Assembly (NCBI RefSeq): GCF_003584565.2
Contig: NZ_CP031010.1
Location: 1,984,001-2,048,000, forward strand
DNA length: 64,000 nucleotides
Reading direction: 5' to 3'
DNA from: Alteromonas sp. RKMC-009
GTDB lineage: Bacteria > Pseudomonadota > Gammaproteobacteria > Enterobacterales > Alteromonadaceae
Numbering within the stretch: position 1 is the first letter of the stretch; each line of letters opens with the position of its first letter. Shown piece by piece: positions 1 to 64,000 of this stretch. The translations under genes were made by a program, and so were the position numbers. The notes below the pieces were generated by a model that worked only from the letters and a program-made list of their open reading frames with translations, had not been told where the DNA came from and searched no databases.

Positions 1-252
1 GGCTGTGAGTGCAGAAATGGTGAATAAGTGTCTGAGTGTCATGATTTTCCCGGTCAGATATTTTTATTATGCAAAGTGAATCATAGCAATTAAAAGCACC
101 CCGCAACATTTCCCTTATCAGTGGTTTTCAGGGCTTTATCGAATCGTTTTGCTGTAATTCGTCTTAAAAATAAGCATTTACATTTGTTTTACTTGAAGGT
201 AACCGGTCGTACCAGTAGGATGCGGCCCTTTTTCAATAATCATAGAGTTTTT

Positions 253-1557
253 ATGAAGCATCCTTTATTCGTCCGTACAGCGCTTGCGCTTTCTGTAGCC
301 GGACTGTTCTCTTCTTCTGCTTTCTCTGCAGGTTTTCAGGTCAATGAACACAGTGCGAACGGACTGGGTCGCGCTATGGCGGGTCAGGCTGCAAAGCCGG
401 AAAACGCTTCTGTGCTGGCAACTAACCCGGCTGCTATCACCGCGTTTGATAAAGCACAATTCAGCGCCCAGGTCAGCTATCTTGACCCCGAAGTGGATAT
501 CCGTGGTGACATGACCACCTCAGTAGGCGGCGCAACCATTACCAGCGATGCCAGTGCTGAAGACATTGCTGAATCAGCCGTCATTCCTTCCATTTTTTAC
601 GCTGCGCCGGTTAACGATAAGTTCTCCTGGGGCATTGGTTTGTTTACCAGCTACGGCCTGTCGACGGATTACAGTGATGATTACAATGCGCTGCATTATG
701 CAGATGAAGCTGAGATCATCTCTTTTACGGTAAATCCGGCTGTCGCCTGGAAAGCAACGGACACATTAAGTCTGGGGCTTGGCCTGAATGTTACTTATGC
801 CGATGCTAAAATCAGTACCTCTATTCCTCAGGTCTTTGGTCAGGTGATGGGCAATCCGGCACTGGGCAACCTGACTATTGTCGAAATGGCCGGTGATGAT
901 ATCGGCTATGGCTGGAACGCCGGTGTATTCTGGCAACCGGCTGACGGTACTAATGTGGCGCTAAGTTACCGGGCAGAAACACAGCTGGAACTGGCCGGTG
1001 AAATTAAGTCAGATCTGGGTGTGCTGATCCCTGAAGTTGCTGAGCTGTATAATCAGGGCGGTAGTCTGGATTTGAATTTCGCTGCAGTCACTGAGCTGGC
1101 CATCGATCAAGAAATTGATGAGCAATGGTCTGTGCAGGCAAGTGTAAATTACACAGACTGGAGCACCTTTGACAAGCTGGAAGCGAATCTGGACAGTGGC
1201 TATGATTTGCTGCTCAAAGAAGAAGATTTTGAAGATACCTGGCGCTGGAGTGCAGGTGTTACTTATCAGTATGATGAGAAGCTGACGCTGCGTGCCGGTT
1301 ATGCTTATGATGAAGGTGCTGTGAGTTTTGCACACCGTTCACTGAGCATTCCTGACACAGATCGTCACTGGGTAAGTGCCGGAGCAACCTGGGCGTTGAC
1401 TGACGACACCAGTGTGGATATGGCCTATGTGTATATCAAAGGACGTGAAGCGGCGGTATCTCAGCAACGTGCAATCGGCTCTATTGTCAGCGATCTTACC
1501 GCTACAGAGCATGCGAAAGCGCAAATTCTGAGCGTGCAGATTAATACCGCATTTTAA
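253..1557 (+). CDS. FadL/OmpP1/TodX-family outer membrane transporter
   Basis: Outer-membrane beta-barrel that in this family lets long-chain fatty acids or other hydrophobic molecules cross the outer membrane. The protein is 434 aa from the ATG at 253, which begins a clear signal peptide (MKHPLFVRTALALSVAG, cleavage after AFSA). The mature N-terminus, AGFQVNEHSANGLGRAMAG, is the hallmark hatch segment of FadL proteins, and the C-terminus ends in a barrel strand with terminal Phe. The reading frame stays open 44 codons upstream, but that part looks non-coding and would bury the signal peptide. It is followed by two hairpins, the second a terminator shared with convergent copB. Substrate cannot be told from sequence. 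Confidence 0.9.
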   Translation: MKHPLFVRTALALSVAGLFSSSAFSAGFQVNEHSANGLGRAMAGQAAKPENASVLATNPAAITAFDKAQFSAQVSYLDPEVDIRGDMTTSVGGATITSDASAEDIAESAVIPSIFYAAPVNDKFSWGIGLFTSYGLSTDYSDDYNALHYADEAEIISFTVNPAVAWKATDTLSLGLGLNVTYADAKISTSIPQVFGQVMGNPALGNLTIVEMAGDDIGYGWNAGVFWQPADGTNVALSYRAETQLELAGEIKSDLGVLIPEVAELYNQGGSLDLNFAAVTELAIDQEIDEQWSVQASVNYTDWSTFDKLEANLDSGYDLLLKEEDFEDTWRWSAGVTYQYDEKLTLRAGYAYDEGAVSFAHRSLSIPDTDRHWVSAGATWALTDDTSVDMAYVYIKGREAAVSQQRAIGSIVSDLTATEHAKAQILSVQINTAF

Positions 1558-1596
1558 CAGGCCGGGGCATCAGCCCCGGTGGCATATTCAGACACT

Positions 1597-1630
1597 AAAA
1601 GCACAGCAGCAACAGCAGCTGTGCTTTTTT
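1597..1630. terminator. Bidirectional terminator between fadL-like gene and copB
   Basis: Stem AAAAGCACAGC / GCTGTGCTTTTTT with a short loop, flanked by A-run and T-run, lying between two convergent stop codons. A second GC-rich hairpin (CCGGGGC/GCCCCGG, 1563-1580) sits directly after the porin stop without a T-run. Confidence 0.85.
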
Positions 1631-1634
1631 ATTG

Positions 1635-2387
1635 TCAGAACCAAATCCGCGCGCCGGCAATAAAGCCGAATTCGGACGTGTCTTCACCGCTTGCAGCGGT
1701 AGTGTTCGCAGTTTGTCCTAACTGCTTTTGCCAGTAAATACCAAAGTATGGTGCAAATTCCCGTACCACTTCCTGACGGTAACGTAAGCCGAACCGCACG
1801 GATTCAACACCGGCCTCTCTGCCAAAGCGCTCTGAATCTGTCAGGTTAGTATTCACCGTGAACCTGGGTTGAAGATAACTGGTTTGTGTCAGCAAAAAGT
1901 CATATTCAAACTCGTTAAGCCACTGAACGTCGCCGTCTTCATTGATAAGCAAACTGGAGTCAGTTTCAAAGTAGTAAGGCGCCAGGCCTGTCAGACTGAA
2001 TACTGCATAGTGCTCGGCGTTCTCCCCGGACGACATTTCACCTTTCAGACCAAGCCCGGCCTGCAGTGACCAGAAGGATGAAATCATGTAGCTGTAGCTG
2101 ATATCTGTTCTTTCAAGGTCAGTGGGATGACCATCGTTTTGCTGATTTTCGCCCTCAGTCCTTAACACAACGCGGTGATAATCGCCGCCGTACCAGGCGG
2201 TGGCATCCCAGGTAAACACATTTTCTTTATCTGTATTACGGGATAATTCCAGCCTGTCGAGCATGACTTGCCAGGCTGACATTTCCATCATCGGCGACGG
2301 CCAGTCTGATTTATCCTCTGCCTGTGTGCAGGTTGAGAATGTAATACTGCTGAGCACAGCAACGGCTAAAAGATTGAATTTAACCAT
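1635..2387 (-). CDS. copB: Copper resistance protein B (CopB/PcoB family)
   Basis: Outer-membrane copper-resistance protein that normally works with CopA. The 250-aa product has a signal peptide, then a short Met/Asp stretch (SPMMEMSAW) and family-typical barrel motifs (AWYGGDYHR near the start, SVRFGLRYRQEVVREFAPYFGI in pieces near the end, terminal IWF). The usual Met-rich N-terminal repeat of CopB is almost absent here. The ATG at 2387 is preferred over an in-frame upstream codon because GGAGGG lies 7 nt before it; this start overlaps the copA stop by 8 bp, so translation is probably coupled to copA. Confidence 0.9.
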   Translation of the reverse strand: MVKFNLLAVAVLSSITFSTCTQAEDKSDWPSPMMEMSAWQVMLDRLELSRNTDKENVFTWDATAWYGGDYHRVVLRTEGENQQNDGHPTDLERTDISYSYMISSFWSLQAGLGLKGEMSSGENAEHYAVFSLTGLAPYYFETDSSLLINEDGDVQWLNEFEYDFLLTQTSYLQPRFTVNTNLTDSERFGREAGVESVRFGLRYRQEVVREFAPYFGIYWQKQLGQTANTTAASGEDTSEFGFIAGARIWF

Positions 2388-4284
2388 GATGATGCCCTCC
2401 GTGCTGAACACTGACTACCCTGAACATGCCGGCTTCCATGTGATAGAGCAGATGGCAGTGGAATGCCCAGTCACCCATCGCATCCGCGGTGATAAGTAAT
2501 GACACTTTTTCTGAGGGTTTTAAGCTGATGGTATGTTTTCGTGGACGGGGATACTGACCATTTTCCAGTTCCATCCACATACCATGTAAATGGATAGGGT
2601 GGTCCATCATGGTATCGTTTACCAGCACCAGTCTTAACCTTTCTCCGTGGCGGAACACCACCGGTCCGTCAACCTCGCTGAACTTTTTGCCGTCAAATGA
2701 CCACATGTAACGCTGCATGTTTCCGGTAAGGTGAAGTTCGAGGTTGCGGGACGGTTCACGTTCGTCCCCCCAGGTTTGTGCTCCGGTGAGATCTTTATAA
2801 ACGAGTACCCGGCGACCGTCATTACCCAGGCCAATACCGGGTTCGTCCAGTCTTGAACGGGGATTCGCTGCAATCATCGCTGCCCCCGGACCGTGTCCGT
2901 CCGCGTCGTGATGAATGGCAATATCATCGACGGCAGGTCTGCCGCTGCCCTGCATTTCATGACCACCGTGATTCATTGCACTGTGATCCATATTTCCATG
3001 GCTCATTTGGCTATGATCCATACTACTATGGTCTCCGGGCGTCGTTGCGCCGGAGGCGCTTGTTGCCGCAGGGGGATGGTTCATAGCAGCATGATTCATT
3101 CCACTGTGGCCCATGCTGCCATGGCCAGTATCGTCGTGGCTCATACTACTGTGATCCATGTCACCATGATCCATGCTCATGGCATCCATACCGCGTTCAG
3201 TAATCGTCCGGCGGGGAGGGACGGCGGCGCTCATTCCGGGCCGTGGCGCGAGCGTGCCGCGAACAAAACCGCTGCGATCATAACTTTCGGCAAAGAGGGT
3301 ATAAGCTTTGTTCTCTTTGGGCTGCACAATGACATCGTAACTTTCTGCAATGGCAATACGGATTTCATCAACGGTGACAGGTTTTACCGGCTGACCGTCT
3401 GCCGCGACAACCGTCATTTCCAGCCCCGGAATACGGAAATCGAAATAAGTCATGGCGGAACCGTTCACCAGCCGAAGCCTGACTTTTTCTCCCGGATTAA
3501 ACAGAGCTTCCCAGTTCATCACCGCATCCCGGCCGTTCATCAGATAGGTATAGGCGCTGGCTGACACATCAGCAATATCCCTGGGATCCATCCGCATGCT
3601 GTTCCACATACTGCGAACATGCCATGTATCGGCCAGGCCTTGTTCTTCCACGTCTTTTAAGGTGTCGAAGATGGTCCGTTTCTGGTAGTTGTAATAACCT
3701 TCAGATACTTTAAGTTTGCGGAATATGTCGTGAGGATCTTCAAAGGTCCAGTCTGACAGCAGGATCATATGTTCCCTGTCGGCACCAATATCGCCGTCAG
3801 CGGGATGAATAACCAGCGGGCCAAGATGCCCAATCTGTTCCTGTAAGCCCGAGTGGCTGTGGTACCAGTAGGTACCGCTTTGTTGCAAATCAAATTCGTA
3901 TCTGAAGGTTTCGCCCGGCTTTATGCCGGCAAAGGACAGGCCCGGCACACCGTCCATGTTGGCGGGTAAAATGATGCCGTGCCAGTGGATTGACGTGTCT
4001 TCGCTGAGGGCATTGCTGACGTTAATTACTGCCCGTTCACCTTCGCGAAAACGTAATAGTGGCCCCGGCATCTGACCGTTAATGGTAATGGTGTTATTTT
4101 TCTTATTGCCAAAAGAAAATGTTTGCTGGCTGATCTTCAGATTAACTTCATTATTATTGGTCTGAAATTCAGTGTTCCCCTGAGCAACAGCCCAACGCGG
4201 GGCGGCCTGATATAATGCCATCGCTGACATAGAGGTCACCGCGCCGCAAAGAAAACGACGACGTGACGAATCCTGGTTTTTCAT
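2380..4284 (-). CDS. copA: Multicopper oxidase CopA, copper resistance
   Basis: Periplasmic multicopper oxidase (634 aa) that oxidises Cu(I) and sequesters copper. A twin-arginine signal (SSRRRFLCGA) starts the protein. Type 1/2/3 copper motifs are visible: HWHG and HSHSG in the N-terminal cupredoxin domain, HPIHLHGMW and HCHLLYHMEAGM near the C-terminus. Between domains lies a long Met/His/Ser-rich repeat region (roughly residues 365-440, units such as MDHSSMSH and MNH) typical of CopA copper-binding inserts. It is the second gene of a minus-strand set: small metal-binding protein, copA, copB. The Met-rich repeat produces a long spurious open frame on the opposite strand (2893-3564). Confidence 0.95.
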   Translation of the reverse strand: MKNQDSSRRRFLCGAVTSMSAMALYQAAPRWAVAQGNTEFQTNNNEVNLKISQQTFSFGNKKNNTITINGQMPGPLLRFREGERAVINVSNALSEDTSIHWHGIILPANMDGVPGLSFAGIKPGETFRYEFDLQQSGTYWYHSHSGLQEQIGHLGPLVIHPADGDIGADREHMILLSDWTFEDPHDIFRKLKVSEGYYNYQKRTIFDTLKDVEEQGLADTWHVRSMWNSMRMDPRDIADVSASAYTYLMNGRDAVMNWEALFNPGEKVRLRLVNGSAMTYFDFRIPGLEMTVVAADGQPVKPVTVDEIRIAIAESYDVIVQPKENKAYTLFAESYDRSGFVRGTLAPRPGMSAAVPPRRTITERGMDAMSMDHGDMDHSSMSHDDTGHGSMGHSGMNHAAMNHPPAATSASGATTPGDHSSMDHSQMSHGNMDHSAMNHGGHEMQGSGRPAVDDIAIHHDADGHGPGAAMIAANPRSRLDEPGIGLGNDGRRVLVYKDLTGAQTWGDEREPSRNLELHLTGNMQRYMWSFDGKKFSEVDGPVVFRHGERLRLVLVNDTMMDHPIHLHGMWMELENGQYPRPRKHTISLKPSEKVSLLITADAMGDWAFHCHLLYHMEAGMFRVVSVQHGGHHHG

Positions 4285-4347
4285 GACTATTTCCGGTTAA
4301 AAATGTAATGTCCGCCTGCATGCAATGCAGGAGGTGCTTAACTGTAA

Positions 4348-4707
4348 TTAACTTAACCGGATAGGTGGCTTGAAGGGCGGACCACCATGAGCAGTCAGCG
4401 GTTCTGATATGGTGTTAATGGTATCACTCACCACAACTGCTGCGGTGAAGTGCGTAAAGTGAGACAGCACGAACAGGCTACCGTGGCACATAGAGACATC
4501 ACAATGACACTCGTGTTTACAGCAGTCTTCCTGAGTCATACCAGACATCATTGCATCAGACTTTGAATGGTCCTGCATGTGGCCGGTCATATTCATTTCC
4601 ACAGATTGCATTGCATGGTGCCGCGCAGCATCGTGCACAGTCCCTTGTGCGTTCATTGTGAACACACCAAGCAGACAAACCATTAAAAATGCAGTGAAGA
4701 CTTTCAT
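4348..4707 (-). CDS. Small secreted Cys/His/Met-rich protein upstream of copA, putative copper-binding
   Basis: 119-aa product not assigned to a named family. Sequence shows a signal peptide from the ATG at 4707 (MKVFTAFLMVCLLGVF, cleavage near NAQG), then a Met/His-rich stretch (HHAMQSVEMNMTGHMQDH), a dense cysteine cluster (DCCKHECHCDVSMCHG), a hydrophobic segment rich in Phe/His and a Pro-rich tail ending PPFKPPIRLS. It precedes copA by 63 bp on the same strand, so a periplasmic copper-binding or delivery role is likely by context. An in-frame upstream start would add 28 residues that spoil the signal peptide. Function is inference; the ligand could be another soft metal. Confidence 0.75.
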   Translation of the reverse strand: MKVFTAFLMVCLLGVFTMNAQGTVHDAARHHAMQSVEMNMTGHMQDHSKSDAMMSGMTQEDCCKHECHCDVSMCHGSLFVLSHFTHFTAAVVVSDTINTISEPLTAHGGPPFKPPIRLS

Positions 4708-4905
4708 CAGAGAAATAAATTGTTCCTGTTCATTTACCTTTTCAGAATATAACGGTCGCCGGATGCTATGCAAGAGCAGACACGCAATCATGCGACTCTG
4801 TTGCCTGATTTCACGGCAGGCAGCTTCATGCTAAAGTTTAATGTTTAAAAATTGTTAATGTGTGGTAAATTTAAGTTGTTGATAACCAAAAACGGGAAGT
4901 CCGCT

Positions 4906-5034
4906 ATGAACCACCGTATTGATAAAATGAAAAACTATCTGAAAGATTGTGTGTCCGATCCGGTACTGTATTGTTTTGCTGCGGGTCTGATGATGTTGCT
5001 TATTGTGGAAAACAATCTGGTGATCAATCTTTAA
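4906..5034 (+). CDS. Small single-pass membrane protein, hypothetical
   Basis: 42-codon reading frame starting at ATG 4906 with GGGAAG about 8 nt upstream. The product has a charged N-terminus (MNHRIDKMKNYLKD) and one hydrophobic segment (VLYCFAAGLMMLLIV). It is divergent from the copper gene block and convergent with the MFS gene, leaving only 4 bp between stops. No family recognised; it could be a chance frame. Confidence 0.4.
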   Translation: MNHRIDKMKNYLKDCVSDPVLYCFAAGLMMLLIVENNLVINL

Positions 5035-5038
5035 AGCC

Positions 5039-6262
5039 TCAGACTTTTTCTTTCATATCCGTTGAAGTCAGTTTTCTCAGTGAGGGGAATTGCCAGATTC
5101 CCCATCCAACCACACCAAAAGCTGTGATTGCTCCAATCAATGCAGCGCCGGCGGGTCCTGCTGCGGCAGCTACTGTTCCCGCTCTGAAATCCCCCAGTTG
5201 ATTTGATGACGCGATGAAGATGGCATTCAGCGCGCCCACACGCCCCCGTAGTGCATCCGGTGTATTATGCTGAATAACGGAGCCGCGGATAACTACGCTG
5301 AACATATCTGATGCACCGTAAATGAATAAGCATGCGCAGGCTATCAAGATACTGGTCGTCTGCGAAAATACGAGTACCGAGCAGGCAAAGACAAACAGGG
5401 CAGTGAATAGTGTATAACCGGCGTGGCGGAAGTCGGTTTTAAATTTCGACAGATAAATGCCGATGAGTACCGCGCCGATGGCGGGCATGGCCCTCAGCAT
5501 ACCCAGTCCTTGCGGACCTGTGTGCAGAATGTCCGCGGCATAAACGGGTAACAATGCCACGACGGAACCGCCCAGCACGATGAGTAAATCCAGCGACAAA
5601 CTACCCAGTACGATGGGATTTCGCTGCATGAAATGTACGCCTTCCCACAAGGCTTTTTTACTACGTTGTCCTCCGGTATTAGCAGGACCAATCGGGGGCA
5701 GAAACAAGAAACAGATGCTGATCACAAAGCAAATTACGCATACTGTCCAGTACACTTTGAAGTCCATTAACGCTATCAGCAGGCCGGCGACGAAGGGACC
5801 GGCGGTTAGTGCCAGATTCCACACGGTGCTGGTAATCGCGATGGCTGCGCCAAGCCGGTCGGGGGGCACCAGGTTGGGCACAATGGCCTGCATGGACGGA
5901 GATATAAACGCTTTGACGGTGCCGAGTGCCATTAATAACGACAGTAAAACCCACTTATTGAAGTTACCGTCGTGCATCTCAAAGGCGATACAAAGAATGA
6001 TACCCAGCCAGCAAACGGCCCCGGTTTGCAGTACCTTCTTACGGGACATATGGTCGGCAACCCAGCCGGTAAGGATAAAGAAAACATACACCGGGACGAT
6101 TTGAAATAATCCTACCAGCGCCAGGTCGAAGGGATCTTTTGTGGCCTGATATAAATGCCAGCCAACAGCAGTGCCTAATATGGAGTCTATGACACTGAAC
6201 AGCCCTCTGCCGGTGAGAAAAGCGTAAAATCCGGGCGGAAAACGTCCTGGTTGTCGTGTCAT
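5039..6262 (-). CDS. MFS transporter, EntS/MFS_3-type exporter
   Basis: 407-aa, about 12-helix major facilitator protein. The N-terminal pattern (FLTGRGLFSVIDSILGTAVGWHLYQ) and the ADHMSRKKVL loop between helices 2 and 3 match the MFS_3 group that contains the enterobactin exporter EntS and other drug/siderophore exporters. ATG at 6262 is preceded by AAAGGA. It lies 41 bp downstream of the GAF gene on the same strand, so the two may be co-transcribed. No siderophore biosynthesis genes are nearby, so the substrate is unknown. Confidence 0.85.
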   Translation of the reverse strand: MTRQPGRFPPGFYAFLTGRGLFSVIDSILGTAVGWHLYQATKDPFDLALVGLFQIVPVYVFFILTGWVADHMSRKKVLQTGAVCWLGIILCIAFEMHDGNFNKWVLLSLLMALGTVKAFISPSMQAIVPNLVPPDRLGAAIAITSTVWNLALTAGPFVAGLLIALMDFKVYWTVCVICFVISICFLFLPPIGPANTGGQRSKKALWEGVHFMQRNPIVLGSLSLDLLIVLGGSVVALLPVYAADILHTGPQGLGMLRAMPAIGAVLIGIYLSKFKTDFRHAGYTLFTALFVFACSVLVFSQTTSILIACACLFIYGASDMFSVVIRGSVIQHNTPDALRGRVGALNAIFIASSNQLGDFRAGTVAAAAGPAGAALIGAITAFGVVGWGIWQFPSLRKLTSTDMKEKV

Positions 6263-6303
6263 GGTATCCTTTACTGGTTGAGCATCCTTTGCGGAGCAAT
6301 GAC

Positions 6304-6792
6304 TTAACGTAGATGTTGGAAGACTATCTCTTCAATTTGTTTGCCAAGGTCCCGCAATACATTGATATCCTGATCAGAAAACGTGCGGGGCGCGTCATAG
6401 ATAACGCACAATGTACCCAGCTCGTAACCATCCGGGGATTTCAGGATCATGCCAGCATAAGCCCGGATAAAGGGTTCACCTTTAACCAGCGGACTGCCTG
6501 CAAAGCGGTTATCCTGTGTGGCATCAGGTACAATCAGGTATTCTTCTTCGGCGATGGCATAAGTACAGAAAGACACATTTCGCGGCGTCTCAGTTTTATC
6601 CAGACATTGTCTGGATTTAAACCACTGGCGATCTTCTGCTATCAGACTGACAAGACATATCTTACAGTCAAAATACGCTTGCGCGGCTTTCGTTATCGCA
6701 TCTAACCGTTCATCCGGCTCAGTATCGAGAATTTTCAGGTCGTGCAACGCTTTTAAGCGGGCGTCTTCGTAGGGCAGAACGGGATAATCCAT
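6304..6792 (-). CDS. GAF-domain protein
   Basis: 162-aa protein made almost entirely of one GAF domain. The pattern RLKALHDLKILDTEPDERLD, then LVSLIAEDRQWFKS, SFCTYAI, PDATQDNRFAGSPLV, IRAYAGMIL and LGTLCVIYDAPRTFS is the standard layout of GAF domains often fused to GGDEF or kinase modules. Here it stands alone, with no output domain, so it probably acts as a ligand- or redox-sensing partner. It is divergent from the MASE1 hybrid kinase starting at 7019 and could sense the same signal; this is inference. Confidence 0.85.
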   Translation of the reverse strand: MDYPVLPYEDARLKALHDLKILDTEPDERLDAITKAAQAYFDCKICLVSLIAEDRQWFKSRQCLDKTETPRNVSFCTYAIAEEEYLIVPDATQDNRFAGSPLVKGEPFIRAYAGMILKSPDGYELGTLCVIYDAPRTFSDQDINVLRDLGKQIEEIVFQHLR

Positions 6793-7018
6793 ACAGGGGT
6801 CACATCAGATCCGCAAGGGACCGGCCAATGTTTGTTACGACAGGTATGGGATTCTATATTAACTCTGCGCGGTGAAGAATATTTTTTCTTTAAATTTGAA
6901 CTATAGTATAGAGACTATGTTTTAATGCGTTACGCTGAACACGGTTTACGTATGTAACATGTTGTGAAAGTGGAAAAAAACAGGATTTTCTGAGGTGGAA
7001 GGTCAGGTAAAGGAATAG

Positions 7019-9907
7019 ATGTTTAAAGTTCAGTCGCACATGCAAAAACTGCTGGCCACTTTTCTGGTCTCAACAGGCTATATATTGTTTGGACTGCTCA
7101 GTATATGGGCTGCCATTCCGCCCGGTTTTGCTACGGTAGTCTGGCCCGCTGCCGGCCTCGGTCTGCTGGCCGTACTTTTGCTTGGCCCGTTTGCATTGTT
7201 TGGTGTGTTTGCCGGTGCTGCAGTGCTTAATTTCATTATATCTTTAAACTATGCCGGCGGAGAGCCGTCATTGTTTGTTTCCGGCATGATGGGGGCGTTC
7301 GCGGCAACACAGGCGCTGGTCGGGCGGGTACTGATTGTCAGTGTCATTCCCGCGCCGGTTAATTTTGTACGTCCTGCGGTGGTGGCGAAATTTTTATTGC
7401 TCGGAGCAATTATCAGCCCCTTAACCGGCGCCACATTGAGCAATATTTTTCTCTGGGCACAGGGGGTTATTTCTGACCAGGACTGGTTTAAAAACTGGGT
7501 AAGCTGGTATATGGGCGATGCTATCGGCATCGTGTTTATCATTCCCTGGCTACTGGTATTTACACCGAAAACCCTGTCTTCTCATGTATCCAAGGTCCGC
7601 TTTGTATTCTATTCCCTGATCACTATTACCTCCTGCACGGCGTTGCTGGGTTGGCTGGTGACCAAAACGGAAATGGAAAAACACAAAGTTGAGTTTACTG
7701 TTAATGTGAACGTCCTTGAGCGTGCACTCAGCGGTGAACTGTCCAAAGTCTCGGATATCCTTCAGGCGCTGGCGGGCTTTGTCAGAATTCAGGAAGATGT
7801 CACTCCTTCAGAATACCGTGTTTTTACGCTGGATCTGTTAAAGCGGAACCCGTCAATTCACGGGTTATCATGGAATGAAAGACTGGAGGGGCGGGAACTG
7901 AAGGCGTTTGAAACGGCTATGCAGGCGAGTTACGAGGCCTTCGATCCCACCATTCATTTTGAAGTGAAAGGTCTGGATGCCAAAGAAGATATGGTAGCGG
8001 TAGACAACCGCGATACCCACGTAATCGTGTCATTTATTGAGCCTATGACGGGCAACATAAAAGCTCTGGGTCTGGATGTGTATTCACAAATATCCCGCCG
8101 GAAAGCGCTGGATAACGCGTGGTCCAGCCATCGTTTATTCCCCACTGCGCCTATCAACCTTGTTCAGGGAGACCGCTCTGAGCCCGGCGTACTCATGTTC
8201 ATGCCGGGTGGAAAAACCACCGGATCAAATCATTCCGGTTATGCCACTGCGGTATTGAAAGCTCAGGAAATGATTGAGAATGCTTTTGGTGATTCTCTTT
8301 TGCCTACCCTGGGTGTACTGGTCTTTGATCCGGCGGCACCGTCAGGCCAATCCACCTTGTTCCGGCAAAATCTCTCTGTCGAAGACGTAGAATACCTGAC
8401 TACAGGATGGAATAAGCCGGCAGAGGACAGAGCGGGCTTCCTGGCTGAGCGTTTTCCGCTAAATGAGGTCAGGACAATTACTGTCGGGGGCCATAACTGG
8501 GTGCTGCTGCAGGTGAGCGGCAGCAGCTTTCTTTATCAGCCCTGGGGCGTACATTTACTGCTGGCAGGTTCTGTATTGTTCGCAGGGCTGCTGGGCTGGT
8601 TCATTATTATTGTGGCCGGGCATACTGATGAAATTGAATATCAGGTAAAACGCCGTACCCGCGATCTGACACAGGCTAACAGCAGACTGGTTGAGTCAGA
8701 GTATGCTCAGGCTGAAGCGGTTAAAGATGCAGAACGCTCAAACCGTGCGAAAAGTGAATTTCTGGCCAATATGAGCCACGAAATCCGTACGCCGCTGAAT
8801 GCTATTCTGGGATTAAGCCGTTTAGGGCTGAACCAGGAGCCGCCGGCCAACTTCCGTGACAAGTTCGAAAAAATCAATCATTCCGGCGAGCTGTTGCTGG
8901 GTATTATTAACGACATTCTGGATTTTTCCAAAATCGAAGCGCAGAAACTGGAACTTGAGGAACAGATTTTTTCTATAAAGGACATTATCAGCCAGTTGCG
9001 GGATTTGTTTCTTGAACAAGCTAAAGCGAAGGGTATTGAACTGCAATTCCGTTTCGACGGCAAACTCCGCCCCTGGCTTACCGGTGACTCATTGCGTCTG
9101 CGGCAGATACTGGTGAACTTACTCAGCAATGCCATTAAATTCACCAGTGAGGGAAGTGTTACCCTGGTGTGCCGGTATGAAGATATCGACGACCATGAAT
9201 GCTTGCTGGTAATTTCAGTGACAGACACCGGGATTGGGATGTCGGAAAGTCAGCAGAAGGTAGTCTTTGATGCCTTCACGCAGGCGGACTCTTCAACCAG
9301 CCGCAAATTTGGTGGTACAGGGCTGGGAATGACCATCAGCCATCGTCTGGCAACCGCCATGGACGGGAATATCTCAGTAACAAGCCGGCAGGGCGAGGGC
9401 ACGACTTTTATAGTAAAACTGCCGTTTAAGTTACCTCAGCCACGGGAAATTGATGAGTTTAAAGCTGAGCGGGCACGGGTAAGAGACAACCGTGAAGGGG
9501 CTTTAAGCGGTCACGTATTACTCGTGGAAGATAACGAGATTAACCAGGAAGTGGTGGGTGAACAGTTACGTCACCTTGGGCTGGATGTCACCATGGCAGA
9601 TAACGGAGCGCTGGCTGTGGCTGCAACGCGTCGCCATCATTTTGATATTATTTTAATGGATATTCAGATGCCGGTGATGGACGGCTATGAAGCGACCCGG
9701 CAAATCCGCGAATCAGGCATCAATGTACCGGTTATTGCTCTGACCGCTGCAGCCATGGTGGAAGACAAACGTAAAGCGCTGGAATGTGGCATGGATGATC
9801 ATTTAAGCAAGCCATTCCGGCAGGAAGAAATGTATACGGCACTGACTAAATGGTTAAACGCATCAAAGCCTTCCCTGACGTCACCCCGTGACGACAGAGA
9901 GACGTAA
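7019..9907 (+). CDS. Hybrid sensor histidine kinase (MASE1-CHASE-HisKA-HATPase-REC)
   Basis: 962-aa membrane kinase. Residues about 1-205 form a multi-helix MASE1-type sensor; 220-430 a CHASE-like periplasmic domain (SIHGLSWNERL, HVIVSFIEPMTGN); a helix near 505-530 leads to a coiled coil and HisKA with the phosphoacceptor in MSHEIRTPL (His587). The HATPase part shows LVNLLSNAIKFT, DTGIGM and GGTGLGM. The C-terminal receiver has VEDNEIN and phosphoacceptor Asp881 in LMDIQMPVMDG, with Lys in SKPF. ATG at 7019 follows AAAGGA. It sits 2 bp from the convergent regA stop. The cognate output protein is unknown; regA is one candidate by position only. Confidence 0.92.
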   Translation: MFKVQSHMQKLLATFLVSTGYILFGLLSIWAAIPPGFATVVWPAAGLGLLAVLLLGPFALFGVFAGAAVLNFIISLNYAGGEPSLFVSGMMGAFAATQALVGRVLIVSVIPAPVNFVRPAVVAKFLLLGAIISPLTGATLSNIFLWAQGVISDQDWFKNWVSWYMGDAIGIVFIIPWLLVFTPKTLSSHVSKVRFVFYSLITITSCTALLGWLVTKTEMEKHKVEFTVNVNVLERALSGELSKVSDILQALAGFVRIQEDVTPSEYRVFTLDLLKRNPSIHGLSWNERLEGRELKAFETAMQASYEAFDPTIHFEVKGLDAKEDMVAVDNRDTHVIVSFIEPMTGNIKALGLDVYSQISRRKALDNAWSSHRLFPTAPINLVQGDRSEPGVLMFMPGGKTTGSNHSGYATAVLKAQEMIENAFGDSLLPTLGVLVFDPAAPSGQSTLFRQNLSVEDVEYLTTGWNKPAEDRAGFLAERFPLNEVRTITVGGHNWVLLQVSGSSFLYQPWGVHLLLAGSVLFAGLLGWFIIIVAGHTDEIEYQVKRRTRDLTQANSRLVESEYAQAEAVKDAERSNRAKSEFLANMSHEIRTPLNAILGLSRLGLNQEPPANFRDKFEKINHSGELLLGIINDILDFSKIEAQKLELEEQIFSIKDIISQLRDLFLEQAKAKGIELQFRFDGKLRPWLTGDSLRLRQILVNLLSNAIKFTSEGSVTLVCRYEDIDDHECLLVISVTDTGIGMSESQQKVVFDAFTQADSSTSRKFGGTGLGMTISHRLATAMDGNISVTSRQGEGTTFIVKLPFKLPQPREIDEFKAERARVRDNREGALSGHVLLVEDNEINQEVVGEQLRHLGLDVTMADNGALAVAATRRHHFDIILMDIQMPVMDGYEATRQIRESGINVPVIALTAAAMVEDKRKALECGMDDHLSKPFRQEEMYTALTKWLNASKPSLTSPRDDRET

Positions 9908-9909
9908 TA

Positions 9910-10434
9910 TTATTTACCCGGTGACATCTTTTGCAGTTTTCTTTGTAGAGTCCGGCGGTGCATTCCCAGTGCTTTCGCTGTAGCGGAAATATTGTTTTCG
10001 TGATCGTGCAGAGTGCGCTGAATATGTTCCCACTCCGCCTGTGCCGGCGTCATAGGGGTCAGTGATTCTGTTTCATCCGCGGCTGATACCACCCCGAGGC
10101 GTTGCAAAATGGTCTGGAAAGAAACCGGTTTGGTTAAGTAGTCTGTGGCACCGCTTTTTATGGCCCGCACGGTGGTAGGAATGCTGGCGTATCCTGTCAT
10201 CACAATCAGGTGTCGGGGGCAAAAGCGGGCGGCAAGCTGTTCAATAAAATCCAGTCCGGTTTCATCCTGCAGCATCATATCGAGTAAAATTGCATAAACT
10301 CCGGTTTGCTGGTGGTGCATGGCTTCACTGGCCGATGCAAAGCAATGTACGTTAAATTCTGTTTTGGTGGCAAACCGTCTGGCAAGCACTTGTGAAAGTC
10401 TGGGATCATCGTCAATGATAAAGATAGTCTGCAT
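9910..10434 (-). CDS. regA: Redox response regulator RegA/PrrA/ActR family
   Basis: 174-aa two-domain regulator. The receiver has acidic pocket DDD (8-10), phosphoacceptor Asp52 (LLDMMLQDETG), Thr80 and Lys102 (DYLTKPV). A Fis-type helix-turn-helix at the C-terminus (EWEHIQRTL, SATAKALGMHRRTLQRKL) is the very conserved RegA/PrrA DNA-binding segment. In alphaproteobacteria this regulator controls respiration, photosynthesis and carbon or nitrogen fixation genes in response to redox state. Its start overlaps the kinase stop by one base (TAATG), so translation is coupled. Confidence 0.92.
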   Translation of the reverse strand: MQTIFIIDDDPRLSQVLARRFATKTEFNVHCFASASEAMHHQQTGVYAILLDMMLQDETGLDFIEQLAARFCPRHLIVMTGYASIPTTVRAIKSGATDYLTKPVSFQTILQRLGVVSAADETESLTPMTPAQAEWEHIQRTLHDHENNISATAKALGMHRRTLQRKLQKMSPGK

Positions 10435-11495
10435 TATTGCTCTGCCGGCAAAATAACCGTGGTTTCAAGTGTGAGAGTGCCCCGGCTATCAATAATTTCC
10501 CAACTGACTTTGCCACCAAACCGCTCAATCGTGGCGTTTGTCAGCACACTGGCAACTCCGTTTCCTTTTTCGCTGTGAACAAGTTGCCGGCCGATGACCG
10601 GTGCGTGTTCAGGTGGCGCATTATTCAGCGGATTGGCTATCCGCAACGTCCATTGACCGGTGCTGACAACCTGAGTGATGCTCACGCCTTTGTCTGTTTC
10701 ACCGGACGCTTCCTCACAGGCATTAACGACAATATTTGTAAGCGCAGGCAGCAGAGTGCGGTCAGCGTGAATATTGCAATCGCTATTACAGGTTTGCCAG
10801 TGTATAAGGGCTTCCGGTCTGGCAAGAGTCAGACTATGCCGTAATGCTTTGATTAATCCTGAACTGCGATAGGTTGTGGTGCGGGACTCTCTGACATCAT
10901 CAGCCACTTCCCGCCAGTCAGACAATAATCCATTCAGTCTGCTGACCTGTTCACTGAGCTCTTTTATGAGTGCCGGATCCGGGCTGTCCCGCCACTCTTC
11001 CAGTAGTAAATTAATTGTCTGAACCGGCGTTGCAGCGTCATGGGTAAGTTGTGCCGCGGCTGTACCAATAGCCAGGAGTTGTTCATTTCTTAACTGAGTT
11101 TCTCTTAGTGCAACAATAGCCGCATTGCGCTTTCTTAACTGGCGGCGGTAATAAAAAATGATGGCTGCAATGAACACGCTTGTGCCGGCAAAACTCCACA
11201 CCATATTGGCCGCATGCTGCGCCATACCATCGTGATGAGAAGCAGGGGAAGCAAGCAGCTGTAATAACTGGGCACCGGTACTGATAAGCAATACCGCCGT
11301 GGCCAACCTGAAGGGAAGTTGTACCAGACCGGCGACAAGGGGGATCAGTAATATGATGGCGTAGGGATTACTGGCGGCACCGTTCAATCCGATAAGCCAG
11401 TTTACCAGCACGATTTCCAGCACCGTGCAGACAAACAACGCTACGGCATTCAGCCGGCGCTTTTCGGGTAGCAGGGTGAGCAAGATCAGTAGCAT
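10434..11495 (-). CDS. regB: Redox sensor histidine kinase RegB/PrrB-like, short N-terminus
   Basis: 353-aa membrane kinase paired with regA. About four hydrophobic segments precede the catalytic part; the segment GAASNPYAIILL matches the ubiquinone-binding GGxxNPF region of RegB. The H-box is QLTHDAATPVQTI and the ATP domain includes NIVVNACEEAS and KGNGVASVLTNATIERFGG. Cysteines (TCNSDCN) lie between the H and N boxes, the region of the RegB redox cysteine, but exact equivalence needs an alignment. It begins where RegB relatives already have one or two helices, and an in-frame TAA lies four codons upstream of the ATG, so the N-terminus is truly short or was trimmed. Confidence 0.85.
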   Translation of the reverse strand: MLLILLTLLPEKRRLNAVALFVCTVLEIVLVNWLIGLNGAASNPYAIILLIPLVAGLVQLPFRLATAVLLISTGAQLLQLLASPASHHDGMAQHAANMVWSFAGTSVFIAAIIFYYRRQLRKRNAAIVALRETQLRNEQLLAIGTAAAQLTHDAATPVQTINLLLEEWRDSPDPALIKELSEQVSRLNGLLSDWREVADDVRESRTTTYRSSGLIKALRHSLTLARPEALIHWQTCNSDCNIHADRTLLPALTNIVVNACEEASGETDKGVSITQVVSTGQWTLRIANPLNNAPPEHAPVIGRQLVHSEKGNGVASVLTNATIERFGGKVSWEIIDSRGTLTLETTVILPAEQ

Positions 11496-11540
11496 CAGCG
11501 TGGATTACCGCATTGTCTGTTATTCCGGCGTACTGCTTCT

Positions 11541-11588
11541 GCAGAGCGGGCCTGATTATAGATTGCTCTGCGGCGTACAACCGCAGAG
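11541..11588 (-). promoter_or_regulatory. Mutually exclusive hairpins between oprC-like gene and regB
   Basis: Three complementary segments lie in the 108-bp gap: CTCTGCGG/CCGCAGAG (11566-11588) can form one hairpin, while GCAGAGC (11541-11547) pairs with GCTCTGC (11565-11571) in a second that shares the middle strand. There is no T-run, so a simple intrinsic terminator is unlikely. The arrangement could weaken read-through from the receptor gene or be an RNA switch; untested. Confidence 0.35.
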
Positions 11589-11603
11589 TATAAAGTGTTA
11601 AGG

Positions 11604-13712
11604 CTAAAACGCCAGTGTTACGCCAAGGTCAAAAGACCGCCCCCTTCCGGCAATCTGCGCGAAGCCCTGTTCCGGCGTTTGCTTAAACTGAGCAATGTTG
11701 ACGCCGCCAGCGGGCTCTTCATACCAGGTATCCAGCAGATTATGGATGTCGAAGTGGAAAGTCATATTACCCTGTTGCCATGCAGTAGACAGATGCAGCA
11801 GTGACCAGGCGTCAGTGGTGTTCTCATTGCGCCGGTTATCCACATCGTTTTTACTGCCTGTCCATTGCCACGATAATGCACCTGAGAACGACGATATGGC
11901 ATATTCCAGGCTCATAGTATTCTGTACCGGTATGATTTGGTAAAGATTGCCTTCTCCGTGACGGCGCTCACCTTGTTGCCAGCTGAACGCTGTTTTCCAG
12001 GTCAGTGCCCCTGCTTCATTGTCAAACAGACGCTTCGATGCTTTTACATCAGCACCGGTAAGGGTGGCGTCTGTGTTTATAAATTGCAGAATGTTTCTCT
12101 GTCCTGCAGCGGAGTCTGTGCGGTTGAAAGTACCGGAGACATCGACGTCAATGTAGTCTGATACCCGCGTGTACCAGATACTCACTTCTGCTGCCCAGTC
12201 TGATTTTTCAGCTTGCCAGGACACCGACGCTGTACTGGCGGTTTCAGGTGCAAGATTGATGTTCCCGATATAGCCGTTGCCGTCACCAAACCAGCCAATC
12301 ATGGATGTGGCCATGGCGCTGGTTCCCCAGCTGTAACGTTCATAAAGGTTAGGGGCGCGGTCCTTTCTTGCGATACCAAGGGTCAGGCTTTGATCGCCGG
12401 ATAATTTGCGTGTAGCCAGCAACGTGGCGTCGAACAGTGTGTCAGACTGACTCCGGTCTGCTGAATTAAATGCGCTGGCTGCTGCCAGATTGTTTGCCAT
12501 CATCGTCCCGCTGCCCATGGACATGCCACCCATGGACATTCCATCCATGCTGCTGTTGACATATGCCTGAACTTCACCGGTATCCGTTGTGACATATTCA
12601 GCGCGCAGTCCCGCCTGGTACTGCCAGTCTTTATCAGCGGCGGACAACCATTCAGCCCAGGCTGCAAGGCGGTCCCGCTCCCCGTCATTAATGTTGATGT
12701 AGTCATTGGGGCCCATCATGGCTGAGCCTTCCACAGCCGGCCACCAGTCGTCCAGGCGATTGGCGTAATATTCCTGACCAAAAACAAAGGTACCGCTTTT
12801 ATCTGCCGGCATTGTCCACTTCAGCTTTAGTGCAGTGTCGTGGCTGTCTGTGTTCATTGGCATCATGCCTGTTTTCTCCGCCGTGAAGAAACCCATTTCA
12901 TGGGTGGTATGACGGGTACTGGCGGTGACATCCAGGGCAATATCTCCGAACTGTCGCTGGTACAGTGCCGTAATGCCTGTACTGGTATTGTCAGTCATGT
13001 CCATGTACTGGTTCGGGAAGCCCTGATAGGGGATACGCTGGTGAGAAATGCTCAGTTGCAGGCGTTGTGATGTATCCTGATAACCACCACTCAGCAAATG
13101 GTTTGTGGCTTTATAAAGGGTATCAAGTACCAGGTTGCCATGCCCGTCTTCGTAGCTTTCTGCTTTGGACTGATTTCCTGCATAGCTCAGATACCATGTG
13201 TCACTGGCAACAGTGGCATCAGCGCTCAGGGTTCTGCCATTGTCGTTGCTTTGATAAAAATACCCCAGCGACCCTTTCTCAAACGTTACCGTATCACTTG
13301 TATTGAATGCCGGTGTGAAAGTAGACAATGCAATAACCCCGGCAATATTGTCACCGCCGGCACTGACCGGAGATACGCCCGGTAAAACGGCAATGGTATT
13401 GACCTGATTGGCGGAAACATATGACAGAGGCGGGTTCATCTGGTTACCACAAGCTGCAGTAACAGGCACACCGTCGGTGAGTAGCTGAATGCGGTCACCC
13501 ATCATACCGTTCATCACCGGTAATGCAGAGACACCGCCTGCTGCAGAAAACGTGATACCGGCTTGTGCCAGACGGGATGAGAGGTTCTCATCACCATGAA
13601 GATGAGGCTGGCGGGTGGTGACTTCGATGGTTTCCACCGGAGTTTCTCCGGCAGAAGCTAATGTACTGAGCAGTGTGGTTGCAGACAACACAGCATAGGG
13701 GAATGGTTTCAC
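11604..13712 (-). CDS. oprC: TonB-dependent copper receptor, OprC/NosA-like
   Basis: 702-aa outer-membrane TonB-dependent receptor with signal peptide, plug (residues ~25-140) and 22-strand-type barrel ending in LGVTLAF. In OprC copper is bound by a CxxxM plug motif and an HxM barrel motif; both are visible here as C88-GNQ-M92 (AACGNQMNPP) and H271-E-M273 (TTHEMGFF). A Met/Gly/Ser-rich loop (residues ~389-405) and MMPM (283-286) add possible copper ligands. Two RegA-type boxes lie upstream, and regBA follows on the same strand. Likely imports copper, for example for terminal oxidases or other cuproenzymes (inference). Confidence 0.88.
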   Translation of the reverse strand: MKPFPYAVLSATTLLSTLASAGETPVETIEVTTRQPHLHGDENLSSRLAQAGITFSAAGGVSALPVMNGMMGDRIQLLTDGVPVTAACGNQMNPPLSYVSANQVNTIAVLPGVSPVSAGGDNIAGVIALSTFTPAFNTSDTVTFEKGSLGYFYQSNDNGRTLSADATVASDTWYLSYAGNQSKAESYEDGHGNLVLDTLYKATNHLLSGGYQDTSQRLQLSISHQRIPYQGFPNQYMDMTDNTSTGITALYQRQFGDIALDVTASTRHTTHEMGFFTAEKTGMMPMNTDSHDTALKLKWTMPADKSGTFVFGQEYYANRLDDWWPAVEGSAMMGPNDYININDGERDRLAAWAEWLSAADKDWQYQAGLRAEYVTTDTGEVQAYVNSSMDGMSMGGMSMGSGTMMANNLAAASAFNSADRSQSDTLFDATLLATRKLSGDQSLTLGIARKDRAPNLYERYSWGTSAMATSMIGWFGDGNGYIGNINLAPETASTASVSWQAEKSDWAAEVSIWYTRVSDYIDVDVSGTFNRTDSAAGQRNILQFINTDATLTGADVKASKRLFDNEAGALTWKTAFSWQQGERRHGEGNLYQIIPVQNTMSLEYAISSFSGALSWQWTGSKNDVDNRRNENTTDAWSLLHLSTAWQQGNMTFHFDIHNLLDTWYEEPAGGVNIAQFKQTPEQGFAQIAGRGRSFDLGVTLAF

Positions 13713-13751
13713 TTACATTTTCCGGTTATTAAATCCGGCGATAGTGTAACG

Positions 13752-13788
13752 GCGGCGTCGCAAAACCAACATGCGACAAATTGTCGCA
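13752..13788 (-). promoter_or_regulatory. Two RegA/PrrA-box-like inverted repeats upstream of oprC-like gene
   Basis: 13773-13787 reads GCGAC-AAATT-GTCGC, a perfect inverted repeat extended to TGCGAC/GTCGCA (13772-13788). 13752-13761 reads GCGGC-GTCGC with no spacer. Both fit the published PrrA rule of GCGNC and GNCGC half-sites with variable spacing. They lie 40-76 bp upstream of the receptor start, in promoter range. Binding is inference. Confidence 0.55.
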
Positions 13789-13984
13789 CATGTTCAAAAG
13801 TTAAGCGTTTGAGAAGTTTGGCGATATTTATTTAGCTTTACGGAAGATAAGCCCTTATTCAGGCTCAGAAATCATGTAACAATAGTCGTTCATCCGGTCC
13901 ATCCTTGTCATACTAATGATTAGTTGCGGCTTTATCATATTGGTTATACGTTTCAGGTATAAAGTTATTCTGTAGGATATTGTA

Positions 13985-14515
13985 GTGTCTGATAATCTGG
14001 TTTCTGTTAAGACTCTCGATAAAGAGCAACTTAAACACGCAACAATTTTTTCTGGTATCAGCCCGAAGGCCATGCGCCGGGTGTTTGCTGCGTGGTGTAT
14101 TTTTTGTGTTGTAGTCGCCATTATTGTGGTTATGGCTCCTGATTTATCTCAGGTTTTCCAACTTACCGTGTTTGGCGTACTGATTGCGTTTACGCTGGCA
14201 ATGTTTGGTCAAAGCCGCATCGCTGAAGGCTGGCCGGCGGTACTTTCCAGTGACAATGAAATCTGTGTGATCCGCGACCCGCAAAAGCGGGAATTTATAT
14301 GTGTGCCTGTCAGTCTGGTTACCGCAGCTGAACCGGCGCTGATAAAGCCAAATAAAAAAGCACTGGCGCTCATGCTGGATACGCAGCGGCTATCGGAAAA
14401 CGATGTCAGTACCCTTAATCAGGCGGTCTGGCCACGGGACGACCGGTTGCTGGCTCTTGCGCACTTTATATCCCGCGATAAAGCATGCCGGAAAATTAAT
14501 TCCTTCCTTTCCTGA
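13985..14515 (+). CDS. Hypothetical two-helix membrane protein
   Basis: 176-aa product from a GTG start (13985), no family recognised. It has a cytoplasmic-looking N-terminus, two adjacent hydrophobic helices (about residues 33-52 and 56-74: RVFAAWCIFCVVVAIIVVMA and LTVFGVLIAFTLAMF) and a C-terminal soluble domain of about 100 residues containing ICVIRDPQKREFICVPV, which resembles a small PH-like or photosystem-assembly-like beta fold but cannot be assigned. It stands alone, divergent from the oprC-like gene. GTG is used because no ATG gives a better start before the first helix. Confidence 0.6.
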   Translation: MSDNLVSVKTLDKEQLKHATIFSGISPKAMRRVFAAWCIFCVVVAIIVVMAPDLSQVFQLTVFGVLIAFTLAMFGQSRIAEGWPAVLSSDNEICVIRDPQKREFICVPVSLVTAAEPALIKPNKKALALMLDTQRLSENDVSTLNQAVWPRDDRLLALAHFISRDKACRKINSFLS

Positions 14516-14922
14516 TATCCATTTCTTCCGGTGCTTGCACAAAAAATGAGCAGGTGCCGGGCGACTTGTCCCAAATTGGCCTGTCATGGGGACAATATTC
14601 ACAGATAGAATTGTTTTTCAAATTTCATTAATGGTAATGTTGTCTTACCTTTTATCATGAAATCAGCACGCTTATTTCTTTAAGCTGTTGATATTTGGGG
14701 TTAATTCTGATCTCGGTGGTATCTAAAATTCGTAATAAACGCCGCTTATACAGAGATGGCGTGAATTCTGCACTCGTAAATCCTGCAGATAGAAGTACAG
14801 AAAGGTAGCAACTTGATTGCTGCACCTGTAGTACAAGTAAAATGTGCGTTTCCTTAAGTTTTAGGGTCTATGAGACCTGTCGCAGAAATGCGGACAGAGT
14901 GTGAAAACAGCAAGGAGGCAAC
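14516..14922 (+). other. 407-bp intergenic region, no gene seen
   Basis: Holds a short inverted repeat (GTCCC...GGGAC, about 14568-14591) and AT-rich sequence; the last part carries the strong ribosome-binding site AAGGAGG of the next gene. No open frame longer than about 20 codons with a plausible ribosome-binding site was found. Probably the promoter region of the receiver-domain gene. Confidence 0.5.
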
Positions 14923-15309
14923 ATGACCCCCGGTACAATCTTACAAATTCTGGTCGTTGAAGACGATCCTGTGGTAGCAAGCCAGTTAACCTGCTTTTTG
15001 ACCGGACTGGGATGGAAAGTGGATTTTGCTGCCAGCGGAAAGCTGGCTATCCGTCTGAGCAAGGCTCAGCGATACGACGCTATTCTGCTTGATGTGGCGA
15101 TGCCGGATTTACCCGGTGCGGATATACTGGCACAAATAAAACAAGCCTGTGATTCGCCGGTATTACTGATGAACCCGGGGCAAGACCCCGCAGGTAACGC
15201 AGCCTTTGCCGCTGCAGATGACAGTGTTCCGGATCCTTCAGACTACCGTGACATTGTGGGTCGTTGTCAACGCTTTGCCACACAGGAACCGCTGGCAATC
15301 ACAGCCTGA
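14923..15309 (+). CDS. Stand-alone degenerate receiver-domain protein
   Basis: 128-aa CheY-like domain with no output domain. The acidic pair D14-D15 and phosphoacceptor Asp57 (ILLDVAMPDLPG) are present. The switch Thr/Ser is replaced (SPVLLMNPG), and the invariant Lys of the KP motif is Asp104 (SVPDPSDYRD). It therefore keeps an acceptor Asp but probably cannot switch in the usual way; it may act as a phosphate sink or as a pseudo-receiver. A strong AAGGAGG sits 5 nt before the ATG, so it is well translated. A hairpin and then the IS element follow directly. Confidence 0.8.
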   Translation: MTPGTILQILVVEDDPVVASQLTCFLTGLGWKVDFAASGKLAIRLSKAQRYDAILLDVAMPDLPGADILAQIKQACDSPVLLMNPGQDPAGNAAFAAADDSVPDPSDYRDIVGRCQRFATQEPLAITA

Positions 15310-15337
15310 CAAAATACCCTCAAAAGAGAGTTCATGG

Positions 15338-15365
15338 AAACCTGTAGCTGAAAAGCCACAGGTTT
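15338..15365 (+). terminator. Terminator stem of the receiver gene, T-tract split by the IS
   Basis: Stem AAACCTGT/ACAGGTTT with inner GCT/AGC and a GAAA loop. No T-run follows on the left side, but a TTTTT run (16675-16679) occurs immediately beyond the right end of the IS, so joining both flanks restores a normal terminator with a T-tract. Confidence 0.6.
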
Positions 15366-15430
15366 AATTAGATGGTCCGCCTCACCTCTAAGCTAGTCTT
15401 AGAGTTAGGCAATCAAAGAGGCGAACCATC

Positions 15431-16465
15431 ATGTCTACTATTAAAGTTCTTGGTATCGATTTAGGCAAATCATCCTTTCATGTGATAGGCCGTGATTATT
15501 CAGATAACCAAATCATCCGCAAAAAGTTTTCCCGCACTGCACTCATTCATTTTCTTCATCAGTTAACGCCATGCACAATTGCTTTCGAGGCTTGTGGCGG
15601 TGCGCACTGGCTCGGCAGGCAGTGTGAGTCGATGGGGCACAAAGTCAGACTGATCCCTCCGCAATATGTAAAGCCCTTCGTTAAAAGCAATAAAAATGAT
15701 TTCATAGATGCAGAAGCAATATGCGAAGCATCGACAAGACCCAATATGCGCTTTGTCAGCGTAAAGTCGGAAGAAGCACAGGTCATTTCCGCTATTCATA
15801 AAGCCAGGCACGGTTATATTAAAGACCGGACAGCATGTATGTCCCGCATAGGCGCATTGCTTCTCGAATTTGGCATTGCGCTGCCAACAGGCCATAGCGT
15901 GATGAAGCAGTTATTTAACTGGCTTGCTCAGCAACGACAGGAATTGCCGGGCCTGCTCATGCAAGAGCTTGCGGAGCTTCACGATTACTATCTGTTTCTC
16001 AATGAGAGCATTGAGAAACAAGACAAAAAGCTAAAGCAACTGGTTGAAACAAACGCGATAGGCCAGCTTCTTAAAACCATTCCAGGTATTGGAGACATGA
16101 CAGCGAGTCTTTGTATTGCCAACATCAGTAGCGCCACTGACTTTAAAAGTGGGAGAAACATGGCGGCATGGTTGGGACTGGTTCCGGCGCAGTATTCGAC
16201 TGGCGGTAAACCCAAATTACTGGGGATAAGCAAACGGGGTAACAAAGAGCTCCGGACCTTGTTTATCCATGCTGCCAGGGCGGTCATGTCCCGACCAGAT
16301 AAGACCGGTAAAATTTATGGCGAGTGGCTAATTAATTTACGCGCCACAAAGCCATTCAATGTTGTAACCGTCGCTCTGGCCAACAAGCTGGTACGAATAG
16401 CATGGGCAGTAATGAAAACTAAACAAGCATTCAATAGCAAAGCGTTAGCACCAGGTTTGCAATGA
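15431..16465 (+). CDS. IS110/IS1111-family transposase (DEDD recombinase)
   Basis: 344-aa, full-length for the family. The RuvC-like domain shows the DEDD set D10 (GIDLGK), E53 (FEACG), D90 and D93 (KNDFIDAEA). A helix-hairpin-helix TIPGIG (217-222) leads into the C-terminal domain with NMAAWLGLVP, Ser257 in QYSTGGK (position of the catalytic serine of these recombinases) and GISKRGNKELR. No frameshift or stop is seen, so the element may be active. These enzymes are guided by a non-coding RNA made by the element itself. Confidence 0.95.
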   Translation: MSTIKVLGIDLGKSSFHVIGRDYSDNQIIRKKFSRTALIHFLHQLTPCTIAFEACGGAHWLGRQCESMGHKVRLIPPQYVKPFVKSNKNDFIDAEAICEASTRPNMRFVSVKSEEAQVISAIHKARHGYIKDRTACMSRIGALLLEFGIALPTGHSVMKQLFNWLAQQRQELPGLLMQELAELHDYYLFLNESIEKQDKKLKQLVETNAIGQLLKTIPGIGDMTASLCIANISSATDFKSGRNMAAWLGLVPAQYSTGGKPKLLGISKRGNKELRTLFIHAARAVMSRPDKTGKIYGEWLINLRATKPFNVVTVALANKLVRIAWAVMKTKQAFNSKALAPGLQ

Positions 16466-16659
16466 TAAATATGATGACGAAAACGGTAGAAGCACTGGAT
16501 TAAAACCTGACACAAAAAACAGCTCACAGAAGCTTTCGGTTTTTTGAGGATAATCCAGCGCGGATCTCATCGTGGAGCGGGTTGCGAAAGCGCCTAATCA
16601 GACTCCGAATACATTAGCGCATAACCAACCCCGTTATCGACATTTACTGTTGCAATAAC
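16466..16659 (+). ncRNA. Candidate bridge RNA/seekRNA of the IS1111-type element
   Basis: The 3' non-coding end of the IS is about 195 nt, whereas the 5' leader is only about 60 nt; in the IS1111 subgroup the guide RNA is encoded downstream of the transposase. Two large stem-loops are visible: GCACTGGATTA/TAATCCAGCGC (16492-16502 with 16551-16561, one mismatch) enclosing a long internal loop, and GGGTT/AACCC (16579-16583 with 16627-16631) enclosing GCGC-C-TAAT/ATTAGCGC (16590-16598 with 16613-16620). Two looped modules fit target and donor recognition. RNA ends are not determined. Confidence 0.55.
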
Positions 16660-16677
16660 GAGGCGGACCATACATTT

Positions 16678-17664
16678 TTATGCCTGTTCAACTGAAGGAT
16701 TATTTTTTAATCTCAGTGTTGTGAGTAAAGGAAAGTGATCTGAGCCTACAGTGGGCATTCTTTCTATTTTGACCAGTTCAAAATGCTCAGTGTGAAAGAC
16801 GTGGTCCAGCGGCCAGCGCAGCAACGGATAATCCGCATGGAAAGTGTTGAAAAATCCACGGCCACGACGGGGATCCAGCATGCCACTTATTTTTCTGAAT
16901 TTTCGGGTCGTCGGTGACCATGCCACATCATTGAGGTCGCCGGTAACGATGGCCGGATGCTTTAACTTTGCCATTTCTTTTCCTACCCGTGTCAGTTCCT
17001 TATCTCTGGGTCCGGCAGATTTATTTTCTGTAGGACTTGGCGGTTTAGGGTGTACAAAATGGATTTTTACCTGAGTACCCGCCATTTCCTGCCAGATTTC
17101 CATAGACGGTACGTCATCTTCAATAATGAACCGGATTTTTTCGTTGCCGAAGGGACGCCTGCTATAAAGATGCATGCCGTAAAGATTTTCCAGCGGACAA
17201 GAGAGGCGGTAAGGATAGTCATCATGAAGGACCGACAGTGCCTGCTCCCAGTCTTTGTTGCTTTCCAGCGTCACCAGAATATCCGGTTTACGTTGCCTGG
17301 TAAGATTAATCAGTGCGTCATAGTTATCGTTAGTCATTAATACATTGCTGGTGAGAATGCTTATTGTGCGGTCGTCATCAGTTGCCGGTACCTGATTCAC
17401 TTCCGTGCGCCAAAACGGTGTATAAGGGATTACCCAGGCAAGTTGATAGAGCAAAGCACAGACAGCACCGGCCTGCATGCACAGCGCCAGTAAGGGCGTT
17501 TCGATATACCAGTATGTCCAGACTAAGGTGAGCACAAGTAAAATAAACGCCTGCTGCAGACGGGGAAACTCCCAAACGCGGATTAACCAGTGCTGGCAGG
17601 GTATGTGAGGCAGTATTGCAGCCACAATAAAGAAAAGGGTAATGATAGAGAGTACTGTTGTCAT
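16678..17664 (-). CDS. Membrane-anchored endonuclease/exonuclease/phosphatase (EEP) family protein
   Basis: 328 aa. Three hydrophobic helices occupy the first ~95 residues, followed by an EEP domain: SILTSNVLMTN (metal-site Asn), DILVTLESNKDW (catalytic Glu), VTGDLNDVAWSPTTR (Asp/Asn pair) and a terminal GSDHFPL (Asp-His). Such proteins act on nucleic acids or phospho-esters; with N-terminal helices facing outward, a phosphodiesterase at the membrane or periplasm is likely. ATG 17664 is chosen over a TTG 11 codons upstream. Its 3' end lies 4 bp from the right IS boundary, so the IS landed just outside the gene without breaking it. Confidence 0.85.
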   Translation of the reverse strand: MTTVLSIITLFFIVAAILPHIPCQHWLIRVWEFPRLQQAFILLVLTLVWTYWYIETPLLALCMQAGAVCALLYQLAWVIPYTPFWRTEVNQVPATDDDRTISILTSNVLMTNDNYDALINLTRQRKPDILVTLESNKDWEQALSVLHDDYPYRLSCPLENLYGMHLYSRRPFGNEKIRFIIEDDVPSMEIWQEMAGTQVKIHFVHPKPPSPTENKSAGPRDKELTRVGKEMAKLKHPAIVTGDLNDVAWSPTTRKFRKISGMLDPRRGRGFFNTFHADYPLLRWPLDHVFHTEHFELVKIERMPTVGSDHFPLLTTLRLKNNPSVEQA

Positions 17665-17873
17665 GGTTCGTCCGCTGAAATTACTGTCCGGAATCAAAAT
17701 ATTTAGCTTACTTATATAAAGACTTTCAGTCCTGTTCGATCAAACGGGGTGATTTCAGCAATTGTAAATGCAAGGTAAAAAATACGGGGTTCTGAGAAAA
17801 GTTTGCATGAAGGGAAAGAGCGGAAAGTTGGGGGCCACTATAAAAAATCATATTTTTCAGTTATTTAATTTGC

Positions 17874-17888
17874 TGGCATGAAGTTGGC
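17874..17888 (+). promoter_or_regulatory. Possible sigma-54 -24/-12 element before the BON-domain gene
   Basis: TGGCATG-N4-TGGC keeps the GG and GC pairs 12 bp apart as in the sigma-54 consensus (TGGCACG-N4-TTGC), with two mismatches. A start about 12 nt downstream would leave a short leader ahead of the AAGGAG ribosome-binding site. Single short match, so low weight. Confidence 0.3.
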
Positions 17889-17926
17889 TTCATTTATTTT
17901 GCTTGATAATTAAGGAGAGCAAAATT

Positions 17927-18529
17927 ATGAAACGTTCAATTCTTTCACTGTTAGTAGCTGGTACATTAACTACTTCTGCTTTTGCAGGATCTATGGATAC
18001 TGCGAACAAGTGGGAGGAAGGTGCCAAGGATGCCTGGATTGACGGCAAAGCTGAAGCAACATTACTATTTAACGGTAATCTGAATTCTTTTGATATCAAC
18101 ACCGATGTTCAGAATGGCAAAGTTATTCTGACAGGTAAAGTTGATAACTCTGTCGATAAAAAGCTCGCGGAAGAGCTGGTAGCGAATATCGACGGCGTAA
18201 CAGATGTTGATAACCAGCTGACCGTTGTAGAAGAGCATGACTCTGAAGCTATGGACGGTGATGACATGGATATGGACTCTGCAACCGGCAAACTGACAGA
18301 TGCTAAAATCGCGACAGTAATCAAAACCCGTTTACTGATGGACTCTGACATTTCTGGTTTTGATATCGACGTGGATGTTGAGCAGGGCAATGTTACGCTT
18401 ACCGGTACAGTAGACTCAGACGCTGAGCGTGACCTGGCCGTTGAGATTGCGAAAAACGCCACAGATGTTACAGACGTTGAAGACAACCTGAAGGTCGTTC
18501 AACAGAAAACAGCGATGAAAAGCGAATAA
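17927..18529 (+). CDS. Periplasmic protein with two BON domains (OsmY-like)
   Basis: 200-aa secreted protein: signal peptide MKRSILSLLVAGTLTTSAFA, then two BON domains (about residues 45-95 and 125-185) sharing the pattern DI(D)TDVQNGKVILTGKVD / DVDVEQGNVTLTGTVDS. They are separated by an acidic Met/Asp linker. BON domains bind membranes, and OsmY-like proteins protect the envelope under osmotic or other stress. ATG at 17927 follows AAGGAG; the in-frame ATT/ATG region upstream would extend the signal peptide without reason. Followed by a strong terminator, so monocistronic. Confidence 0.9.
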   Translation: MKRSILSLLVAGTLTTSAFAGSMDTANKWEEGAKDAWIDGKAEATLLFNGNLNSFDINTDVQNGKVILTGKVDNSVDKKLAEELVANIDGVTDVDNQLTVVEEHDSEAMDGDDMDMDSATGKLTDAKIATVIKTRLLMDSDISGFDIDVDVEQGNVTLTGTVDSDAERDLAVEIAKNATDVTDVEDNLKVVQQKTAMKSE

Positions 18530-18552
18530 TACTTTTTAACTGCATAATCCGG

Positions 18553-18582
18553 AAAGGGCTGAGTTATCTCAGCCCTTTTTTT
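18553..18582 (+). terminator. Intrinsic terminator of the BON-domain gene
   Basis: AAAGGGCTGAG-TTAT-CTCAGCCCTTTTTTT, 23 bp after the stop codon. Confidence 0.9.
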
Positions 18583-18937
18583 ATTGCGTCCCGGTTAGTG
18601 AGCCTTGCTGAAAAACCTTCCTTCCCGTCTGTGAAAATATTTCCCGCCTGTAGTAAAAAAGTATCATTTCTTTTTCAGGTCCACGTAAATTGTTTGGGTG
18701 TAATCGCCCGCATCCTTTCCCTCTGATTTTTCTTCTATGATAATGAGTTAATACTTAAGTCTAATAAAACAGTAGGTTACGAAAACGCCGGTCATGACGC
18801 TGAAGCACGGCGGTGGCTTTTGCGGCATTTCTTTAAGGTCTTTAAAAATATGGCGCGGAAATTGGAATATTAGGAATAGTTGTGAGAGTAAATAAGTCAT
18901 TTACCGGAATTCAATTCTACGCACGCAAGGGAGCAGT
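18583..18937 (+). other. 355-bp intergenic region, no clear gene
   Basis: AT-rich spacer between the BON gene terminator and a 55-codon gene. A 33-codon frame (starting near 18794) lacks a ribosome-binding site and is not called. The last 12 bases carry AGGGAG, the ribosome-binding site of the next gene. Confidence 0.5.
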
Positions 18938-19105
18938 ATGAAATTTCTGAAGACTAAACACCGTCCGTTACCGTCAACGTCATTTGAGCGTCTCATTCAC
19001 TCGCAGCCAGTTTTTAACTGGTTCGATCGCTATGACAAACGTGACCACAAAGCCGGCAAGGCAACAGCAGGTGCAGTGATGGCGGAGGCAGCGACCGCTA
19101 AGTAA
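18938..19105 (+). CDS. Small basic protein, 55 aa, hypothetical
   Basis: Reading frame MKFLKTKHRPLPSTSFERLI... ending KAGKATAGAVMAEAATAK. AGGGAG lies 6 nt upstream of the ATG. The product is basic, has no signal peptide or obvious membrane helix, and the C-terminal third is Ala-rich. It precedes a small secreted protein gene and mlaA on the same strand, so it may be the first gene of that group. No family recognised. Confidence 0.65.
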   Translation: MKFLKTKHRPLPSTSFERLIHSQPVFNWFDRYDKRDHKAGKATAGAVMAEAATAK

Positions 19106-19158
19106 GTACAGGAAAGCGATCCGGACGGCCCTTGAATTAAACAACGATGGTGAAAAAC

Positions 19159-19500
19159 ATGAATTACTTAAAAATTGCAGTAATGACAGTGTTACTTCTG
19201 ACCAGCCTTGTAGCTCTGGGGTCCGGAAAGCAACTTTCAACCTGGCTGGGGGAAACGCCGGCAGAAACATCAACCGGTGCTGATCTGGCAGAAGTTGAGG
19301 CGGTATTTAATGAGTTGGAATTTGACCCGGCGAATTCGTTTCATCAAATTCGTAAGCAAAGGATTGAGCATTATCTTGATTTGGCCCGTAACTATGATGA
19401 TAGTGACTGGGACTACAGCAGGGATGAAGCTCTGCAGCGGGCTCAAAATATAATGAATCACCACGAAAGGAAGGAAAGTGGTATCTATGCCAGCTTATAG
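19159..19500 (+). CDS. Small secreted or membrane-anchored protein, hypothetical
   Basis: 113 aa from the ATG at 19159 (an in-frame ATG at 19147 is an alternative). A hydrophobic signal or anchor (LKIAVMTVLLLTSLVALGSG) is followed by an acidic, helical soluble part containing EVEAVFNELEFDP and RIEHYLDLARNYDDSDWDYSRDEALQRAQ. The 3' end overlaps the start of mlaA by 14 bp, which suggests co-translation and a periplasmic role linked to MlaA or its neighbour transporter. No family recognised. Confidence 0.65.
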   Translation: MNYLKIAVMTVLLLTSLVALGSGKQLSTWLGETPAETSTGADLAEVEAVFNELEFDPANSFHQIRKQRIEHYLDLARNYDDSDWDYSRDEALQRAQNIMNHHERKESGIYASL

Positions 19501-20389
19501 ACAAGGTGCTTTCGCCTTAATTATTTGTTTATTTTTATTGGGCGGCTGTGCCAGCGCGCCCGACACGCCTGAAAATTCTGCTGTACAACCGCAGGACAAC
19601 AAGCAATCACAAAATAACGAACCCGCGCTGGCTGAAGAGCTTGCGAAAGGGAAGGACGTTACCGTGCAAACCAGCCAGGGAGCCGTATCCGTTTCTCCGG
19701 TAGTGGTTGCAGTAGGTGATACCCCTGAGTCAGGGAATACCGGTGGTGAGGTGTATTACAATGATCCCTGGGAAGGGTTCAACCGGGCCATGTTCAGCTT
19801 TAATAATGTGTCTTATCAGTATGTACTTTTACCGTTGGCAGACGGTTATCATTATGTAGTGCCCGGTGTAGTAAGAGACAAAATCGGTAATGCCTTTGAT
19901 AATCTCAGAGAGCCGCTGAATCTGGTCAACAACACCTTTGCAGGCGAGTTCAGTGAGGCTGGTGCAAACTTAGGGCGCTTTCTGATCAATTCTACGGTGG
20001 GACTGCTCGGCTTATTCGACCCCGCATCCGACTGGTTCGACATCAAACCGCAAAAGCAAACCATCGCAAATACCCTACAACGCTACGATATTGGCTCCGG
20101 CCCGTATCTGGTTATTCCCATTTTAGGTCCGTCTGATTCCCGGGGCGCGTTATCTACGCTCACCGAAGGGTTTGTCCATCCGGTAAATTACATTGCCGAA
20201 CCACCGGAAAGCTATCAGTTGAGGATTTTTGAAGGTTTTGATGACTTCTCAAATCAGTCAGATACTTACAGAAAACTGTATGAGCAGGCTGAGGATCCTT
20301 ACATCTTTTTCCGTAATCAGTACATTCAGGGACAGCGACGTGACGAACTCTTCGAACTCAGTGAACGCGAACAGCAAGATAACCTGTAA
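19487..20389 (+). CDS. mlaA: Phospholipid-binding lipoprotein MlaA (VacJ)
   Basis: 300-aa outer-membrane lipoprotein that takes mislocalised phospholipids from the outer leaflet and passes them to the periplasmic Mla carrier. Lipobox LGGC sits at the end of a signal peptide starting at ATG 19487, which has AAGGAAAG upstream. The MlaA domain begins at YNDPWEGFNRAMFSFNN and includes FDNLREPLNLVNN, NLGRFLINSTVGLLGLFDPAS, YDIGSGPYLVIPILGPSDSRG. A low-complexity Gln/Asn/Glu linker follows the Cys. Genes for the MlaBCDEF ABC system are not adjacent; instead an RND-type transporter follows directly. Confidence 0.93.
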   Translation: MPAYRQGAFALIICLFLLGGCASAPDTPENSAVQPQDNKQSQNNEPALAEELAKGKDVTVQTSQGAVSVSPVVVAVGDTPESGNTGGEVYYNDPWEGFNRAMFSFNNVSYQYVLLPLADGYHYVVPGVVRDKIGNAFDNLREPLNLVNNTFAGEFSEAGANLGRFLINSTVGLLGLFDPASDWFDIKPQKQTIANTLQRYDIGSGPYLVIPILGPSDSRGALSTLTEGFVHPVNYIAEPPESYQLRIFEGFDDFSNQSDTYRKLYEQAEDPYIFFRNQYIQGQRRDELFELSEREQQDNL

Positions 20390-22787
20390 GCTGGCGGCAG
20401 GAATCATTTCAGCCCGCTGGGGTATTCTGGTTTTCTTTATTGCGGCTTTAGCGTGGCTGGGATTACACATATCGCAATTTCGCATTGATGCGTCCGCAGA
20501 CACCTTACTGGTCAAAGATAACAAGCTCTACATTCAGACTCAGGTTGCTGATCAGACGTTTGCCCCGCAGGAATTCATTCTGCTGGCTTATGAGCCGGTT
20601 TCTCATGATCTGTTCAGCCGGCAGACATTTGATGATATTGCTGCGTTGTCGGCAGAAATAAAGAAAATCGACCGTGTCGAAGCTGTGACATCCATTATCA
20701 CCGTGCCGCTTATTAATGATGCCGGTGCACTTACCGGCGATACCGATGTGGCTTCTCTGTCATGGGAAAAGCAGCAGTATTCTCCCGCGCAAATGAAATC
20801 GATGATGTCAGGCCATCCGATTTTTACTGATCTGCTGGTTAACCGTCAGGAAACCGCAACGGGCATTCAGATCGTTTTTAAAGACAATCCTGAACTGGCA
20901 GAAATTGACAAAGAAATCACCGCCATTCAGGCCAAAGTACTAGACGGCGGGAGCCTCAGTGACGCCGACAATAAGAAAATTGAAGCGTTAAAGGCGAAGG
21001 CAGACCCTATCCGGCAGCAACTGACCGCACAGCGCAAAGCCGAAATTGAACAAATTGAACAAATCACGCAGTCTGTGTCTGACAGAGCGAACACTTATCT
21101 TGGCGGCGCCTATGTCGTGGGCCAGCATCTTATAGATATCATTAAGTCAGACCTGGTGAATTTTGGCACCGCAATCGCTGCAGTTATCGTGTTACTTCTG
21201 GCCTTATTGTACCGTTCATTTAAGTGGGTATTCTTTCCGTTACTGTCCTGTGCAGTCAGTGTATTTCTGACCATGGGCCTGTTCGGGTTGCTGGATTTAC
21301 GAACCACAGTCATTTCAGCCAATTTTGTGGCTTTGCAACTTATCCTTACCCTGGCGGTGATGATCCACGTCATCGGCAGCTACCGTGAAATAAGCCGGGA
21401 TAACCCGGCGTATTCTCAACGCCAGCGCATTGTCGCTACGTTGGAAGATAAACTGTCTCCCTGTTTTTACGCCACGCTGACAACCTCTGTGGGATTCGGC
21501 GCTCTCATCTTTTCAGGCTTGCAGCCGGTGGTCGCATTTGGATGGATGATGCTGGCTTCCATGTTGATCACCATGGCGGTAAGTTTGCTGCTGTTCCCGG
21601 CTTTGCTGTCATTTTTACCGGCCAGTAAAGAAACGAAAGAGTACAGTTTTATTAAAGCTTTGCTGGAACGCCTGCGCCGGCTATCGATGCGCGCACCATT
21701 GGCTGTCAGCGGGTTTGTGCTCATTGTGTTTGCTGTTATGGCGGCGGGCATCACACGGCTTAATGTTGAAAACTCCTTTATTAATTACTTTGATAAAGAA
21801 ACGCAAATCTACAAAGAACTGGCGTTTATCGACCGTGAATTTGGTGGTTCTACTGCCCTGGATGTCATTATTACACTGGATGAACAAAACGCGTCGAAGG
21901 AACTGGTGCTGACGGCAGATTCTGTCGCACAGTTGCAGCTGGCGCAGGCGGCCATCAAGGCATTTGACGCCACAGGCAGTGTGACGTCGGTAGTGAATTT
22001 TACTGAACTGGCAAAACAGTTAAATGGCGGAAAACCGCTTACCGAGTATGAGCTTACCTCTATCTACCGTTTACTGGATGAAAAGGTGGTAAATCAGCTG
22101 GTGGGGGCGTATTTTTCTGCAGAAGATAATGCCTTTCGTATCTCTACGCGTATTCAGGACACCACGGAAGGGTTGAACCGTCAACTGTTTATGACTCAAC
22201 TGCAGTCTGACTTAAAAGCCACGGGGCTGGATGACTCTCAGTATGAACTGACTAACCTGTTCGTGTTGTATCAGGATATTCTCAGTCGTCTGTTTGACTC
22301 CCAGATCAAAACTCTCGGCATTGTGTATGCTGTGCTGGCGCTGGTGCTGTTTGCTATTTTCCGCTCGCTTAAGGTCACACTGATTGCGCTGCTACCGAAT
22401 ATTCTCACCACGCTGGGAATTTTAGGGATCATTGGCTGGTCCGGTATTTCCCTTGATATTATGACTATCACTATTGCAGCTATTGCCATGGGTATCGCTG
22501 TCGATGATACCATTCACTTTTTACACAGTTACCTGTCTGGTATGAAACAGGGAGATGGCAGCGCAGACGCGGGGAGCCGTTCAGCCTTCGGGCATTCCGG
22601 ACTGGCTATATTGTTCACCTCTACCATTATCGCAACGGGTTTCTCATTGTTCGGTTTTTCTGACTTTTTACCCAGTGTGTATTTTGGCTTGCTGACGGCA
22701 CTGGCAATGCTGCTGGCACTGTTTACTGACCTGAGTTTATTGCCGGCGCTGCTAAATCGTTTTGTTGGTAAGAAAAGTAGCGGGTAA
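20340..22787 (+). CDS. MMPL/RND-superfamily transporter
   Basis: About 815-aa inner-membrane protein with the RND layout: helix 1 (WGILVFFIAALAWLGLHI), large periplasmic loop, helices 2-6 with a sterol-sensing-like region, helix 7, second loop, helices 8-12. Motifs include RIDASADTLL after helix 1 and GIAVDDTIHFLHSY in the second half (GxxxDD of MMPL proteins). A coiled segment (about residues 195-240) lies in the first loop. The start is uncertain: GTG 20340 is favoured because AGGGA lies 7 nt upstream; it overlaps mlaA by 50 bp. An ATG at 20280 and a GTG at 20361 are alternatives. With mlaA it may move lipids or hydrophobic compounds across the envelope (inference). Confidence 0.88.
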   Translation: MTNSSNSVNANSKITCKLAAGIISARWGILVFFIAALAWLGLHISQFRIDASADTLLVKDNKLYIQTQVADQTFAPQEFILLAYEPVSHDLFSRQTFDDIAALSAEIKKIDRVEAVTSIITVPLINDAGALTGDTDVASLSWEKQQYSPAQMKSMMSGHPIFTDLLVNRQETATGIQIVFKDNPELAEIDKEITAIQAKVLDGGSLSDADNKKIEALKAKADPIRQQLTAQRKAEIEQIEQITQSVSDRANTYLGGAYVVGQHLIDIIKSDLVNFGTAIAAVIVLLLALLYRSFKWVFFPLLSCAVSVFLTMGLFGLLDLRTTVISANFVALQLILTLAVMIHVIGSYREISRDNPAYSQRQRIVATLEDKLSPCFYATLTTSVGFGALIFSGLQPVVAFGWMMLASMLITMAVSLLLFPALLSFLPASKETKEYSFIKALLERLRRLSMRAPLAVSGFVLIVFAVMAAGITRLNVENSFINYFDKETQIYKELAFIDREFGGSTALDVIITLDEQNASKELVLTADSVAQLQLAQAAIKAFDATGSVTSVVNFTELAKQLNGGKPLTEYELTSIYRLLDEKVVNQLVGAYFSAEDNAFRISTRIQDTTEGLNRQLFMTQLQSDLKATGLDDSQYELTNLFVLYQDILSRLFDSQIKTLGIVYAVLALVLFAIFRSLKVTLIALLPNILTTLGILGIIGWSGISLDIMTITIAAIAMGIAVDDTIHFLHSYLSGMKQGDGSADAGSRSAFGHSGLAILFTSTIIATGFSLFGFSDFLPSVYFGLLTALAMLLALFTDLSLLPALLNRFVGKKSSG

Positions 22788-22821
22788 TGCCCCTGCAATC
22801 AGGTATGATATATAGACGAAT

Positions 22822-22850
22822 AAAGGCTTGCAGCGATGCAGGCCTTTTTT
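22822..22850 (+). terminator. Intrinsic terminator after the MMPL gene
   Basis: AAAGGCTTGCA-GCGA-TGCAGGCCTTTTTT, one G-T pair in the stem, 35 bp after the stop codon. Confidence 0.85.
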
Positions 22851-22877
22851 ACTGATGGCTGAGAAAGGAGCTGAGCA

Positions 22878-23429
22878 ATGCCTGAGGCAGATTCCGTTGC
22901 AGGGTTAGGGAGAGAAGAGGCCAGTATCCGGGTATTTATGGCCAACCGGCCTGATTATCCTTTGACGGGGCCAGCGGGGCAATTGTTGCCGGCAAATGGC
23001 ACCCTCATTGAGAATATAAACCGGGAATGCGGAAACGGCTGGCGTAAAGTATTTAATGTTTACGCAAAATGGGTATTTGCGTTGTCAGAGAGTGCCGGCC
23101 AGACACGAGGCATTTCCTCATGGCAACAGTATCGTGACGAGCTTTTGCTGACAGAACAGGGGAGTACAGCGCTCTGGTTTGAAGCGCCGGAACACTTTAA
23201 CCCTGCCAGATTAAACATTGTGATGGGCAAAACCTTTGCCGGAACGTTGGGACTTACAGACAGTGTGGAATGGCTGACGGCTGATTTTGCTGTGTGTTTG
23301 CGACGGTCATTGATTGTGACGCCGTATTTTGACTACCGGCAGTTGACGAACGAAAAAATTGGTTTTCTGAATCATCTGATCAGAAGCAGGCCAACTTTGT
23401 TGAAACAGGCTATGGGGCGCCAGACATAA
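22878..23429 (+). CDS. Conserved-looking hypothetical protein, 183 aa
   Basis: Soluble protein without signal peptide or membrane helix. AAAGGAG sits about 7 nt before the ATG. Visible features are an N-terminal FMANRPDYPLTGPAG, IENINRECGNGWRKVFNVYAKWVFAL and a C-terminal region PYFDYRQLTNEKIGFLNHLIRSRP. I do not recognise a family or catalytic motif. It stands alone between two terminators. Codon use matches neighbours. Confidence 0.75.
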   Translation: MPEADSVAGLGREEASIRVFMANRPDYPLTGPAGQLLPANGTLIENINRECGNGWRKVFNVYAKWVFALSESAGQTRGISSWQQYRDELLLTEQGSTALWFEAPEHFNPARLNIVMGKTFAGTLGLTDSVEWLTADFAVCLRRSLIVTPYFDYRQLTNEKIGFLNHLIRSRPTLLKQAMGRQT

Positions 23430-23430
23430 A

Positions 23431-23456
23431 AAAACCAGACCCGGAGGTCTGGTTTT
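23431..23456. terminator. Bidirectional terminator between convergent genes
   Basis: AAAACCAGAC-CCGGAG-GTCTGGTTTT, between the 183-aa gene and the small lipoprotein gene. Confidence 0.9.
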
Positions 23457-23474
23457 GAGTTTTCTCAGTACTGA

Positions 23475-23669
23475 TTAACAGTCTTTGTCTTCTGCATTCA
23501 TGCCTTCTTTGGCATCTTCACAGGCGTCTTCAACTGCGTTACCTGCATCGGTAACGACTTCGTCGAGTTTTTCACCTGCGTTTTCTGCTTCACCGTCGCC
23601 GCATGCGGCCAGTGAGAATGCAAAACCTGCTACTAACAGTGCCTTAAGCATTAATTTAGATAAGTTCAT
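23475..23669 (-). CDS. Small acidic lipoprotein, 64 aa
   Basis: Signal peptide with lipobox LAAC starting at ATG 23669 (AAGGAG and AAAGGA upstream). The mature part is very acidic (GDGEAENAGEKLDEVVTDAGNAVEDACEDAKEGM...), with two further Cys and an amphipathic helix pattern like entericidin/YtfJ-type small lipoproteins. The Asp at +2 relative to the Cys is absent (Gly-Asp), so outer-membrane sorting is likely. It is followed downstream by a bidirectional terminator. Function unknown; small stress lipoproteins are a reasonable comparison. Confidence 0.8.
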   Translation of the reverse strand: MNLSKLMLKALLVAGFAFSLAACGDGEAENAGEKLDEVVTDAGNAVEDACEDAKEGMNAEDKDC

Positions 23670-23699
23670 AGTCCTTTCTCCTTGTTCCAATGTATATTG

Positions 23700-23876
23700 T
23701 TAGACTCTAGGTGATTTGCCGCGTAATGCATTCGCGATCAGAGAGATCACCAGCAACGCTACAAACACGAAGAATAAAAACTGAGCAATGCCTGATGCTG
23801 CACCGGCAATGCCGCCAAAGCCAAAAACTGCTGCGATAATGGCGATAATGAAAAATGTAACTGCCCAACCTAGCAT
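23700..23876 (-). CDS. DUF1328 (YtjA-like) small membrane protein
   Basis: 58-aa protein with two hydrophobic helices: [32 protein letters not shown] in pieces, then [19 protein letters not shown]. This is the standard DUF1328/YtjA sequence, a stress-associated small inner-membrane protein of unknown mechanism. ATG 23876 follows GAGGAAA; upstream in-frame codons give an unrelated extension. It precedes the small lipoprotein gene by 30 bp on the same strand, so both are probably co-transcribed. Confidence 0.9.
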
Positions 23877-24169
23877 AATTATTTCCTCATATTGCTCTAG
23901 TAAATGACATATTAACTTATGCTGGTATTGTGCCATTATTTAAATTGTTGAAAATTAAGGTGTATTTTTTGTTTTGCTGTGTTTGGGTCTGATTGACAGG
24001 GCGGTAGTTACAACTTACTTGCATTTTTTACACAGTCTCCGGAAAGCTTTCATGCAGTGCATGAGAGACGCTGGTACACTAGATTTATATTTCATCATTT
24101 ATTTAACCCGGCTTACCTGTGGCCCGCCAGCCGTTGCCGGTCCCGCTTTCGATACACGGACAACTATTC

Positions 24170-24814
24170 ATGAGTAAAAACCATTCTGCATTTATCGGTT
24201 TGATGCAAAGAGCAAGAAACGTAAAACGCTGGCCATTGATGGCGCAGTTTCAGGAAGAAATGCTATCGACGCATATTTATGAAGCCGCAGTGGTTGCTCA
24301 CATGCTCGGTGCAATTGCAAAAGACGTATTTAACGAAGATGTTGAGCCTGACCGGGTAGCCTCGATGGCTATTTTCCATGAAGGCAGTGAAATTGCCGGT
24401 ATGAGCGACATCCCCAGCCCGGTAAAATATCACGACCCTGAAACCACCATGGCGATTAAGAAGCTGGAGCGAAGGTTTGAAGCCATGTTACTTCAAACGT
24501 TACCTGAACCACTACGTCAGCGTTACCAGCCTCTGATTGAGCAGGATAAAGAAGATATTCATGTGGCGCTGGCGAAAGCTGCAGACGTTTTGTGTGCTTA
24601 TTTGAAATGTGACTATGAGTTATCAAAATCCAACTCAGAGTTTTCAAATGCTATGCACGAGATGGACATACAACTGAAAAAATATCGGGACACGTTTAAA
24701 TGTGTGGATTATTTCTGTCAGGTATTTCTTGAAGATGCAAAAGGAACGCTGGATGAGCAGACCCGCGATTTAGACTGGGTCGAAAGGGCTAATACGCTGA
24801 ATATTAAAGAATAA
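24170..24814 (+). CDS. yfbR: YfbR-like 5'-nucleotidase with altered HD motif
   Basis: 214-aa HD-domain phosphohydrolase; E. coli YfbR removes phosphate from deoxyribonucleoside 5'-monophosphates. Similarity runs over the whole length: RWPLM, STHIYEAAVVAHMLGAI (first metal His), IPSPVKYHDPE, and ADVLCAYLKC (last Asp). In E. coli the metal pair is His-Asp in YHDASEV; here it reads FHEGSEI, so the Asp is Glu. Glu can still bind metal, so activity is not excluded. ATG 24170 is chosen by alignment to YfbR, without a strong ribosome-binding site. Confidence 0.85.
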   Translation: MSKNHSAFIGLMQRARNVKRWPLMAQFQEEMLSTHIYEAAVVAHMLGAIAKDVFNEDVEPDRVASMAIFHEGSEIAGMSDIPSPVKYHDPETTMAIKKLERRFEAMLLQTLPEPLRQRYQPLIEQDKEDIHVALAKAADVLCAYLKCDYELSKSNSEFSNAMHEMDIQLKKYRDTFKCVDYFCQVFLEDAKGTLDEQTRDLDWVERANTLNIKE

Positions 24815-24838
24815 CAGGGAACGTTTAACGTCCTCAGT

Positions 24839-25300
24839 TCAGGCGCGGTCTTTCAATAACTGCGTTCTGGCTTGTTTCAGGGATAATAATTCATCATAAC
24901 ATTGCTGCATGCGTGTGCGGATTTTCCGCAACAACTGAGCACAAGACTGGCTCTGTTTTTCGTTTAACGCATCATCGAACTGTTTCAGAACCCGTGATTC
25001 TAGTGCTACCAGTTGATCAACAAACACTTGCTCACTGTCTGCAGAAAGCTTACTGACTACATGGGTATAGAGTTTTCTGGCTTCGATAACCAGAGACGTT
25101 TCGGTAAAGTCACTTTGTTGATTTGCATAGGGCATGAGATCAGTACAGGCTTGTTGCTTCTCCCTTAATATACGGGAAAACAAGGCGCGGGTACTGTCGC
25201 AACTCACGGCTTTAATTCCGTCGCTGTAAAACGAGATACCGCTTTGCAGGACATTGATGAGATATGAAATATTATCAGACGGATAATTAGCAGCAGACAC
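24839..25300 (-). CDS. DUF2383 (PA2169-family) four-helix protein
   Basis: About 153 aa. The N-terminal pattern NISYLINVLQSGISFYSDGIKAV is characteristic of DUF2383/PA2169 proteins, ferritin-like four-helix bundles linked to stress. The rest is helical and charged, with Gln/Cys-rich segments. A GTG at 25300 with AGGGAA 6 nt upstream gives the family-typical N-terminus; the longer TTG start at 25375 adds 25 residues without similarity. Convergent with yfbR. No classical ferritin metal ligands can be assigned by eye. Confidence 0.75.
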   Translation of the reverse strand: MSAANYPSDNISYLINVLQSGISFYSDGIKAVSCDSTRALFSRILREKQQACTDLMPYANQQSDFTETSLVIEARKLYTHVVSKLSADSEQVFVDQLVALESRVLKQFDDALNEKQSQSCAQLLRKIRTRMQQCYDELLSLKQARTQLLKDRA

Positions 25301-25480
25301 AGCGGGTTCCCTTTGTTGCAAAACTCTGTATGGGAAATTGCAGGGATCAGGCCATATGTTATGTCTGCTACTCAAATTTTATATTTATGATACATAAGGC
25401 TTTTTTTTCGGATGCTTAAACAGGCAGTGTGTGCAGGAAGCGGGTAAATACATCTTTACAATTTGCTCTGTAAAAAAGTA

Positions 25481-25510
25481 AAAGCCGGCATTGCGAACAA
25501 TGCCGGCTTT
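25481..25510 (-). terminator. Terminator of the pilin-like gene
   Basis: AAAGCCGGCATTG-TTCG-CAATGCCGGCTTT read on the minus strand, followed by TACTTTTTT, 20 bp after the stop. Confidence 0.85.
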
Positions 25511-25529
25511 GAAGTGCTGTTTACAGCAA

Positions 25530-26075
25530 TTACAGATTGTACATTTTCACATCGCCTGCATTACCGGAATAGGTAGATACAGTGAGATCCTGAGTGAAGT
25601 ACACAAAATGGACCTGAGTCGGATTACCGGTGTCATCGTAAAATACTTCGCCGGCATTACCGAGAATGTAACCGCAGGCGCCACTGTAGTAGTAAGCGTT
25701 CCAGCCAGTCACCAGGGGACTGTTGTAGCTGGCCAGCGCATTTACCGGTTCCGGACTGCTGTAAACTTTGTTCCACAGGTCCACACAGCCGGCGGTGTCC
25801 GCAGTACTCCCCTGAGCCCAGCCATCCGGTGTGAAATCTACAGACTGTCCGCCGATATTTATCGGCGTTGTCTGGCGAATCTGATATTTGGCCTGTAACA
25901 GCGTAATGCCTGACTTAAATGCGCCCATCTGACCCTGAGTAACGGCATTGGTGGCATCTTCAGACAAATCAATAAAACGGGGAGCAGCTGTTACAGCCAG
26001 CACGCCAAGAATGACAATGACGATGACCAGCTCGATTAATGTAAAGCCTGCAGAATATTTAAAAGTTTTCATCAT
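25530..26075 (-). CDS. Type IV pilin-like protein (MSHA pilin type)
   Basis: 181 aa. The prepilin peptidase site and N-terminal helix are clear: short leader MMKTFKYSAG, then FTLIELVIVIVILGVLAVTA with Glu at +5. The sequence after it (APRFIDLSEDAT) is like MshA/MshB pilins of Vibrio and Alteromonas, and two Cys near the C-terminal half (GCVDLW and GACGYI) could make the D-loop disulfide. No assembly ATPase, platform protein or other pilus genes are adjacent, so it is an orphan pilin that must use a system encoded elsewhere. It ends with its own strong terminator. Confidence 0.9.
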   Translation of the reverse strand: MMKTFKYSAGFTLIELVIVIVILGVLAVTAAPRFIDLSEDATNAVTQGQMGAFKSGITLLQAKYQIRQTTPINIGGQSVDFTPDGWAQGSTADTAGCVDLWNKVYSSPEPVNALASYNSPLVTGWNAYYYSGACGYILGNAGEVFYDDTGNPTQVHFVYFTQDLTVSTYSGNAGDVKMYNL

Positions 26076-26226
26076 GGTATAAGGTTCTGATTAACGACAT
26101 GATGAGAATAGAGGAAAGGAACGTTTGCGCCAATAAAGAAACGCCTGAAACGGGTATTTCAGGCATTTATCAGGTATAGGGCAGAATAAGTAAATGACTA
26201 CCCCGGCGATGCTTACAATTCAGATA

Positions 26227-26802
26227 TCAGGCAGGTTTGTTTGCCAACAGTTCACTGACTGTAAAGGCTTTTTTACCCAGGGTTGCCGCATCATTGCTCA
26301 TTCTTACCATGATTGAAAAATACACGTCTTCCATGGTCTGCGTTTCGACGGTCATGTCTGTAGTTTGCGCCGGGAATGGCTGGGCTACGCCGGAACAGCC
26401 TGACATTGTGCATTGTTCTTCCTGCAGTACAGGGATTTGAGCAGCACTGGTGTCTTTTACCAGGCGTTTGCCGGTAGTCATTTTACGTTCAACATCTGTC
26501 TTCACGATAGCCAGATACTGATAGCCGGCAGCCTTAGCGATTTCAGCGGCGCGGTATAAAGTATATTCCTGCACCAGCGCCGCATCGGTGGCTTCTGTGG
26601 CACGGAACATCACTCTGTACTCCGCATCAGACAGTTGAACAGATGAATATCCGTACTGTTTCTCAGATTTTGCCGCCTTATATGGCGTTGGCGCTGAGTC
26701 CGGTACACTGCTACAGGCACTGAGTACCAGCACACTTGCCGTTAGCACCGGTAAAAATACGTTGCGCGTTTTAATCATTAATCCTGATGCAAAACCTGGC
26801 AT
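26227..26802 (-). CDS. CC0125/CC1285-like lipoprotein
   Basis: 191 aa with lipobox LSAC after a signal peptide. The core, YGYSSVQLSDAEYRVMFRATEATDAALVQEYTLYRAAEIA in pieces and GYQYLAIV, matches the pattern of the CC0125/CC1285 lipoprotein family of unknown function. Two starts are possible: ATG 26802 (AAGGAC 6 nt upstream) and ATG 26778, which gives a tidier signal peptide. Downstream of the yqjD-like operon on the same strand, 9 bp after the preceding gene, so likely its last gene. Confidence 0.75.
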   Translation of the reverse strand: MPGFASGLMIKTRNVFLPVLTASVLVLSACSSVPDSAPTPYKAAKSEKQYGYSSVQLSDAEYRVMFRATEATDAALVQEYTLYRAAEIAKAAGYQYLAIVKTDVERKMTTGKRLVKDTSAAQIPVLQEEQCTMSGCSGVAQPFPAQTTDMTVETQTMEDVYFSIMVRMSNDAATLGKKAFTVSELLANKPA

Positions 26803-26811
26803 ATGGTGTCC

Positions 26812-27069
26812 TTATCCTAAGAAATTGAAAACTGCGGTGCGGGCAAAAGCAAACAGGGCCTGCCGGCGCTTGCCGGGCGGATCATCACTGGTTGCACCTT
26901 TCCAGGCACCGGCACCGAAACAGGTAAGCAGGGTTTCGGGGCGGGCAACAAAAAGTCTTGCTGTCACTTTAGCATGGTTCACTGCAACCGCACTTTCATA
27001 TTGCGATATTTCGTAGTTTTCCTGCGCCTTGTCACGGGCGCGCAGTGCCGAAGTTAAAAACAGGTTCAT
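26812..27069 (-). CDS. Hypothetical protein in the YqjK position of a yqjDE-like operon
   Basis: 85 aa. The N-terminal half is charged and helical (ARDKAQENYEISQYESAV), followed by TARLFVARPETLLTCFGAGAWKGA and a basic tail (GKRRQALFAFARTAV). It does not resemble E. coli YqjK closely in sequence, but has the same place (third gene after a DUF883 and a holin-like gene) and a similar hydrophobic middle. Its ATG overlaps the stop of the preceding gene (ATGA), so it is translationally coupled and very probably real. Confidence 0.7.
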   Translation of the reverse strand: MNLFLTSALRARDKAQENYEISQYESAVAVNHAKVTARLFVARPETLLTCFGAGAWKGATSDDPPGKRRQALFAFARTAVFNFLG

Positions 27070-27644
27070 GATTTTGTTTCCTCCTGTTTTTCCTCTTTGT
27101 TCACACCAACAGCCTGTAACAGCGTTCTGACTGCAGGCATCAGCGAGATGTAGCGGTAAGCATTTCTGGCTATCGCAAATGCAGCCACCGCCAGAGCGAG
27201 ATTAAGTACAAAAACAATCAGTGCTGTTATGCCGTTGTGAACGTTAAAATGATGCAATGTGATGGCGATACCGATATTGGCGATGAGCCAGCAGAAGCAG
27301 GCAAACACGAATGTCGCCAGAATTGATATGCCGGTGACGACCACTGATTGCCTGGCCACATTCACTTCGGCCGCGGTAAGGTCCGCCAGTGCTATCAATT
27401 CCTGCTGCTTTTGATACAGCACCCATTGAGCATTGGTTATCATGTCGTCCAGCGAAGGGTCAGACTCATCGGAAGTCTCTGCGTCTTCGTTGGCTGCGTC
27501 TTCAGCGTAAGGATCCTGACGGCCTTCCGGTGATTCTGAGCGGGAAGGAGAAAAACCCCGGTCAGTGTCACTGACCAGGGCTTCGTCGGGAATGTGCCCG
27601 GTGACCATCTCTTCACCGGGACCAGTCGGCTCCCTGACACTCAT
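27066..27644 (-). CDS. yqjE: Phage-holin-superfamily membrane protein, YqjE-like
   Basis: 192 aa from ATG 27644. A long acidic N-terminal extension (about 75 residues rich in Glu/Asp/Ser) precedes the YqjE/Phage_holin_3_6-type part: helical QKQQELIALADLTAAEVNVARQS, then two long membrane helices (TGISILATFVFACFCWLIANIGIAI and ITALIVFVLNLALAVAAFAIA). The start lies 1 nt after the yqjD-like stop. Despite the domain name there is no phage gene here; in enterobacteria these proteins are membrane proteins of stationary-phase cells. The acidic extension is longer than in E. coli YqjE. Confidence 0.82.
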   Translation of the reverse strand: MSVREPTGPGEEMVTGHIPDEALVSDTDRGFSPSRSESPEGRQDPYAEDAANEDAETSDESDPSLDDMITNAQWVLYQKQQELIALADLTAAEVNVARQSVVVTGISILATFVFACFCWLIANIGIAITLHHFNVHNGITALIVFVLNLALAVAAFAIARNAYRYISLMPAVRTLLQAVGVNKEEKQEETKS

Positions 27645-27645
27645 G

Positions 27646-27975
27646 TTACTTTTTACGTAAAAGTGAAGTAACCAGCATACCTGCAGCAAACGCGATACCA
27701 GCGGCTGCTACCGGGTTTTCAATAGCGTATTTACGTACGCCAGAGGCCTTCCATTTAGCATCCATCTGGGCCTTACGTGCTGCCATATTCTCAGCAGAGT
27801 CAGACGCGGTGGAGCGGATATTCTGTTCGGCACGGGCCGCTGATTCCGCCAGCTTATCTACAGACGAGTGCAGAGAAGCCTGAGCTTTGTCTGTAAAAGG
27901 ATGAGTCGAATCAGCCACACCGTTAGATGTCTTCGTTGCTGAAGCTGGTGAAGCGGTTGATGCTGCATTAGCCAT
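27646..27975 (-). CDS. yqjD: DUF883 protein, YqjD/ElaB-like
   Basis: 109 aa. Ala/Ser/Thr-rich amphipathic helix in the first 80 residues and a C-terminal tail anchor NPVAAAGIAFAAGMLVTSLL followed by RKK. This is the layout of YqjD/ElaB, C-tail-anchored proteins that in E. coli bind ribosomes in stationary phase. First gene of the four-gene minus-strand group; AAAGGAG upstream of ATG 27975 is strong. Confidence 0.88.
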   Translation of the reverse strand: MANAASTASPASATKTSNGVADSTHPFTDKAQASLHSSVDKLAESAARAEQNIRSTASDSAENMAARKAQMDAKWKASGVRKYAIENPVAAAGIAFAAGMLVTSLLRKK

Positions 27976-28147
27976 AATAATTTCTCCTTTTTGGAATGTT
28001 CACAAGGAGTATTGCAAGGCCAGTACCAATACGAGTATTAATTTAAATCATTGATAAGTAGTGGTTTTTGTTTCCGGTGAATTGATGTGTTTTGCCCAGG
28101 CCGGCGTTTGTTACAGGTTGCCTGTAATAATTGCAGGCAACCTCTTA

Positions 28148-30217
28148 CTAAAACAGCGTGGCGAGATCGTTCCGGTTAACCGGTTTGAGCAACGTGCCGG
28201 CGATGTCGACGTTTTTTAAGTCATTTTCATCAGGCTCGCGGCCACTGACAATGTATATCTTCAAATCTTTGTGGTCCTGACGGATATCGCTGGCAAGGCT
28301 GATCCCGTCAGCATCCGGCAGGGTTAAATCCAGCAGGGCGGCATCGAATGGCTTTATCGCAATGAGGGATTTCGCGTCGCGGGCATTATGTGCAACCTCA
28401 ACACTGTGGCCCAGGTGACTGAGCAACAGCTTCATCAACTCTGCAGCATCGTGATCATCTTCAACCAGTAATACCTGTTTTCCGTCAGAATCGCCGGGCT
28501 GATTGTCACTGCTATCTGAAAGCGGGGGAGAGGACTCTGTGTCAGGTGTTTTATAAGGTACAAACTCCAGCGCTTTATTAACATTGGATGCTTCATCTTC
28601 TGAAGGCTTTGCCATTCCCGGTGTGCTGATAAGATATCGATCCAAAATTTCAAACAGTGCCGGTTTATCGATGGGCTTGCCAAGCACATCATCAAATCCT
28701 TCGTCCAGCAGCGACTGTCTCAGGCCTTTTCTGCTGGCGGCGGTAATTGCTACTACGGCGACATTACACTGGTGTTTACGCATGGCTTTAAGGGCATCAA
28801 TGCCGTTCATCACCGGCATGTGTATATCCATCAGCACCAGGTGATAAGGTTTGCCCGCTTGTTCAGCCTGCAAAACGGCTTCCAGCGCTTTAACACCGTT
28901 CTCAGCATAGGACACAGTTGCATGACACTGACTGACCATATGACCGGTCAGCTTTCTCAGTTCACGTAAATCGTCAACGATAAGTACCCGGCCGGTGACA
29001 TGAAGATGGTTCTTGCTGAGTTCATCCGGTGTTGGCGCTGATAACCGGAAGACGTCAAAATGCTGTTCGCTGATGTCACCCGGATCAATGGTGAAGGAGA
29101 AAGTACTGCCGCGGCCAAATACTGACTCAACACTGATTTCTCCGCCCATTTTGGACACCAGTTCACGGCATATCGCCAGGCCCAGACCCGCGCCGCCATG
29201 GTTAGCCCGCATAACATCTTCAATCTGTTCAAAAGGACGAAAGATGTCACCCAGTTTGTTTGGGGGCATGCCGATACCCGAGTCGGTAACCCGGAATAAC
29301 AGCAATTCTTTATTATCAGATTTTCGGGGGGGCAGGGTTTCCACTGACACCCGGATGGTACCGGTATCAGTAAACTTAACCGCATTACTGATAAGGTTGA
29401 TTAATACCTGTCTGAGCCGGGTGGGATCGGCGGTAATAAAATCCGGAATGTCGTTTTGCGAAAAGACTTCCATGGAAAGCCCTTTGTCTTTCGCAGCCAG
29501 ATTCATCAGTGAATGGACGTCTGTGAGAAAGCCGTTGAGATTCACTTCTCTGAGTGAAAGCTCAAGCTTATTGGCCATAATGCGTGACATATCCAGCAAA
29601 TCGTTCAGCAAACTGAGCAGGTGTTTGCCATTGGTGTGGATAATCGACAATTCCTGGTTCATCGGTTCGTTGGCTTCATCGTCAAGCAGCAGCTCGGTAT
29701 AGCCCAGAATGGATGTCAGCGGTGTGCGTAACTCATGGCCAAGGTGGGCGAGGAACTTATCTTTTGCTTTATTTTGTTGCTCAACTTTATGACGTTCGAT
29801 GCGCTCGTTTTCTATTTCGCGACGAACCATGGCATATCGCATGGTCCGCATGAAACGGGGGGATTCGATTTCGCTTTTGTTCAGATAGTCAGCAGCACCG
29901 GCACGCATCACCATGTCATCCACCTGACTGTCTGTCTGTCCGGTCAGAATAACAACAGGAACGGTGATACCCGCAGCTTTAAAGGTGGCAAGCACATCAA
30001 GTGCATTTTCTGCCCCTAAAATGTAGTCCAGCAAACAAATGTCAAAGGTGCGCTTCTGAAAAGCATCTATGGCGGCCTTGCCGTTTGTCACCCATGTGAT
30101 GTGGAATTTAGGGTCTTCACACTGGGACATATAGTCGGCGGTGAGGAAATAATCATCCTCATCGTCTTCTACCAGTAAAACCCGAATAACTTCTGCCACG
30201 CTTGTTTCCCCGTGCAC
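28148..30217 (-). CDS. Hybrid histidine kinase, REC-HisKA-HATPase-REC-REC
   Basis: 689-aa cytoplasmic protein. Receiver 1 (residues ~10-130) has EDDEDD and Asp64 (CLLDYILG); its Lys position reads NKSE. HisKA carries His161 in GHELRTPL; the ATPase shows LINLISNAVKFT, DSGIGMP and GGAGLGLA. Receiver 2 (VLIVDDLREL, LMDIHMPVMNG) and receiver 3 (VLLVEDDHDA, ALLDLTLPDADG, LLKPVN) follow. There is no membrane segment, so it takes its signal from receiver 1, probably phosphorylated by another kinase. It is the last gene of the five-gene operon, 17 bp after the single-domain regulator. Confidence 0.93.
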   Translation of the reverse strand: MHGETSVAEVIRVLLVEDDEDDYFLTADYMSQCEDPKFHITWVTNGKAAIDAFQKRTFDICLLDYILGAENALDVLATFKAAGITVPVVILTGQTDSQVDDMVMRAGAADYLNKSEIESPRFMRTMRYAMVRREIENERIERHKVEQQNKAKDKFLAHLGHELRTPLTSILGYTELLLDDEANEPMNQELSIIHTNGKHLLSLLNDLLDMSRIMANKLELSLREVNLNGFLTDVHSLMNLAAKDKGLSMEVFSQNDIPDFITADPTRLRQVLINLISNAVKFTDTGTIRVSVETLPPRKSDNKELLLFRVTDSGIGMPPNKLGDIFRPFEQIEDVMRANHGGAGLGLAICRELVSKMGGEISVESVFGRGSTFSFTIDPGDISEQHFDVFRLSAPTPDELSKNHLHVTGRVLIVDDLRELRKLTGHMVSQCHATVSYAENGVKALEAVLQAEQAGKPYHLVLMDIHMPVMNGIDALKAMRKHQCNVAVVAITAASRKGLRQSLLDEGFDDVLGKPIDKPALFEILDRYLISTPGMAKPSEDEASNVNKALEFVPYKTPDTESSPPLSDSSDNQPGDSDGKQVLLVEDDHDAAELMKLLLSHLGHSVEVAHNARDAKSLIAIKPFDAALLDLTLPDADGISLASDIRQDHKDLKIYIVSGREPDENDLKNVDIAGTLLKPVNRNDLATLF

Positions 30218-30234
30218 TATTTATTGCTGCCCAC

Positions 30235-30687
30235 TTAATCGTGGGGTAACTCTACAAACTCAATCCAGTAACGTCCTAATGCCCGCATGAGGTCAACCAG
30301 ACCTTCAAAATTTACCGGCTTGGTGATATATGAAGCGCAGCCAAGATCATAGCCTCTCAGCATGTCTTCTTCCTCTTTCGAGGTCGTCAGAATGACTACA
30401 GGAATGCCTCTCAGAGACGGGTCAGCTTTGATTTCCTGTAACGCTTCACGGCCGTCCTTCCTGGGCATATTTAAATCCAGAAGAATGAGACTGGGGCGGG
30501 GCGAGTCTTTCGGATCGGCATATTTTCCTTCACGGCGCAGGTACTCCAGAAGCTCCACACCGTCTTCGACGCAGTACAGGTTATTCAGTACGCGGCTTTC
30601 TTTTAGTGCATCGAGGGTAAGCAAACGATCGTCTTCGTCGTCATCTGCCATCAGAATATTTATTGGTGTGCCATGTTTAAGAGACAT
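30235..30687 (-). CDS. Single-domain response regulator, Rcp1-like
   Basis: 150-aa CheY-like receiver without output domain. ADDDEDD at the acidic pocket, Asp acceptor in LILLDLNMPRKDG, Thr in VVILTTSKEE and Lys in YITKPVNF are all present, so it should be fully functional. The long loop around EYLRREGKYADPKDSPRP is typical of Rcp1-type regulators that pair with phytochrome- or CHASE3-type kinases. Its start overlaps the CHASE3 kinase gene by 11 bp, arguing that they are a cognate pair. Confidence 0.92.
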   Translation of the reverse strand: MSLKHGTPINILMADDDEDDRLLTLDALKESRVLNNLYCVEDGVELLEYLRREGKYADPKDSPRPSLILLDLNMPRKDGREALQEIKADPSLRGIPVVILTTSKEEEDMLRGYDLGCASYITKPVNFEGLVDLMRALGRYWIEFVELPHD

Positions 30688-32188
30688 GTTTTACTACTCC
30701 TTCGCTGTTTGTCGCAAACGGTTCGCCATTGACAGGCATCGTAATGACAAAGCGCGATCCTTTGCCAGGTTCACTGAATGCTTTTATAACGCCATTGTGC
30801 CGCTCTACTATCCGGCGGCACACGGCAAGTCCTATTCCCGTTCCTTTGTAGGCACTTCTGCCATGTAAACGCTGGAACGGCGCAAATATTTTTTCAGCAA
30901 AAGACTGTTCAAAGCCAATGCCGTTATCTTCAACTGTGATGGTTACCCATTCGTATTCATCTTTCAACAAAATGGGTTCGAGCTCTTCCTCTGTAGACGG
31001 GCGGGAATTCAGGGAAATAACCGGTGGGGTATCTTCAGATCTGAACTTAAGCGCGTTGGACATCAGATTGAGCAACAATTGTTCAATTTGCGTTTTATCG
31101 CACTGCACCACCGGCAGGGAGCCAGCATTAATAGTGGCTTTACTTTCTTCTATTGCAATTTCCAGGTCGCTGGTGACATTGTCGAGGATTTCAGACAAGG
31201 CAACTTCTGAGAAGTCCTTACCTCTTGTGGTCACCCGGGAGAAAGCGAGTAAGTCACTGATTAACATCGACATCCGTTCAGCTGCATTGAGCATGCGCTG
31301 CAGAAAGTCTCTTCCCCGTTCATCCATCACGTCAGCATAGCCAGCTTCCAGACGGTTACCGAAAGCGCGAATCTTCCTTAACGGTTCCTGTAAGTCATGG
31401 GAGGCGACGAAAGCGAAATCTTCAAGTTCGCGATTGCTCCGGGACAGCTCATCTGCATACAGTTTGAGTTCCTGCGTGCGACCCTCAATTTTATCTTCCA
31501 GTTCTTCATTGTATTCTTCCAGATCCCGCTGGTGTTTAACGGTTTCCCGCAAGTTAAGGCGCAATAAGATAAGAATGGCGATGATCAGCAAGCCGGTGGT
31601 GATACCGGAAATGATGAGGGTGGTTACCGAGTCTGAACGCAGGCGCATCAGGCTGTCGAGGTGCTTAACCTGAGCCTCTCTTTCTGTGGCATCCACCCTG
31701 TCATAACGTAAATCGAACTCATCGTATAAGCTCAGGCCCAAATCGGTATTCACCATAGATAATGCTTCAGAGTATTCACCGGCACGGGTAAGCTCTACGG
31801 TTTTGATAAGCTCGTTAATTTTCGCCTTACTCAAATCGATTAAATCTTCGATATTATCTTCCTGTTCGGGAAGATCCGATTCCACAGATGCGGCTTCAAC
31901 TTCTTCAAGCAGTTCATTGAGCTTGTTCAGGGTGATGGTGTAATCGGTGAGGTAGGCTTCATCTTTGGTTAGCAGGTAACCCCGTTGCCCGGATTCAGCA
32001 CGAAGTACAGCCATGTGAAGTTTATTGATAGCATTTATCACGCGGTTGGTACTGAACAGCCTGCTCTCAAGTGAGGCAAGCTCATCCAGTGTACTGACAA
32101 CGTAAAATGCATTACCGGTAATAATAACAATGACCACGGTAACCAGCGTGATCCAGCTGTAAGCAGATTGAACAACTTTATTCAGCAT
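30677..32188 (-). CDS. CHASE3 sensor histidine kinase
   Basis: 503 aa. Helix 1 (residues ~12-33), periplasmic CHASE3 domain (34-185; INKLHMAVLRAESGQRGYLLTKDEAYL), helix 2 (~192-212), coiled coil, HisKA with the acceptor in ASHDLQEPLRKI, and HATPase with LLNLMSNALKF, DNGIGF, YKGTGIGLAV. CHASE3 senses an extracytoplasmic signal of unknown nature. Third gene of the operon; 6 bp after the stand-alone phosphoacceptor-helix gene. Confidence 0.93.
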   Translation of the reverse strand: MLNKVVQSAYSWITLVTVVIVIITGNAFYVVSTLDELASLESRLFSTNRVINAINKLHMAVLRAESGQRGYLLTKDEAYLTDYTITLNKLNELLEEVEAASVESDLPEQEDNIEDLIDLSKAKINELIKTVELTRAGEYSEALSMVNTDLGLSLYDEFDLRYDRVDATEREAQVKHLDSLMRLRSDSVTTLIISGITTGLLIIAILILLRLNLRETVKHQRDLEEYNEELEDKIEGRTQELKLYADELSRSNRELEDFAFVASHDLQEPLRKIRAFGNRLEAGYADVMDERGRDFLQRMLNAAERMSMLISDLLAFSRVTTRGKDFSEVALSEILDNVTSDLEIAIEESKATINAGSLPVVQCDKTQIEQLLLNLMSNALKFRSEDTPPVISLNSRPSTEEELEPILLKDEYEWVTITVEDNGIGFEQSFAEKIFAPFQRLHGRSAYKGTGIGLAVCRRIVERHNGVIKAFSEPGKGSRFVITMPVNGEPFATNSEGVVKHVS

Positions 32189-32194
32189 ACATTA

Positions 32195-32419
32195 TTATTC
32201 CGCCGTGCCGCTGGCCAGTTCATCCATCATTTCTGTCAGGGCGTGGCTGCAATCTTTTGTACTTACGATAATTTTATCCAGCGCTTCCTGCGCTTTTTCT
32301 ACCGGAATATCGCCGTTCAGCGCCATCTTTACCAGTTCGGCCTGCATGGAGATGCGGTTAAGCGGTTTTCTTGCATCATGTACCCACTTTGCAATTACCG
32401 CCAGCTTTTCATCAGTCAT
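32195..32419 (-). CDS. Stand-alone histidine phosphoacceptor (DHp/HisKA-like) mini-protein
   Basis: 74 aa: helix 1 contains WVHDARKPLNRISMQAEL with His14, the H-box pattern of kinase dimerisation domains (H-D/E-x-R-x-P-L-N), and a second helix with an acidic, Cys-containing stretch (KIIVSTKDCSHALTEMMDELA). There is no ATP-binding domain at all. It is preceded by AAAGGA, lies 11 bp after the sigma-54 regulator gene and 6 bp before the CHASE3 kinase gene, so it is a genuine operon member. It may serve as a phosphotransfer intermediate, or as a decoy or partner subunit for the kinase; function is inference. Confidence 0.8.
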   Translation of the reverse strand: MTDEKLAVIAKWVHDARKPLNRISMQAELVKMALNGDIPVEKAQEALDKIIVSTKDCSHALTEMMDELASGTAE

Positions 32420-32430
32420 GGATCCTTTCC

Positions 32431-33765
32431 TCAGGACTCGTCTTTGCTCAAATCACCGTATGCGTGCAAACGGTTATAGAGTGTTTTGGTACTGATCCCC
32501 AGCATCTCTGCTGCCAGTGTTTTATTACCGTTCACTTTCTCGAGAGTGGCATAGATTAATTCTTTTTCCACATCCTCAATGGTCCGTCCGGCTTCCAGCG
32601 CCGTCGTCGTTGATTGTTTTTTCGCGAAAGGGGATTCAATTGTCTTCGGTAATTCTATGTTGGTTTTGTCCGGGTCACTCATGATGGCAGCACGGTGCAC
32701 AAAGTGACGCAGTTCACGTACGTTACCCGGCCAGTCGTAGGCAGTGAGGGTATCGAGCTGGGCTTCATCCCATTCAAAACGGGTATCATTTTCTTTATTG
32801 AATTCTTCAATAAATTGCATGGCCAGAAGCGGAATATCTTCTTTGCGTTCCCGCAATGGCGGGATCGTGATGGGAAACACGGCGAGACGAAAATAAATGT
32901 CTTCCCGCAATACTTTGCTCTCAGCGATTTCTTCCATCCGCCGGTTTGTCGCTGATACGACGCGGCAGTTTACCGGAATGGTTTTCGAGCCGCCCACGCG
33001 GATGACCACTTTATTTTCCAGCACCCGTAACAGGTTAGGCTGCATATCGATGGGCATTTCAGTGATCTCATCCAAAAACAGCGTACCGCTTTCAGCCTGT
33101 TCAAATACCCCTTCCTTACGGTTCACCGCGCCGGTGAAAGCGCCTTTTTCGTGACCAAATAATTCACTGCCGATCAATTCTTTAGAAAACGCACCACAGT
33201 TGGTGGCGATGTACGGGCCGGTTACATCAGAGGCCTGATGAATTGAAGCGGCAACCACTTCTTTACCCACGCCGCTTTCACCCAGCAACATGACGTTTGC
33301 GCTGGTGCGGCTTACCCGTTCAATAAGCTTGTATAATTCTTTCATTGGTGCAGATTCACCAATGAGATGACCGAAATACTTCTTAATTTTATTGCCACCG
33401 GAAGCCGGTTTTTCTTTTTTTCCGGACAGGGCCGCTTCGATGTCTTCCCGCTGTATGGGCTTGACCAGATAATCGATATTCGGTCCGCACAGGCCCTTGA
33501 TAATGCCCCGGACAGAAGGATGGCCGGTAATTAACGTCACTTTGGGACGTTTGGGCAAGGCATCGAGTTCTTCAAAAAGGTGTACGCCGCTACCATCGGG
33601 TAGCATGAAATCCAGCAGAACATGGTCGAAGGTTTCTTTTTCCAGCCATTCCCTGGCTTCGGCAAGGTTGCCTGCGGTCAGAATGTCATGACCCAAAAAT
33701 TCGATAATTGTGCAAGCTACCTCGGTAAACTCAGGGTCGTCATCCACAAGTAAAACAGTCAGCAC
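32431..33765 (-). CDS. Sigma-54-dependent response regulator (NtrC family)
   Basis: 444 aa. Receiver with DDD (8-10) and Asp52 (LLDFMLPDGSG); AAA+ domain (~135-365) with Walker A GESGVGKE, the sigma-54-contacting GAFTGA loop, and Walker B LFLDEITEMP; C-terminal Fis-type helix-turn-helix (NKTLAAEMLGISTKTLYNRL). It activates sigma-54 promoters when phosphorylated. The start is GTG 33765 with AAAGGA upstream. First gene of the five-gene operon; upstream 92 bp is AT-rich and shows no obvious sigma-54 site, so autoregulation is not visible. Confidence 0.94.
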   Translation of the reverse strand: MLTVLLVDDDPEFTEVACTIIEFLGHDILTAGNLAEAREWLEKETFDHVLLDFMLPDGSGVHLFEELDALPKRPKVTLITGHPSVRGIIKGLCGPNIDYLVKPIQREDIEAALSGKKEKPASGGNKIKKYFGHLIGESAPMKELYKLIERVSRTSANVMLLGESGVGKEVVAASIHQASDVTGPYIATNCGAFSKELIGSELFGHEKGAFTGAVNRKEGVFEQAESGTLFLDEITEMPIDMQPNLLRVLENKVVIRVGGSKTIPVNCRVVSATNRRMEEIAESKVLREDIYFRLAVFPITIPPLRERKEDIPLLAMQFIEEFNKENDTRFEWDEAQLDTLTAYDWPGNVRELRHFVHRAAIMSDPDKTNIELPKTIESPFAKKQSTTTALEAGRTIEDVEKELIYATLEKVNGNKTLAAEMLGISTKTLYNRLHAYGDLSKDES

Positions 33766-33857
33766 TGTGTTAGTCCTTTAGTAAAAATTATTGTCGCAAT
33801 GTACGTATTACAGGGTGTCTGCGGATTAAGATCACGCATTATTTTATAATTATAAAT

Positions 33858-35714
33858 TCAGTGACCGCCGGTGTGAGTGCGGCTTTGCGGTGATGTCAGG
33901 GAAGTACCGTCCTGCATCACAGAAAGGATGTCTTTTGCCGGCATGGGTTTGCCGTAAAGATAGCCTTGTGCGATGTGACAGTCCAGCCGGGTCAGTAGGC
34001 TGGCTTGTTGCTGTGTTTCCACGCCCTCGGCAATCACGTCGATCCCCAGGTTACGGCATAAAGACACAATCCCTTCCACTATTTTTGCGTCACGGTTTCC
34101 TTCAGCCAGACCGCGAATAAATGACTGGTCAAGTTTGACAGTATGAATATCCAGTTCCCGCAGGTAGGCAAATGAACTCATGCCGGTACCAAAATCGTCA
34201 ATCGATGTGGCAATACCCATTTCTCTGAAATCTGACAGTACACGGCGACTTACTGCGATGTCCACCATCGTGGCGCTTTCAGTGAGTTCAAATTCCAGCA
34301 AGGCCGGTTTAATACCTGACTTTTCCAGCAAACTACGGACAAAGGGGATGAATGCGCTGTCCATTAAATTATAAGCAGACAGATTGACTGAAACAGGTAA
34401 TTCAAACCCGTAGGATGACCAGGTTTTGATCTGATTGACCGCCATTTCCACCGTGTAACGGGTAAAAGCATGAATAATTCCGCTTTGTTCGACCAAATCA
34501 ATGAATAACGAAGGTTGCAGCAGTCCTTCTTCAGGGTGCTGCCACCGCACAATGGCTTCGGCGCCTGCCAGCCTGCCACTGCCAATTTCTACTTTGGGCT
34601 GATAATGCAGTACAAATTCTTTATTGTGCAATGCAGAGCGAAGCTGACTGCGCAACGTCACTTTAATGGTGCTGTTATATGCCAGTCTCTCATTATAAAT
34701 TTGCACACCAAGACGTAATTTCTTGGCCCTGTGCATGGCGTTCTCTGCGTTCCTGATCAGCATTTCGGGGTGATGACCATGCTCAGGGAAGCAGGCAACA
34801 CCAATACTGCAACTGACCTCAAATGCACTGTTTCCGATAAATAACGGCTCGCGGCAATCGTACAGCAGGGTAAACGAGCGGCTGAGTACATCGTCTGCCG
34901 GCAGATCAGGGTGCCAGATAACAAATTCATCACTGCGGTAGCGATATACCTTAACGCCTTTTCCGGCAATATTTTTTAACCGCTGTGAAAAAGCAAACAA
35001 CATTCTGTCACCCATAGCGTGTCCCAGCGCATCATTTATTTCTCTGAAGCGGTCGAGATCAAGAAAAAACAACGCGCCATAGGTTGAATTGAAGGTATCA
35101 CCAGACAGCAGTGCATTGCGGTTGGGAAGTTTGGTCAATGCGTCCTCAAGAGCCAGTCGCTCCAGCGTGTTATTAGCCTGCTCAAAGCGGCGGGCAATGA
35201 AGGCGGACATCAGCAGGGCAGCCCACACTGCAACCCAAAACGTAATAAAGCCGGCGACAGAAAGGGTGTTGACTATCTGTGAGGATATCTCAGTGAGATC
35301 TTTTGTGCGCCAGATAACGGTTAACGGGGCTTCATCTGCGGTTGAAGGCAGTTCACGGATGTAAAGACGCAGGTTATTAAATTCTGTGACCGGCTCGCCT
35401 GCATTTGCCGCCAGTGTGTCAGGAAGGTCAGCTATGCCGGACTTTTGATACAAGATTACCGGACCCCGTTTCACCATCATTACCGCATCAGGCATGAGTT
35501 TTTTGTTAATGGCCGGCTGACTGGCAAGGGTGCTGATAAAAGGCATCTGGCTGTCGAAATACTGTTTTTCAAAATCGGTTTCAAGCTCAATCAGAATGCC
35601 ATGGCCGAGGTAGCACAATACGCCTATCAGCAGCATAGATAAGCCTGTGGAGCCTGCCAGCAAGCGCTTGCGCAAGCTGGCTTTATTATGTTGAATTTCG
35701 ACTCTATGCGGCAT
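33858..35714 (-). CDS. GGDEF/EAL membrane protein, degenerate GGDEF, probable c-di-GMP phosphodiesterase
   Basis: 618 aa. Two membrane helices (~18-38 and ~150-172) bracket a small periplasmic domain. The GGDEF domain retains LPNRNALLSG but its signature reads YRSDEF, so it should not make c-di-GMP. The EAL domain has AEAIVRW (EAL as EAI), NLSAYNL, FELTES, IDDFGTGMSS, KLDQSF and IAEGVET, all consistent with phosphodiesterase activity. It lies 92 bp upstream of the phosphorelay operon on the same strand and could be co-regulated. Confidence 0.9.
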   Translation of the reverse strand: MPHRVEIQHNKASLRKRLLAGSTGLSMLLIGVLCYLGHGILIELETDFEKQYFDSQMPFISTLASQPAINKKLMPDAVMMVKRGPVILYQKSGIADLPDTLAANAGEPVTEFNNLRLYIRELPSTADEAPLTVIWRTKDLTEISSQIVNTLSVAGFITFWVAVWAALLMSAFIARRFEQANNTLERLALEDALTKLPNRNALLSGDTFNSTYGALFFLDLDRFREINDALGHAMGDRMLFAFSQRLKNIAGKGVKVYRYRSDEFVIWHPDLPADDVLSRSFTLLYDCREPLFIGNSAFEVSCSIGVACFPEHGHHPEMLIRNAENAMHRAKKLRLGVQIYNERLAYNSTIKVTLRSQLRSALHNKEFVLHYQPKVEIGSGRLAGAEAIVRWQHPEEGLLQPSLFIDLVEQSGIIHAFTRYTVEMAVNQIKTWSSYGFELPVSVNLSAYNLMDSAFIPFVRSLLEKSGIKPALLEFELTESATMVDIAVSRRVLSDFREMGIATSIDDFGTGMSSFAYLRELDIHTVKLDQSFIRGLAEGNRDAKIVEGIVSLCRNLGIDVIAEGVETQQQASLLTRLDCHIAQGYLYGKPMPAKDILSVMQDGTSLTSPQSRTHTGGH

Positions 35715-35892
35715 TGATTGTGGTATCCGCTTTGGAAGGCTGAATCTCAGGTGCAGACCCTGTGGTTCCGGAATAACAATAAATGATGGTATGTGGCACG
35801 GGTCCCTCCTTTGTTATTATTTTATACGGGACCTGTTTGTTATACCTGCTTACGCTTTTTGGGGCAACTTTTGCGCCCGATTTGCGTGCTGT

Positions 35893-36810
35893 TTAACGAA
35901 TTAAAAAGCCTTCCGCTTCTGCTGTGGGAAGATTCATTGACTGATAGCGCAGCTCGCCAATAAAAGCACGGGCAGCGGGTCCGAGACGGTCTCCGTCTTC
36001 AAAACAAAGATACAACAGGCCTTTACGTATACCGCTGGTCTCCATCGGAAGTGGTTTCAACAGCCCCTGATTCAGCTGTGGCTTGATAATAGCCAATGGC
36101 AGCCATGCGAAACCCAGACCTTTGCATATAATGTCGATTGATGTACGTACGTGGCTTACTGTCCAGCGTTGGTCGGCACCCAGCCAGCCGGATTCAGCTT
36201 TGCGTTCTGCAGACGAATCCCGCACCACTATCTGACGGTGAGATTTCAAATCTTCTACGGTCAAAGCACGTTCAAGCTGATGCAGCGGATGGTCCGGGTG
36301 GGCAACGGCAACAAATTCAATTTCGCATAAATCTTCGCTGAAACCGTTTTTAACTGCAAAAGGTGAGATAGCAATATCCACTTCAGCAGCTTTTAATAAT
36401 GAATTTGCACCGTTAAGTACGGTTTCCATCAGTTCTATCCGTAAAAGGGGATATTCCTGAGAGACTTTATTTAAAACATTATATAAAAGCGTAGGCGGGA
36501 AAATAATATCAACAGCAATGCGTAATTGCGTCTCTGTGCCACTTTGCAGGTTCGTCGCAACGGCTTCCAGTTTGTGCGCTTCATCAAGGAGAAAATTAGC
36601 ACGGCGCAGCATTAAGTCACCGGCCTCTGTTAATTTAACTTTTCGCCCGTCATTTTCAAATAAAGTAATGCCAAGGGCTGTTTCAAGTTTTTGAACGGCG
36701 TGATGCACACTCGACTGACTTTTATGTACCAGCTGAGCTGCCTGATTAAAGCCACCTGCATCCACGACGGCTTTAAACATCCGCCACTGCTCTAACGTTG
36801 CTTTCAACAT
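35893..36810 (-). CDS. LysR-family transcriptional regulator
   Basis: 305 aa. N-terminal winged helix-turn-helix (EQWRMFKAVVDAGGFNQAAQLVHKSQSSVHHAVQKLE, in pieces) and a C-terminal effector domain. The HTH reads SQSSVHHAVQKLE instead of the commoner SQPAVSxxIxxLE. It is 131 bp downstream of the rhodanese gene on the same strand. Target genes and effector are unknown. Confidence 0.9.
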   Translation of the reverse strand: MLKATLEQWRMFKAVVDAGGFNQAAQLVHKSQSSVHHAVQKLETALGITLFENDGRKVKLTEAGDLMLRRANFLLDEAHKLEAVATNLQSGTETQLRIAVDIIFPPTLLYNVLNKVSQEYPLLRIELMETVLNGANSLLKAAEVDIAISPFAVKNGFSEDLCEIEFVAVAHPDHPLHQLERALTVEDLKSHRQIVVRDSSAERKAESGWLGADQRWTVSHVRTSIDIICKGLGFAWLPLAIIKPQLNQGLLKPLPMETSGIRKGLLYLCFEDGDRLGPAARAFIGELRYQSMNLPTAEAEGFLIR

Positions 36811-36941
36811 AATTTTCCGTGTCTGTCTTTAATCAACCACTAAGGTAACTTTGCTTCTGTTTCTGATAATCAGTTTACCTCAGAGCGCACGCGGGTAAAA
36901 CACGAAAGCATAAAACCTTATCAACCGGTTGCGCAGGTCCG

Positions 36942-37292
36942 TCATTCAGGGAAGTGTTTACAAATATCTATAACAGGACAGGTGATCACAGAGACATTTT
37001 CGTATCCCATCAATGCAAGTTGTTCTGCAGCCAGTTTGGCACGAACCCCTGATGCGCAATGTAAATAAACCGGTTTGCCGGCGTCAGGGAACTTTTCGGC
37101 CATCTTCATCTCTAATACCCCCCTGGGGAAATTGATAGCGCTTTCAGACGGTTGGTTCTGACATTCACCCGGCTCACGAACGTCAATCAAAACGCCGTCG
37201 TTGGCGGCGCATTCCGACGCTGCCTCTTGAGCAGTGATAATTCGTAAGGGCAGGGTGATAGAAGCAATGCGTTCCTGAATCGTCTTCAGCAT
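36942..37292 (-). CDS. Rhodanese-domain sulfurtransferase
   Basis: 116-aa single rhodanese domain: DVREPGECQ, INFPRGVLEM, and the active-site loop HCASGVRA with catalytic Cys79. It transfers sulfane sulfur through a Cys persulfide. A second Cys-rich tail (VITCPVIDICKHFPE) is a little unusual and could carry sulfur. It is divergent from an ArsR repressor with the two Cys of persulfide sensors, the same pairing as in E. coli ygaVP. GGAG lies before ATG 37292. Confidence 0.9.
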   Translation of the reverse strand: MLKTIQERIASITLPLRIITAQEAASECAANDGVLIDVREPGECQNQPSESAINFPRGVLEMKMAEKFPDAGKPVYLHCASGVRAKLAAEQLALMGYENVSVITCPVIDICKHFPE

Positions 37293-37350
37293 AGTTATTC
37301 TCCGGAAATGGTCGGGTCATGACAGTCATGCCCCCCGATAGTGATAAAAT

Positions 37351-37380
37351 TCACAATATAAGCTAAATGTAATATAGCTT
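37351..37380. promoter_or_regulatory. Candidate ArsR operator between rhodanese and ArsR genes
   Basis: AAGCTA (37360-37365) and TAGCTT (37375-37380) form an inverted repeat in an AT-rich context (AATATAAGCTA...AATATAGCTT also reads as a direct repeat). It lies in the divergent promoter region, as expected for self-regulation. A weaker Fur-like half (TGAGAATCATT) occurs at about 37446, nearer the ArsR start. Confidence 0.4.
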
Positions 37381-37498
37381 GCGGTAAATAAACAGTGGTA
37401 ATACCTTGGAACGCATGTTATTTACGATGAACATTGTTGATAAGTGAGAATCATTTACGCTTTAATACCCACAAATAAATAATAAAGAAGTACTACTA

Positions 37499-37819
37499 AT
37501 GACAGCGACTGCAAATAACATTGACACAGAAGAATTGTTATCCCACGCCTCCGAGGCAGAGCGATATTTAAAGCAATTAGCGAACAAAACCCGCCTTATG
37601 GTGTTGTGTTCTCTGCTAAATGATGAATTTTCTGTATCAGATTTACTTACCCGGATTCCGGTAACTCAGCCGGTACTTTCTCAACATCTGGCACTTTTAC
37701 GTGAGGCCAACATGGTGGCCACCCGTCGTGACGGGCAGACAATTTACTATAGTCTTGCTGACGACAGAGTGAAGCAGACTATAGGCCTGCTTTATGGTTT
37801 CTTCTGTGCTGCAGAGTGA
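37499..37819 (+). CDS. ArsR-family repressor, BigR/SqrR/YgaV-like persulfide sensor
   Basis: 106-aa winged-helix repressor. The DNA-binding part is TQPVLSQHLALLREANMVATRRDGQTIYYSL. Cys37 (RLMVLCSLLND) and Cys103 (LYGFFCAAE) sit where BigR and SqrR have the cysteine pair that forms a polysulfide bridge when reactive sulfur is present. The ArsR metal-binding ELCVC motif is absent, so a sulfur or redox signal is favoured over arsenic. Divergent rhodanese supports this role. Confidence 0.85.
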   Translation: MTATANNIDTEELLSHASEAERYLKQLANKTRLMVLCSLLNDEFSVSDLLTRIPVTQPVLSQHLALLREANMVATRRDGQTIYYSLADDRVKQTIGLLYGFFCAAE

Positions 37820-37840
37820 CATCTCCGGTTCTTATTGAAT

Positions 37841-37862
37841 AAAGGCGGCGGCTGCCGCCTTT
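37841..37862. terminator. Bidirectional terminator between arsR-type and PRC-barrel genes
   Basis: AAAGGCGGC-GGCT-GCCGCCTTT with flanking A/T runs, lying between two convergent stops. Confidence 0.9.
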
Positions 37863-37863
37863 A

Positions 37864-38613
37864 TTATTTTCGATCTGTCATTAATGGTTTACTTGCCAGA
37901 GACGCAAGGTAGTCGGCATCATCAAGGCGGTCATCATCCACTTCCGGTAATGCCATCAGGTCATCATGACTGACGTTCACATGGATCTTATGCGTCGACC
38001 AGTCGATGTCTTTTATCAGCGCGGGGGCGAGCGCAATTTTTTTCCCGCCGGGCAGCCAGTTTCGTGTATCAATAATGAAAAGTTGAATGGCCCAGTTGCG
38101 TTTGTCGATGACAAAATCACATACGTGACCTGTGTCCTCGCCCTGTGCACTGATATCGTACCCGTTTACTTCGTCGCAGGACCGTAAGTGATTTTCAGGC
38201 TTGCTTTCCAGGTTGTCCATGTCGTCCTGCATACTTTGCTGATCAACAAGCTCTGTAGGATGTGAGAAGTCGCCCCAGGCACCCGGTCCCGTCCAGTAAT
38301 AGCCGTAACCGAAATATTTAAACAAGATTTCTTCATATTCCCGCGATAACGGTTTGTGGTCGTCGATGGATGGACTTTCTTTCAAAGCATCTTTGGTCAT
38401 AGACACATAAAGTTTTTCTTCTGTGTCATTCACCTCAGTAAGTGAAATGGGGGAGAGTACTACTTTGCGGCCAAGGGGCAGCCACTTGTGTGTGTCGGCC
38501 ACAAAATACCGGATAACGAAATCCTGATCATCAAACAAAACATCTTTACACTGACCAATATCGCCGTCAGTGGCATGAATTCCGAATTTTGTCAGGGTAT
38601 TAAAAGCAATCAT
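37864..38613 (-). CDS. PRC-barrel domain protein (two repeats)
   Basis: 249 aa. Two PRC-barrel copies: residues ~15-70 (DGDIGQCKDVLFDDQDFVIRYFVADTHKWLPLGRKVVLSP, in parts) and ~150-210 (QGEDTGHVCDFVIDKRNWAIQLFIIDTRNWLPGGKKIALAP). No signal peptide or helix, so cytoplasmic. PRC-barrels pack against other proteins or RNA; the exact partner is unknown. AAGGAC precedes ATG 38613. It neighbours, but is not clearly in operon with, maoP. Confidence 0.88.
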   Translation of the reverse strand: MIAFNTLTKFGIHATDGDIGQCKDVLFDDQDFVIRYFVADTHKWLPLGRKVVLSPISLTEVNDTEEKLYVSMTKDALKESPSIDDHKPLSREYEEILFKYFGYGYYWTGPGAWGDFSHPTELVDQQSMQDDMDNLESKPENHLRSCDEVNGYDISAQGEDTGHVCDFVIDKRNWAIQLFIIDTRNWLPGGKKIALAPALIKDIDWSTHKIHVNVSHDDLMALPEVDDDRLDDADYLASLASKPLMTDRK

Positions 38614-38776
38614 CTTTTTGTCCTTTTTGCCTGCTTAAACCATAAGCGCAGTGAAATCCCGGTCTTACAAGTACTGAGATTGCACGGGTATACATGCTGT
38701 TTCGTACAGGCAATCTAAAAAGATCACAAAAAGCTGCGGGAAAAAGTAAAAAGTTAAAGCGTGAATAAAACGGCAA

Positions 38777-38812
38777 AACCTGACCGGTTCCATGAAAGAA
38801 ACCGGGCAGGTT
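38777..38812 (-). terminator. Terminator of maoP
   Basis: AACCTG-CCGGTT stem (AACCTGaCCGGTT / AACCGGgCAGGTT) of 12 bp with one mismatch, 24 bp after the maoP stop; read on the minus strand it ends in a short T-run. Confidence 0.7.
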
Positions 38813-38836
38813 CATAAAGATGGCTGTGAAGATGAA

Positions 38837-39193
38837 TCAGGCGACGTCGAATGTTTCGTCTGAGTAGTCATCATCAAATTCGGCCGCGTTGCTGGCCGAA
38901 CTGTGTAACGTGTAGAAGTTACGTTTTCCACGGGCAAGGTGTACGTACTTTTGCCACGCTTTTTCCAGTCCGTTCTCAGCCGGAACAGTACCGGAAATGA
39001 AAGCGACAAAGTGTTTTTCGTCAGCGGATTCAGGTTGTATTGTGCCTGATTCCAGATCACACAAAGTTTTACCGTAACGGGTCAGCAAGTCGGCCTCAGG
39101 AATACTGAAGTCTCCGGATTTTCTAAAACCGTACGGAAATTTAACCCTGTCGATAAAGGGCTTTGGAGCTGGTCGGATATCAAACGTTTTCAT
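38837..39193 (-). CDS. maoP: MaoP/YifE (DUF413), macrodomain Ori protein
   Basis: 118 aa with the DUF413 pattern: FPYGFRKSGDFSIPEADLLTRYG, IQPESADEKHFVAFISG, AWQKYV and FYTLHS. It matches E. coli YifE/MaoP over most of its length; the C-terminus is acidic in both. In E. coli MaoP acts at the maoS site to organise the Ori macrodomain. The gene is divergent from hdfR (39801) as in E. coli (yifE-hdfR), with a small gene between. No ribosome-binding site is obvious. Confidence 0.9.
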   Translation of the reverse strand: MKTFDIRPAPKPFIDRVKFPYGFRKSGDFSIPEADLLTRYGKTLCDLESGTIQPESADEKHFVAFISGTVPAENGLEKAWQKYVHLARGKRNFYTLHSSASNAAEFDDDYSDETFDVA

Positions 39194-39509
39194 GGCGAAG
39201 TCTCGAAAAGGAGTAAACTCAGCAGACTTTTAAATCAATAAAAACATCATGGGAAACAAATTTTTTTTACCTTTAAGATAAATTATTTTGAATGTGCTTT
39301 TGTCAGGACGACAAGCACCGTGAGCAGTCCGGGAAACGGGCTCAACGGGGAAATTAGCCCTTTAACGTTACACGAGTGAGGTATCTCATGAACAGAGGGT
39401 GGTTGATTTTTGTTCAGTGAAATTATTCATCGTCACGATGATTAATTTTTGTTTCCCATTTTTGTCAGCACACTGATAATGGAGATGTGGCAATAACTAT
39501 GAGACTGCA
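39194..39509. other. 316-bp region upstream of the 54-codon gene
   Basis: Divergent promoter region for maoP and the small gene. It holds a GC-rich inverted repeat GGGCT/AGCCC (about 39331-39357) and a small stem TCATCG-TCA-CGATGA followed by T-rich sequence (about 39428-39442). No open frame with ribosome-binding site longer than about 12 codons. Confidence 0.5.
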
Positions 39510-39674
39510 ATGAGTAAAGACTATCGTTACCAGCGTGAAGAATGGGACTCGGTAGAAGATGGTGACCTTCACGGCAAAAAAGGCCAGGACCGTCGTCATC
39601 AGGTGAAAACTAAGCAAAAGCGTGACGTTCAGCGTCGCGAAAAACAGCGAAGGCTTCACCAGGAAAGTTACTGA
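39510..39674 (+). CDS. Small highly charged protein, 54 aa
   Basis: Product MSKDYRYQREEWDSVEDGD... ending KQRRLHQESY. The N-terminal half is mixed-charge, the C-terminal half strongly basic (KTKQKRDVQRREKQRR), fitting a nucleic-acid-binding peptide. No signal or membrane helix. A terminator follows 26 bp after the stop, so it is a self-contained unit. It sits between maoP and hdfR. No strong ribosome-binding site. Confidence 0.6.
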   Translation: MSKDYRYQREEWDSVEDGDLHGKKGQDRRHQVKTKQKRDVQRREKQRRLHQESY

Positions 39675-39699
39675 TAACACGCGATTAATGTTATCTGAG

Positions 39700-39737
39700 C
39701 AACGCATCAGTTTTCTGATGCGTTGTGTACATTTTTG
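39700..39737 (+). terminator. Intrinsic terminator of the 54-codon gene
   Basis: CAACGCATCAG-TTTT-CTGATGCGTTG, followed by TGTACATTTTTG. Confidence 0.85.
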
Positions 39738-39800
39738 TTTTACAACCATAGAAAGCTGTGAGACCGTATACCTTGTAACGTGACTCGCTGTGTAGCATCT

Positions 39801-40634
39801 ATGGATATCCGCTTTTTATCTACCTTTCTTGAAGTTGTTAAGACCCGGCATTTTGGTAAAGCCGCTGAGAATCTTTATCTGACACAATCTGCTGTCAGCG
39901 CCAGAATTAAACTGCTGGAAGAGTATTTTCAGACCACTTTATTTATACGCCACCGCAACAGTATTCAATTGACGCAGGCTGGTGAGAAACTCCTTCCTTT
40001 CGCGCATCAACTGACCGACACGCTAAAAGACGCCAAACGGGAACTGCAAGCCGAATCCGGCGAATTTGTGGTGTGCGCCGCTACCCAGCTGGCCAGTGAA
40101 ATGGGGTTCACGTCTGTGCTGGGAAAAGTTCATCAGGCATTTCCTGACTGGTCTGTAAAAGCCGAAGTGCTTACGCTGGACAGCTTATCCCGTCAGCTTC
40201 ATGAAAGAACCATCGACATTGCATTGTCTTCAGAACCGCTGAAGTCTGAAGAAATTCTGAGTACCGAGTTGCTGTGTGAACCCCTTGCTATGTTTGCTTA
40301 TGGTACTGAAGCAGAAGAGCCTGCGCCGAACACCTACGTGTCTGTAGAGTGGGGCAGCAAAGTCAGGGATAAGTTACAGCAAATCAGTCCTCAGCTCCGT
40401 GATGCCAGACTCAGTACAAATTCTCTCCGGCTGGCTGCCAGTAGCCTTACTGAAGAAGGCGGTTTTGCGTTGTTACCGGAATCGGTTGCAAAAAAATTGT
40501 TACCGGCCGGGGAACTCCGTTGTGTCAGTACCTTTGAGGATCTCTCTGCGACGGTTTATCTTAATACAATGAAATCGGTTAAACGTCCTGGGCTACCCGC
40601 ACTGCTCGATTTACTCACATCCGCTCAAGTGTGA
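39801..40634 (+). CDS. hdfR: LysR-family regulator HdfR
   Basis: 277 aa. The N-terminal helix-turn-helix MDIRFLSTFLEVVKTRHFG, KAAENLYLTQSAVSARIKLLE, FIRHRNSIQLTQAGEKLLPFA closely resembles E. coli HdfR, a repressor of the flagellar master operon. Start ATG 39801 matches that family; a GTG seven codons upstream is less likely. Genomic place next to maoP supports the name. The effector domain is more divergent. Confidence 0.88.
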   Translation: MDIRFLSTFLEVVKTRHFGKAAENLYLTQSAVSARIKLLEEYFQTTLFIRHRNSIQLTQAGEKLLPFAHQLTDTLKDAKRELQAESGEFVVCAATQLASEMGFTSVLGKVHQAFPDWSVKAEVLTLDSLSRQLHERTIDIALSSEPLKSEEILSTELLCEPLAMFAYGTEAEEPAPNTYVSVEWGSKVRDKLQQISPQLRDARLSTNSLRLAASSLTEEGGFALLPESVAKKLLPAGELRCVSTFEDLSATVYLNTMKSVKRPGLPALLDLLTSAQV

Positions 40635-40678
40635 TATTACCGGTATCGTCCGGTCACTCACCTTTTTATTTACATCGT

Positions 40679-40701
40679 CAGACTGGCGTAATACCAGTCT
40701 G
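40679..40701 (+). terminator. Hairpin after hdfR
   Basis: CAGACTGG-CGTAATA-CCAGTCTG, 44 bp after the stop. No T-run, so a processing or pausing hairpin is as likely as a terminator. Confidence 0.4.
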
Positions 40702-40881
40702 AATCTGGCATTTAATTCTGTTTGGGTTATGATATCTGCATGCGGTTAAACTTTCGCCAGTCTGGCGGATGAAAAGTTACCGTTTATCTCTGTGTCTGAC
40801 GGATTTAGCACAGATGAGAACCAAATCACTATTAATACTGTATTGACTGACAGAATATGCGGCCATGGAAGGAGTAAAAGC

Positions 40882-42033
40882 ATGCGTTGTCTGAAAATAT
40901 GGGGTCTGGTAATCGCGTGTTTGACCTCATGGGCGTTAACAGCCTCTGTTGAAACTGTCTCTGCGGAACCAGTTCCGGCGAAATATTCCTCATCTGTTAC
41001 CAGTGCGGTACAGCTACAGCCTGCCAACGGCGAAGTGTTCAATTCTGTTGCTCAGGGCGCGATAACGTTCACCCTGGAAAATGGCCTTAACGTGGTCATG
41101 CTGCCCATGAATACAACAGCCGCCGTCACCTTACATTTGCAGTTTGATACCAACCGGTATCCTGATAAACCTTTGCCCGGATTACCTGCGCTGGTTTTCG
41201 ACGTACTGGCAGCAAATCCCGCTTTGTCAGATTTTAACGGTGATCTCCGGCTGGTCAGCGGCGCCCGTACCAGTCAGGTGAGCGTGGATACGTCCGGCGA
41301 AAAAGCTGTGGAAGCGGTTAATGTGCTGGCACAGGCTGTACGCTATAACGGTATTGATGAAGACATTCTGGCAAGAACAAAAGCTGAACACTGGCGGAAC
41401 TATGAAATTGCCGGTTTGCAAAAAGCCACCGGTATTGAGGCCGGTAATTTAAGCCGCGGGACAGTGCAACCGGAAGCGGCTTTATTTTTGAATATCACCG
41501 GCGATGATATCCGCAACTATGTGACTGACACACTGGTGGCCAGCCGTGCCAGACTCTTTGTGGCAGGATATTTTATGCCGGATAAAATGGAACAGGCCAT
41601 ACGACAGGCATTTGCCGGCATGCCGGCTGGAAACGCAGGTGCGTCCGCCGGTGAAAATCGCTATGCCGGCTACACGTTAGTTCACCGTGAAGTGGCAACG
41701 CCCGCCAGCCGGTTAACAGCAGCCTTTGCGCCGGAAAAACGCTTAACGGCGGAGGATAAAACTGCTTCCAGCTTTGTGTTACCGCAACACCAACGCGGTG
41801 AATTAATTAATCAGTTAGCAAATCTTTACGCTTTTGACTTGCAGGAAAGAAGTCTGACCCAATATATCAGCTATATTCATCAAAGATCAGTCGTCCGGTC
41901 TGGCAATACTGTGGAGAGAAATCCCATGGCAGATTCATTATCATCGGGTAATGGAAAGCCGGAATATCAAACACAGGATGATAAGCCGGATGCTGAAAAA
42001 TTTAAGTCAGATAACCGCTTGCCGGTTCTGTAA
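40882..42033 (+). CDS. M16-peptidase-like secreted protein without zinc motif
   Basis: 383 aa with signal peptide (MRCLKIWGLVIACLTSWALT). ITFTLENGLNVVMLPMNTTAAVTLHLQF is the standard opening of an M16 N-terminal domain, but the HxxEH zinc site expected about 40 residues later reads LPALVFDVLAAN; no HxxEH occurs. It also covers roughly a half-length M16 unit, then a low-complexity hydrophilic tail. So it is probably a non-catalytic M16 homologue, like the partner subunits of two-subunit M16 proteases. GGAGG-type site (AAGGAG) precedes ATG 40882. DUF2750 follows 8 bp later. Confidence 0.75.
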   Translation: MRCLKIWGLVIACLTSWALTASVETVSAEPVPAKYSSSVTSAVQLQPANGEVFNSVAQGAITFTLENGLNVVMLPMNTTAAVTLHLQFDTNRYPDKPLPGLPALVFDVLAANPALSDFNGDLRLVSGARTSQVSVDTSGEKAVEAVNVLAQAVRYNGIDEDILARTKAEHWRNYEIAGLQKATGIEAGNLSRGTVQPEAALFLNITGDDIRNYVTDTLVASRARLFVAGYFMPDKMEQAIRQAFAGMPAGNAGASAGENRYAGYTLVHREVATPASRLTAAFAPEKRLTAEDKTASSFVLPQHQRGELINQLANLYAFDLQERSLTQYISYIHQRSVVRSGNTVERNPMADSLSSGNGKPEYQTQDDKPDAEKFKSDNRLPVL

Positions 42034-42041
42034 GGAAATGT

Positions 42042-42407
42042 ATGTCTTTATCTCACCCTCTACTTGAAGTCAGTGCTGAAAAACGCCTTCAGGCCACCGT
42101 TGAATCCGTCATTGAAAATGGCGAGGTGTGGATCTTAAAAGATGACGATGGTTGTGTGATGCTCACTTCTGATGAAGAAGACGGTGTGCCGGTATGGCCT
42201 GATGAGGCGCTGGCTGCACTCTGGGCTACGGATGAATGGTCTCACTGTGAGCCGTTACGTATTTCCCTGCAGGACTGGATGCAAAAGTGGACACCGGGCC
42301 TGTTGAAAGACGCGCTGGTGGTCATGGTTTGCCCGGTACCGGGTGAAGAAGGCGAGATTATTGATCCGGATGTTATGGCGGAGAAAATTCTCGCTGCAAA
42401 AGGCTGA
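42042..42407 (+). CDS. DUF2750 family protein
   Basis: 121 aa, soluble. The pattern RLQATVESVIENGEVWILKDDDGCVMLTSDEEDGVPVWPDEALAALWA (in pieces), then W(S)HCEPLRISLQDWMQKWTPGL and VMVCPVPGEEGEIIDPD, is characteristic of DUF2750. Function unknown. AAGGAAA precedes the ATG; 8 bp after the M16-like gene, so co-transcribed. Confidence 0.9.
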   Translation: MSLSHPLLEVSAEKRLQATVESVIENGEVWILKDDDGCVMLTSDEEDGVPVWPDEALAALWATDEWSHCEPLRISLQDWMQKWTPGLLKDALVVMVCPVPGEEGEIIDPDVMAEKILAAKG

Positions 42408-42465
42408 TCGCAGGGGCTGCCTCTTACGTTAAAACCGTATCAGAAATGAATAAAAGGAGCAGCGC

Positions 42466-42699
42466 ATGTTATTGCAACAACCCACGATGCAGGATCTGTT
42501 CGCTCAACTCGGTCTGGACAACAGCGATGAAGCGATTGAAAATTTTGTCGAAAAACACCGGGGTTTGAACGACAGCAGACACATTGAAGATGCACCTTTC
42601 TGGAATGATGCACAGGCTACATTCTTGAGAAGTGCGTTGCTGGAGGATGCTGAATGGGTCGAAATTATCGATCAACTGAATGCCGAACTGCATCATTAA
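42466..42699 (+). CDS. DUF2789 family protein
   Basis: 77 aa. TMQDLFAQLGLDNSDEAIENFVEKHRGL, APFWNDAQATFLRSALLEDAEWVEIIDQLNAEL (in parts) matches the DUF2789 consensus. Small, helical, acidic, soluble; function unknown. AAAGGAG before ATG 42466. Probably last gene of the unit, followed by a terminator. Confidence 0.92.
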   Translation: MLLQQPTMQDLFAQLGLDNSDEAIENFVEKHRGLNDSRHIEDAPFWNDAQATFLRSALLEDAEWVEIIDQLNAELHH

Positions 42700-42707
42700 A
42701 TAAAGTC

Positions 42708-42736
42708 ACGCCCTGCATATGACAGGGCGTTTTTTT
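42708..42736 (+). terminator. Intrinsic terminator after DUF2789 gene
   Basis: ACGCCCTG-CATATGA-CAGGGCGTTTTTT. Confidence 0.92.
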
Positions 42737-42871
42737 GCTCTTCCCTGACACATTTTCTCACACTCTTTAGCGTCTCAACGCGAACCAGTGTCCTTTTGCA
42801 ATTTCCATTCTGATGTCTGCCGGGTAAACTAGGGACGTAGAATAACGATGGAAAAAAGCAAAGGAATCAAG

Positions 42872-45037
42872 ATGTCCCGAAAAACAATCATTGCTGCGTC
42901 AGTGGCATTTTGCTGTGCAGCGCTTCCGGCACTGGCAAAAGAAGGTATGTTTACCCCTGAACAGCTCCCGCAAATAGCCGGTGACCTTAAAAATACCGGT
43001 CTGGAGATTTCTCCTGAAAAGCTCTCTGACTTAACCGGATTTCCCATGGGCGCGATTGTTTCCCTTGGCGGTTGCTCTGCTTCGTTTGTTTCCGCACAGG
43101 GTCTGGCCGTTACCAATCATCACTGTGCCCGGGGCTCAGTGCAGTACAACAGTACACCTGACAACAATTATCTGGAAAACGGTTTTCTGGCAAAGGAACT
43201 GGCAGATGAGCTGCCGGCTGCACCCGGCACGCGCATGTTCGTTACTGTGGATTTTGCCGATGTGACCAGTCGGGTGACCGGCACGCTAAGTGAGGATTTA
43301 CAGGGCCGGCAACGCTATGATGCCATCGAGCAAAACCGCAAGGCGATTATTGCTGAATGTGAAGCAGAGCCCGGTTACCGCTGTTCCGTGCCGGCTTTTT
43401 TCCAGGGACTGGAATATAAATTAATCAAGCAAATGGAAATACGCGATGTACGCATCGCCTATGCACCGGCGGAGTCCACCGGAAAATACGGCGGTGAAAT
43501 TGATAACTGGATGTGGCCCCGCCACACAGGGGACTTCTCATTTTACCGCGCTTATGTGGGACCGGACGGAAAGCCGGCTGACTACAGTGAAGATAACGTC
43601 CCTTATCAGCCTGCCCAAATACTCAAGGTCTCTGCAGCCGGACTGGATGACGGCGATTTTGTGATGGCCGCAGGTTATCCCGGTTCGACAAACCGCTATG
43701 CCAGACTTTCACTGGTTTCCTATACGTTTGACTGGTTGTATCCCACATACCTTGATTTGGTGGGGCAGTGGGTGGATACCATCAAGGGCGCATCTGAAGA
43801 GGGCAGTGATGCGCGGATAAAATATGATGCCTTGCTCGCCAGCCTGAATAACTTTCTGAAAAATACTCAGGGACAACTTGAAGGCGCTAAGCGGGTGGGA
43901 CTGGTATCGCGCCGCGCTGAAAGAGAAGAAGCACTGACTTCCTGGCTTACGTCGCAGGATAAAAATGCCCTGGTTGACAATATCACTCAACTGGACAGCG
44001 TCATGGAGGAACGCATCAGAAATAACAAGCAAAATTTCTGGTATAAAAATTTGTCCCGTGCACAGTTATTGTCAGTGGCGAAACAGCTTTACCGCAATGC
44101 AATAGAAAGAGAGAAACCGGATGCTGAACGTGAACCGGGTTTTCAGGAGCGGGACCGTTCACGGCTGGAAGAAAGCCTGACCCGGGTTGACCGCCGCTTT
44201 GATGCCGCTGTTGATAAAGCGGTATGGAAAAAAATGATTTCTCTTTACATGGCTCAGCCTGAAGAAGCCCGGGTGAAAGCCTTTGATAATGCAATGGGTT
44301 TGAAGGCCGCAGCTGATAAAGGAAACCTGGATGAAGTACTGGATACTTTTTATCGTGAAACTACACTGAAAGATACTGAAATGCGGGTGAACTGGCTCAA
44401 GGCCGGTCGCAGTGAATTTGAGAGCAGTAAAGATCCTTTCATTCGTCTTGCTGTGGCGTTGTATGACACTGAAATGCAGATCGAAGATGCCACAAAAGCG
44501 CTGCAGGGACAGTCTGCTGCCTTGCAGCCTTTGTACATGCAAGCCATTATTGACTGGCAGAAATCAAAAGGTAGCCTGGCGTACCCTGATGCCAACAGTA
44601 CACTGAGGGTGACCTATGGAAATGTACTCGGCGGCTCGCCAAAAGACGGCTTAATCTATGAACCGTTTACCCGTCTTGAAGGTATTTTAGAGAAAGACAC
44701 CGGGGAAAGTCCCTTCAATGCACCGGCAAAATTGTTGTCGCTGATTGAAGAAAAGCAGTACGGACCTTATAAGCTGGATAGTATTAACAGTGTGCCGGTC
44801 AATTTCCTTACCGATCTGGATTCCACCGGCGGTAACTCAGGCTCTGCAACGCTGAATGCCAATGCTGAGCTGGTCGGCTTGTTGTTCGACGGTACATTTG
44901 AAAGTGTTAACTCAGACTGGGATTTTGATCCCCGTACAACACGTACTATTCATGTTGATGCGCGATACATGCTGTGGGTAATGGAATATGTAGACGGCGC
45001 AACCAATCTCATTGATGAAATGACCATCGTGAAATAA
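42872..45037 (+). CDS. S46-family dipeptidyl-peptidase (DPP7/DPP11-like)
   Basis: 721-aa secreted serine peptidase that removes dipeptides from peptide N-termini. Signal peptide MSRKTIIAASVAFCCAALPALA from ATG 42872, which has AAAGGA upstream; an ATG eight codons earlier is possible. Catalytic His is in TNHHCARG, the Asp segment is DNWMWPRHTGDFSFYRAYV, and Ser lies in DSTGGNSGSATLN. Length fits the family. Such enzymes let marine bacteria use peptides as carbon and nitrogen source. Monocistronic with its own terminator. Confidence 0.93.
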   Translation: MSRKTIIAASVAFCCAALPALAKEGMFTPEQLPQIAGDLKNTGLEISPEKLSDLTGFPMGAIVSLGGCSASFVSAQGLAVTNHHCARGSVQYNSTPDNNYLENGFLAKELADELPAAPGTRMFVTVDFADVTSRVTGTLSEDLQGRQRYDAIEQNRKAIIAECEAEPGYRCSVPAFFQGLEYKLIKQMEIRDVRIAYAPAESTGKYGGEIDNWMWPRHTGDFSFYRAYVGPDGKPADYSEDNVPYQPAQILKVSAAGLDDGDFVMAAGYPGSTNRYARLSLVSYTFDWLYPTYLDLVGQWVDTIKGASEEGSDARIKYDALLASLNNFLKNTQGQLEGAKRVGLVSRRAEREEALTSWLTSQDKNALVDNITQLDSVMEERIRNNKQNFWYKNLSRAQLLSVAKQLYRNAIEREKPDAEREPGFQERDRSRLEESLTRVDRRFDAAVDKAVWKKMISLYMAQPEEARVKAFDNAMGLKAAADKGNLDEVLDTFYRETTLKDTEMRVNWLKAGRSEFESSKDPFIRLAVALYDTEMQIEDATKALQGQSAALQPLYMQAIIDWQKSKGSLAYPDANSTLRVTYGNVLGGSPKDGLIYEPFTRLEGILEKDTGESPFNAPAKLLSLIEEKQYGPYKLDSINSVPVNFLTDLDSTGGNSGSATLNANAELVGLLFDGTFESVNSDWDFDPRTTRTIHVDARYMLWVMEYVDGATNLIDEMTIVK

Positions 45038-45056
45038 TTGCCCGTTCTGACTACGT

Positions 45057-45088
45057 ACGGCCTGTGATTGACAGGCCGTTTTTATTTT
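45057..45088 (+). terminator. Intrinsic terminator after the S46 peptidase
   Basis: ACGGCCTGT-GATTG-ACAGGCCGTTTTTATTTT. Confidence 0.92.
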
Positions 45089-45105
45089 AACTTCTTGATG
45101 GGGAG

Positions 45106-46488
45106 GTGATTATCAGCTCACTTAATCCGGCAAAAGATGATTTATGGTTTATTCCGCTGGGCGGTACCGGTGAAATTGGCATGAACCTGAATCTTTATGG
45201 ACACGACGGACAGTGGTTAATGGTGGATTGCGGCGTCTCTTTTAATGAGCCTCTGTATCCGGCCGCTGACACGGGCGTCACGAAAGATGCCTTATTTTCT
45301 GTTGTCGCGCCGGACCCGGAATTTATCACATCCCGTAAAGAGCAACTGGCCGGCCTGGTGATAACCCATGCTCATGAAGATCACGTCGGTGCGGTTCCTT
45401 ATATCTGGCAACGGTTTCGTTGTCCTGTTTATACCACGCCGTTTACTGCCGAAGTGCTGCGCCGCAAACTGGCGAGGGAAAATATGGCCGGACGGGTGCC
45501 AATTATAGAAGTGTCGGAAAACAGCACCCACACGATTGGGCCTTTCACCGTGCGCTGGCTGGCTATCACTCATTCCATTCCAGATCCCTACGCAATATTG
45601 ATAGATACCTCCGCAGGTAAAATTTTTCATACCGCTGACTGGAAAATTGATGCCCAGCCTGTGTCAGGCAAGCCTTTTCAGCACACACTGTATCAGGCCC
45701 TGCAGGACGAAAACATTCTGGCCATGGTGGGGGATTCCACCAACGCATTAAAGCCCGGTATGTCACTGTCTGAACGTAATTGCTTCGATGGTTTGTTGTC
45801 AGTTATCAAACCATTGAAGGGCAGAGTAGTGGTAGCCTGTTTTGCCAGTAACATCGCCAGATTGATTTCTCTGGCGCGGATTGCTCAACGGACAGGGCGT
45901 TACCTTGCCCTGCTTGGCCGCTCACTCATCAACATGGTCAGCATTGCCAGGGCTCAGGGCTTCTGGCCGGAAGATATTACGCTGGCAGATCCTGAACATA
46001 TTGGCTACTTACCACCCGAAGAGGTGCTGGTGGTGGCAACAGGTAGCCAGGGAGAGCCCCGGGCTGCGCTCTCCCGTCTGGCAACAAACAGTCATCCGCA
46101 ACTGGAGCTGGCCAGAGGCGATCATGTTATTTTTTCCAGCATAGTGATACCCGGTAACGAAAAGCCGGTAGAGCGGTTGCTGTCCCGTTTTGCAGCTATG
46201 GGAGTCAGTACGTTGCTCAGTGAAGACAGTCCCCTTCCTGTTCACGCCAGCGGTCACCCCTGTGCTGAAGAGCTTAAGCTTATGTATCACTGGGTGAAGC
46301 CGGAAATTGCCATTCCTGTACATGGCGAAGCTGCACATCTGCAGGCCCATGCAGATATTGCAAAATTATGCGGTATCCGGAAAACCTATGTGGGCACCAA
46401 TGGTGATCTTTACCGCCTCGCTCCTCAGGCCGGTATCAAACGCGGCGCGGTGAAAGCCGGCCGGATCCCTATCAGGGAAAAGGACTGA
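45106..46488 (+). CDS. RNase J-type metallo-beta-lactamase ribonuclease
   Basis: 460 aa. PLGGTGEIGMNLNLYG, MVDCGVSF, the zinc motif HAHEDHVGA, FHTADWKID, MVGDSTNA and the beta-CASP end VHASGHP/IPVHGEAAHL mark an RNase J-like enzyme that processes or degrades RNA. It is shorter than typical RNase J (about 550 aa), lacking the C-terminal domain. The only usual start is GTG 45106, but it overlaps the near-perfect ribosome-binding site GGGGAGGTGAT (45101-45110), too close for normal use. A non-standard ATC at 45112 would have good spacing. The true start is uncertain. Confidence 0.88.
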   Translation: MIISSLNPAKDDLWFIPLGGTGEIGMNLNLYGHDGQWLMVDCGVSFNEPLYPAADTGVTKDALFSVVAPDPEFITSRKEQLAGLVITHAHEDHVGAVPYIWQRFRCPVYTTPFTAEVLRRKLARENMAGRVPIIEVSENSTHTIGPFTVRWLAITHSIPDPYAILIDTSAGKIFHTADWKIDAQPVSGKPFQHTLYQALQDENILAMVGDSTNALKPGMSLSERNCFDGLLSVIKPLKGRVVVACFASNIARLISLARIAQRTGRYLALLGRSLINMVSIARAQGFWPEDITLADPEHIGYLPPEEVLVVATGSQGEPRAALSRLATNSHPQLELARGDHVIFSSIVIPGNEKPVERLLSRFAAMGVSTLLSEDSPLPVHASGHPCAEELKLMYHWVKPEIAIPVHGEAAHLQAHADIAKLCGIRKTYVGTNGDLYRLAPQAGIKRGAVKAGRIPIREKD

Positions 46489-46717
46489 CACGTATTAACA
46501 GCTTCTTATTTTTCAATGAGGTATGTAAATTTATCCTCAGGTCAGGCAGTGCCGCTTTCAATTATGTGCAGAATCGTTAAACTGCACACCATAGACAAAT
46601 AGCAATTGCGGTTCGCTGTGTCAGACCGGTAAAAAAACGGTGCACGGCGAAGTTGTCAGGCCCGGTGAGGCCTCTCATGTCTAAGTGAAACGACACCTGA
46701 TGATAACAATGAAAATA

Positions 46718-49700
46718 ATGCGCCAGTTCCCGGACATCAGGGAACGATTAATGACACTGTTGTTTTTTATTCTGTTTTTTCTTACCGGCACGGTGAATGC
46801 CGCTCCTCTTATCGAAGATCCCACTTTTTTACAGCTCGGTACCGCCGATGGTCTGGCTCAGGACAAGGTTCAGGATATCGTGCGCGACCGTGACGGATTT
46901 ATCTGGGTGGCGACAGAAGGGGGCGTGAGCCGCTGGGATGGTTACCGTTTTGTTACCCTGGAAGGGCCGGACGGCTTGTTCGTCAACAACGAAATCCGCA
47001 ACTTGTTTGTCGACAGCAGCAATCGACTGTGGGTTTCCACTTACTCTGACGGCGTTTATTTTTTTGATTTAAACAGTAACCGTTACCAACTGGTCAGCAG
47101 AGTCAGTTATTTTGATGAAGAAGGGTGGACGCAAGGTGCTGATGCCTTCGAAGAACTGGCGGACGGTTCTATGGTGGTGGCGCTGGAACAGCACATTATC
47201 AGATATTATCCCAAAACCGGTGAAAGTACTGAACTGTATCGTCTTACCAAAGAGCATATCGGAGAGGGGAACGTAATCAGGGATGTAAAGAGTATTGGTG
47301 ACCAGCTCTTTATCGCCACAAGTTACGGCCTGGAAGTTATGTCACTGTCAAAAGGGCTGGCAAGTCTTAAAACCCTCAACTGTCTGCCTGCCGGTGATAT
47401 CTCCAATCTTTCCGTTAATACAAAAACCTTATATACCCCTTCTCCGGATACATTATTTATCGGCACGGTAGGGGGGCTTTTTTCAATCCCGGTGACTGGC
47501 TTTACCGAAAAAGATGGTGATGTTATTGAGGTTCAGGGCAGTCGTGTCGTTAAAGATCGCAATATCTGGACAATGACACCGGCCGGTAACGGAGAGTACT
47601 GGCTGGGCACAGACCTGGGACTGTTCAGGTTGTACCGTGAAAATGACCAGTGGCAAAACAGCCATATTCTTTATCCTCATGCAGGCATCATTGCGCTGGC
47701 TGACAAAAGTATCCGCAGCTTGTTGTCAGATGAGCAGGGGAACTTATGGATGGGCAGCATATATGGTGGTCTTTTGTTCTGGTATGCCAAGCCATTGGGT
47801 ATCGAGACGTATCAGAACACCATTCGTGACGATAAGCCGGTCGTGGCAGATAACACCGTATGGTCATTTTTGCAGGAAGACGACATTCTCTGGGTGGGTA
47901 CCAAAAACGGATTAACAGCATTCAATCTTAAAACAGAAGAAAGCCGGCATTTCCTTCGTGAAAATGATATCGCCAACAGCAGCGATGTCAGTATTATCAT
48001 GAATATCTATCCTGCACCGGGTGACAATTTAATTCTGGAGACATACAGAGGACTGCGAACGTTCTCTAAGCAAACCGGAAAAATCAGTCTGCTACCGGCA
48101 CATACACCGGAGGCTGAAAAAGTCTTAAACGATTGGAATTTTGGCACAGCAACGGACAACGAAGGCCGCATTTATTTTATTTCCCGCGGCTTCTGGCGCT
48201 ACGACCCGGCCACAGAAAAACTGGAATCTCTGCCGCTTGATATCGAAGGCATTAATGCCAACTATTCCTTCACCTTTCTTGGCGCAGATAAGCGCTACCC
48301 CGGCAAGATCTTCTTGTCAGTGAGAGACGCCGTTCTGATGGTAGATACCACGGATTTCGGGATCCGCGATGTCTACCGGTTTCCTGAAAAGGAACGCAAT
48401 AATATCAGCGCGGTTACCAGCTTCATGGTCGACAGTCACGATGTACTCTGGCTGGGCTTTCCCAGTTACGGCATGGTGGGTTTAGACGCTGAAACCTTTG
48501 CTGTGAAAACATACCTGAACGGAACAGAGTCATTGTTCACAGACATTGTTTACAGCCTCACCGGAGATGAAAGCGGGAACATCTGGTTTACTACTCATGG
48601 ATTCCTCGGGCGTTATTCACCCCTTTCCGGTTCCGTAGAGCGGTACCGTTACGGAGAAGACATCAGAGTCTCTGAGTTTAATGATGGCGCAGCGTTAAAG
48701 CTTAGTGACGGACGCCTGGCATTTGGTTCTACGGCGGGATTCGTGTTGTTTGATCCGGAAAAATTGCTGGATAAAGCAAAGCAACGGGCCCGTAGCGTGA
48801 AAAAAATGGTGATCAGCAATGTGTTGCTGGATTCCCGCATGATCCATGAACCCATGCGAAACCTTAGTGGTGAACATGTTACGTTTAATCATGACGACTA
48901 CGGCATTACTATTCAGTTCACTGCGCTGTCGTCCAGTTACAGCCGCGATACAACATTCCGCTATAAGCTCGTCAGAGAAAATTCGGTGGTCAGTGAGTCG
49001 GTCTCCAAAAACGGCAGTGTCACATTTGCATTTCTGTCTCCGGGCGAATATCACTTTGATGTGTCTCCGTTAAAGCAGGAGAACGATGTGGTGCTGCTGC
49101 CGGCTTCATTGTCTTTTACCATTCCGTATCCGCCGTTACGTTCACCGGTGGCTTACAGTATTTATTTTTGTTTTCTGCTGCTTTTACTTGCCAGTTATCT
49201 CTTTCACCGGCAGCGTCAGCAAAACCGTTTACATCAGGCGCAACACCAGGTGCGTTTGTTCGGTGACGCGTTTCAGCACACCCGTGACTGGGTAATGATT
49301 TTCGACAACGCTTATATGCCGGTGGCTGTGAATCCTTCATGCTGTGCTGCATTCGGGCTCGACAGCGACAAGGGACTGGAACGCCAGCTGAATCGTATGT
49401 TTGAGAACTCGCCGCGACTGGGTAAAACGTTAAGGGAAAAATTATCTGTACTGAAAGCCGGCGAGTTCTGGAAGAGCGAAGAAAGTCTCACCGGTGCTGA
49501 TGGCCGCCATTATGATGTGCTGGTTGAAGTCTCTGTGACCGGCACGACGACTGATGCGGATAAAATCGACCATTACCTCATTATTATGTCAGATATTACG
49601 GAGCAGAAAAACGCCGAGAGAAAGCTTATTAAAGTGGCGAACTACGACAGTCTGACCGGTCTGGTTAACCGGACACTGTTGCTCGAAAGGCTTGAACAAG

Positions 49701-50914
49701 CGATTGAGCGTGCCAATCACCATGGCAGCGAGGTGGGCGTATTGTTCGTCGATCTGGACAGGTTTAAAGGCATTAATGATTCTTTAGGACATGATTATGG
49801 CGATAAGTTGCTCAGGGTTGTTGCCAACCGCATGCTGAATCTGGCATCACCGGACGATACTGTAGCCAGACTGGGCGGTGATGAGTTTGTTATTGTGACT
49901 GAAAATGTTACTGACAGGCAAAGAGTCGGTGAGTTTGTCGGCCACCTGATTGAGTCCGTAGAAACCCCTATCGCACTTGGCAACGAAGTAGTGCGGGTGT
50001 CTGCCAGTGTGGGGATTTCTTTTTATCCCGAAGATGCCTCTGAGCCTGCTGAATTGCTGAAACAATCAGATGTGGCCATGTATACGGCGAAGAAAGATAC
50101 TGTGTCCGGCTTCAGTTATTTTACTGAAGATATGAATGCCAAAGTCCGCGACAGACTTAAGCTGGAAAACAGGGTGAAAAAGGCCTGGCAGGAACAGTGT
50201 TTTTACAATCATTATCAGCCCATCATTAATGCGAAAACCGGCAAAACTGTCGGGGTCGAATTGCTGCTTCGTTGCTCACTTAATGATCCTCCTTTATACC
50301 CGTCCGAATTCATTCCAATACTGGAAGAGTTACGTTATGTGATTGATGTAACCCGTGCTGCTATGCAGGGCGCCGTGGATGATCTGAAAACATGGTATGC
50401 GGACGGCTTTGAGGGGTATGTGGCCATTAACCTCTCAGCTTTACACTTTAAAACCGAGTTCGATATTGATGGTGTGAAAGCCTTGCTGGATGAGGCCGGA
50501 TTGCCACGGAGTGCATTGCGCTTCGAGCTTACTGAAGGGATCCTGATGGATGATGCGGAAGGCGCTCTCCGTCAGGTTAACCGGTTTATCGAAGCCGGTT
50601 TTGTGCTGGCACTGGATGACTTTGGTACCGGCTATTCATCATTGAGTTATCTGAAAAAATTCCCGCTTCAGGTACTAAAAATCGATAAAAGTTTTGTCGA
50701 TGATATTGAACCCGATGGCAGTAACGATGCGCTGGTGCTGGCGACCATAGAAATGGCAACTAATCTGAATATGCGTTGTGTCGCTGAAGGAGTAGAAGAA
50801 GCCGGACAGGTAGAATACTTACTTGAGAAGGGATGTATTTACCACCAGGGCTATTATTATTCCCGCCCTGTAGAAGCGAAATATGTGCCTGAGCTACTGA
50901 AACGCCAGTGGTAA
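46718..50914 (+). CDS. Large propeller sensor with PAS, GGDEF and EAL domains
   Basis: About 1400 aa. Signal peptide, then a two-component-regulator type beta-propeller (residues ~30-720; repeats such as DRDGFIWVATEGGVSRWDG, DEQGNLWMGSIYGGL, ESGNIWFTTHGFLG), a Y_Y_Y-like domain (~730-800), a membrane helix (~815-835), PAS (~855-975), GGDEF with intact RLGGDEFV, and EAL (EAL as GVELLLR; LTEGILMDD, LDDFGTGYSS, KIDKSF, VAEGVEE). The periplasmic propeller probably binds a glycan or oligosaccharide and controls c-di-GMP (inference). ATG 46751 (AGGGAA upstream) and ATG 46700 are alternative starts. Confidence 0.9.
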   Translation: MRQFPDIRERLMTLLFFILFFLTGTVNAAPLIEDPTFLQLGTADGLAQDKVQDIVRDRDGFIWVATEGGVSRWDGYRFVTLEGPDGLFVNNEIRNLFVDSSNRLWVSTYSDGVYFFDLNSNRYQLVSRVSYFDEEGWTQGADAFEELADGSMVVALEQHIIRYYPKTGESTELYRLTKEHIGEGNVIRDVKSIGDQLFIATSYGLEVMSLSKGLASLKTLNCLPAGDISNLSVNTKTLYTPSPDTLFIGTVGGLFSIPVTGFTEKDGDVIEVQGSRVVKDRNIWTMTPAGNGEYWLGTDLGLFRLYRENDQWQNSHILYPHAGIIALADKSIRSLLSDEQGNLWMGSIYGGLLFWYAKPLGIETYQNTIRDDKPVVADNTVWSFLQEDDILWVGTKNGLTAFNLKTEESRHFLRENDIANSSDVSIIMNIYPAPGDNLILETYRGLRTFSKQTGKISLLPAHTPEAEKVLNDWNFGTATDNEGRIYFISRGFWRYDPATEKLESLPLDIEGINANYSFTFLGADKRYPGKIFLSVRDAVLMVDTTDFGIRDVYRFPEKERNNISAVTSFMVDSHDVLWLGFPSYGMVGLDAETFAVKTYLNGTESLFTDIVYSLTGDESGNIWFTTHGFLGRYSPLSGSVERYRYGEDIRVSEFNDGAALKLSDGRLAFGSTAGFVLFDPEKLLDKAKQRARSVKKMVISNVLLDSRMIHEPMRNLSGEHVTFNHDDYGITIQFTALSSSYSRDTTFRYKLVRENSVVSESVSKNGSVTFAFLSPGEYHFDVSPLKQENDVVLLPASLSFTIPYPPLRSPVAYSIYFCFLLLLLASYLFHRQRQQNRLHQAQHQVRLFGDAFQHTRDWVMIFDNAYMPVAVNPSCCAAFGLDSDKGLERQLNRMFENSPRLGKTLREKLSVLKAGEFWKSEESLTGADGRHYDVLVEVSVTGTTTDADKIDHYLIIMSDITEQKNAERKLIKVANYDSLTGLVNRTLLLERLEQAIERANHHGSEVGVLFVDLDRFKGINDSLGHDYGDKLLRVVANRMLNLASPDDTVARLGGDEFVIVTENVTDRQRVGEFVGHLIESVETPIALGNEVVRVSASVGISFYPEDASEPAELLKQSDVAMYTAKKDTVSGFSYFTEDMNAKVRDRLKLENRVKKAWQEQCFYNHYQPIINAKTGKTVGVELLLRCSLNDPPLYPSEFIPILEELRYVIDVTRAAMQGAVDDLKTWYADGFEGYVAINLSALHFKTEFDIDGVKALLDEAGLPRSALRFELTEGILMDDAEGALRQVNRFIEAGFVLALDDFGTGYSSLSYLKKFPLQVLKIDKSFVDDIEPDGSNDALVLATIEMATNLNMRCVAEGVEEAGQVEYLLEKGCIYHQGYYYSRPVEAKYVPELLKRQW

Positions 50915-50939
50915 TAGCCATTCACTTGTTATTACCGGC

Positions 50940-50967
50940 AAAATGCCTGTACTGAGTACAGGCATTT
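50940..50967. terminator. Bidirectional terminator between the GGDEF/EAL gene and iorB
   Basis: AAAATGCCTGTACT-GA-GTACAGGCATTTT between convergent stops. Confidence 0.9.
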
Positions 50968-50980
50968 TACTTTTCAACGC

Positions 50981-53239
50981 TTAGCTTTTCAGGTTGAGTT
51001 TTAACGGTAACGGCAAGGTTTTAAAGCGCTGGCCGGTAGCGGCAAATAACGCATTGCACAGGGCCGGCGTAAATGGCGGCGTCGGTGGCTCACCGACTCC
51101 GGCCGCCGGCGCATCACTGTCGACGATATCAATCTCAAAGTGTGCCGGTGCATGTTGCATGCGTGCCACGGTGTAGTTGTGGAAATTGCTCTGATCTATC
51201 GCCCCGTCTGTGGCTGAAATCTGCCCCAGCGCACAGCTCAAACCATAAACAGAACCCCCTTCACACTGCGCCCGTACATGTTCCGGGTTTACGATGGTGC
51301 CGGCATCAATACTGACCCAGGTAGCCGGAATACGCCACGTACCGTCTTCTTTCACTTCTATTTCCACCACGGTTGCGGTGTAACTTAAAAATGAGCGGTG
51401 GGCTGCCAGACCGAGGTAGCGACCCTGTGACTTCCGTTTATCCCAGTCTGCCATGGCCGTCACTCTTTCAATTACATTGATCAGGCGGCCGGTATCTACA
51501 GGGTATTTTTCAATGGGATCGCCATAATTTTCATACGCTGCGCCTTCCGCTTTTAAGTCAATCAGACGGGCAGGGCCAATGAGTGACAGCAGATGAGCTT
51601 TGGGATCCTGCCCGGCGTGATGGGCCAGTTCGTCAGCGAAACTCTGCACTGCCCAGGCATGGAAAATATTGCATACGCTGCGTAGCCAGCCGATTCTCAC
51701 ATGGTTAACCGCTTCACCTTTTTGCAGCAACATATTATCGATATTGAAAGGGTTATCCATGAATCCCAGACTCAGCTCGCCGTTTGATGGTGTGGTAACG
51801 CCGCCGGCGAAGGTGGTGGAAATTGACGGAAATGCGGTGCAGTGTTGCCAGGCCAGCGTTTTTCCATTTTTATCCTGCGCAGCTTTAAGGTGCTGGGCAC
51901 TCACACTATGATAATAACCATGCTGAATGTCGTCTTCCCGCCGCCAGATAAGCTTAACGGGAGCGCCGGTTTGCTTTGAAAGCAGTGCGGCTTCAGCAGC
52001 ATAGTCCGGCTTTGACTTACGTCCGAAACCGCCACCGAGCAAGGTCACATTGACCGTCACATTGTCAGCCGGGATCCCAAGGGCGCCGGCCACGTTATTG
52101 CGGGTAGCCTGAGGTGTTTGTGTACATGCCCAGATTTCAGCTTTATCACCCTTTACGTGAGCTGTTGCCGCCGGCGGTTCCATAGGCGCCTGTGCGAGAA
52201 GGGGGGCGAAATAAGTCGATTCAATAACCTTGTCTGACGACGCCAGTACAGCCGGAGCATCTCCTTTCGACCTGACAGTTTCGCCGCCTTTTTGGGCTGA
52301 GGCAATGAGCGCCTGTTTTTCATCTTCAAACTGATAATGGCTATGTTCGTTTTGTGTCCACTCAATGTTCAGCGCTTTTGCGCCCTGCATGGCAGACCAG
52401 GTGGACGCGGCCACGACGGCAACACCACCTAACGGATTAAACATGGCCGGTGCTGCAGCAGCCGGCATGGTGATAATATGTTTAACGCCGCTGACCTGTT
52501 TCGCTTTGCTGTCGTCCAGCGATTTTACCGTCGTGAACATGACAGGAGGGCGCACGATAACAGCGGTAAGCATGCCTTCACGTTGCACATCCTGACCATA
52601 TACGGTGCTTCCGGCTACCACATCCGGTAAGTCGACACTGGCAATGCCTTTGCCACTGTATTTAAAGGCGGACTTTTCCTTAACAGTGACATCTGCTTCG
52701 GCAGGGACAGACAAGGTTGCTGCAACAGGAACCAGACTGGCAAAGCCGGCTTTGCGGCCTGTTGGCTTGTGTACTACGAAATGGTTTTCACAAACGCACT
52801 CACTGCTGTCAATTCCCCAGCCTTTCGCTGCGGCTTGTCTGAGCATCAATGCAGCGGTTGCGCCTGCTATTCTCAGCCGGTCGTAATTCCGGCGGATACT
52901 TCTGGATCCGTCTGTATTCTGGTCACCGTAAACCGGGTCGCCTGTTGCCTGAGTCACTTTGACCATGGACCAGTCGGCATCCAGTTCGTCAGCAATGATT
53001 TGCGCAATGGCGGTGCGGATCTGCTGACCCATTTCCGAGCGGTGACAAGTGACAGTAATTACACCTTCCTCGCTGACGGACACAAACAGGTTCGGCGTAA
53101 GACGCTCAACTGATGTGGCCATTTCTGCACCAAGAGCGTGAGTGGCCGGCAGCAATGTCACGGACAGGGAAAAGCCACCGGCAGCGGCAGATTTTTTCAG
53201 AAACGAGCGGCGTGACAGATTCAAATCAAATGTAGTCAT
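50981..53239 (-). CDS. iorB: Molybdopterin-binding oxidoreductase subunit (IorB-like), Tat-exported
   Basis: 752 aa, large subunit of an isoquinoline 1-oxidoreductase/aldehyde dehydrogenase-type molybdenum hydroxylase. Twin-arginine signal [15 protein letters not shown]. Moco-binding features: [26 protein letters not shown] (GGGFGR), and the catalytic-Glu motif GVGEPPTPP near the C-terminus. Fits the XDH-like family. Stop of iorA and its ATG overlap (ATGA), so the two are coupled. Substrate unknown; an aldehyde or N-heterocycle. Confidence 0.92.
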
Positions 53240-53688
53240 TTTCCTGCCTCCGCTGCTTTTTTAATGGCTTTTTTAATTCTGGGATACGTACCGCACCGGC
53301 AGATATTGCCCGACATGGCCCGTTCGATGTCTGCGTCATCAGGCGAAGGATTAGAGGCAAGCAGGGAAGCTGCCTGCATAATCTGACCACTCTGGCAGTA
53401 GCCACACTGGGGAACATGTTCCTCTGCCCAGCTTATTTGCAACGGGTGAGCATTGTTTTCATCCAGCCCTTCGATTGTGGTGACTGTTTTGCCGTCTGCT
53501 GCAGACATGGGTAACTGACAGGAACGCGTAGCCTGACCATCCAGATGTACAGTACATGCGCCGCACAGTGCCATGCCACAGCCGTATTTCGTGCCTGTCA
53601 TCTTCAGGTCGTCACGGATGTACCACAGCAGGGGCATGGCCGGGTCGCCGTCATACTCCTGAGTTTTGCCATTAATTGTAATTTTCAT
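53236..53688 (-). CDS. iorA: [2Fe-2S] oxidoreductase subunit (IorA-like)
   Basis: 150 aa, small subunit partner of iorB. Two [2Fe-2S] sites: plant-ferredoxin type [15 protein letters not shown] with the earlier Cys context, and the helical-bundle type [12 protein letters not shown]...CRCGTYPRI. It has no Tat signal, so it is exported with IorB by hitchhiking. ATG 53688 is preferred over 53709. Electrons likely go to a periplasmic cytochrome c, not encoded here. Confidence 0.93.
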
Positions 53689-53882
53689 GATTTCGCCTTG
53701 TTTGTTCATTCCTTGTTCCCTGGTCAGTGCCGGGAGCGAAAAATGTATGCCTGTTAACTGGTTTAAGTGGTGTAAGTGTCAGTATCTACTATGATTAACC
53801 ATGAATAACGCTTAGATTTATATAACCGCTTTGTGAATTTAATGTTAATCTCTGCGATACAATAGCAATAAAAACGGATGTA

Positions 53883-55559
53883 ATGTCAATGACTCTAGCC
53901 GTCGTAAATGAAAATCAGCAAGTTCAGTATAGCCCTCTGGCAATGCTGTACCATTGGGAAAATACCCGGCCCGCCGATACCTTTCTTGTTCAGCCTTCAG
54001 AGGGTCATTATCAACCTTATTCCTACGCGCAGGTTGCCGGTCTTGCAAGACGGGTTGCCCGTCGGTTAACTGAGTTATCACTGCCTGCCGGCAGCCGTAT
54101 TGGTATTTTCGCTAAAAATTGCGCGGAATGGTTTGTCGTTGATCTCGGGATCATGATGGCTGGTCATATTTCGGTACCCATTTTTGCTTCTGCCGGCGGG
54201 GATACGCTGAATTATATTATTCGCCATGCAGATATTAAGCTCATGTTCATCGGCAAACTGGATAAGCCCGATACGCAATTACCTGCAGTGCCGGCTGACT
54301 TGCATACTGTGGCAATGCCTTATCCCGGGATCCCTGCCAGCGAAAAATGGGAAGCCTTTATTGCCTGCGAACCGCTAGCCGGCTCGCCTGATCGTGATCT
54401 TGATGATGTAATGACCATTATCTACACCTCCGGCAGCACCGGCGAGCCTAAAGGTGTGGTGCACAGTTTTCGCAGTATTTGCTGGGCAGCGGCTAATTCA
54501 CTGGAAGCGCTGACGTTCTGTGCCACTGACCGGATGATGAGTTATTTGCCGCTGGCGCACATAACCGAACGGGTACTGGTAGAACTGGCCAGCTTCTATG
54601 CCGGCGGAAAAATCCACTTTGTCGAATCCCTTGATACCTTCCAGCGGGACGTAAAACATTGTCAGCCCACCTTGTTCATTTCTGTACCGCGGCTGTGGAC
54701 CAAGTTCAGAGATGGTGTGCTTGGCAAAATGCCGCAGAAAAAATTGTCTTTGCTGTTAGCTATTCCTTTTATCAATTCCATGGTGAAAAAGAAGATACAG
54801 CAGGGATTGGGGTTATCAGAAGCACGCTTGTTTGCCAGCGGTTCAGCACCATTGGCCCCCGCTATTATCAGTTGGTTCAGTAAGATTGGTATTCCCATCA
54901 GTGAAGGCTGGGGAATGACGGAAAACAGTGCATACGGGTCTGCCTGCGTACCATTCCGGCAGGATAAAATAGGTAAAATCGGGAAGGCTTATAAGGGTGT
55001 GGATATCCGCATCAGCAGTGAAGGCGAAATTCAGGTTAAGTCTCCCTGTAACATGGTGGAGTATTACCTGGACCCGGTAAAAACGGCGGAAGTCCTGACC
55101 CCTGACGGTTATTTAAAAACCGGTGATAAGGGAGAAATTGACAACGAAGGGTACGTGAAAATTACCGGACGCCTGAAGGATATATTTAAAACAGAAAAAG
55201 GAAAATATGTGACGCCGGCGCCCATTGAAGCCCGCATCATGGAGAATGATTTAATTGAGCAGGTGTGCGTCGTCGGTACCGGATTGCCTCAACCGGTGGC
55301 CTTACTGGTGTTATCGGAGGAAGCCGTTAAGCAACCCAAACTGACACTGGAAACCCGTTTGCAAAGTACACTGAACGCAGTAAACAGCAATCTGGAAAGC
55401 CATCAGAAGCTTGATCATATGCTGGTGATCAATGAGGAGTGGACCATCGACAATGGATTACTCACTCCCACGCTGAAAGTGAAACGACATGTGCTGGAGG
55501 AGCGGTATAAGTCAGTAATACTGGCCGGATACCGGGAACCGGTTGTGTGGATTAACTAA
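53883..55559 (+). CDS. AMP-binding acyl-CoA synthetase (long-chain type)
   Basis: 558-aa ANL-superfamily enzyme. P-loop TIIYTSGSTGEPKGVVHS, SYLPLAHITER, GWGMTENSA, DGYLKTGDKGEIDNEGYVKITGRLKD and the C-terminal catalytic KTEKGKYV (Lys) are typical of long-chain fatty acyl-CoA ligases of the FadD15/Faa type. It activates a fatty acid with ATP. Two tandem Met starts (53883, 53889). The FadL-like gene 52 kb away is not an operon partner. Divergent from iorAB. Confidence 0.92.
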   Translation: MSMTLAVVNENQQVQYSPLAMLYHWENTRPADTFLVQPSEGHYQPYSYAQVAGLARRVARRLTELSLPAGSRIGIFAKNCAEWFVVDLGIMMAGHISVPIFASAGGDTLNYIIRHADIKLMFIGKLDKPDTQLPAVPADLHTVAMPYPGIPASEKWEAFIACEPLAGSPDRDLDDVMTIIYTSGSTGEPKGVVHSFRSICWAAANSLEALTFCATDRMMSYLPLAHITERVLVELASFYAGGKIHFVESLDTFQRDVKHCQPTLFISVPRLWTKFRDGVLGKMPQKKLSLLLAIPFINSMVKKKIQQGLGLSEARLFASGSAPLAPAIISWFSKIGIPISEGWGMTENSAYGSACVPFRQDKIGKIGKAYKGVDIRISSEGEIQVKSPCNMVEYYLDPVKTAEVLTPDGYLKTGDKGEIDNEGYVKITGRLKDIFKTEKGKYVTPAPIEARIMENDLIEQVCVVGTGLPQPVALLVLSEEAVKQPKLTLETRLQSTLNAVNSNLESHQKLDHMLVINEEWTIDNGLLTPTLKVKRHVLEERYKSVILAGYREPVVWIN

Positions 55560-55649
55560 ATTTTTGGTTAAATTTAATACAGTTTTCGGATTCTCTGTTA
55601 CTATTAAAATTCTCCGGGTCGCCGGGGCCCGGCATGCAAAGGAACGCTT

Positions 55650-56045
55650 ATGAAAATGAAAGTATTACCCGCCACATTAGTATTCGCTTCACTGGCCTTA
55701 TCTGCTTCAGCACACGCTGACGTTGCTGACTACATGAAAGCTGCCGGTGCGTTCTGCGACAAGCTGAAAGTGTGTATATCGCAGGAAATGGAAAAAGAAA
55801 TGGGCGGCGAGGTTCCCCCTCAAATGCGCGGGATGGTAGAAGGTATGGCCGACCAGATGTGTCAGCAATATGTACCTGAAATGTTCGAAGAGAAATTTGC
55901 TGCGCACGAAGACATAGTGGAGAAAAGTACAGAGTGTCTTAATGAGATGCTTGATGTCGACTGCAGTGACTTTGAAGACTTAAATGAACCCGCTTCATGC
56001 AAAGAAGCTGAATCTATGGCGAAGGCCAGGGGTCTGATTGAATAG
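55650..56045 (+). CDS. Secreted Cys-containing hypothetical protein
   Basis: 131 aa with signal peptide MKMKVLPATLVFASLALSASAHA. The mature part is acidic and Met-rich (EMEKEMGGEVPPQMRGMVEGMADQMC) and has about six Cys (FCDKLKVC, QMCQQ, ECLNEM, VDCSDF, SCKEAE), suggesting disulfides in the periplasm. AAAGGAA precedes the ATG. It ends with its own terminator. No family recognised. Confidence 0.78.
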   Translation: MKMKVLPATLVFASLALSASAHADVADYMKAAGAFCDKLKVCISQEMEKEMGGEVPPQMRGMVEGMADQMCQQYVPEMFEEKFAAHEDIVEKSTECLNEMLDVDCSDFEDLNEPASCKEAESMAKARGLIE

Positions 56046-56070
56046 CCTCTCAGCCCGGATGAAAAAGCAG

Positions 56071-56096
56071 AAAGCTCACTAAGAAGTGAGCTTTTT
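56071..56096. terminator. Bidirectional terminator after the Cys-rich protein gene
   Basis: AAAGCTCACT-AAGA-AGTGAGCTTTTT between convergent genes. Confidence 0.9.
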
Positions 56097-56110
56097 ACTA
56101 TGATTTATTC

Positions 56111-56764
56111 TCAGGCAGGATAGCGTTCTGCCAGTCCTGCGTAAACCTGATCAGCGTAGCTTTCGTGGTTGATATCCAGTGCCGCTAATACTTCCACAAG
56201 GTGTTCATTGTCTTCCCGGCCTTGCCACTCTTTAATATAGGTTCCGGCTTTATAACCATTGTCCTGACGGAAAAAGTTCAGCACATTCTTACCCACATAC
56301 TGGCGAAATAACTCATCACTACTCATTTCGCTTTGACCGGCGATATGCATAAACAATGGCACGCTGAAACGTTTTGCCGCACAAAGGCCGGCCATCAGTT
56401 CCAGGTTATCCAGCAGCGACTGCTGTTCCGGGTGATATTCTGTGCCATCAAACTGCACTTGCACTGAAGTCTGTGCAAGTTGTGCCGCCAGTGCATCAGC
56501 CGTTGCCTGCACATCACCCTGATAATCAATAATGCTTGCAGAGAGGGCAAAGTGCCAGATATCGACCAGCTCCATCTGTAACTGAGGTAAATCTTTCTGT
56601 TGCGCTTTCCACCACTTCCAGCCGTGGTGCTCAATAGCCTCTACCGATTCCACCATCGCGGCACGCAGGTAACCATATCCGGCGGTTAACCACTGAGGGT
56701 TCACTTTGGTGTTCATTTTATTTTGCAGCGAGAGCATGGTGGCGAGTTGTTGTTGGCTTAGCAT
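56111..56764 (-). CDS. Dimeric (all-alpha) dUTP diphosphatase
   Basis: 217 aa, dUTPase_2/MazG-like all-alpha NTP hydrolase. Metal-binding helices read MVESVEAIEHHGWKWWK and MELVDIWHFALS (ExxE...ExxD). Removes dUTP and supplies dUMP, keeping uracil out of DNA. Length matches the family. Upstream (56765-57228) is non-coding. Confidence 0.9.
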   Translation of the reverse strand: MLSQQQLATMLSLQNKMNTKVNPQWLTAGYGYLRAAMVESVEAIEHHGWKWWKAQQKDLPQLQMELVDIWHFALSASIIDYQGDVQATADALAAQLAQTSVQVQFDGTEYHPEQQSLLDNLELMAGLCAAKRFSVPLFMHIAGQSEMSSDELFRQYVGKNVLNFFRQDNGYKAGTYIKEWQGREDNEHLVEVLAALDINHESYADQVYAGLAERYPA

Positions 56765-56830
56765 GATTTTCTTTATAACGACTGTTTAATGAAGGAATTG
56801 TATAGGAACCGGAAACGGTATAAAAGCACC

Positions 56831-56892
56831 TTCAGGTTGCCTTTTCTTGGTGCGTTTGCACCAAAACAAAAAAACTGCTTTCGCAGTTTTTT
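56831..56892 (+). ncRNA. Candidate short RNA ending in a strong terminator
   Basis: Two tandem hairpins, TTGGTGC-GTTT-GCACCAA (56847-56864) and AAAAAACTGC-TTTC-GCAGTTTTTT (56868-56892), with no reading frame. A weak promoter (TTGTAT at 56798, TATAAA at 56819, 15-bp spacer) could start it near 56831. The second hairpin is also a terminator for minus-strand transcripts, so the direction is not certain. Confidence 0.35.
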
Positions 56893-56938
56893 GAAGAGGC
56901 TAAGGCTAAGTTTTTGAATTTTATAGATTATTGTTTTC

Positions 56939-57095
56939 TGGCACGCATAGTGCCTTATCTATAGTGTTATCTGTGCTTTCTCCTGGCGTTAACCTTTTCC
57001 GGTGCCAGGCAACGCCGCGAACCGGTTGTCACGAGTGAGCCCGTAACCTTGCCCATACAGATTTTTCGTGTCCTGAGGTCTGTATGGGTTTTTTT
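56939..57095 (+). ncRNA. Candidate structured small RNA upstream of recC
   Basis: No reading frame, but a perfect 10-bp terminator stem CCCATACAGA/TCTGTATGGG followed by seven T (57052-57095) ends it. 26 nt before the likely start, TGGCACG-CATA-GTGC (56939-56953) matches the sigma-54 -24/-12 rule with one mismatch, though it is also a plain inverted repeat (GGCAC/GTGCC). The body has several competing pairings: CCTGGC/GCCAGG (56982 with 57004), GGCGTT/AACGCC, CCGGT/ACCGG. I recognise no known riboswitch or sRNA family. Confidence 0.45.
57052..57095 (+). terminator. Intrinsic terminator upstream of recC
   Basis: CCCATACAGA-loop of 17-TCTGTATGGG and TTTTTTT; no coding gene precedes it on this strand within 1 kb. 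Confidence 0.85.
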
Positions 57096-57228
57096 ATCCG
57101 CATAATTCTACCTCAAGGCCATTTTTTAGCCAACCGTTTATTTATTGAACTTTAGTCTGTTTTTTGCTGCTGGCTCATTTTCACGTTATCCCGTAACATG
57201 GAAAAAAACGCGTGAATTCAGGTGATCA

Positions 57229-60200
57229 TTGCTAGCCCTTTATCCCTCAAACAAGCTCGAACATCTCAGTTTTTTATTGTCAGCGTTGCTTAGCCAACAG
57301 AGCCAGTCGGAAGACACGGCCACTCTGTTCACACCGCAAACGATTCTGGTTGAAAGCCCCGGCATGCAGCACTGGCTGAACATGTCACTGGCTCAGGACC
57401 GTTCCGTGGCGATGAACCTGTCATTCCCTTTGCCGGTCAGGTTCATGTGGGATACCGCACGTAAAATACTCGGGGAAGAACGGGTGCCGAAACAGTCGCC
57501 GTTTCGCCGCGAGGTACTGGTATGGCGGATAGACGCGATCATCCGCAGCGCTGCATTCTGTGAATTGCCGGAGGCTGAAGCGGTAAACCTTTACTGGCAG
57601 CAGTGCAGTAATGAAGAGGAAGCCAGTGTACAGCGCCTTCAATTTGCCGCGGCGCTGGCAGACGTATACGAACAATACCTGTTATTCCGGCCTCAGTGGC
57701 TGTTCGCCTGGGAAGAAGGGAAGGGCGCAGACACCGGTAACAGCGATGAAGTCTGGCAGGCTGTTATATGGCGTACGCTGGTAAAAGAGAACCGCGATCA
57801 TCCGGCACGGCTTCATGCTGATGCGATGGAAGCGCTGGCAGAACGGGGCAGTGAACTGTCCTTACCGGAAAATATCATTGTTTTTGCCATTAACACCATG
57901 GCTCCGCAACTGGTGCAATTTCTCGATGCACTGGCTGTGCACACACATATCCATGTGTTTCACCTTAATCCCAGTGTGAATTACTGGGGCGAGGTAAAAA
58001 GTAACAAAGAGCAGGCGAAACTGTTACGGGAGTCCGGCCTGGCCCAATGGCAGGAAGCCCGGCAGGACAACCCCCTGTTAGGTAATCTGGGTCAGCAGGG
58101 GCGTGATTTGTTTAACCTGCTTACCCCCCTTGAAAGCTATGAAGTCAGCGCATTCGACACCGACCCCGTGGTGACAGAAGAGCAGGCCGGCCGGCGCCTG
58201 CATGCCATGCAGGAGGATATCTTACATGCCTGTGCACCTGAAGCCCGTTCCGGTTTTAACAGCGAAGACAACAGCATTACAGTTGTCAGTGCCCATACGG
58301 CGCTGCGGGAAGTTCAGGCACTGCACGATTACCTGCTGACGTTAATGAATACCGCTACAGCTGACGGTGAAACCCCGTTAAAACCCTCTGATATTGTAGT
58401 GATGTGTCCCGCAATTGAAGAATATGCTCCGTTTGTGGAGGCGGTTTTTCACCGCGTGGGCACGCCGTCACCGGGCGATACTGAACCGCCCCGTATCCCG
58501 TGCTCCATCGCAGACCGTGCGCCCCTTGATGCTGAACCTATGATCGCCGCTTTTGTAAGGTTACTCAGTTTGCCTGACAGTCGCTTTGAGGTGAGTCAGA
58601 TCATTGATTATCTGCGTCTTGAACCGGTTCAGCGAAAGTTCCGGCTTACCTCTGAAGACATCGATATGATGAGCGAATGGTTGCACCAGGCACATGTGCA
58701 CTGGGGTCGAAATGCAGCGCACAAATCTGCCTTACTTGATAAGGAAGCGGCTGAGACCTTTACCTGGGCCTGGGGATTGCGACGTTTGCTCACCGGCATG
58801 ACTATGAAGGACTCACCGTTAATAGCCGGCGATATTCTGACTATTCCTGATGTGGAAGGGCAGAGTACAGTATTGCTGGGTAAGCTGATCCACTTACTTG
58901 AAGCGCTTTCCTTATTTGCCTCAGAATTGAAAGCGCCGCGAAGTGCTGACGCATGGCATGATTATCTCAATGAGATGAAAGCAGAATGTTTTGAAGCTAC
59001 ACCGGAAGATATGCCCGGCTGGGAAGCGATATCCAAAGCCACTGCTGATCTGGTAACCCATTGTGAGCAGGCCGGTTTCAGTGATGAGCTTACACTGAGT
59101 CAAATCCGTGCGGTGCTGGTAAAAAAATTCACTACACCGGATGCGGCTAACCACTTCCTCACTGGTCAGGTAACCTTCTGTTCCATGCTGCCTATGCGTA
59201 GCATTCCTTTCAAAGTCGTATGTATTCTTGGCCTTAATGACGGTGAATTTCCCCGTCAGTCAGCGCCGCTCAGCATCGATTTAATGGCAAAGACGCCCCG
59301 TAAAACCGGTGACCGTTCAAGACGTCTGGAAGACCGCTACCTGTTTCTGGAAGCATTAATCTCTGCCCGTGAATATTTGTATCTGAGTTATCAGGGACGG
59401 CGGGGAAAAGACAATACAGAACGCCAACCCAGTCTGGTGTTGTCAGAATTACTTGCGGTGCTCAGCAGCGGGTATGAATTTACGCCGTCCTGTGTGCGGC
59501 AGTTACCTTTACATCCGTTCAGTGCCGCCAACTTTACCGGTGATATGCCCTCGTTTGAAAGCGGCTGGTTCCGTCTGGCCGGTGCAGTAACGACTGTACC
59601 TGACGGAAGTCAGGGTGAGTTTGCTGCTACTTCTGCTCCGTTGCCGCAGGCTGTTATCAGCACAGACGATATGGCAGGCGTGTTCGACAACCCGCTGCGG
59701 GCATTTGCCGGTCAGAGACTGGGTGTCCGGCTGGAACAGGCTGAACCTTTGCTTGCTGATGAGGAGCCCTTCAGTGAAAACAATCTGCTGCGGTTTAATG
59801 CGTTAAGGGCCTTTACGGAGGCGGGTATTCACCAGCAGGATAAAACACTGGTGAGAGAAACGTTACAAAAAAGCGGTGACTTTCCTGATACCCCGCTGAC
59901 ACCTGCACTGATGGAAAGCTGGGAACAGGCAGGCGCACAATTATCTTCAAGCCTGGGTTTGCATATGGCAGAGCAGAACTATGTCAGCGCTGATCTGGGG
60001 GAATTACAGTTAGAAGCCGGTGCCTGGCTTGGCAGCGACGGCCTTAAAATGCTGCATTACGGTTCGCAGAACGCGAAAAGGATGATGGCCCAGTACCTGA
60101 CGTTGTTATGTTTTAACGCAAACGGAAATGATCTGCCCCTGCAGGTTTTTTACCTGAAATGGGCAAAGGGACAGGCCGAACTCAGGCAGGCGACGTGGCA

Positions 60201-60564
60201 ACCTGTCATGATGGAAGAAGCTCAGCAACGTCTTGAAGAAATTGGTGCATTGTACAGGCAGGTATTAAGTGAACCGGTGCCCTGTTTTGCCGGACTGGCA
60301 GTAGAGTTAACGAAAAAATACACCGGTGGCCGGAAAAAAGAAAAGCCACAAATTCCGTTATCTCAATGGTTGTCGTCGACTGAGGGCTTAAAAAGCTGGG
60401 AGAACGCACTGGACAGCGGTTTTATGCAGGCGAGCATCAACGACGACCCGTATGTGCGCTGGTTCTTCCCGCAGGGCTTGCTACCGGATCAGTTTCCCTG
60501 TGAAGCCGCAGAGCGGTTTTTCGTGCCGCTGTTGTTAAATCAGAAAGATGGAAAAGTCTCGTGA
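57229..60564 (+). CDS. recC: Exodeoxyribonuclease V subunit gamma, RecC
   Basis: 1111 aa. The start MLALYPSNKLEHLS aligns with E. coli RecC (MLRVYHSNRLD), and TTG 57229 with AGGTGA upstream is the only start giving it. Similar blocks run through the protein: VESPGMQHWLNMSLAQ, MNLSFPLPVRFMWD, FCSMLPMRSIPFKVVCILGLNDGEFPR. RecC recognises Chi and splits the strands in the RecBCD DNA-repair complex. It overlaps recB by 4 bp (GTGA). Confidence 0.95.
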   Translation: MLALYPSNKLEHLSFLLSALLSQQSQSEDTATLFTPQTILVESPGMQHWLNMSLAQDRSVAMNLSFPLPVRFMWDTARKILGEERVPKQSPFRREVLVWRIDAIIRSAAFCELPEAEAVNLYWQQCSNEEEASVQRLQFAAALADVYEQYLLFRPQWLFAWEEGKGADTGNSDEVWQAVIWRTLVKENRDHPARLHADAMEALAERGSELSLPENIIVFAINTMAPQLVQFLDALAVHTHIHVFHLNPSVNYWGEVKSNKEQAKLLRESGLAQWQEARQDNPLLGNLGQQGRDLFNLLTPLESYEVSAFDTDPVVTEEQAGRRLHAMQEDILHACAPEARSGFNSEDNSITVVSAHTALREVQALHDYLLTLMNTATADGETPLKPSDIVVMCPAIEEYAPFVEAVFHRVGTPSPGDTEPPRIPCSIADRAPLDAEPMIAAFVRLLSLPDSRFEVSQIIDYLRLEPVQRKFRLTSEDIDMMSEWLHQAHVHWGRNAAHKSALLDKEAAETFTWAWGLRRLLTGMTMKDSPLIAGDILTIPDVEGQSTVLLGKLIHLLEALSLFASELKAPRSADAWHDYLNEMKAECFEATPEDMPGWEAISKATADLVTHCEQAGFSDELTLSQIRAVLVKKFTTPDAANHFLTGQVTFCSMLPMRSIPFKVVCILGLNDGEFPRQSAPLSIDLMAKTPRKTGDRSRRLEDRYLFLEALISAREYLYLSYQGRRGKDNTERQPSLVLSELLAVLSSGYEFTPSCVRQLPLHPFSAANFTGDMPSFESGWFRLAGAVTTVPDGSQGEFAATSAPLPQAVISTDDMAGVFDNPLRAFAGQRLGVRLEQAEPLLADEEPFSENNLLRFNALRAFTEAGIHQQDKTLVRETLQKSGDFPDTPLTPALMESWEQAGAQLSSSLGLHMAEQNYVSADLGELQLEAGAWLGSDGLKMLHYGSQNAKRMMAQYLTLLCFNANGNDLPLQVFYLKWAKGQAELRQATWQPVMMEEAQQRLEEIGALYRQVLSEPVPCFAGLAVELTKKYTGGRKKEKPQIPLSQWLSSTEGLKSWENALDSGFMQASINDDPYVRWFFPQGLLPDQFPCEAAERFFVPLLLNQKDGKVS

Positions 60565-63500
60565 GTGAATCTTCCGTGCAATCTTCCCCCCTTGATGTTA
60601 TTGCCATGCCCCTTCGCGGCCGGCACTTAATTGAAGCCAGTGCCGGGACCGGTAAAACCTTCAATATCACCCGTATTTACCTGCGGCTGTTGCTGGAAAA
60701 AAGCTATACCGTGCAACAGATCCTAGTCATGACGTTTACCAAAGCGGCCACAGAAGAAATTAAAGGGCGGATAGGTGAAACCCTTCGCGAAGCTGTTGAT
60801 TTGTGGCGGCATGCGGCTTCTCAATCATCGTTACCGGACAGCGCCGATCCGGTATTTCACGCGCTGTATGCTGTTGCTCCGGGTGAGCAGGGGCTGGCAA
60901 AGCTGGAAGCGGCATTGCTGGAACTGGATGAAGCCGCGGTATTCACCATTCATGGCTTTTGTAATCACGTGTTGTCCCAACTGGCGTTTGCCAGCGGCTC
61001 GCCCATGTCTCTGACGCTTGAAACGGATACACAGGCTCTCTGGGAAGAAGCGGCGGCAGACTGGATACGGATTATGGCATTGCAACCGCAGCAATATGCG
61101 TTACTCGCAGAAGCGGGCTGGCATGTGCCCGGGCAGTTTATCGCTGAGTTTAGTCAGGCTATTAAGAGTGAGCTGGAGCCGGAATACTGCGATGATGAAG
61201 CTGTTCTGCGCCAGTACGAAAAAGGGCTGAACAACCTGAAAGTGCGCTTTCAGCACACGTTTCATGATTTATACAGTGAACTGAAAATCCATGAAGCGCT
61301 CATCAGCGAAAAACTGATTTTAAGTAAAAAAGGCAGTGAGCGGGATGAGCGGGCAGCAGAATGGGAAGTGTTGCTGAACTGGCTGGAAGCGAAGCGGATT
61401 GGTTCTCCGGATAAAGCGGCGAAAGAATTCGTCAAAGGCACCAGGTATGCCAGACAAAAAGAGGTGAAAGCGGTCCTGGAGCCGGTTAAAGATTTCATCA
61501 TTAGCCTGGAAAAAGAGCTGGCGCAGCTGGACGCGGCAAAACAAAAAAATGAACAGCAACAACCGCTGTATAAACTGGTCTGTGAAGGCTTTGCATGGAT
61601 ACGGCAGCATGTGGCTACTGCAAAACGCAGGTTGGGCATTGTCGATTTTGACGACCTGATCCGTCTGCTGGCGCAGAAGGTGAGAGGTGGCGATGACACG
61701 CTGAAAAAAGCGCTGAGGGCGTTATATCCGGTGGCACTGATTGATGAATTTCAGGATACCGACGATAGCCAGTACAGTATTTTATCTGCGGTTTATCCTT
61801 CCGGCAGTGATGATTTGACCCTGATGATGATTGGCGATCCTAAGCAGGCGATTTACGGCTTCAGAGGCGGGGATATTTTCACTTATCTGGAAGCTGGCCG
61901 TCAGGCGGATTACCGGTGGGTGATGGATACAAACTGGCGCTCTGTTGCGCCCATGGTTGATGCGTATAACCGTCTTTTTTACGGTGCGCCTGTCGAAACG
62001 CAAGCCCGTGATGTCTTCGGTTACGGCATCCGGTACGAGCCGGTAAAATCGACTGAACATGCCAAAGCCGCGAAACATCCCTTAAGCGATCCTGCTGAAC
62101 GTGCCGCACTGAATTACGTGGTACTGGAAGCTGAAGAAGACACGCCGGCCAATGCCAATACGTTGTCCCTGCAACTGGCTAACTGGATGAGTCATGAGAT
62201 CCAACGCTTGCTGTCTGAGGCAATGATGGGGGAAACACCTTTACAGCCTGCTGATATCGCCATTCTGGTCCGCTCCGGGCCGGAAGCCGATCTGGTCAAA
62301 AAGGCATTACGGCAGGTCGGGCTGGGTTCGGTTTATCTCAGCACCAGTACCTCTTTGTTCGCATCGGCAGAAGCAGCAGATTTATACCGTGTTCTCGACG
62401 GCATATGGCACAGTGAGCAAATACGGCGTCTTTCTGCTGCCCTTGCCAGTCCGCTGATGGGGTATCCCCATGAAGAGCTCGTTGCCATGCTTCATGATGA
62501 AGACGATGACCTGTGGGAAGACTGCATGGCGGAAGTGGGCACACTTCGCCAGATATGGCTGAAACAGGGTTGTATGGCCGTGGTACTGAATTTGTTGCGG
62601 CGCAGGTTCCGGGTCACCGGCCGGGATACTGAACGGCAACTGACCAACTATATGCATCTCGCGGAAGTGCTGGAACAACAGGCGTCGGTCACATTGCAGC
62701 CAGAGCAGCAACTGCAATGGTTGCACCGTCAGGTTCATGATCCTCAGTATGGTGAGGAACAAATCCAGCGCCTTGAGAGCGATGCGCGGCTGATTCAAAT
62801 TATTACCCAGCACGGTTCTAAAGGACTGGAATATCCGGTGGTTTTTGTGCCTTTTGCCAGCCGCTACCGTGACCCGGTAAAGCAGGGCACCCGGGATCTG
62901 ACAATTTATAAATACTACAACAGCGAAACCGGAAAACAGACCCTGCAACTCGGGGCTACTGAGGAAGTGGCGGCACAGGTCCGTGATGAAGGTGAAGCGG
63001 AAGCCATGCGCTTGCTGTATGTGGCCATTACCCGTGCCGCACACCGGTGTTACTTAGGTGTAGCCCCCTATAAAAATAATGAACGCTCAGCATTAGGCAA
63101 GGCTGCAGATGTACAGGCCGGCGAAAGCTGGTACTTGCCGGTAATTAAAGTAGAGCAAGAGAACGGCGGGCATACCCGCTATTTGCAGGCCGCTGAATTA
63201 CCTGCAGTGCCTCATTCTGATCACACTGCTTTCCCACAAGCCAGTGAAGTACCACTGGCAATCAGCCAGTTCAGAGGCTCTGTTGAAGATGCATGGCGTT
63301 TGTATTCTTTTACCGCGCTGACCAGACAGCAGATTGCGGTTAAACAGACGGCCCGTGATGAAGAGACCGACCTTGCAGTACCGGGAAACGAGCCGGTAGC
63401 AGGCGAATTACCCATCCGTTTTACCCTTGAAAAAGGGGCAACAGCCGGTAACCTGCTGCACGATTTACTGGAAGTGACCGATTTTACTGCGCCCGACTGG

Positions 63501-64000
63501 CAGTCCCATCGCAGTCTGGCCAATCGCTTAAGCCTGAGTGATGACGATTTTAGTGCGCTCAGCTGCTGGATGGACGAAGTACTCGCCACGCCGCTCTGCG
63601 CCCCGGGACTGCGCGTTCCCCTCAACAGCCTGTCGCTGCCTGTTACATTGCGGGAGGCAGAATTTTATTTTCCGGTTGAGAAAGCCAACTGGTGGTCAAT
63701 AAGCCGTATCCTTACTGCCCACCGCAGCGCAGTAAACGGCGATAACGCGCTGGCAGTACCCAAGCTATCCCGTCCCATGCTGGAAGGTATGATGCACGGC
63801 TTCATTGATTTAATTTTTGAGCACGACGGGCGTTTTTATGTGGCGGATTATAAATCCACCCATCTGGGCGATACGTTCACCGGTTATTCTTTCAATGCGC
63901 TGGCGCACAATAACCAGCACCATTTGTACGATCTGCAATATTTATTGTATGCACTGGCATTGCACCGGTTTCTGACAGTCAGTAAACCGGATTATGACAT
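60561..64000 (+). CDS. recB: Exodeoxyribonuclease V subunit beta, RecB (3' end outside window)
   Basis: At least 1146 codons, open to the window end, so partial. GTG 60561 overlaps the recC stop. Walker A EASAGTGKTF (residues ~29-38), helicase motifs TFTKAATEEIKGRI, LIDEFQDTDDSQY (Walker B), MIGDPKQAIYGFRGGD, ITQHGSKGLEYPVVFVP and LLYVAITRAAHRCYLG; near the end of the window the nuclease begins, GFIDLIFEHDGRFYVADYKS, with the catalytic Asp-Asp-Lys set. It is the 3'-5' helicase and nuclease of RecBCD. recD is expected next. Confidence 0.96.
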   Translation, partial: MSESSVQSSPLDVIAMPLRGRHLIEASAGTGKTFNITRIYLRLLLEKSYTVQQILVMTFTKAATEEIKGRIGETLREAVDLWRHAASQSSLPDSADPVFHALYAVAPGEQGLAKLEAALLELDEAAVFTIHGFCNHVLSQLAFASGSPMSLTLETDTQALWEEAAADWIRIMALQPQQYALLAEAGWHVPGQFIAEFSQAIKSELEPEYCDDEAVLRQYEKGLNNLKVRFQHTFHDLYSELKIHEALISEKLILSKKGSERDERAAEWEVLLNWLEAKRIGSPDKAAKEFVKGTRYARQKEVKAVLEPVKDFIISLEKELAQLDAAKQKNEQQQPLYKLVCEGFAWIRQHVATAKRRLGIVDFDDLIRLLAQKVRGGDDTLKKALRALYPVALIDEFQDTDDSQYSILSAVYPSGSDDLTLMMIGDPKQAIYGFRGGDIFTYLEAGRQADYRWVMDTNWRSVAPMVDAYNRLFYGAPVETQARDVFGYGIRYEPVKSTEHAKAAKHPLSDPAERAALNYVVLEAEEDTPANANTLSLQLANWMSHEIQRLLSEAMMGETPLQPADIAILVRSGPEADLVKKALRQVGLGSVYLSTSTSLFASAEAADLYRVLDGIWHSEQIRRLSAALASPLMGYPHEELVAMLHDEDDDLWEDCMAEVGTLRQIWLKQGCMAVVLNLLRRRFRVTGRDTERQLTNYMHLAEVLEQQASVTLQPEQQLQWLHRQVHDPQYGEEQIQRLESDARLIQIITQHGSKGLEYPVVFVPFASRYRDPVKQGTRDLTIYKYYNSETGKQTLQLGATEEVAAQVRDEGEAEAMRLLYVAITRAAHRCYLGVAPYKNNERSALGKAADVQAGESWYLPVIKVEQENGGHTRYLQAAELPAVPHSDHTAFPQASEVPLAISQFRGSVEDAWRLYSFTALTRQQIAVKQTARDEETDLAVPGNEPVAGELPIRFTLEKGATAGNLLHDLLEVTDFTAPDWQSHRSLANRLSLSDDDFSALSCWMDEVLATPLCAPGLRVPLNSLSLPVTLREAEFYFPVEKANWWSISRILTAHRSAVNGDNALAVPKLSRPMLEGMMHGFIDLIFEHDGRFYVADYKSTHLGDTFTGYSFNALAHNNQHHLYDLQYLLYALALHRFLTVSKPDYD

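Follow-up and report, generated by a model that had tools for sequence, protein, structure and literature searches.

A hybrid histidine kinase with C-terminal receivers normally requires a separate histidine carrier, which is either an Hpt protein or a pseudo-kinase (PMC9981736, in the part available to us). Among the carriers described so far, Spo0B of the Bacillus subtilis sporulation phosphorelay is called a degenerate histidine kinase in the accessible part of PMC5898713. The same text presents PhyT of the Sphingomonas general stress response as a kinase-derived phosphotransferase between a single-domain response regulator (RR) and an output RR, which is membrane-anchored and has a degenerated ATPase domain and an HRxxN motif of the HWE/HisKA_2 type. 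In ChpT of Caulobacter and Brucella the C-terminal domain is an atypical Bergerat fold with no ATP binding, and the Hpt domain (PF01627) occupies the functional slot of a histidine carrier between the receiver (REC) of a hybrid kinase and an RR. Rv0600c/Rv0601c of Mycobacterium tuberculosis is reportedly a split kinase. For the isolated DHp domain of EnvZ, known as domain A (PDB 1joy, 67 aa), the HisKA hairpin has been solved.

HisKA proteins without HATPase or receiver are filed by the P2CS database as "phosphotransfer protein" (PMC2716373, in excerpt), and a survey of Azospirillum counts one such protein (PMC4618731, in excerpt). The 74-aa protein described below belongs here by the database rule, in a category that is one of annotation only. 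In the literature searched, which held few subscription journals, we have found no experimentally tested phosphotransferase consisting of a DHp domain only, and the P2CS passages at hand describe none.

A stand-alone DHp hairpin in a kinase operon

The DNA analysed here, called the window, is a stretch of 64,000 nucleotides from Alteromonas sp. RKMC-009. The operon of interest comprises the following features, given with the basis of each assignment:

32431..33765, minus strand: sigma-54-dependent RR, REC-AAA+-Fis HTH (Pfam; constant partner of the DHp protein)
32195..32419, minus strand: stand-alone DHp (HisKA) hairpin protein of 74 aa (open reading frame, PF00512, conservation, two predicted helices)
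32378..32380, minus strand: codon of His14, the predicted phosphoacceptor (sequence, conservation, alignment with HK853)
30677..32188, minus strand: CHASE3 membrane histidine kinase, HisKA and HATPase_c (Pfam)
30235..30687, minus strand: single-domain receiver protein REC, 150 aa (Pfam)
28148..30217, minus strand: hybrid histidine kinase REC-HisKA-HATPase-REC-REC (Pfam, three REC stretches)

The genes thus follow each other in the order sigma-54 RR, DHp protein, CHASE3 kinase, single REC and hybrid kinase. The coordinates confirm the distances given in the preliminary description, with 11 bp between the DHp gene and that of the RR and 6 bp between it and that of the CHASE3 kinase on the other side. 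The three receivers counted there have to be corrected to five, namely one in the sigma-54 RR, the single REC and three in the hybrid kinase.

The reading frame at 32195..32419 opens with ATG, and upstream on the minus strand stands GGAAAGGATCC, which we read as the ribosome-binding site. His14 lies within VHDARKPLNR (residues 13-22), and Pfam HisKA (PF00512) covers residues 6-66 with 28.5 bits (cut-off 26.9). Apart from HisKA, Pfam lists at E ≤ 10 just a ThrE match that stays under its threshold (17.3 of 26.3 bits); neither HATPase_c nor Hpt (PF01627) is listed at that level. The earlier claim that the gene encodes only a DHp hairpin, with His14 in this motif and without an ATPase domain, has held, and Pfam and the structural model together confirm the prediction of a single HisKA/DHp hairpin with nothing beyond it. 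Automatic names for DHp proteins vary from hypothetical to histidine kinase and even threonine/serine exporter. The product of 32195..32419 and its homologues P0025, P0082 and P0088 have been named threonine/serine exporter or membrane protein YjjP, probably because of the sub-threshold ThrE match.

An AlphaFold2 model of the single chain, built on a 32-sequence alignment, has given the two-helix hairpin typical of HisKA/DHp domains, with helices at residues 3-34 and 40-72, a mean pLDDT of 92.0 and a pTM of 0.74. The top Foldseek match of this model is HK853 (6rfv_B, E 0.053, TM 0.78), and none of the 414 matches reaches E ≤ 0.001. HK853 is also the best match in a sequence search of solved structures (E 0.014). 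The structural alignment pairs model residues 1-74 with chain residues 247-319, and these ranges place His14 at HK853 residue 260; an H260A mutant of HK853 is named in the titles of the structural match list. Matches to ChpT chains among those listed are non-significant (E 1.3-1.5), and Spo0B is absent among the listed structure matches, both in the fold searches and in the sequence search of solved structures. As the top Z rows of the structural alignment list are unrelated hairpins, and the fold matches are mostly common helical hairpins, the fold match alone proves little.

Set beside the known systems, the operon resembles the Spo0B phosphorelay in also having a single REC and a DNA-binding RR, and the 74-aa protein differs from Spo0B in lacking the second domain; the Bergerat-fold domain of ChpT is absent as well. 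The likeness to PhyT would be that of a kinase-derived phosphotransferase between a single-domain RR and an output RR, and the membrane anchor, the degenerated ATPase domain and the HRxxN motif set PhyT apart. With the Hpt domain the protein would share the functional slot that we propose, but it is of the HisKA type, and PF01627 is matched neither in the protein nor at its locus. EnvZ domain A is nearly of the same length and is an engineered fragment rather than a natural gene, matched with an E of just 0.13. A DHp hairpin with a phosphoacceptor histidine, as in Spo0B and ChpT, is predicted here, and the degenerate C-terminal ATPase-like domain of that kind is missing; HATPase_c, which defines a histidine kinase when it stands in the same protein, is not among the matches of the 74-aa protein, and the reading frames of 136 copies measure no more than 63-115 aa. 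In its working the DHp protein would be most like Spo0B and ChpT, yet it lies outside that kind as defined so far because it lacks their second, ATPase-like domain. The genome has 11 Hpt matches, all of them outside the window, and the DHp protein is the only candidate histidine carrier within the operon.

Conservation and spread of the DHp gene

The DHp gene has been found in 55 of the 59 genomes searched in the genus (Alteromonas plus Salinimonas, to judge by how the closest proteins are named) and in 85 of the 295 searched in the family. A protein search, which admitted only 0.55-1.75 times the query length and is silent on long relatives, has returned 110 candidates, all of which match the 74-aa query, with E ≤ 1e-9 for 109. 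A 32-member profile has collected 97 DHp copies from the family set, each scoring at least 79.4 bits in a short open frame, while the 8 other matches reach at most 32.9 bits in kinase-sized frames of 422-1057 aa. The one exceptional row (G318:C337) is listed with a frame of 587 or of 92 aa, and its fetched DNA gives an 88-aa frame. At the level of the class, 369 genomes have been searched, and only the 2 that belong to the genus show the stand-alone form; the other 13 with a match show frames of 364-1450 aa and at most 43.9 bits, and the six inspected loci with long-frame matches resemble ordinary kinases. An alignment-based protein search has yielded 410 proteins, and the named ones among the 120 listed come from Alteromonas, Pseudoalteromonas, Rheinheimera, Paraglaciecola, Salinimonas, Colwellia, Arsukibacterium and similar genera. 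No family member has been found fused to an ATPase domain. A split or truncated kinase has been considered and rejected, given 97 copies of at least 79.4 bits in short frames against 8 kinase-sized matches of at most 32.9 bits.

From the fetched loci, 136 DHp copies have been extracted, of which 121 stand in complete operons, 4 are otherwise linked to an RR and 11 are linked to a GGDEF regulator (L080 and L082 were excluded in favour of larger loci of the same places). Their reading frames measure 63-115 aa, and the phosphoacceptor histidine is kept in every one (121/121, 4/4 and 11/11). Throughout the 121 operons, which hold 112 distinct protein sequences, His14, Arg17, Asn21, Met25, Glu28 and Ser58 are invariant, and the H-box is retained with H14 in 121 and P19 in 120. 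The median dN/dS over residues 9-68 amounts to 0.21, with 13 of 238 pairs above 0.5 (the pairs with dS between 0.1 and 1.5 out of 7,260 possible among the 121 sequences). These comparisons confirm the 74-aa frame as more than a chance reading frame and as a member of a real family. Three outcomes had been named beforehand as speaking against the finding, namely a gene absent or broken in relatives, a His14 that is not conserved, and a protein that is only the prefix of a split kinase gene; none of them has occurred.

The response regulator as the constant partner

Orthologues of the sigma-54 RR (E ≤ 1e-120) are followed by the DHp gene on the same strand in 86 of 86 cases across the 295 family genomes, and the genomes in which either protein has been found are the same 85. 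Of these, 84 also have the CHASE3 kinase (E ≤ 1e-75), whose gene comes next after the DHp gene in 83 of the 86 copies linked to the sigma-54 RR, or 83 of all 97. The remaining 11 copies lie directly after a REC-GGDEF RR gene (11/11 by similarity, with Pfam run on two; loci L073, L075, L089, L100, L107 and L111-L116). All 97 copies of the family set thus directly follow an RR gene.

At the same RR threshold, no RR module without the DHp gene has been found. Below it, 18 DHp-less genomes (14 of 210 in the family and 4 in the genus) give best RR matches of at most 276 bits, compared with at least 478 for the orthologues. In the four genus genomes the best matches (at most 249 bits) are paralogues, and the whole module is therefore missing there.

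The pair of RR and DHp protein persists where the kinases move away or a hybrid kinase replaces them. One genome (G077) has the order RR, DHp protein and hybrid kinase; there a single protein joins the CHASE3 sensor to HisKA-HATPase-REC-REC, and the operon no longer contains a separate kinase and REC. In another (G088) the pair stands alone, with the kinase, REC and hybrid kinase on a different contig. In a third (G067), the genes of a heme oxygenase and of a bacteriophytochrome hybrid kinase whose REC is C-terminal lie divergent to a second pair (L076, 1766-6837), which is possibly a light-sensing version of the relay. The reduced contexts of G077 and of the second G067 pair still hold RR, DHp protein and a hybrid kinase with a C-terminal receiver.

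At one locus (G062; L102, 5831-11346) the RR gene is interrupted by one TAG and the hybrid kinase falls into two reading frames, while the DHp gene is intact; either sequencing error or decay may account for this. Upstream of the RR gene of the window lies a GGDEF-EAL gene (33858-35714, minus strand), followed by a LysR gene. Some of the genus loci (L050-L056) have, by similarity, such a GGDEF-EAL gene upstream of their RR gene, and it is not near the operon in most others examined.

Residue signatures and covariation

The partner proteins have retained their functional residues. Wherever the position is aligned in the 121 operons, the phospho-Asp is kept in all five receivers: Asp52 of the sigma-54 RR, together with the tested GAFTGA residues, in 120 (the remaining one is a gap), Asp71 of the single REC in 121, and those of the hybrid kinase in 118 for REC1 (three gaps) and 121 each for REC2 and REC3. 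His264 and the tested N-box, G1 and G2 residues of the CHASE3 kinase are kept in all 121, and His161 of the hybrid kinase in 120 (one gap).

The DHp protein departs from both kinases in the segment -10 to -2 before the histidine, with a mean consensus frequency of 0.35 versus 0.99 and 0.88, and equals them from His-1 to His+20 with 0.84 versus 0.87 and 0.86. It is this His-side lower half of the bundle to which the receiver binds in ChpT/CtrA (PMC9981736, same part). A protein without sensor input that still binds receivers would show such a pattern.

HisKA kinases depend on an acid at H+1 to act as kinases and on Thr or Asn at H+4 to act as phosphatases (PMC3510030, in excerpt). Position 15 of the operon copies, which is H+1, is D in 117, E in 1 and N in 3, and thus acidic in 118 of 121. 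At H+4 they carry K, G, R, A or S in 113 and N in 7, with one residue absent from the listing, and the protein of the window has Lys in place of the Thr or Asn of a phosphatase. The CHASE3 kinase (30677-32188) likewise is without the usual phosphatase residue and has Glu at H+4 (HDLQEPL) in 121/121. The 11 GGDEF-linked copies all show the phosphatase-type N at H+4, and at H+1 they have an acid in 2, N in 6, S in 2 and R in 1. N at H+4 without the H+1 acid is the signature to be expected of a phosphatase that does not accept phosphate from ATP, according to the same excerpt (PMC3510030). The opposite signatures suggest that one small protein exists in a carrier-type and a phosphatase-type version, with counts that kinship makes far from independent.

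Covariation between the DHp protein and receiver-interface columns has been explored with about 40 effective sequences, overlapping control blocks and five receivers tried. The signal for REC2 of the hybrid kinase lies above all 160 control blocks. That for the sigma-54 RR is reached by 12% of CHASE3-sensor and 22% of AAA+ control blocks and by 0% and 2% of two CA-domain control pools, and the result for REC3 is mixed (0-40% of control blocks reach it). The single REC and REC1 of the hybrid kinase give no signal with the DHp protein, and neither does the hybrid kinase's own DHp-REC2 pair, the expected positive control (0.08). Taken together, we count the covariation as weak support for the relay proposed below.

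A conserved predicted sigma-54 promoter beside the operon

Adjoining the operon, three further features have been assigned:

28013..28028, minus strand: predicted sigma-54 promoter TGGTAC-N5-TTGCA before the DUF883-like gene (pattern and relatives)
27646..27975, minus strand: DUF883-like small protein with hydrophobic C-terminus, candidate target (weak Pfam matches in relatives)
27066..27689, minus strand: membrane protein, holin-like (PF07332 with 21.8 bits, below the cut-off of 28.4)

The 5.0 Mb genome contains the strict sigma-54 pattern TTGGTAYNNNNNTTGCA a single time, at 28013-28028, and the reversed control pattern 1 + 2 times. A site TGGTAY-N5-TTGCA scoring at least 9 of 11 directly precedes the DUF883-like gene in 13 of 16 loci and lies inside over-long ORF starts in the other 3; of three further loci scanned, two have a hit, in one case with the first T replaced by A, and L103 has none. 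That score is reached by 100 of 2,000 random 220-base stretches. When eight upstream regions are aligned, the two promoter boxes are conspicuous against diverged DNA. The site is also present where the DUF883-like gene is on the other strand (L071, L077, L078, L081). When the 300 bases ahead of the RR gene itself are scored, 35 of the 121 stretches reach at least 9; the sites are scattered and cluster in near relatives, and a conserved sigma-54 promoter at this place has not been accepted.

The product of 27646-27975 matches no Pfam family at E ≤ 0.001, and in all four relatives scanned the match to DUF883_C (PF19029) stays under the cut-off of 27 bits, with 16.1-20.6, so the assignment of this product to DUF883 is weak. 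The conserved promoter makes this gene a probable target of the sigma-54 RR. The holin-like membrane gene is probably co-transcribed with it, and the start of that gene is uncertain because the listed frame overlaps the previous gene. As Escherichia coli relatives of DUF883-like proteins we take YqjD and ElaB. Both occur in papers on ribosome hibernation and stress, so that a stress response is a fair guess, though only a guess, for the output of the operon.

Proposed phosphotransfer and alternative readings

We propose, with a probability of about 0.58, that the DHp protein is an ATPase-less phosphotransferase similar to Spo0B and ChpT, which takes the Hpt slot between the hybrid kinase and the sigma-54 RR. 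Two copies of it would pair into the DHp four-helix bundle and, with no further domain, act as a histidine phosphotransferase. Steered by the CHASE3 kinase and the single REC, the hybrid kinase would phosphorylate its own C-terminal receivers; from these the phosphate would pass to His14 of the DHp protein and further to Asp52 of the sigma-54 RR. The phosphorylated RR would then activate sigma-54 promoters, probably that of the adjoining DUF883-like gene. Several observations weigh against such a relay: the 11 Hpt matches elsewhere in the genome could serve the hybrid kinase, the covariation is weak, with a sigma-54 RR signal not clearly above controls and a failed positive control, and the listed fold matches include no Spo0B and only non-significant ChpT chains.

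The H+1 acid of 118 of the 121 operon copies fits equally well a phosphorylation in trans, in which the CHASE3 kinase or the hybrid kinase would phosphorylate His14 directly through its ATPase domain and the DHp protein would then pass the phosphate to the sigma-54 RR. Isolated domain A of EnvZ is said to have been phosphorylated by domain B in work of Park et al. from 1998, and a kinase adjoins the DHp gene in 83 of the 86 sigma-54-RR-linked copies. We consider this reading rather unlikely, as the segment before the histidine is unconserved in the DHp protein and conserved in the kinases, the acid is found in just 2 of the 11 GGDEF-linked copies, and the G088 pair lies away from the kinase trio. 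Improbable too, in our estimate, is a phosphatase, phosphate sink or sequestering partner, a hairpin that would bind the RR receiver in order to switch it off or drain it. The RR as neighbour of all 97 copies would suit this role, as would the GGDEF-linked copies with N at H+4 in 11/11 and no H+1 acid in 9/11, and a relay running in reverse would also drain the RR; it is opposed by the sigma-54-linked copies, which have neither N nor T at H+4 in at least 113 of 121 and keep the histidine without exception. A pure phosphatase would not need an invariant histidine, since in CrdS the H371A exchange hardly affected phosphatase activity (half-life 2.6 min versus 0.7; PMC3510030, in excerpt).

The preliminary description had left the role between a minimal phosphotransfer protein and a kinase-titrating one, and the comparative evidence favours the former. 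A titrating protein would block the CHASE3 or hybrid kinase by pairing with its DHp domain in a mixed dimer, an idea that draws on the common fold family and the shared operon. The identity of the 74-aa protein to the two kinases' DHp domains is low (13/62 and 15/53 aligned positions), conservation is centred on the histidine and the receiver-binding side, and the gene stays with the RR (97/97) and not with the CHASE3 kinase (83/97), as seen in G088, in the second G067 copy and in the 11 GGDEF-linked copies, so that titration appears very unlikely. The domain content, being part of a kinase, would also be that of a decaying kinase fragment without function. This reading carries next to no weight and is refuted by the conservation of the gene (55/59 genus and 85/295 family genomes), along with an invariant histidine and motif, a median dN/dS of 0.21 and no ATPase fusion among the members. 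Going beyond the proposed relay, one may tentatively, at somewhat less than even odds, postulate a new, minimal class of RR-obligate DHp-hairpin phosphotransferases, free of any ATPase remnant and split into two forms, of which the sigma-54-linked one, with the H+1 acid and without Thr or Asn at H+4, would carry phosphate from hybrid kinase to RR and the REC-GGDEF-linked one, with Asn at H+4 and mostly without the acid, would be a stand-alone phosphatase of a diguanylate cyclase.

Implications

If the proposed relay is true, the DHp protein would be the smallest dedicated phosphotransferase of the DHp type and the last stage of the path on which kinases, by decay of their ATPase domain, gave rise to Spo0B, ChpT and PhyT. 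A natural protein of about 70 residues that accepts and passes on phosphate, or only removes it, would allow receiver specificity and the HisKA kinase and phosphatase residues to be studied without the rest of the kinase. If the two-form reading holds, the two HisKA activities would be found divided between separate proteins of 70 residues. For the marine bacteria in which this operon is widely held, the proposed relay, if true, would explain how a hybrid kinase without an adjoining Hpt may feed the sigma-54 RR.
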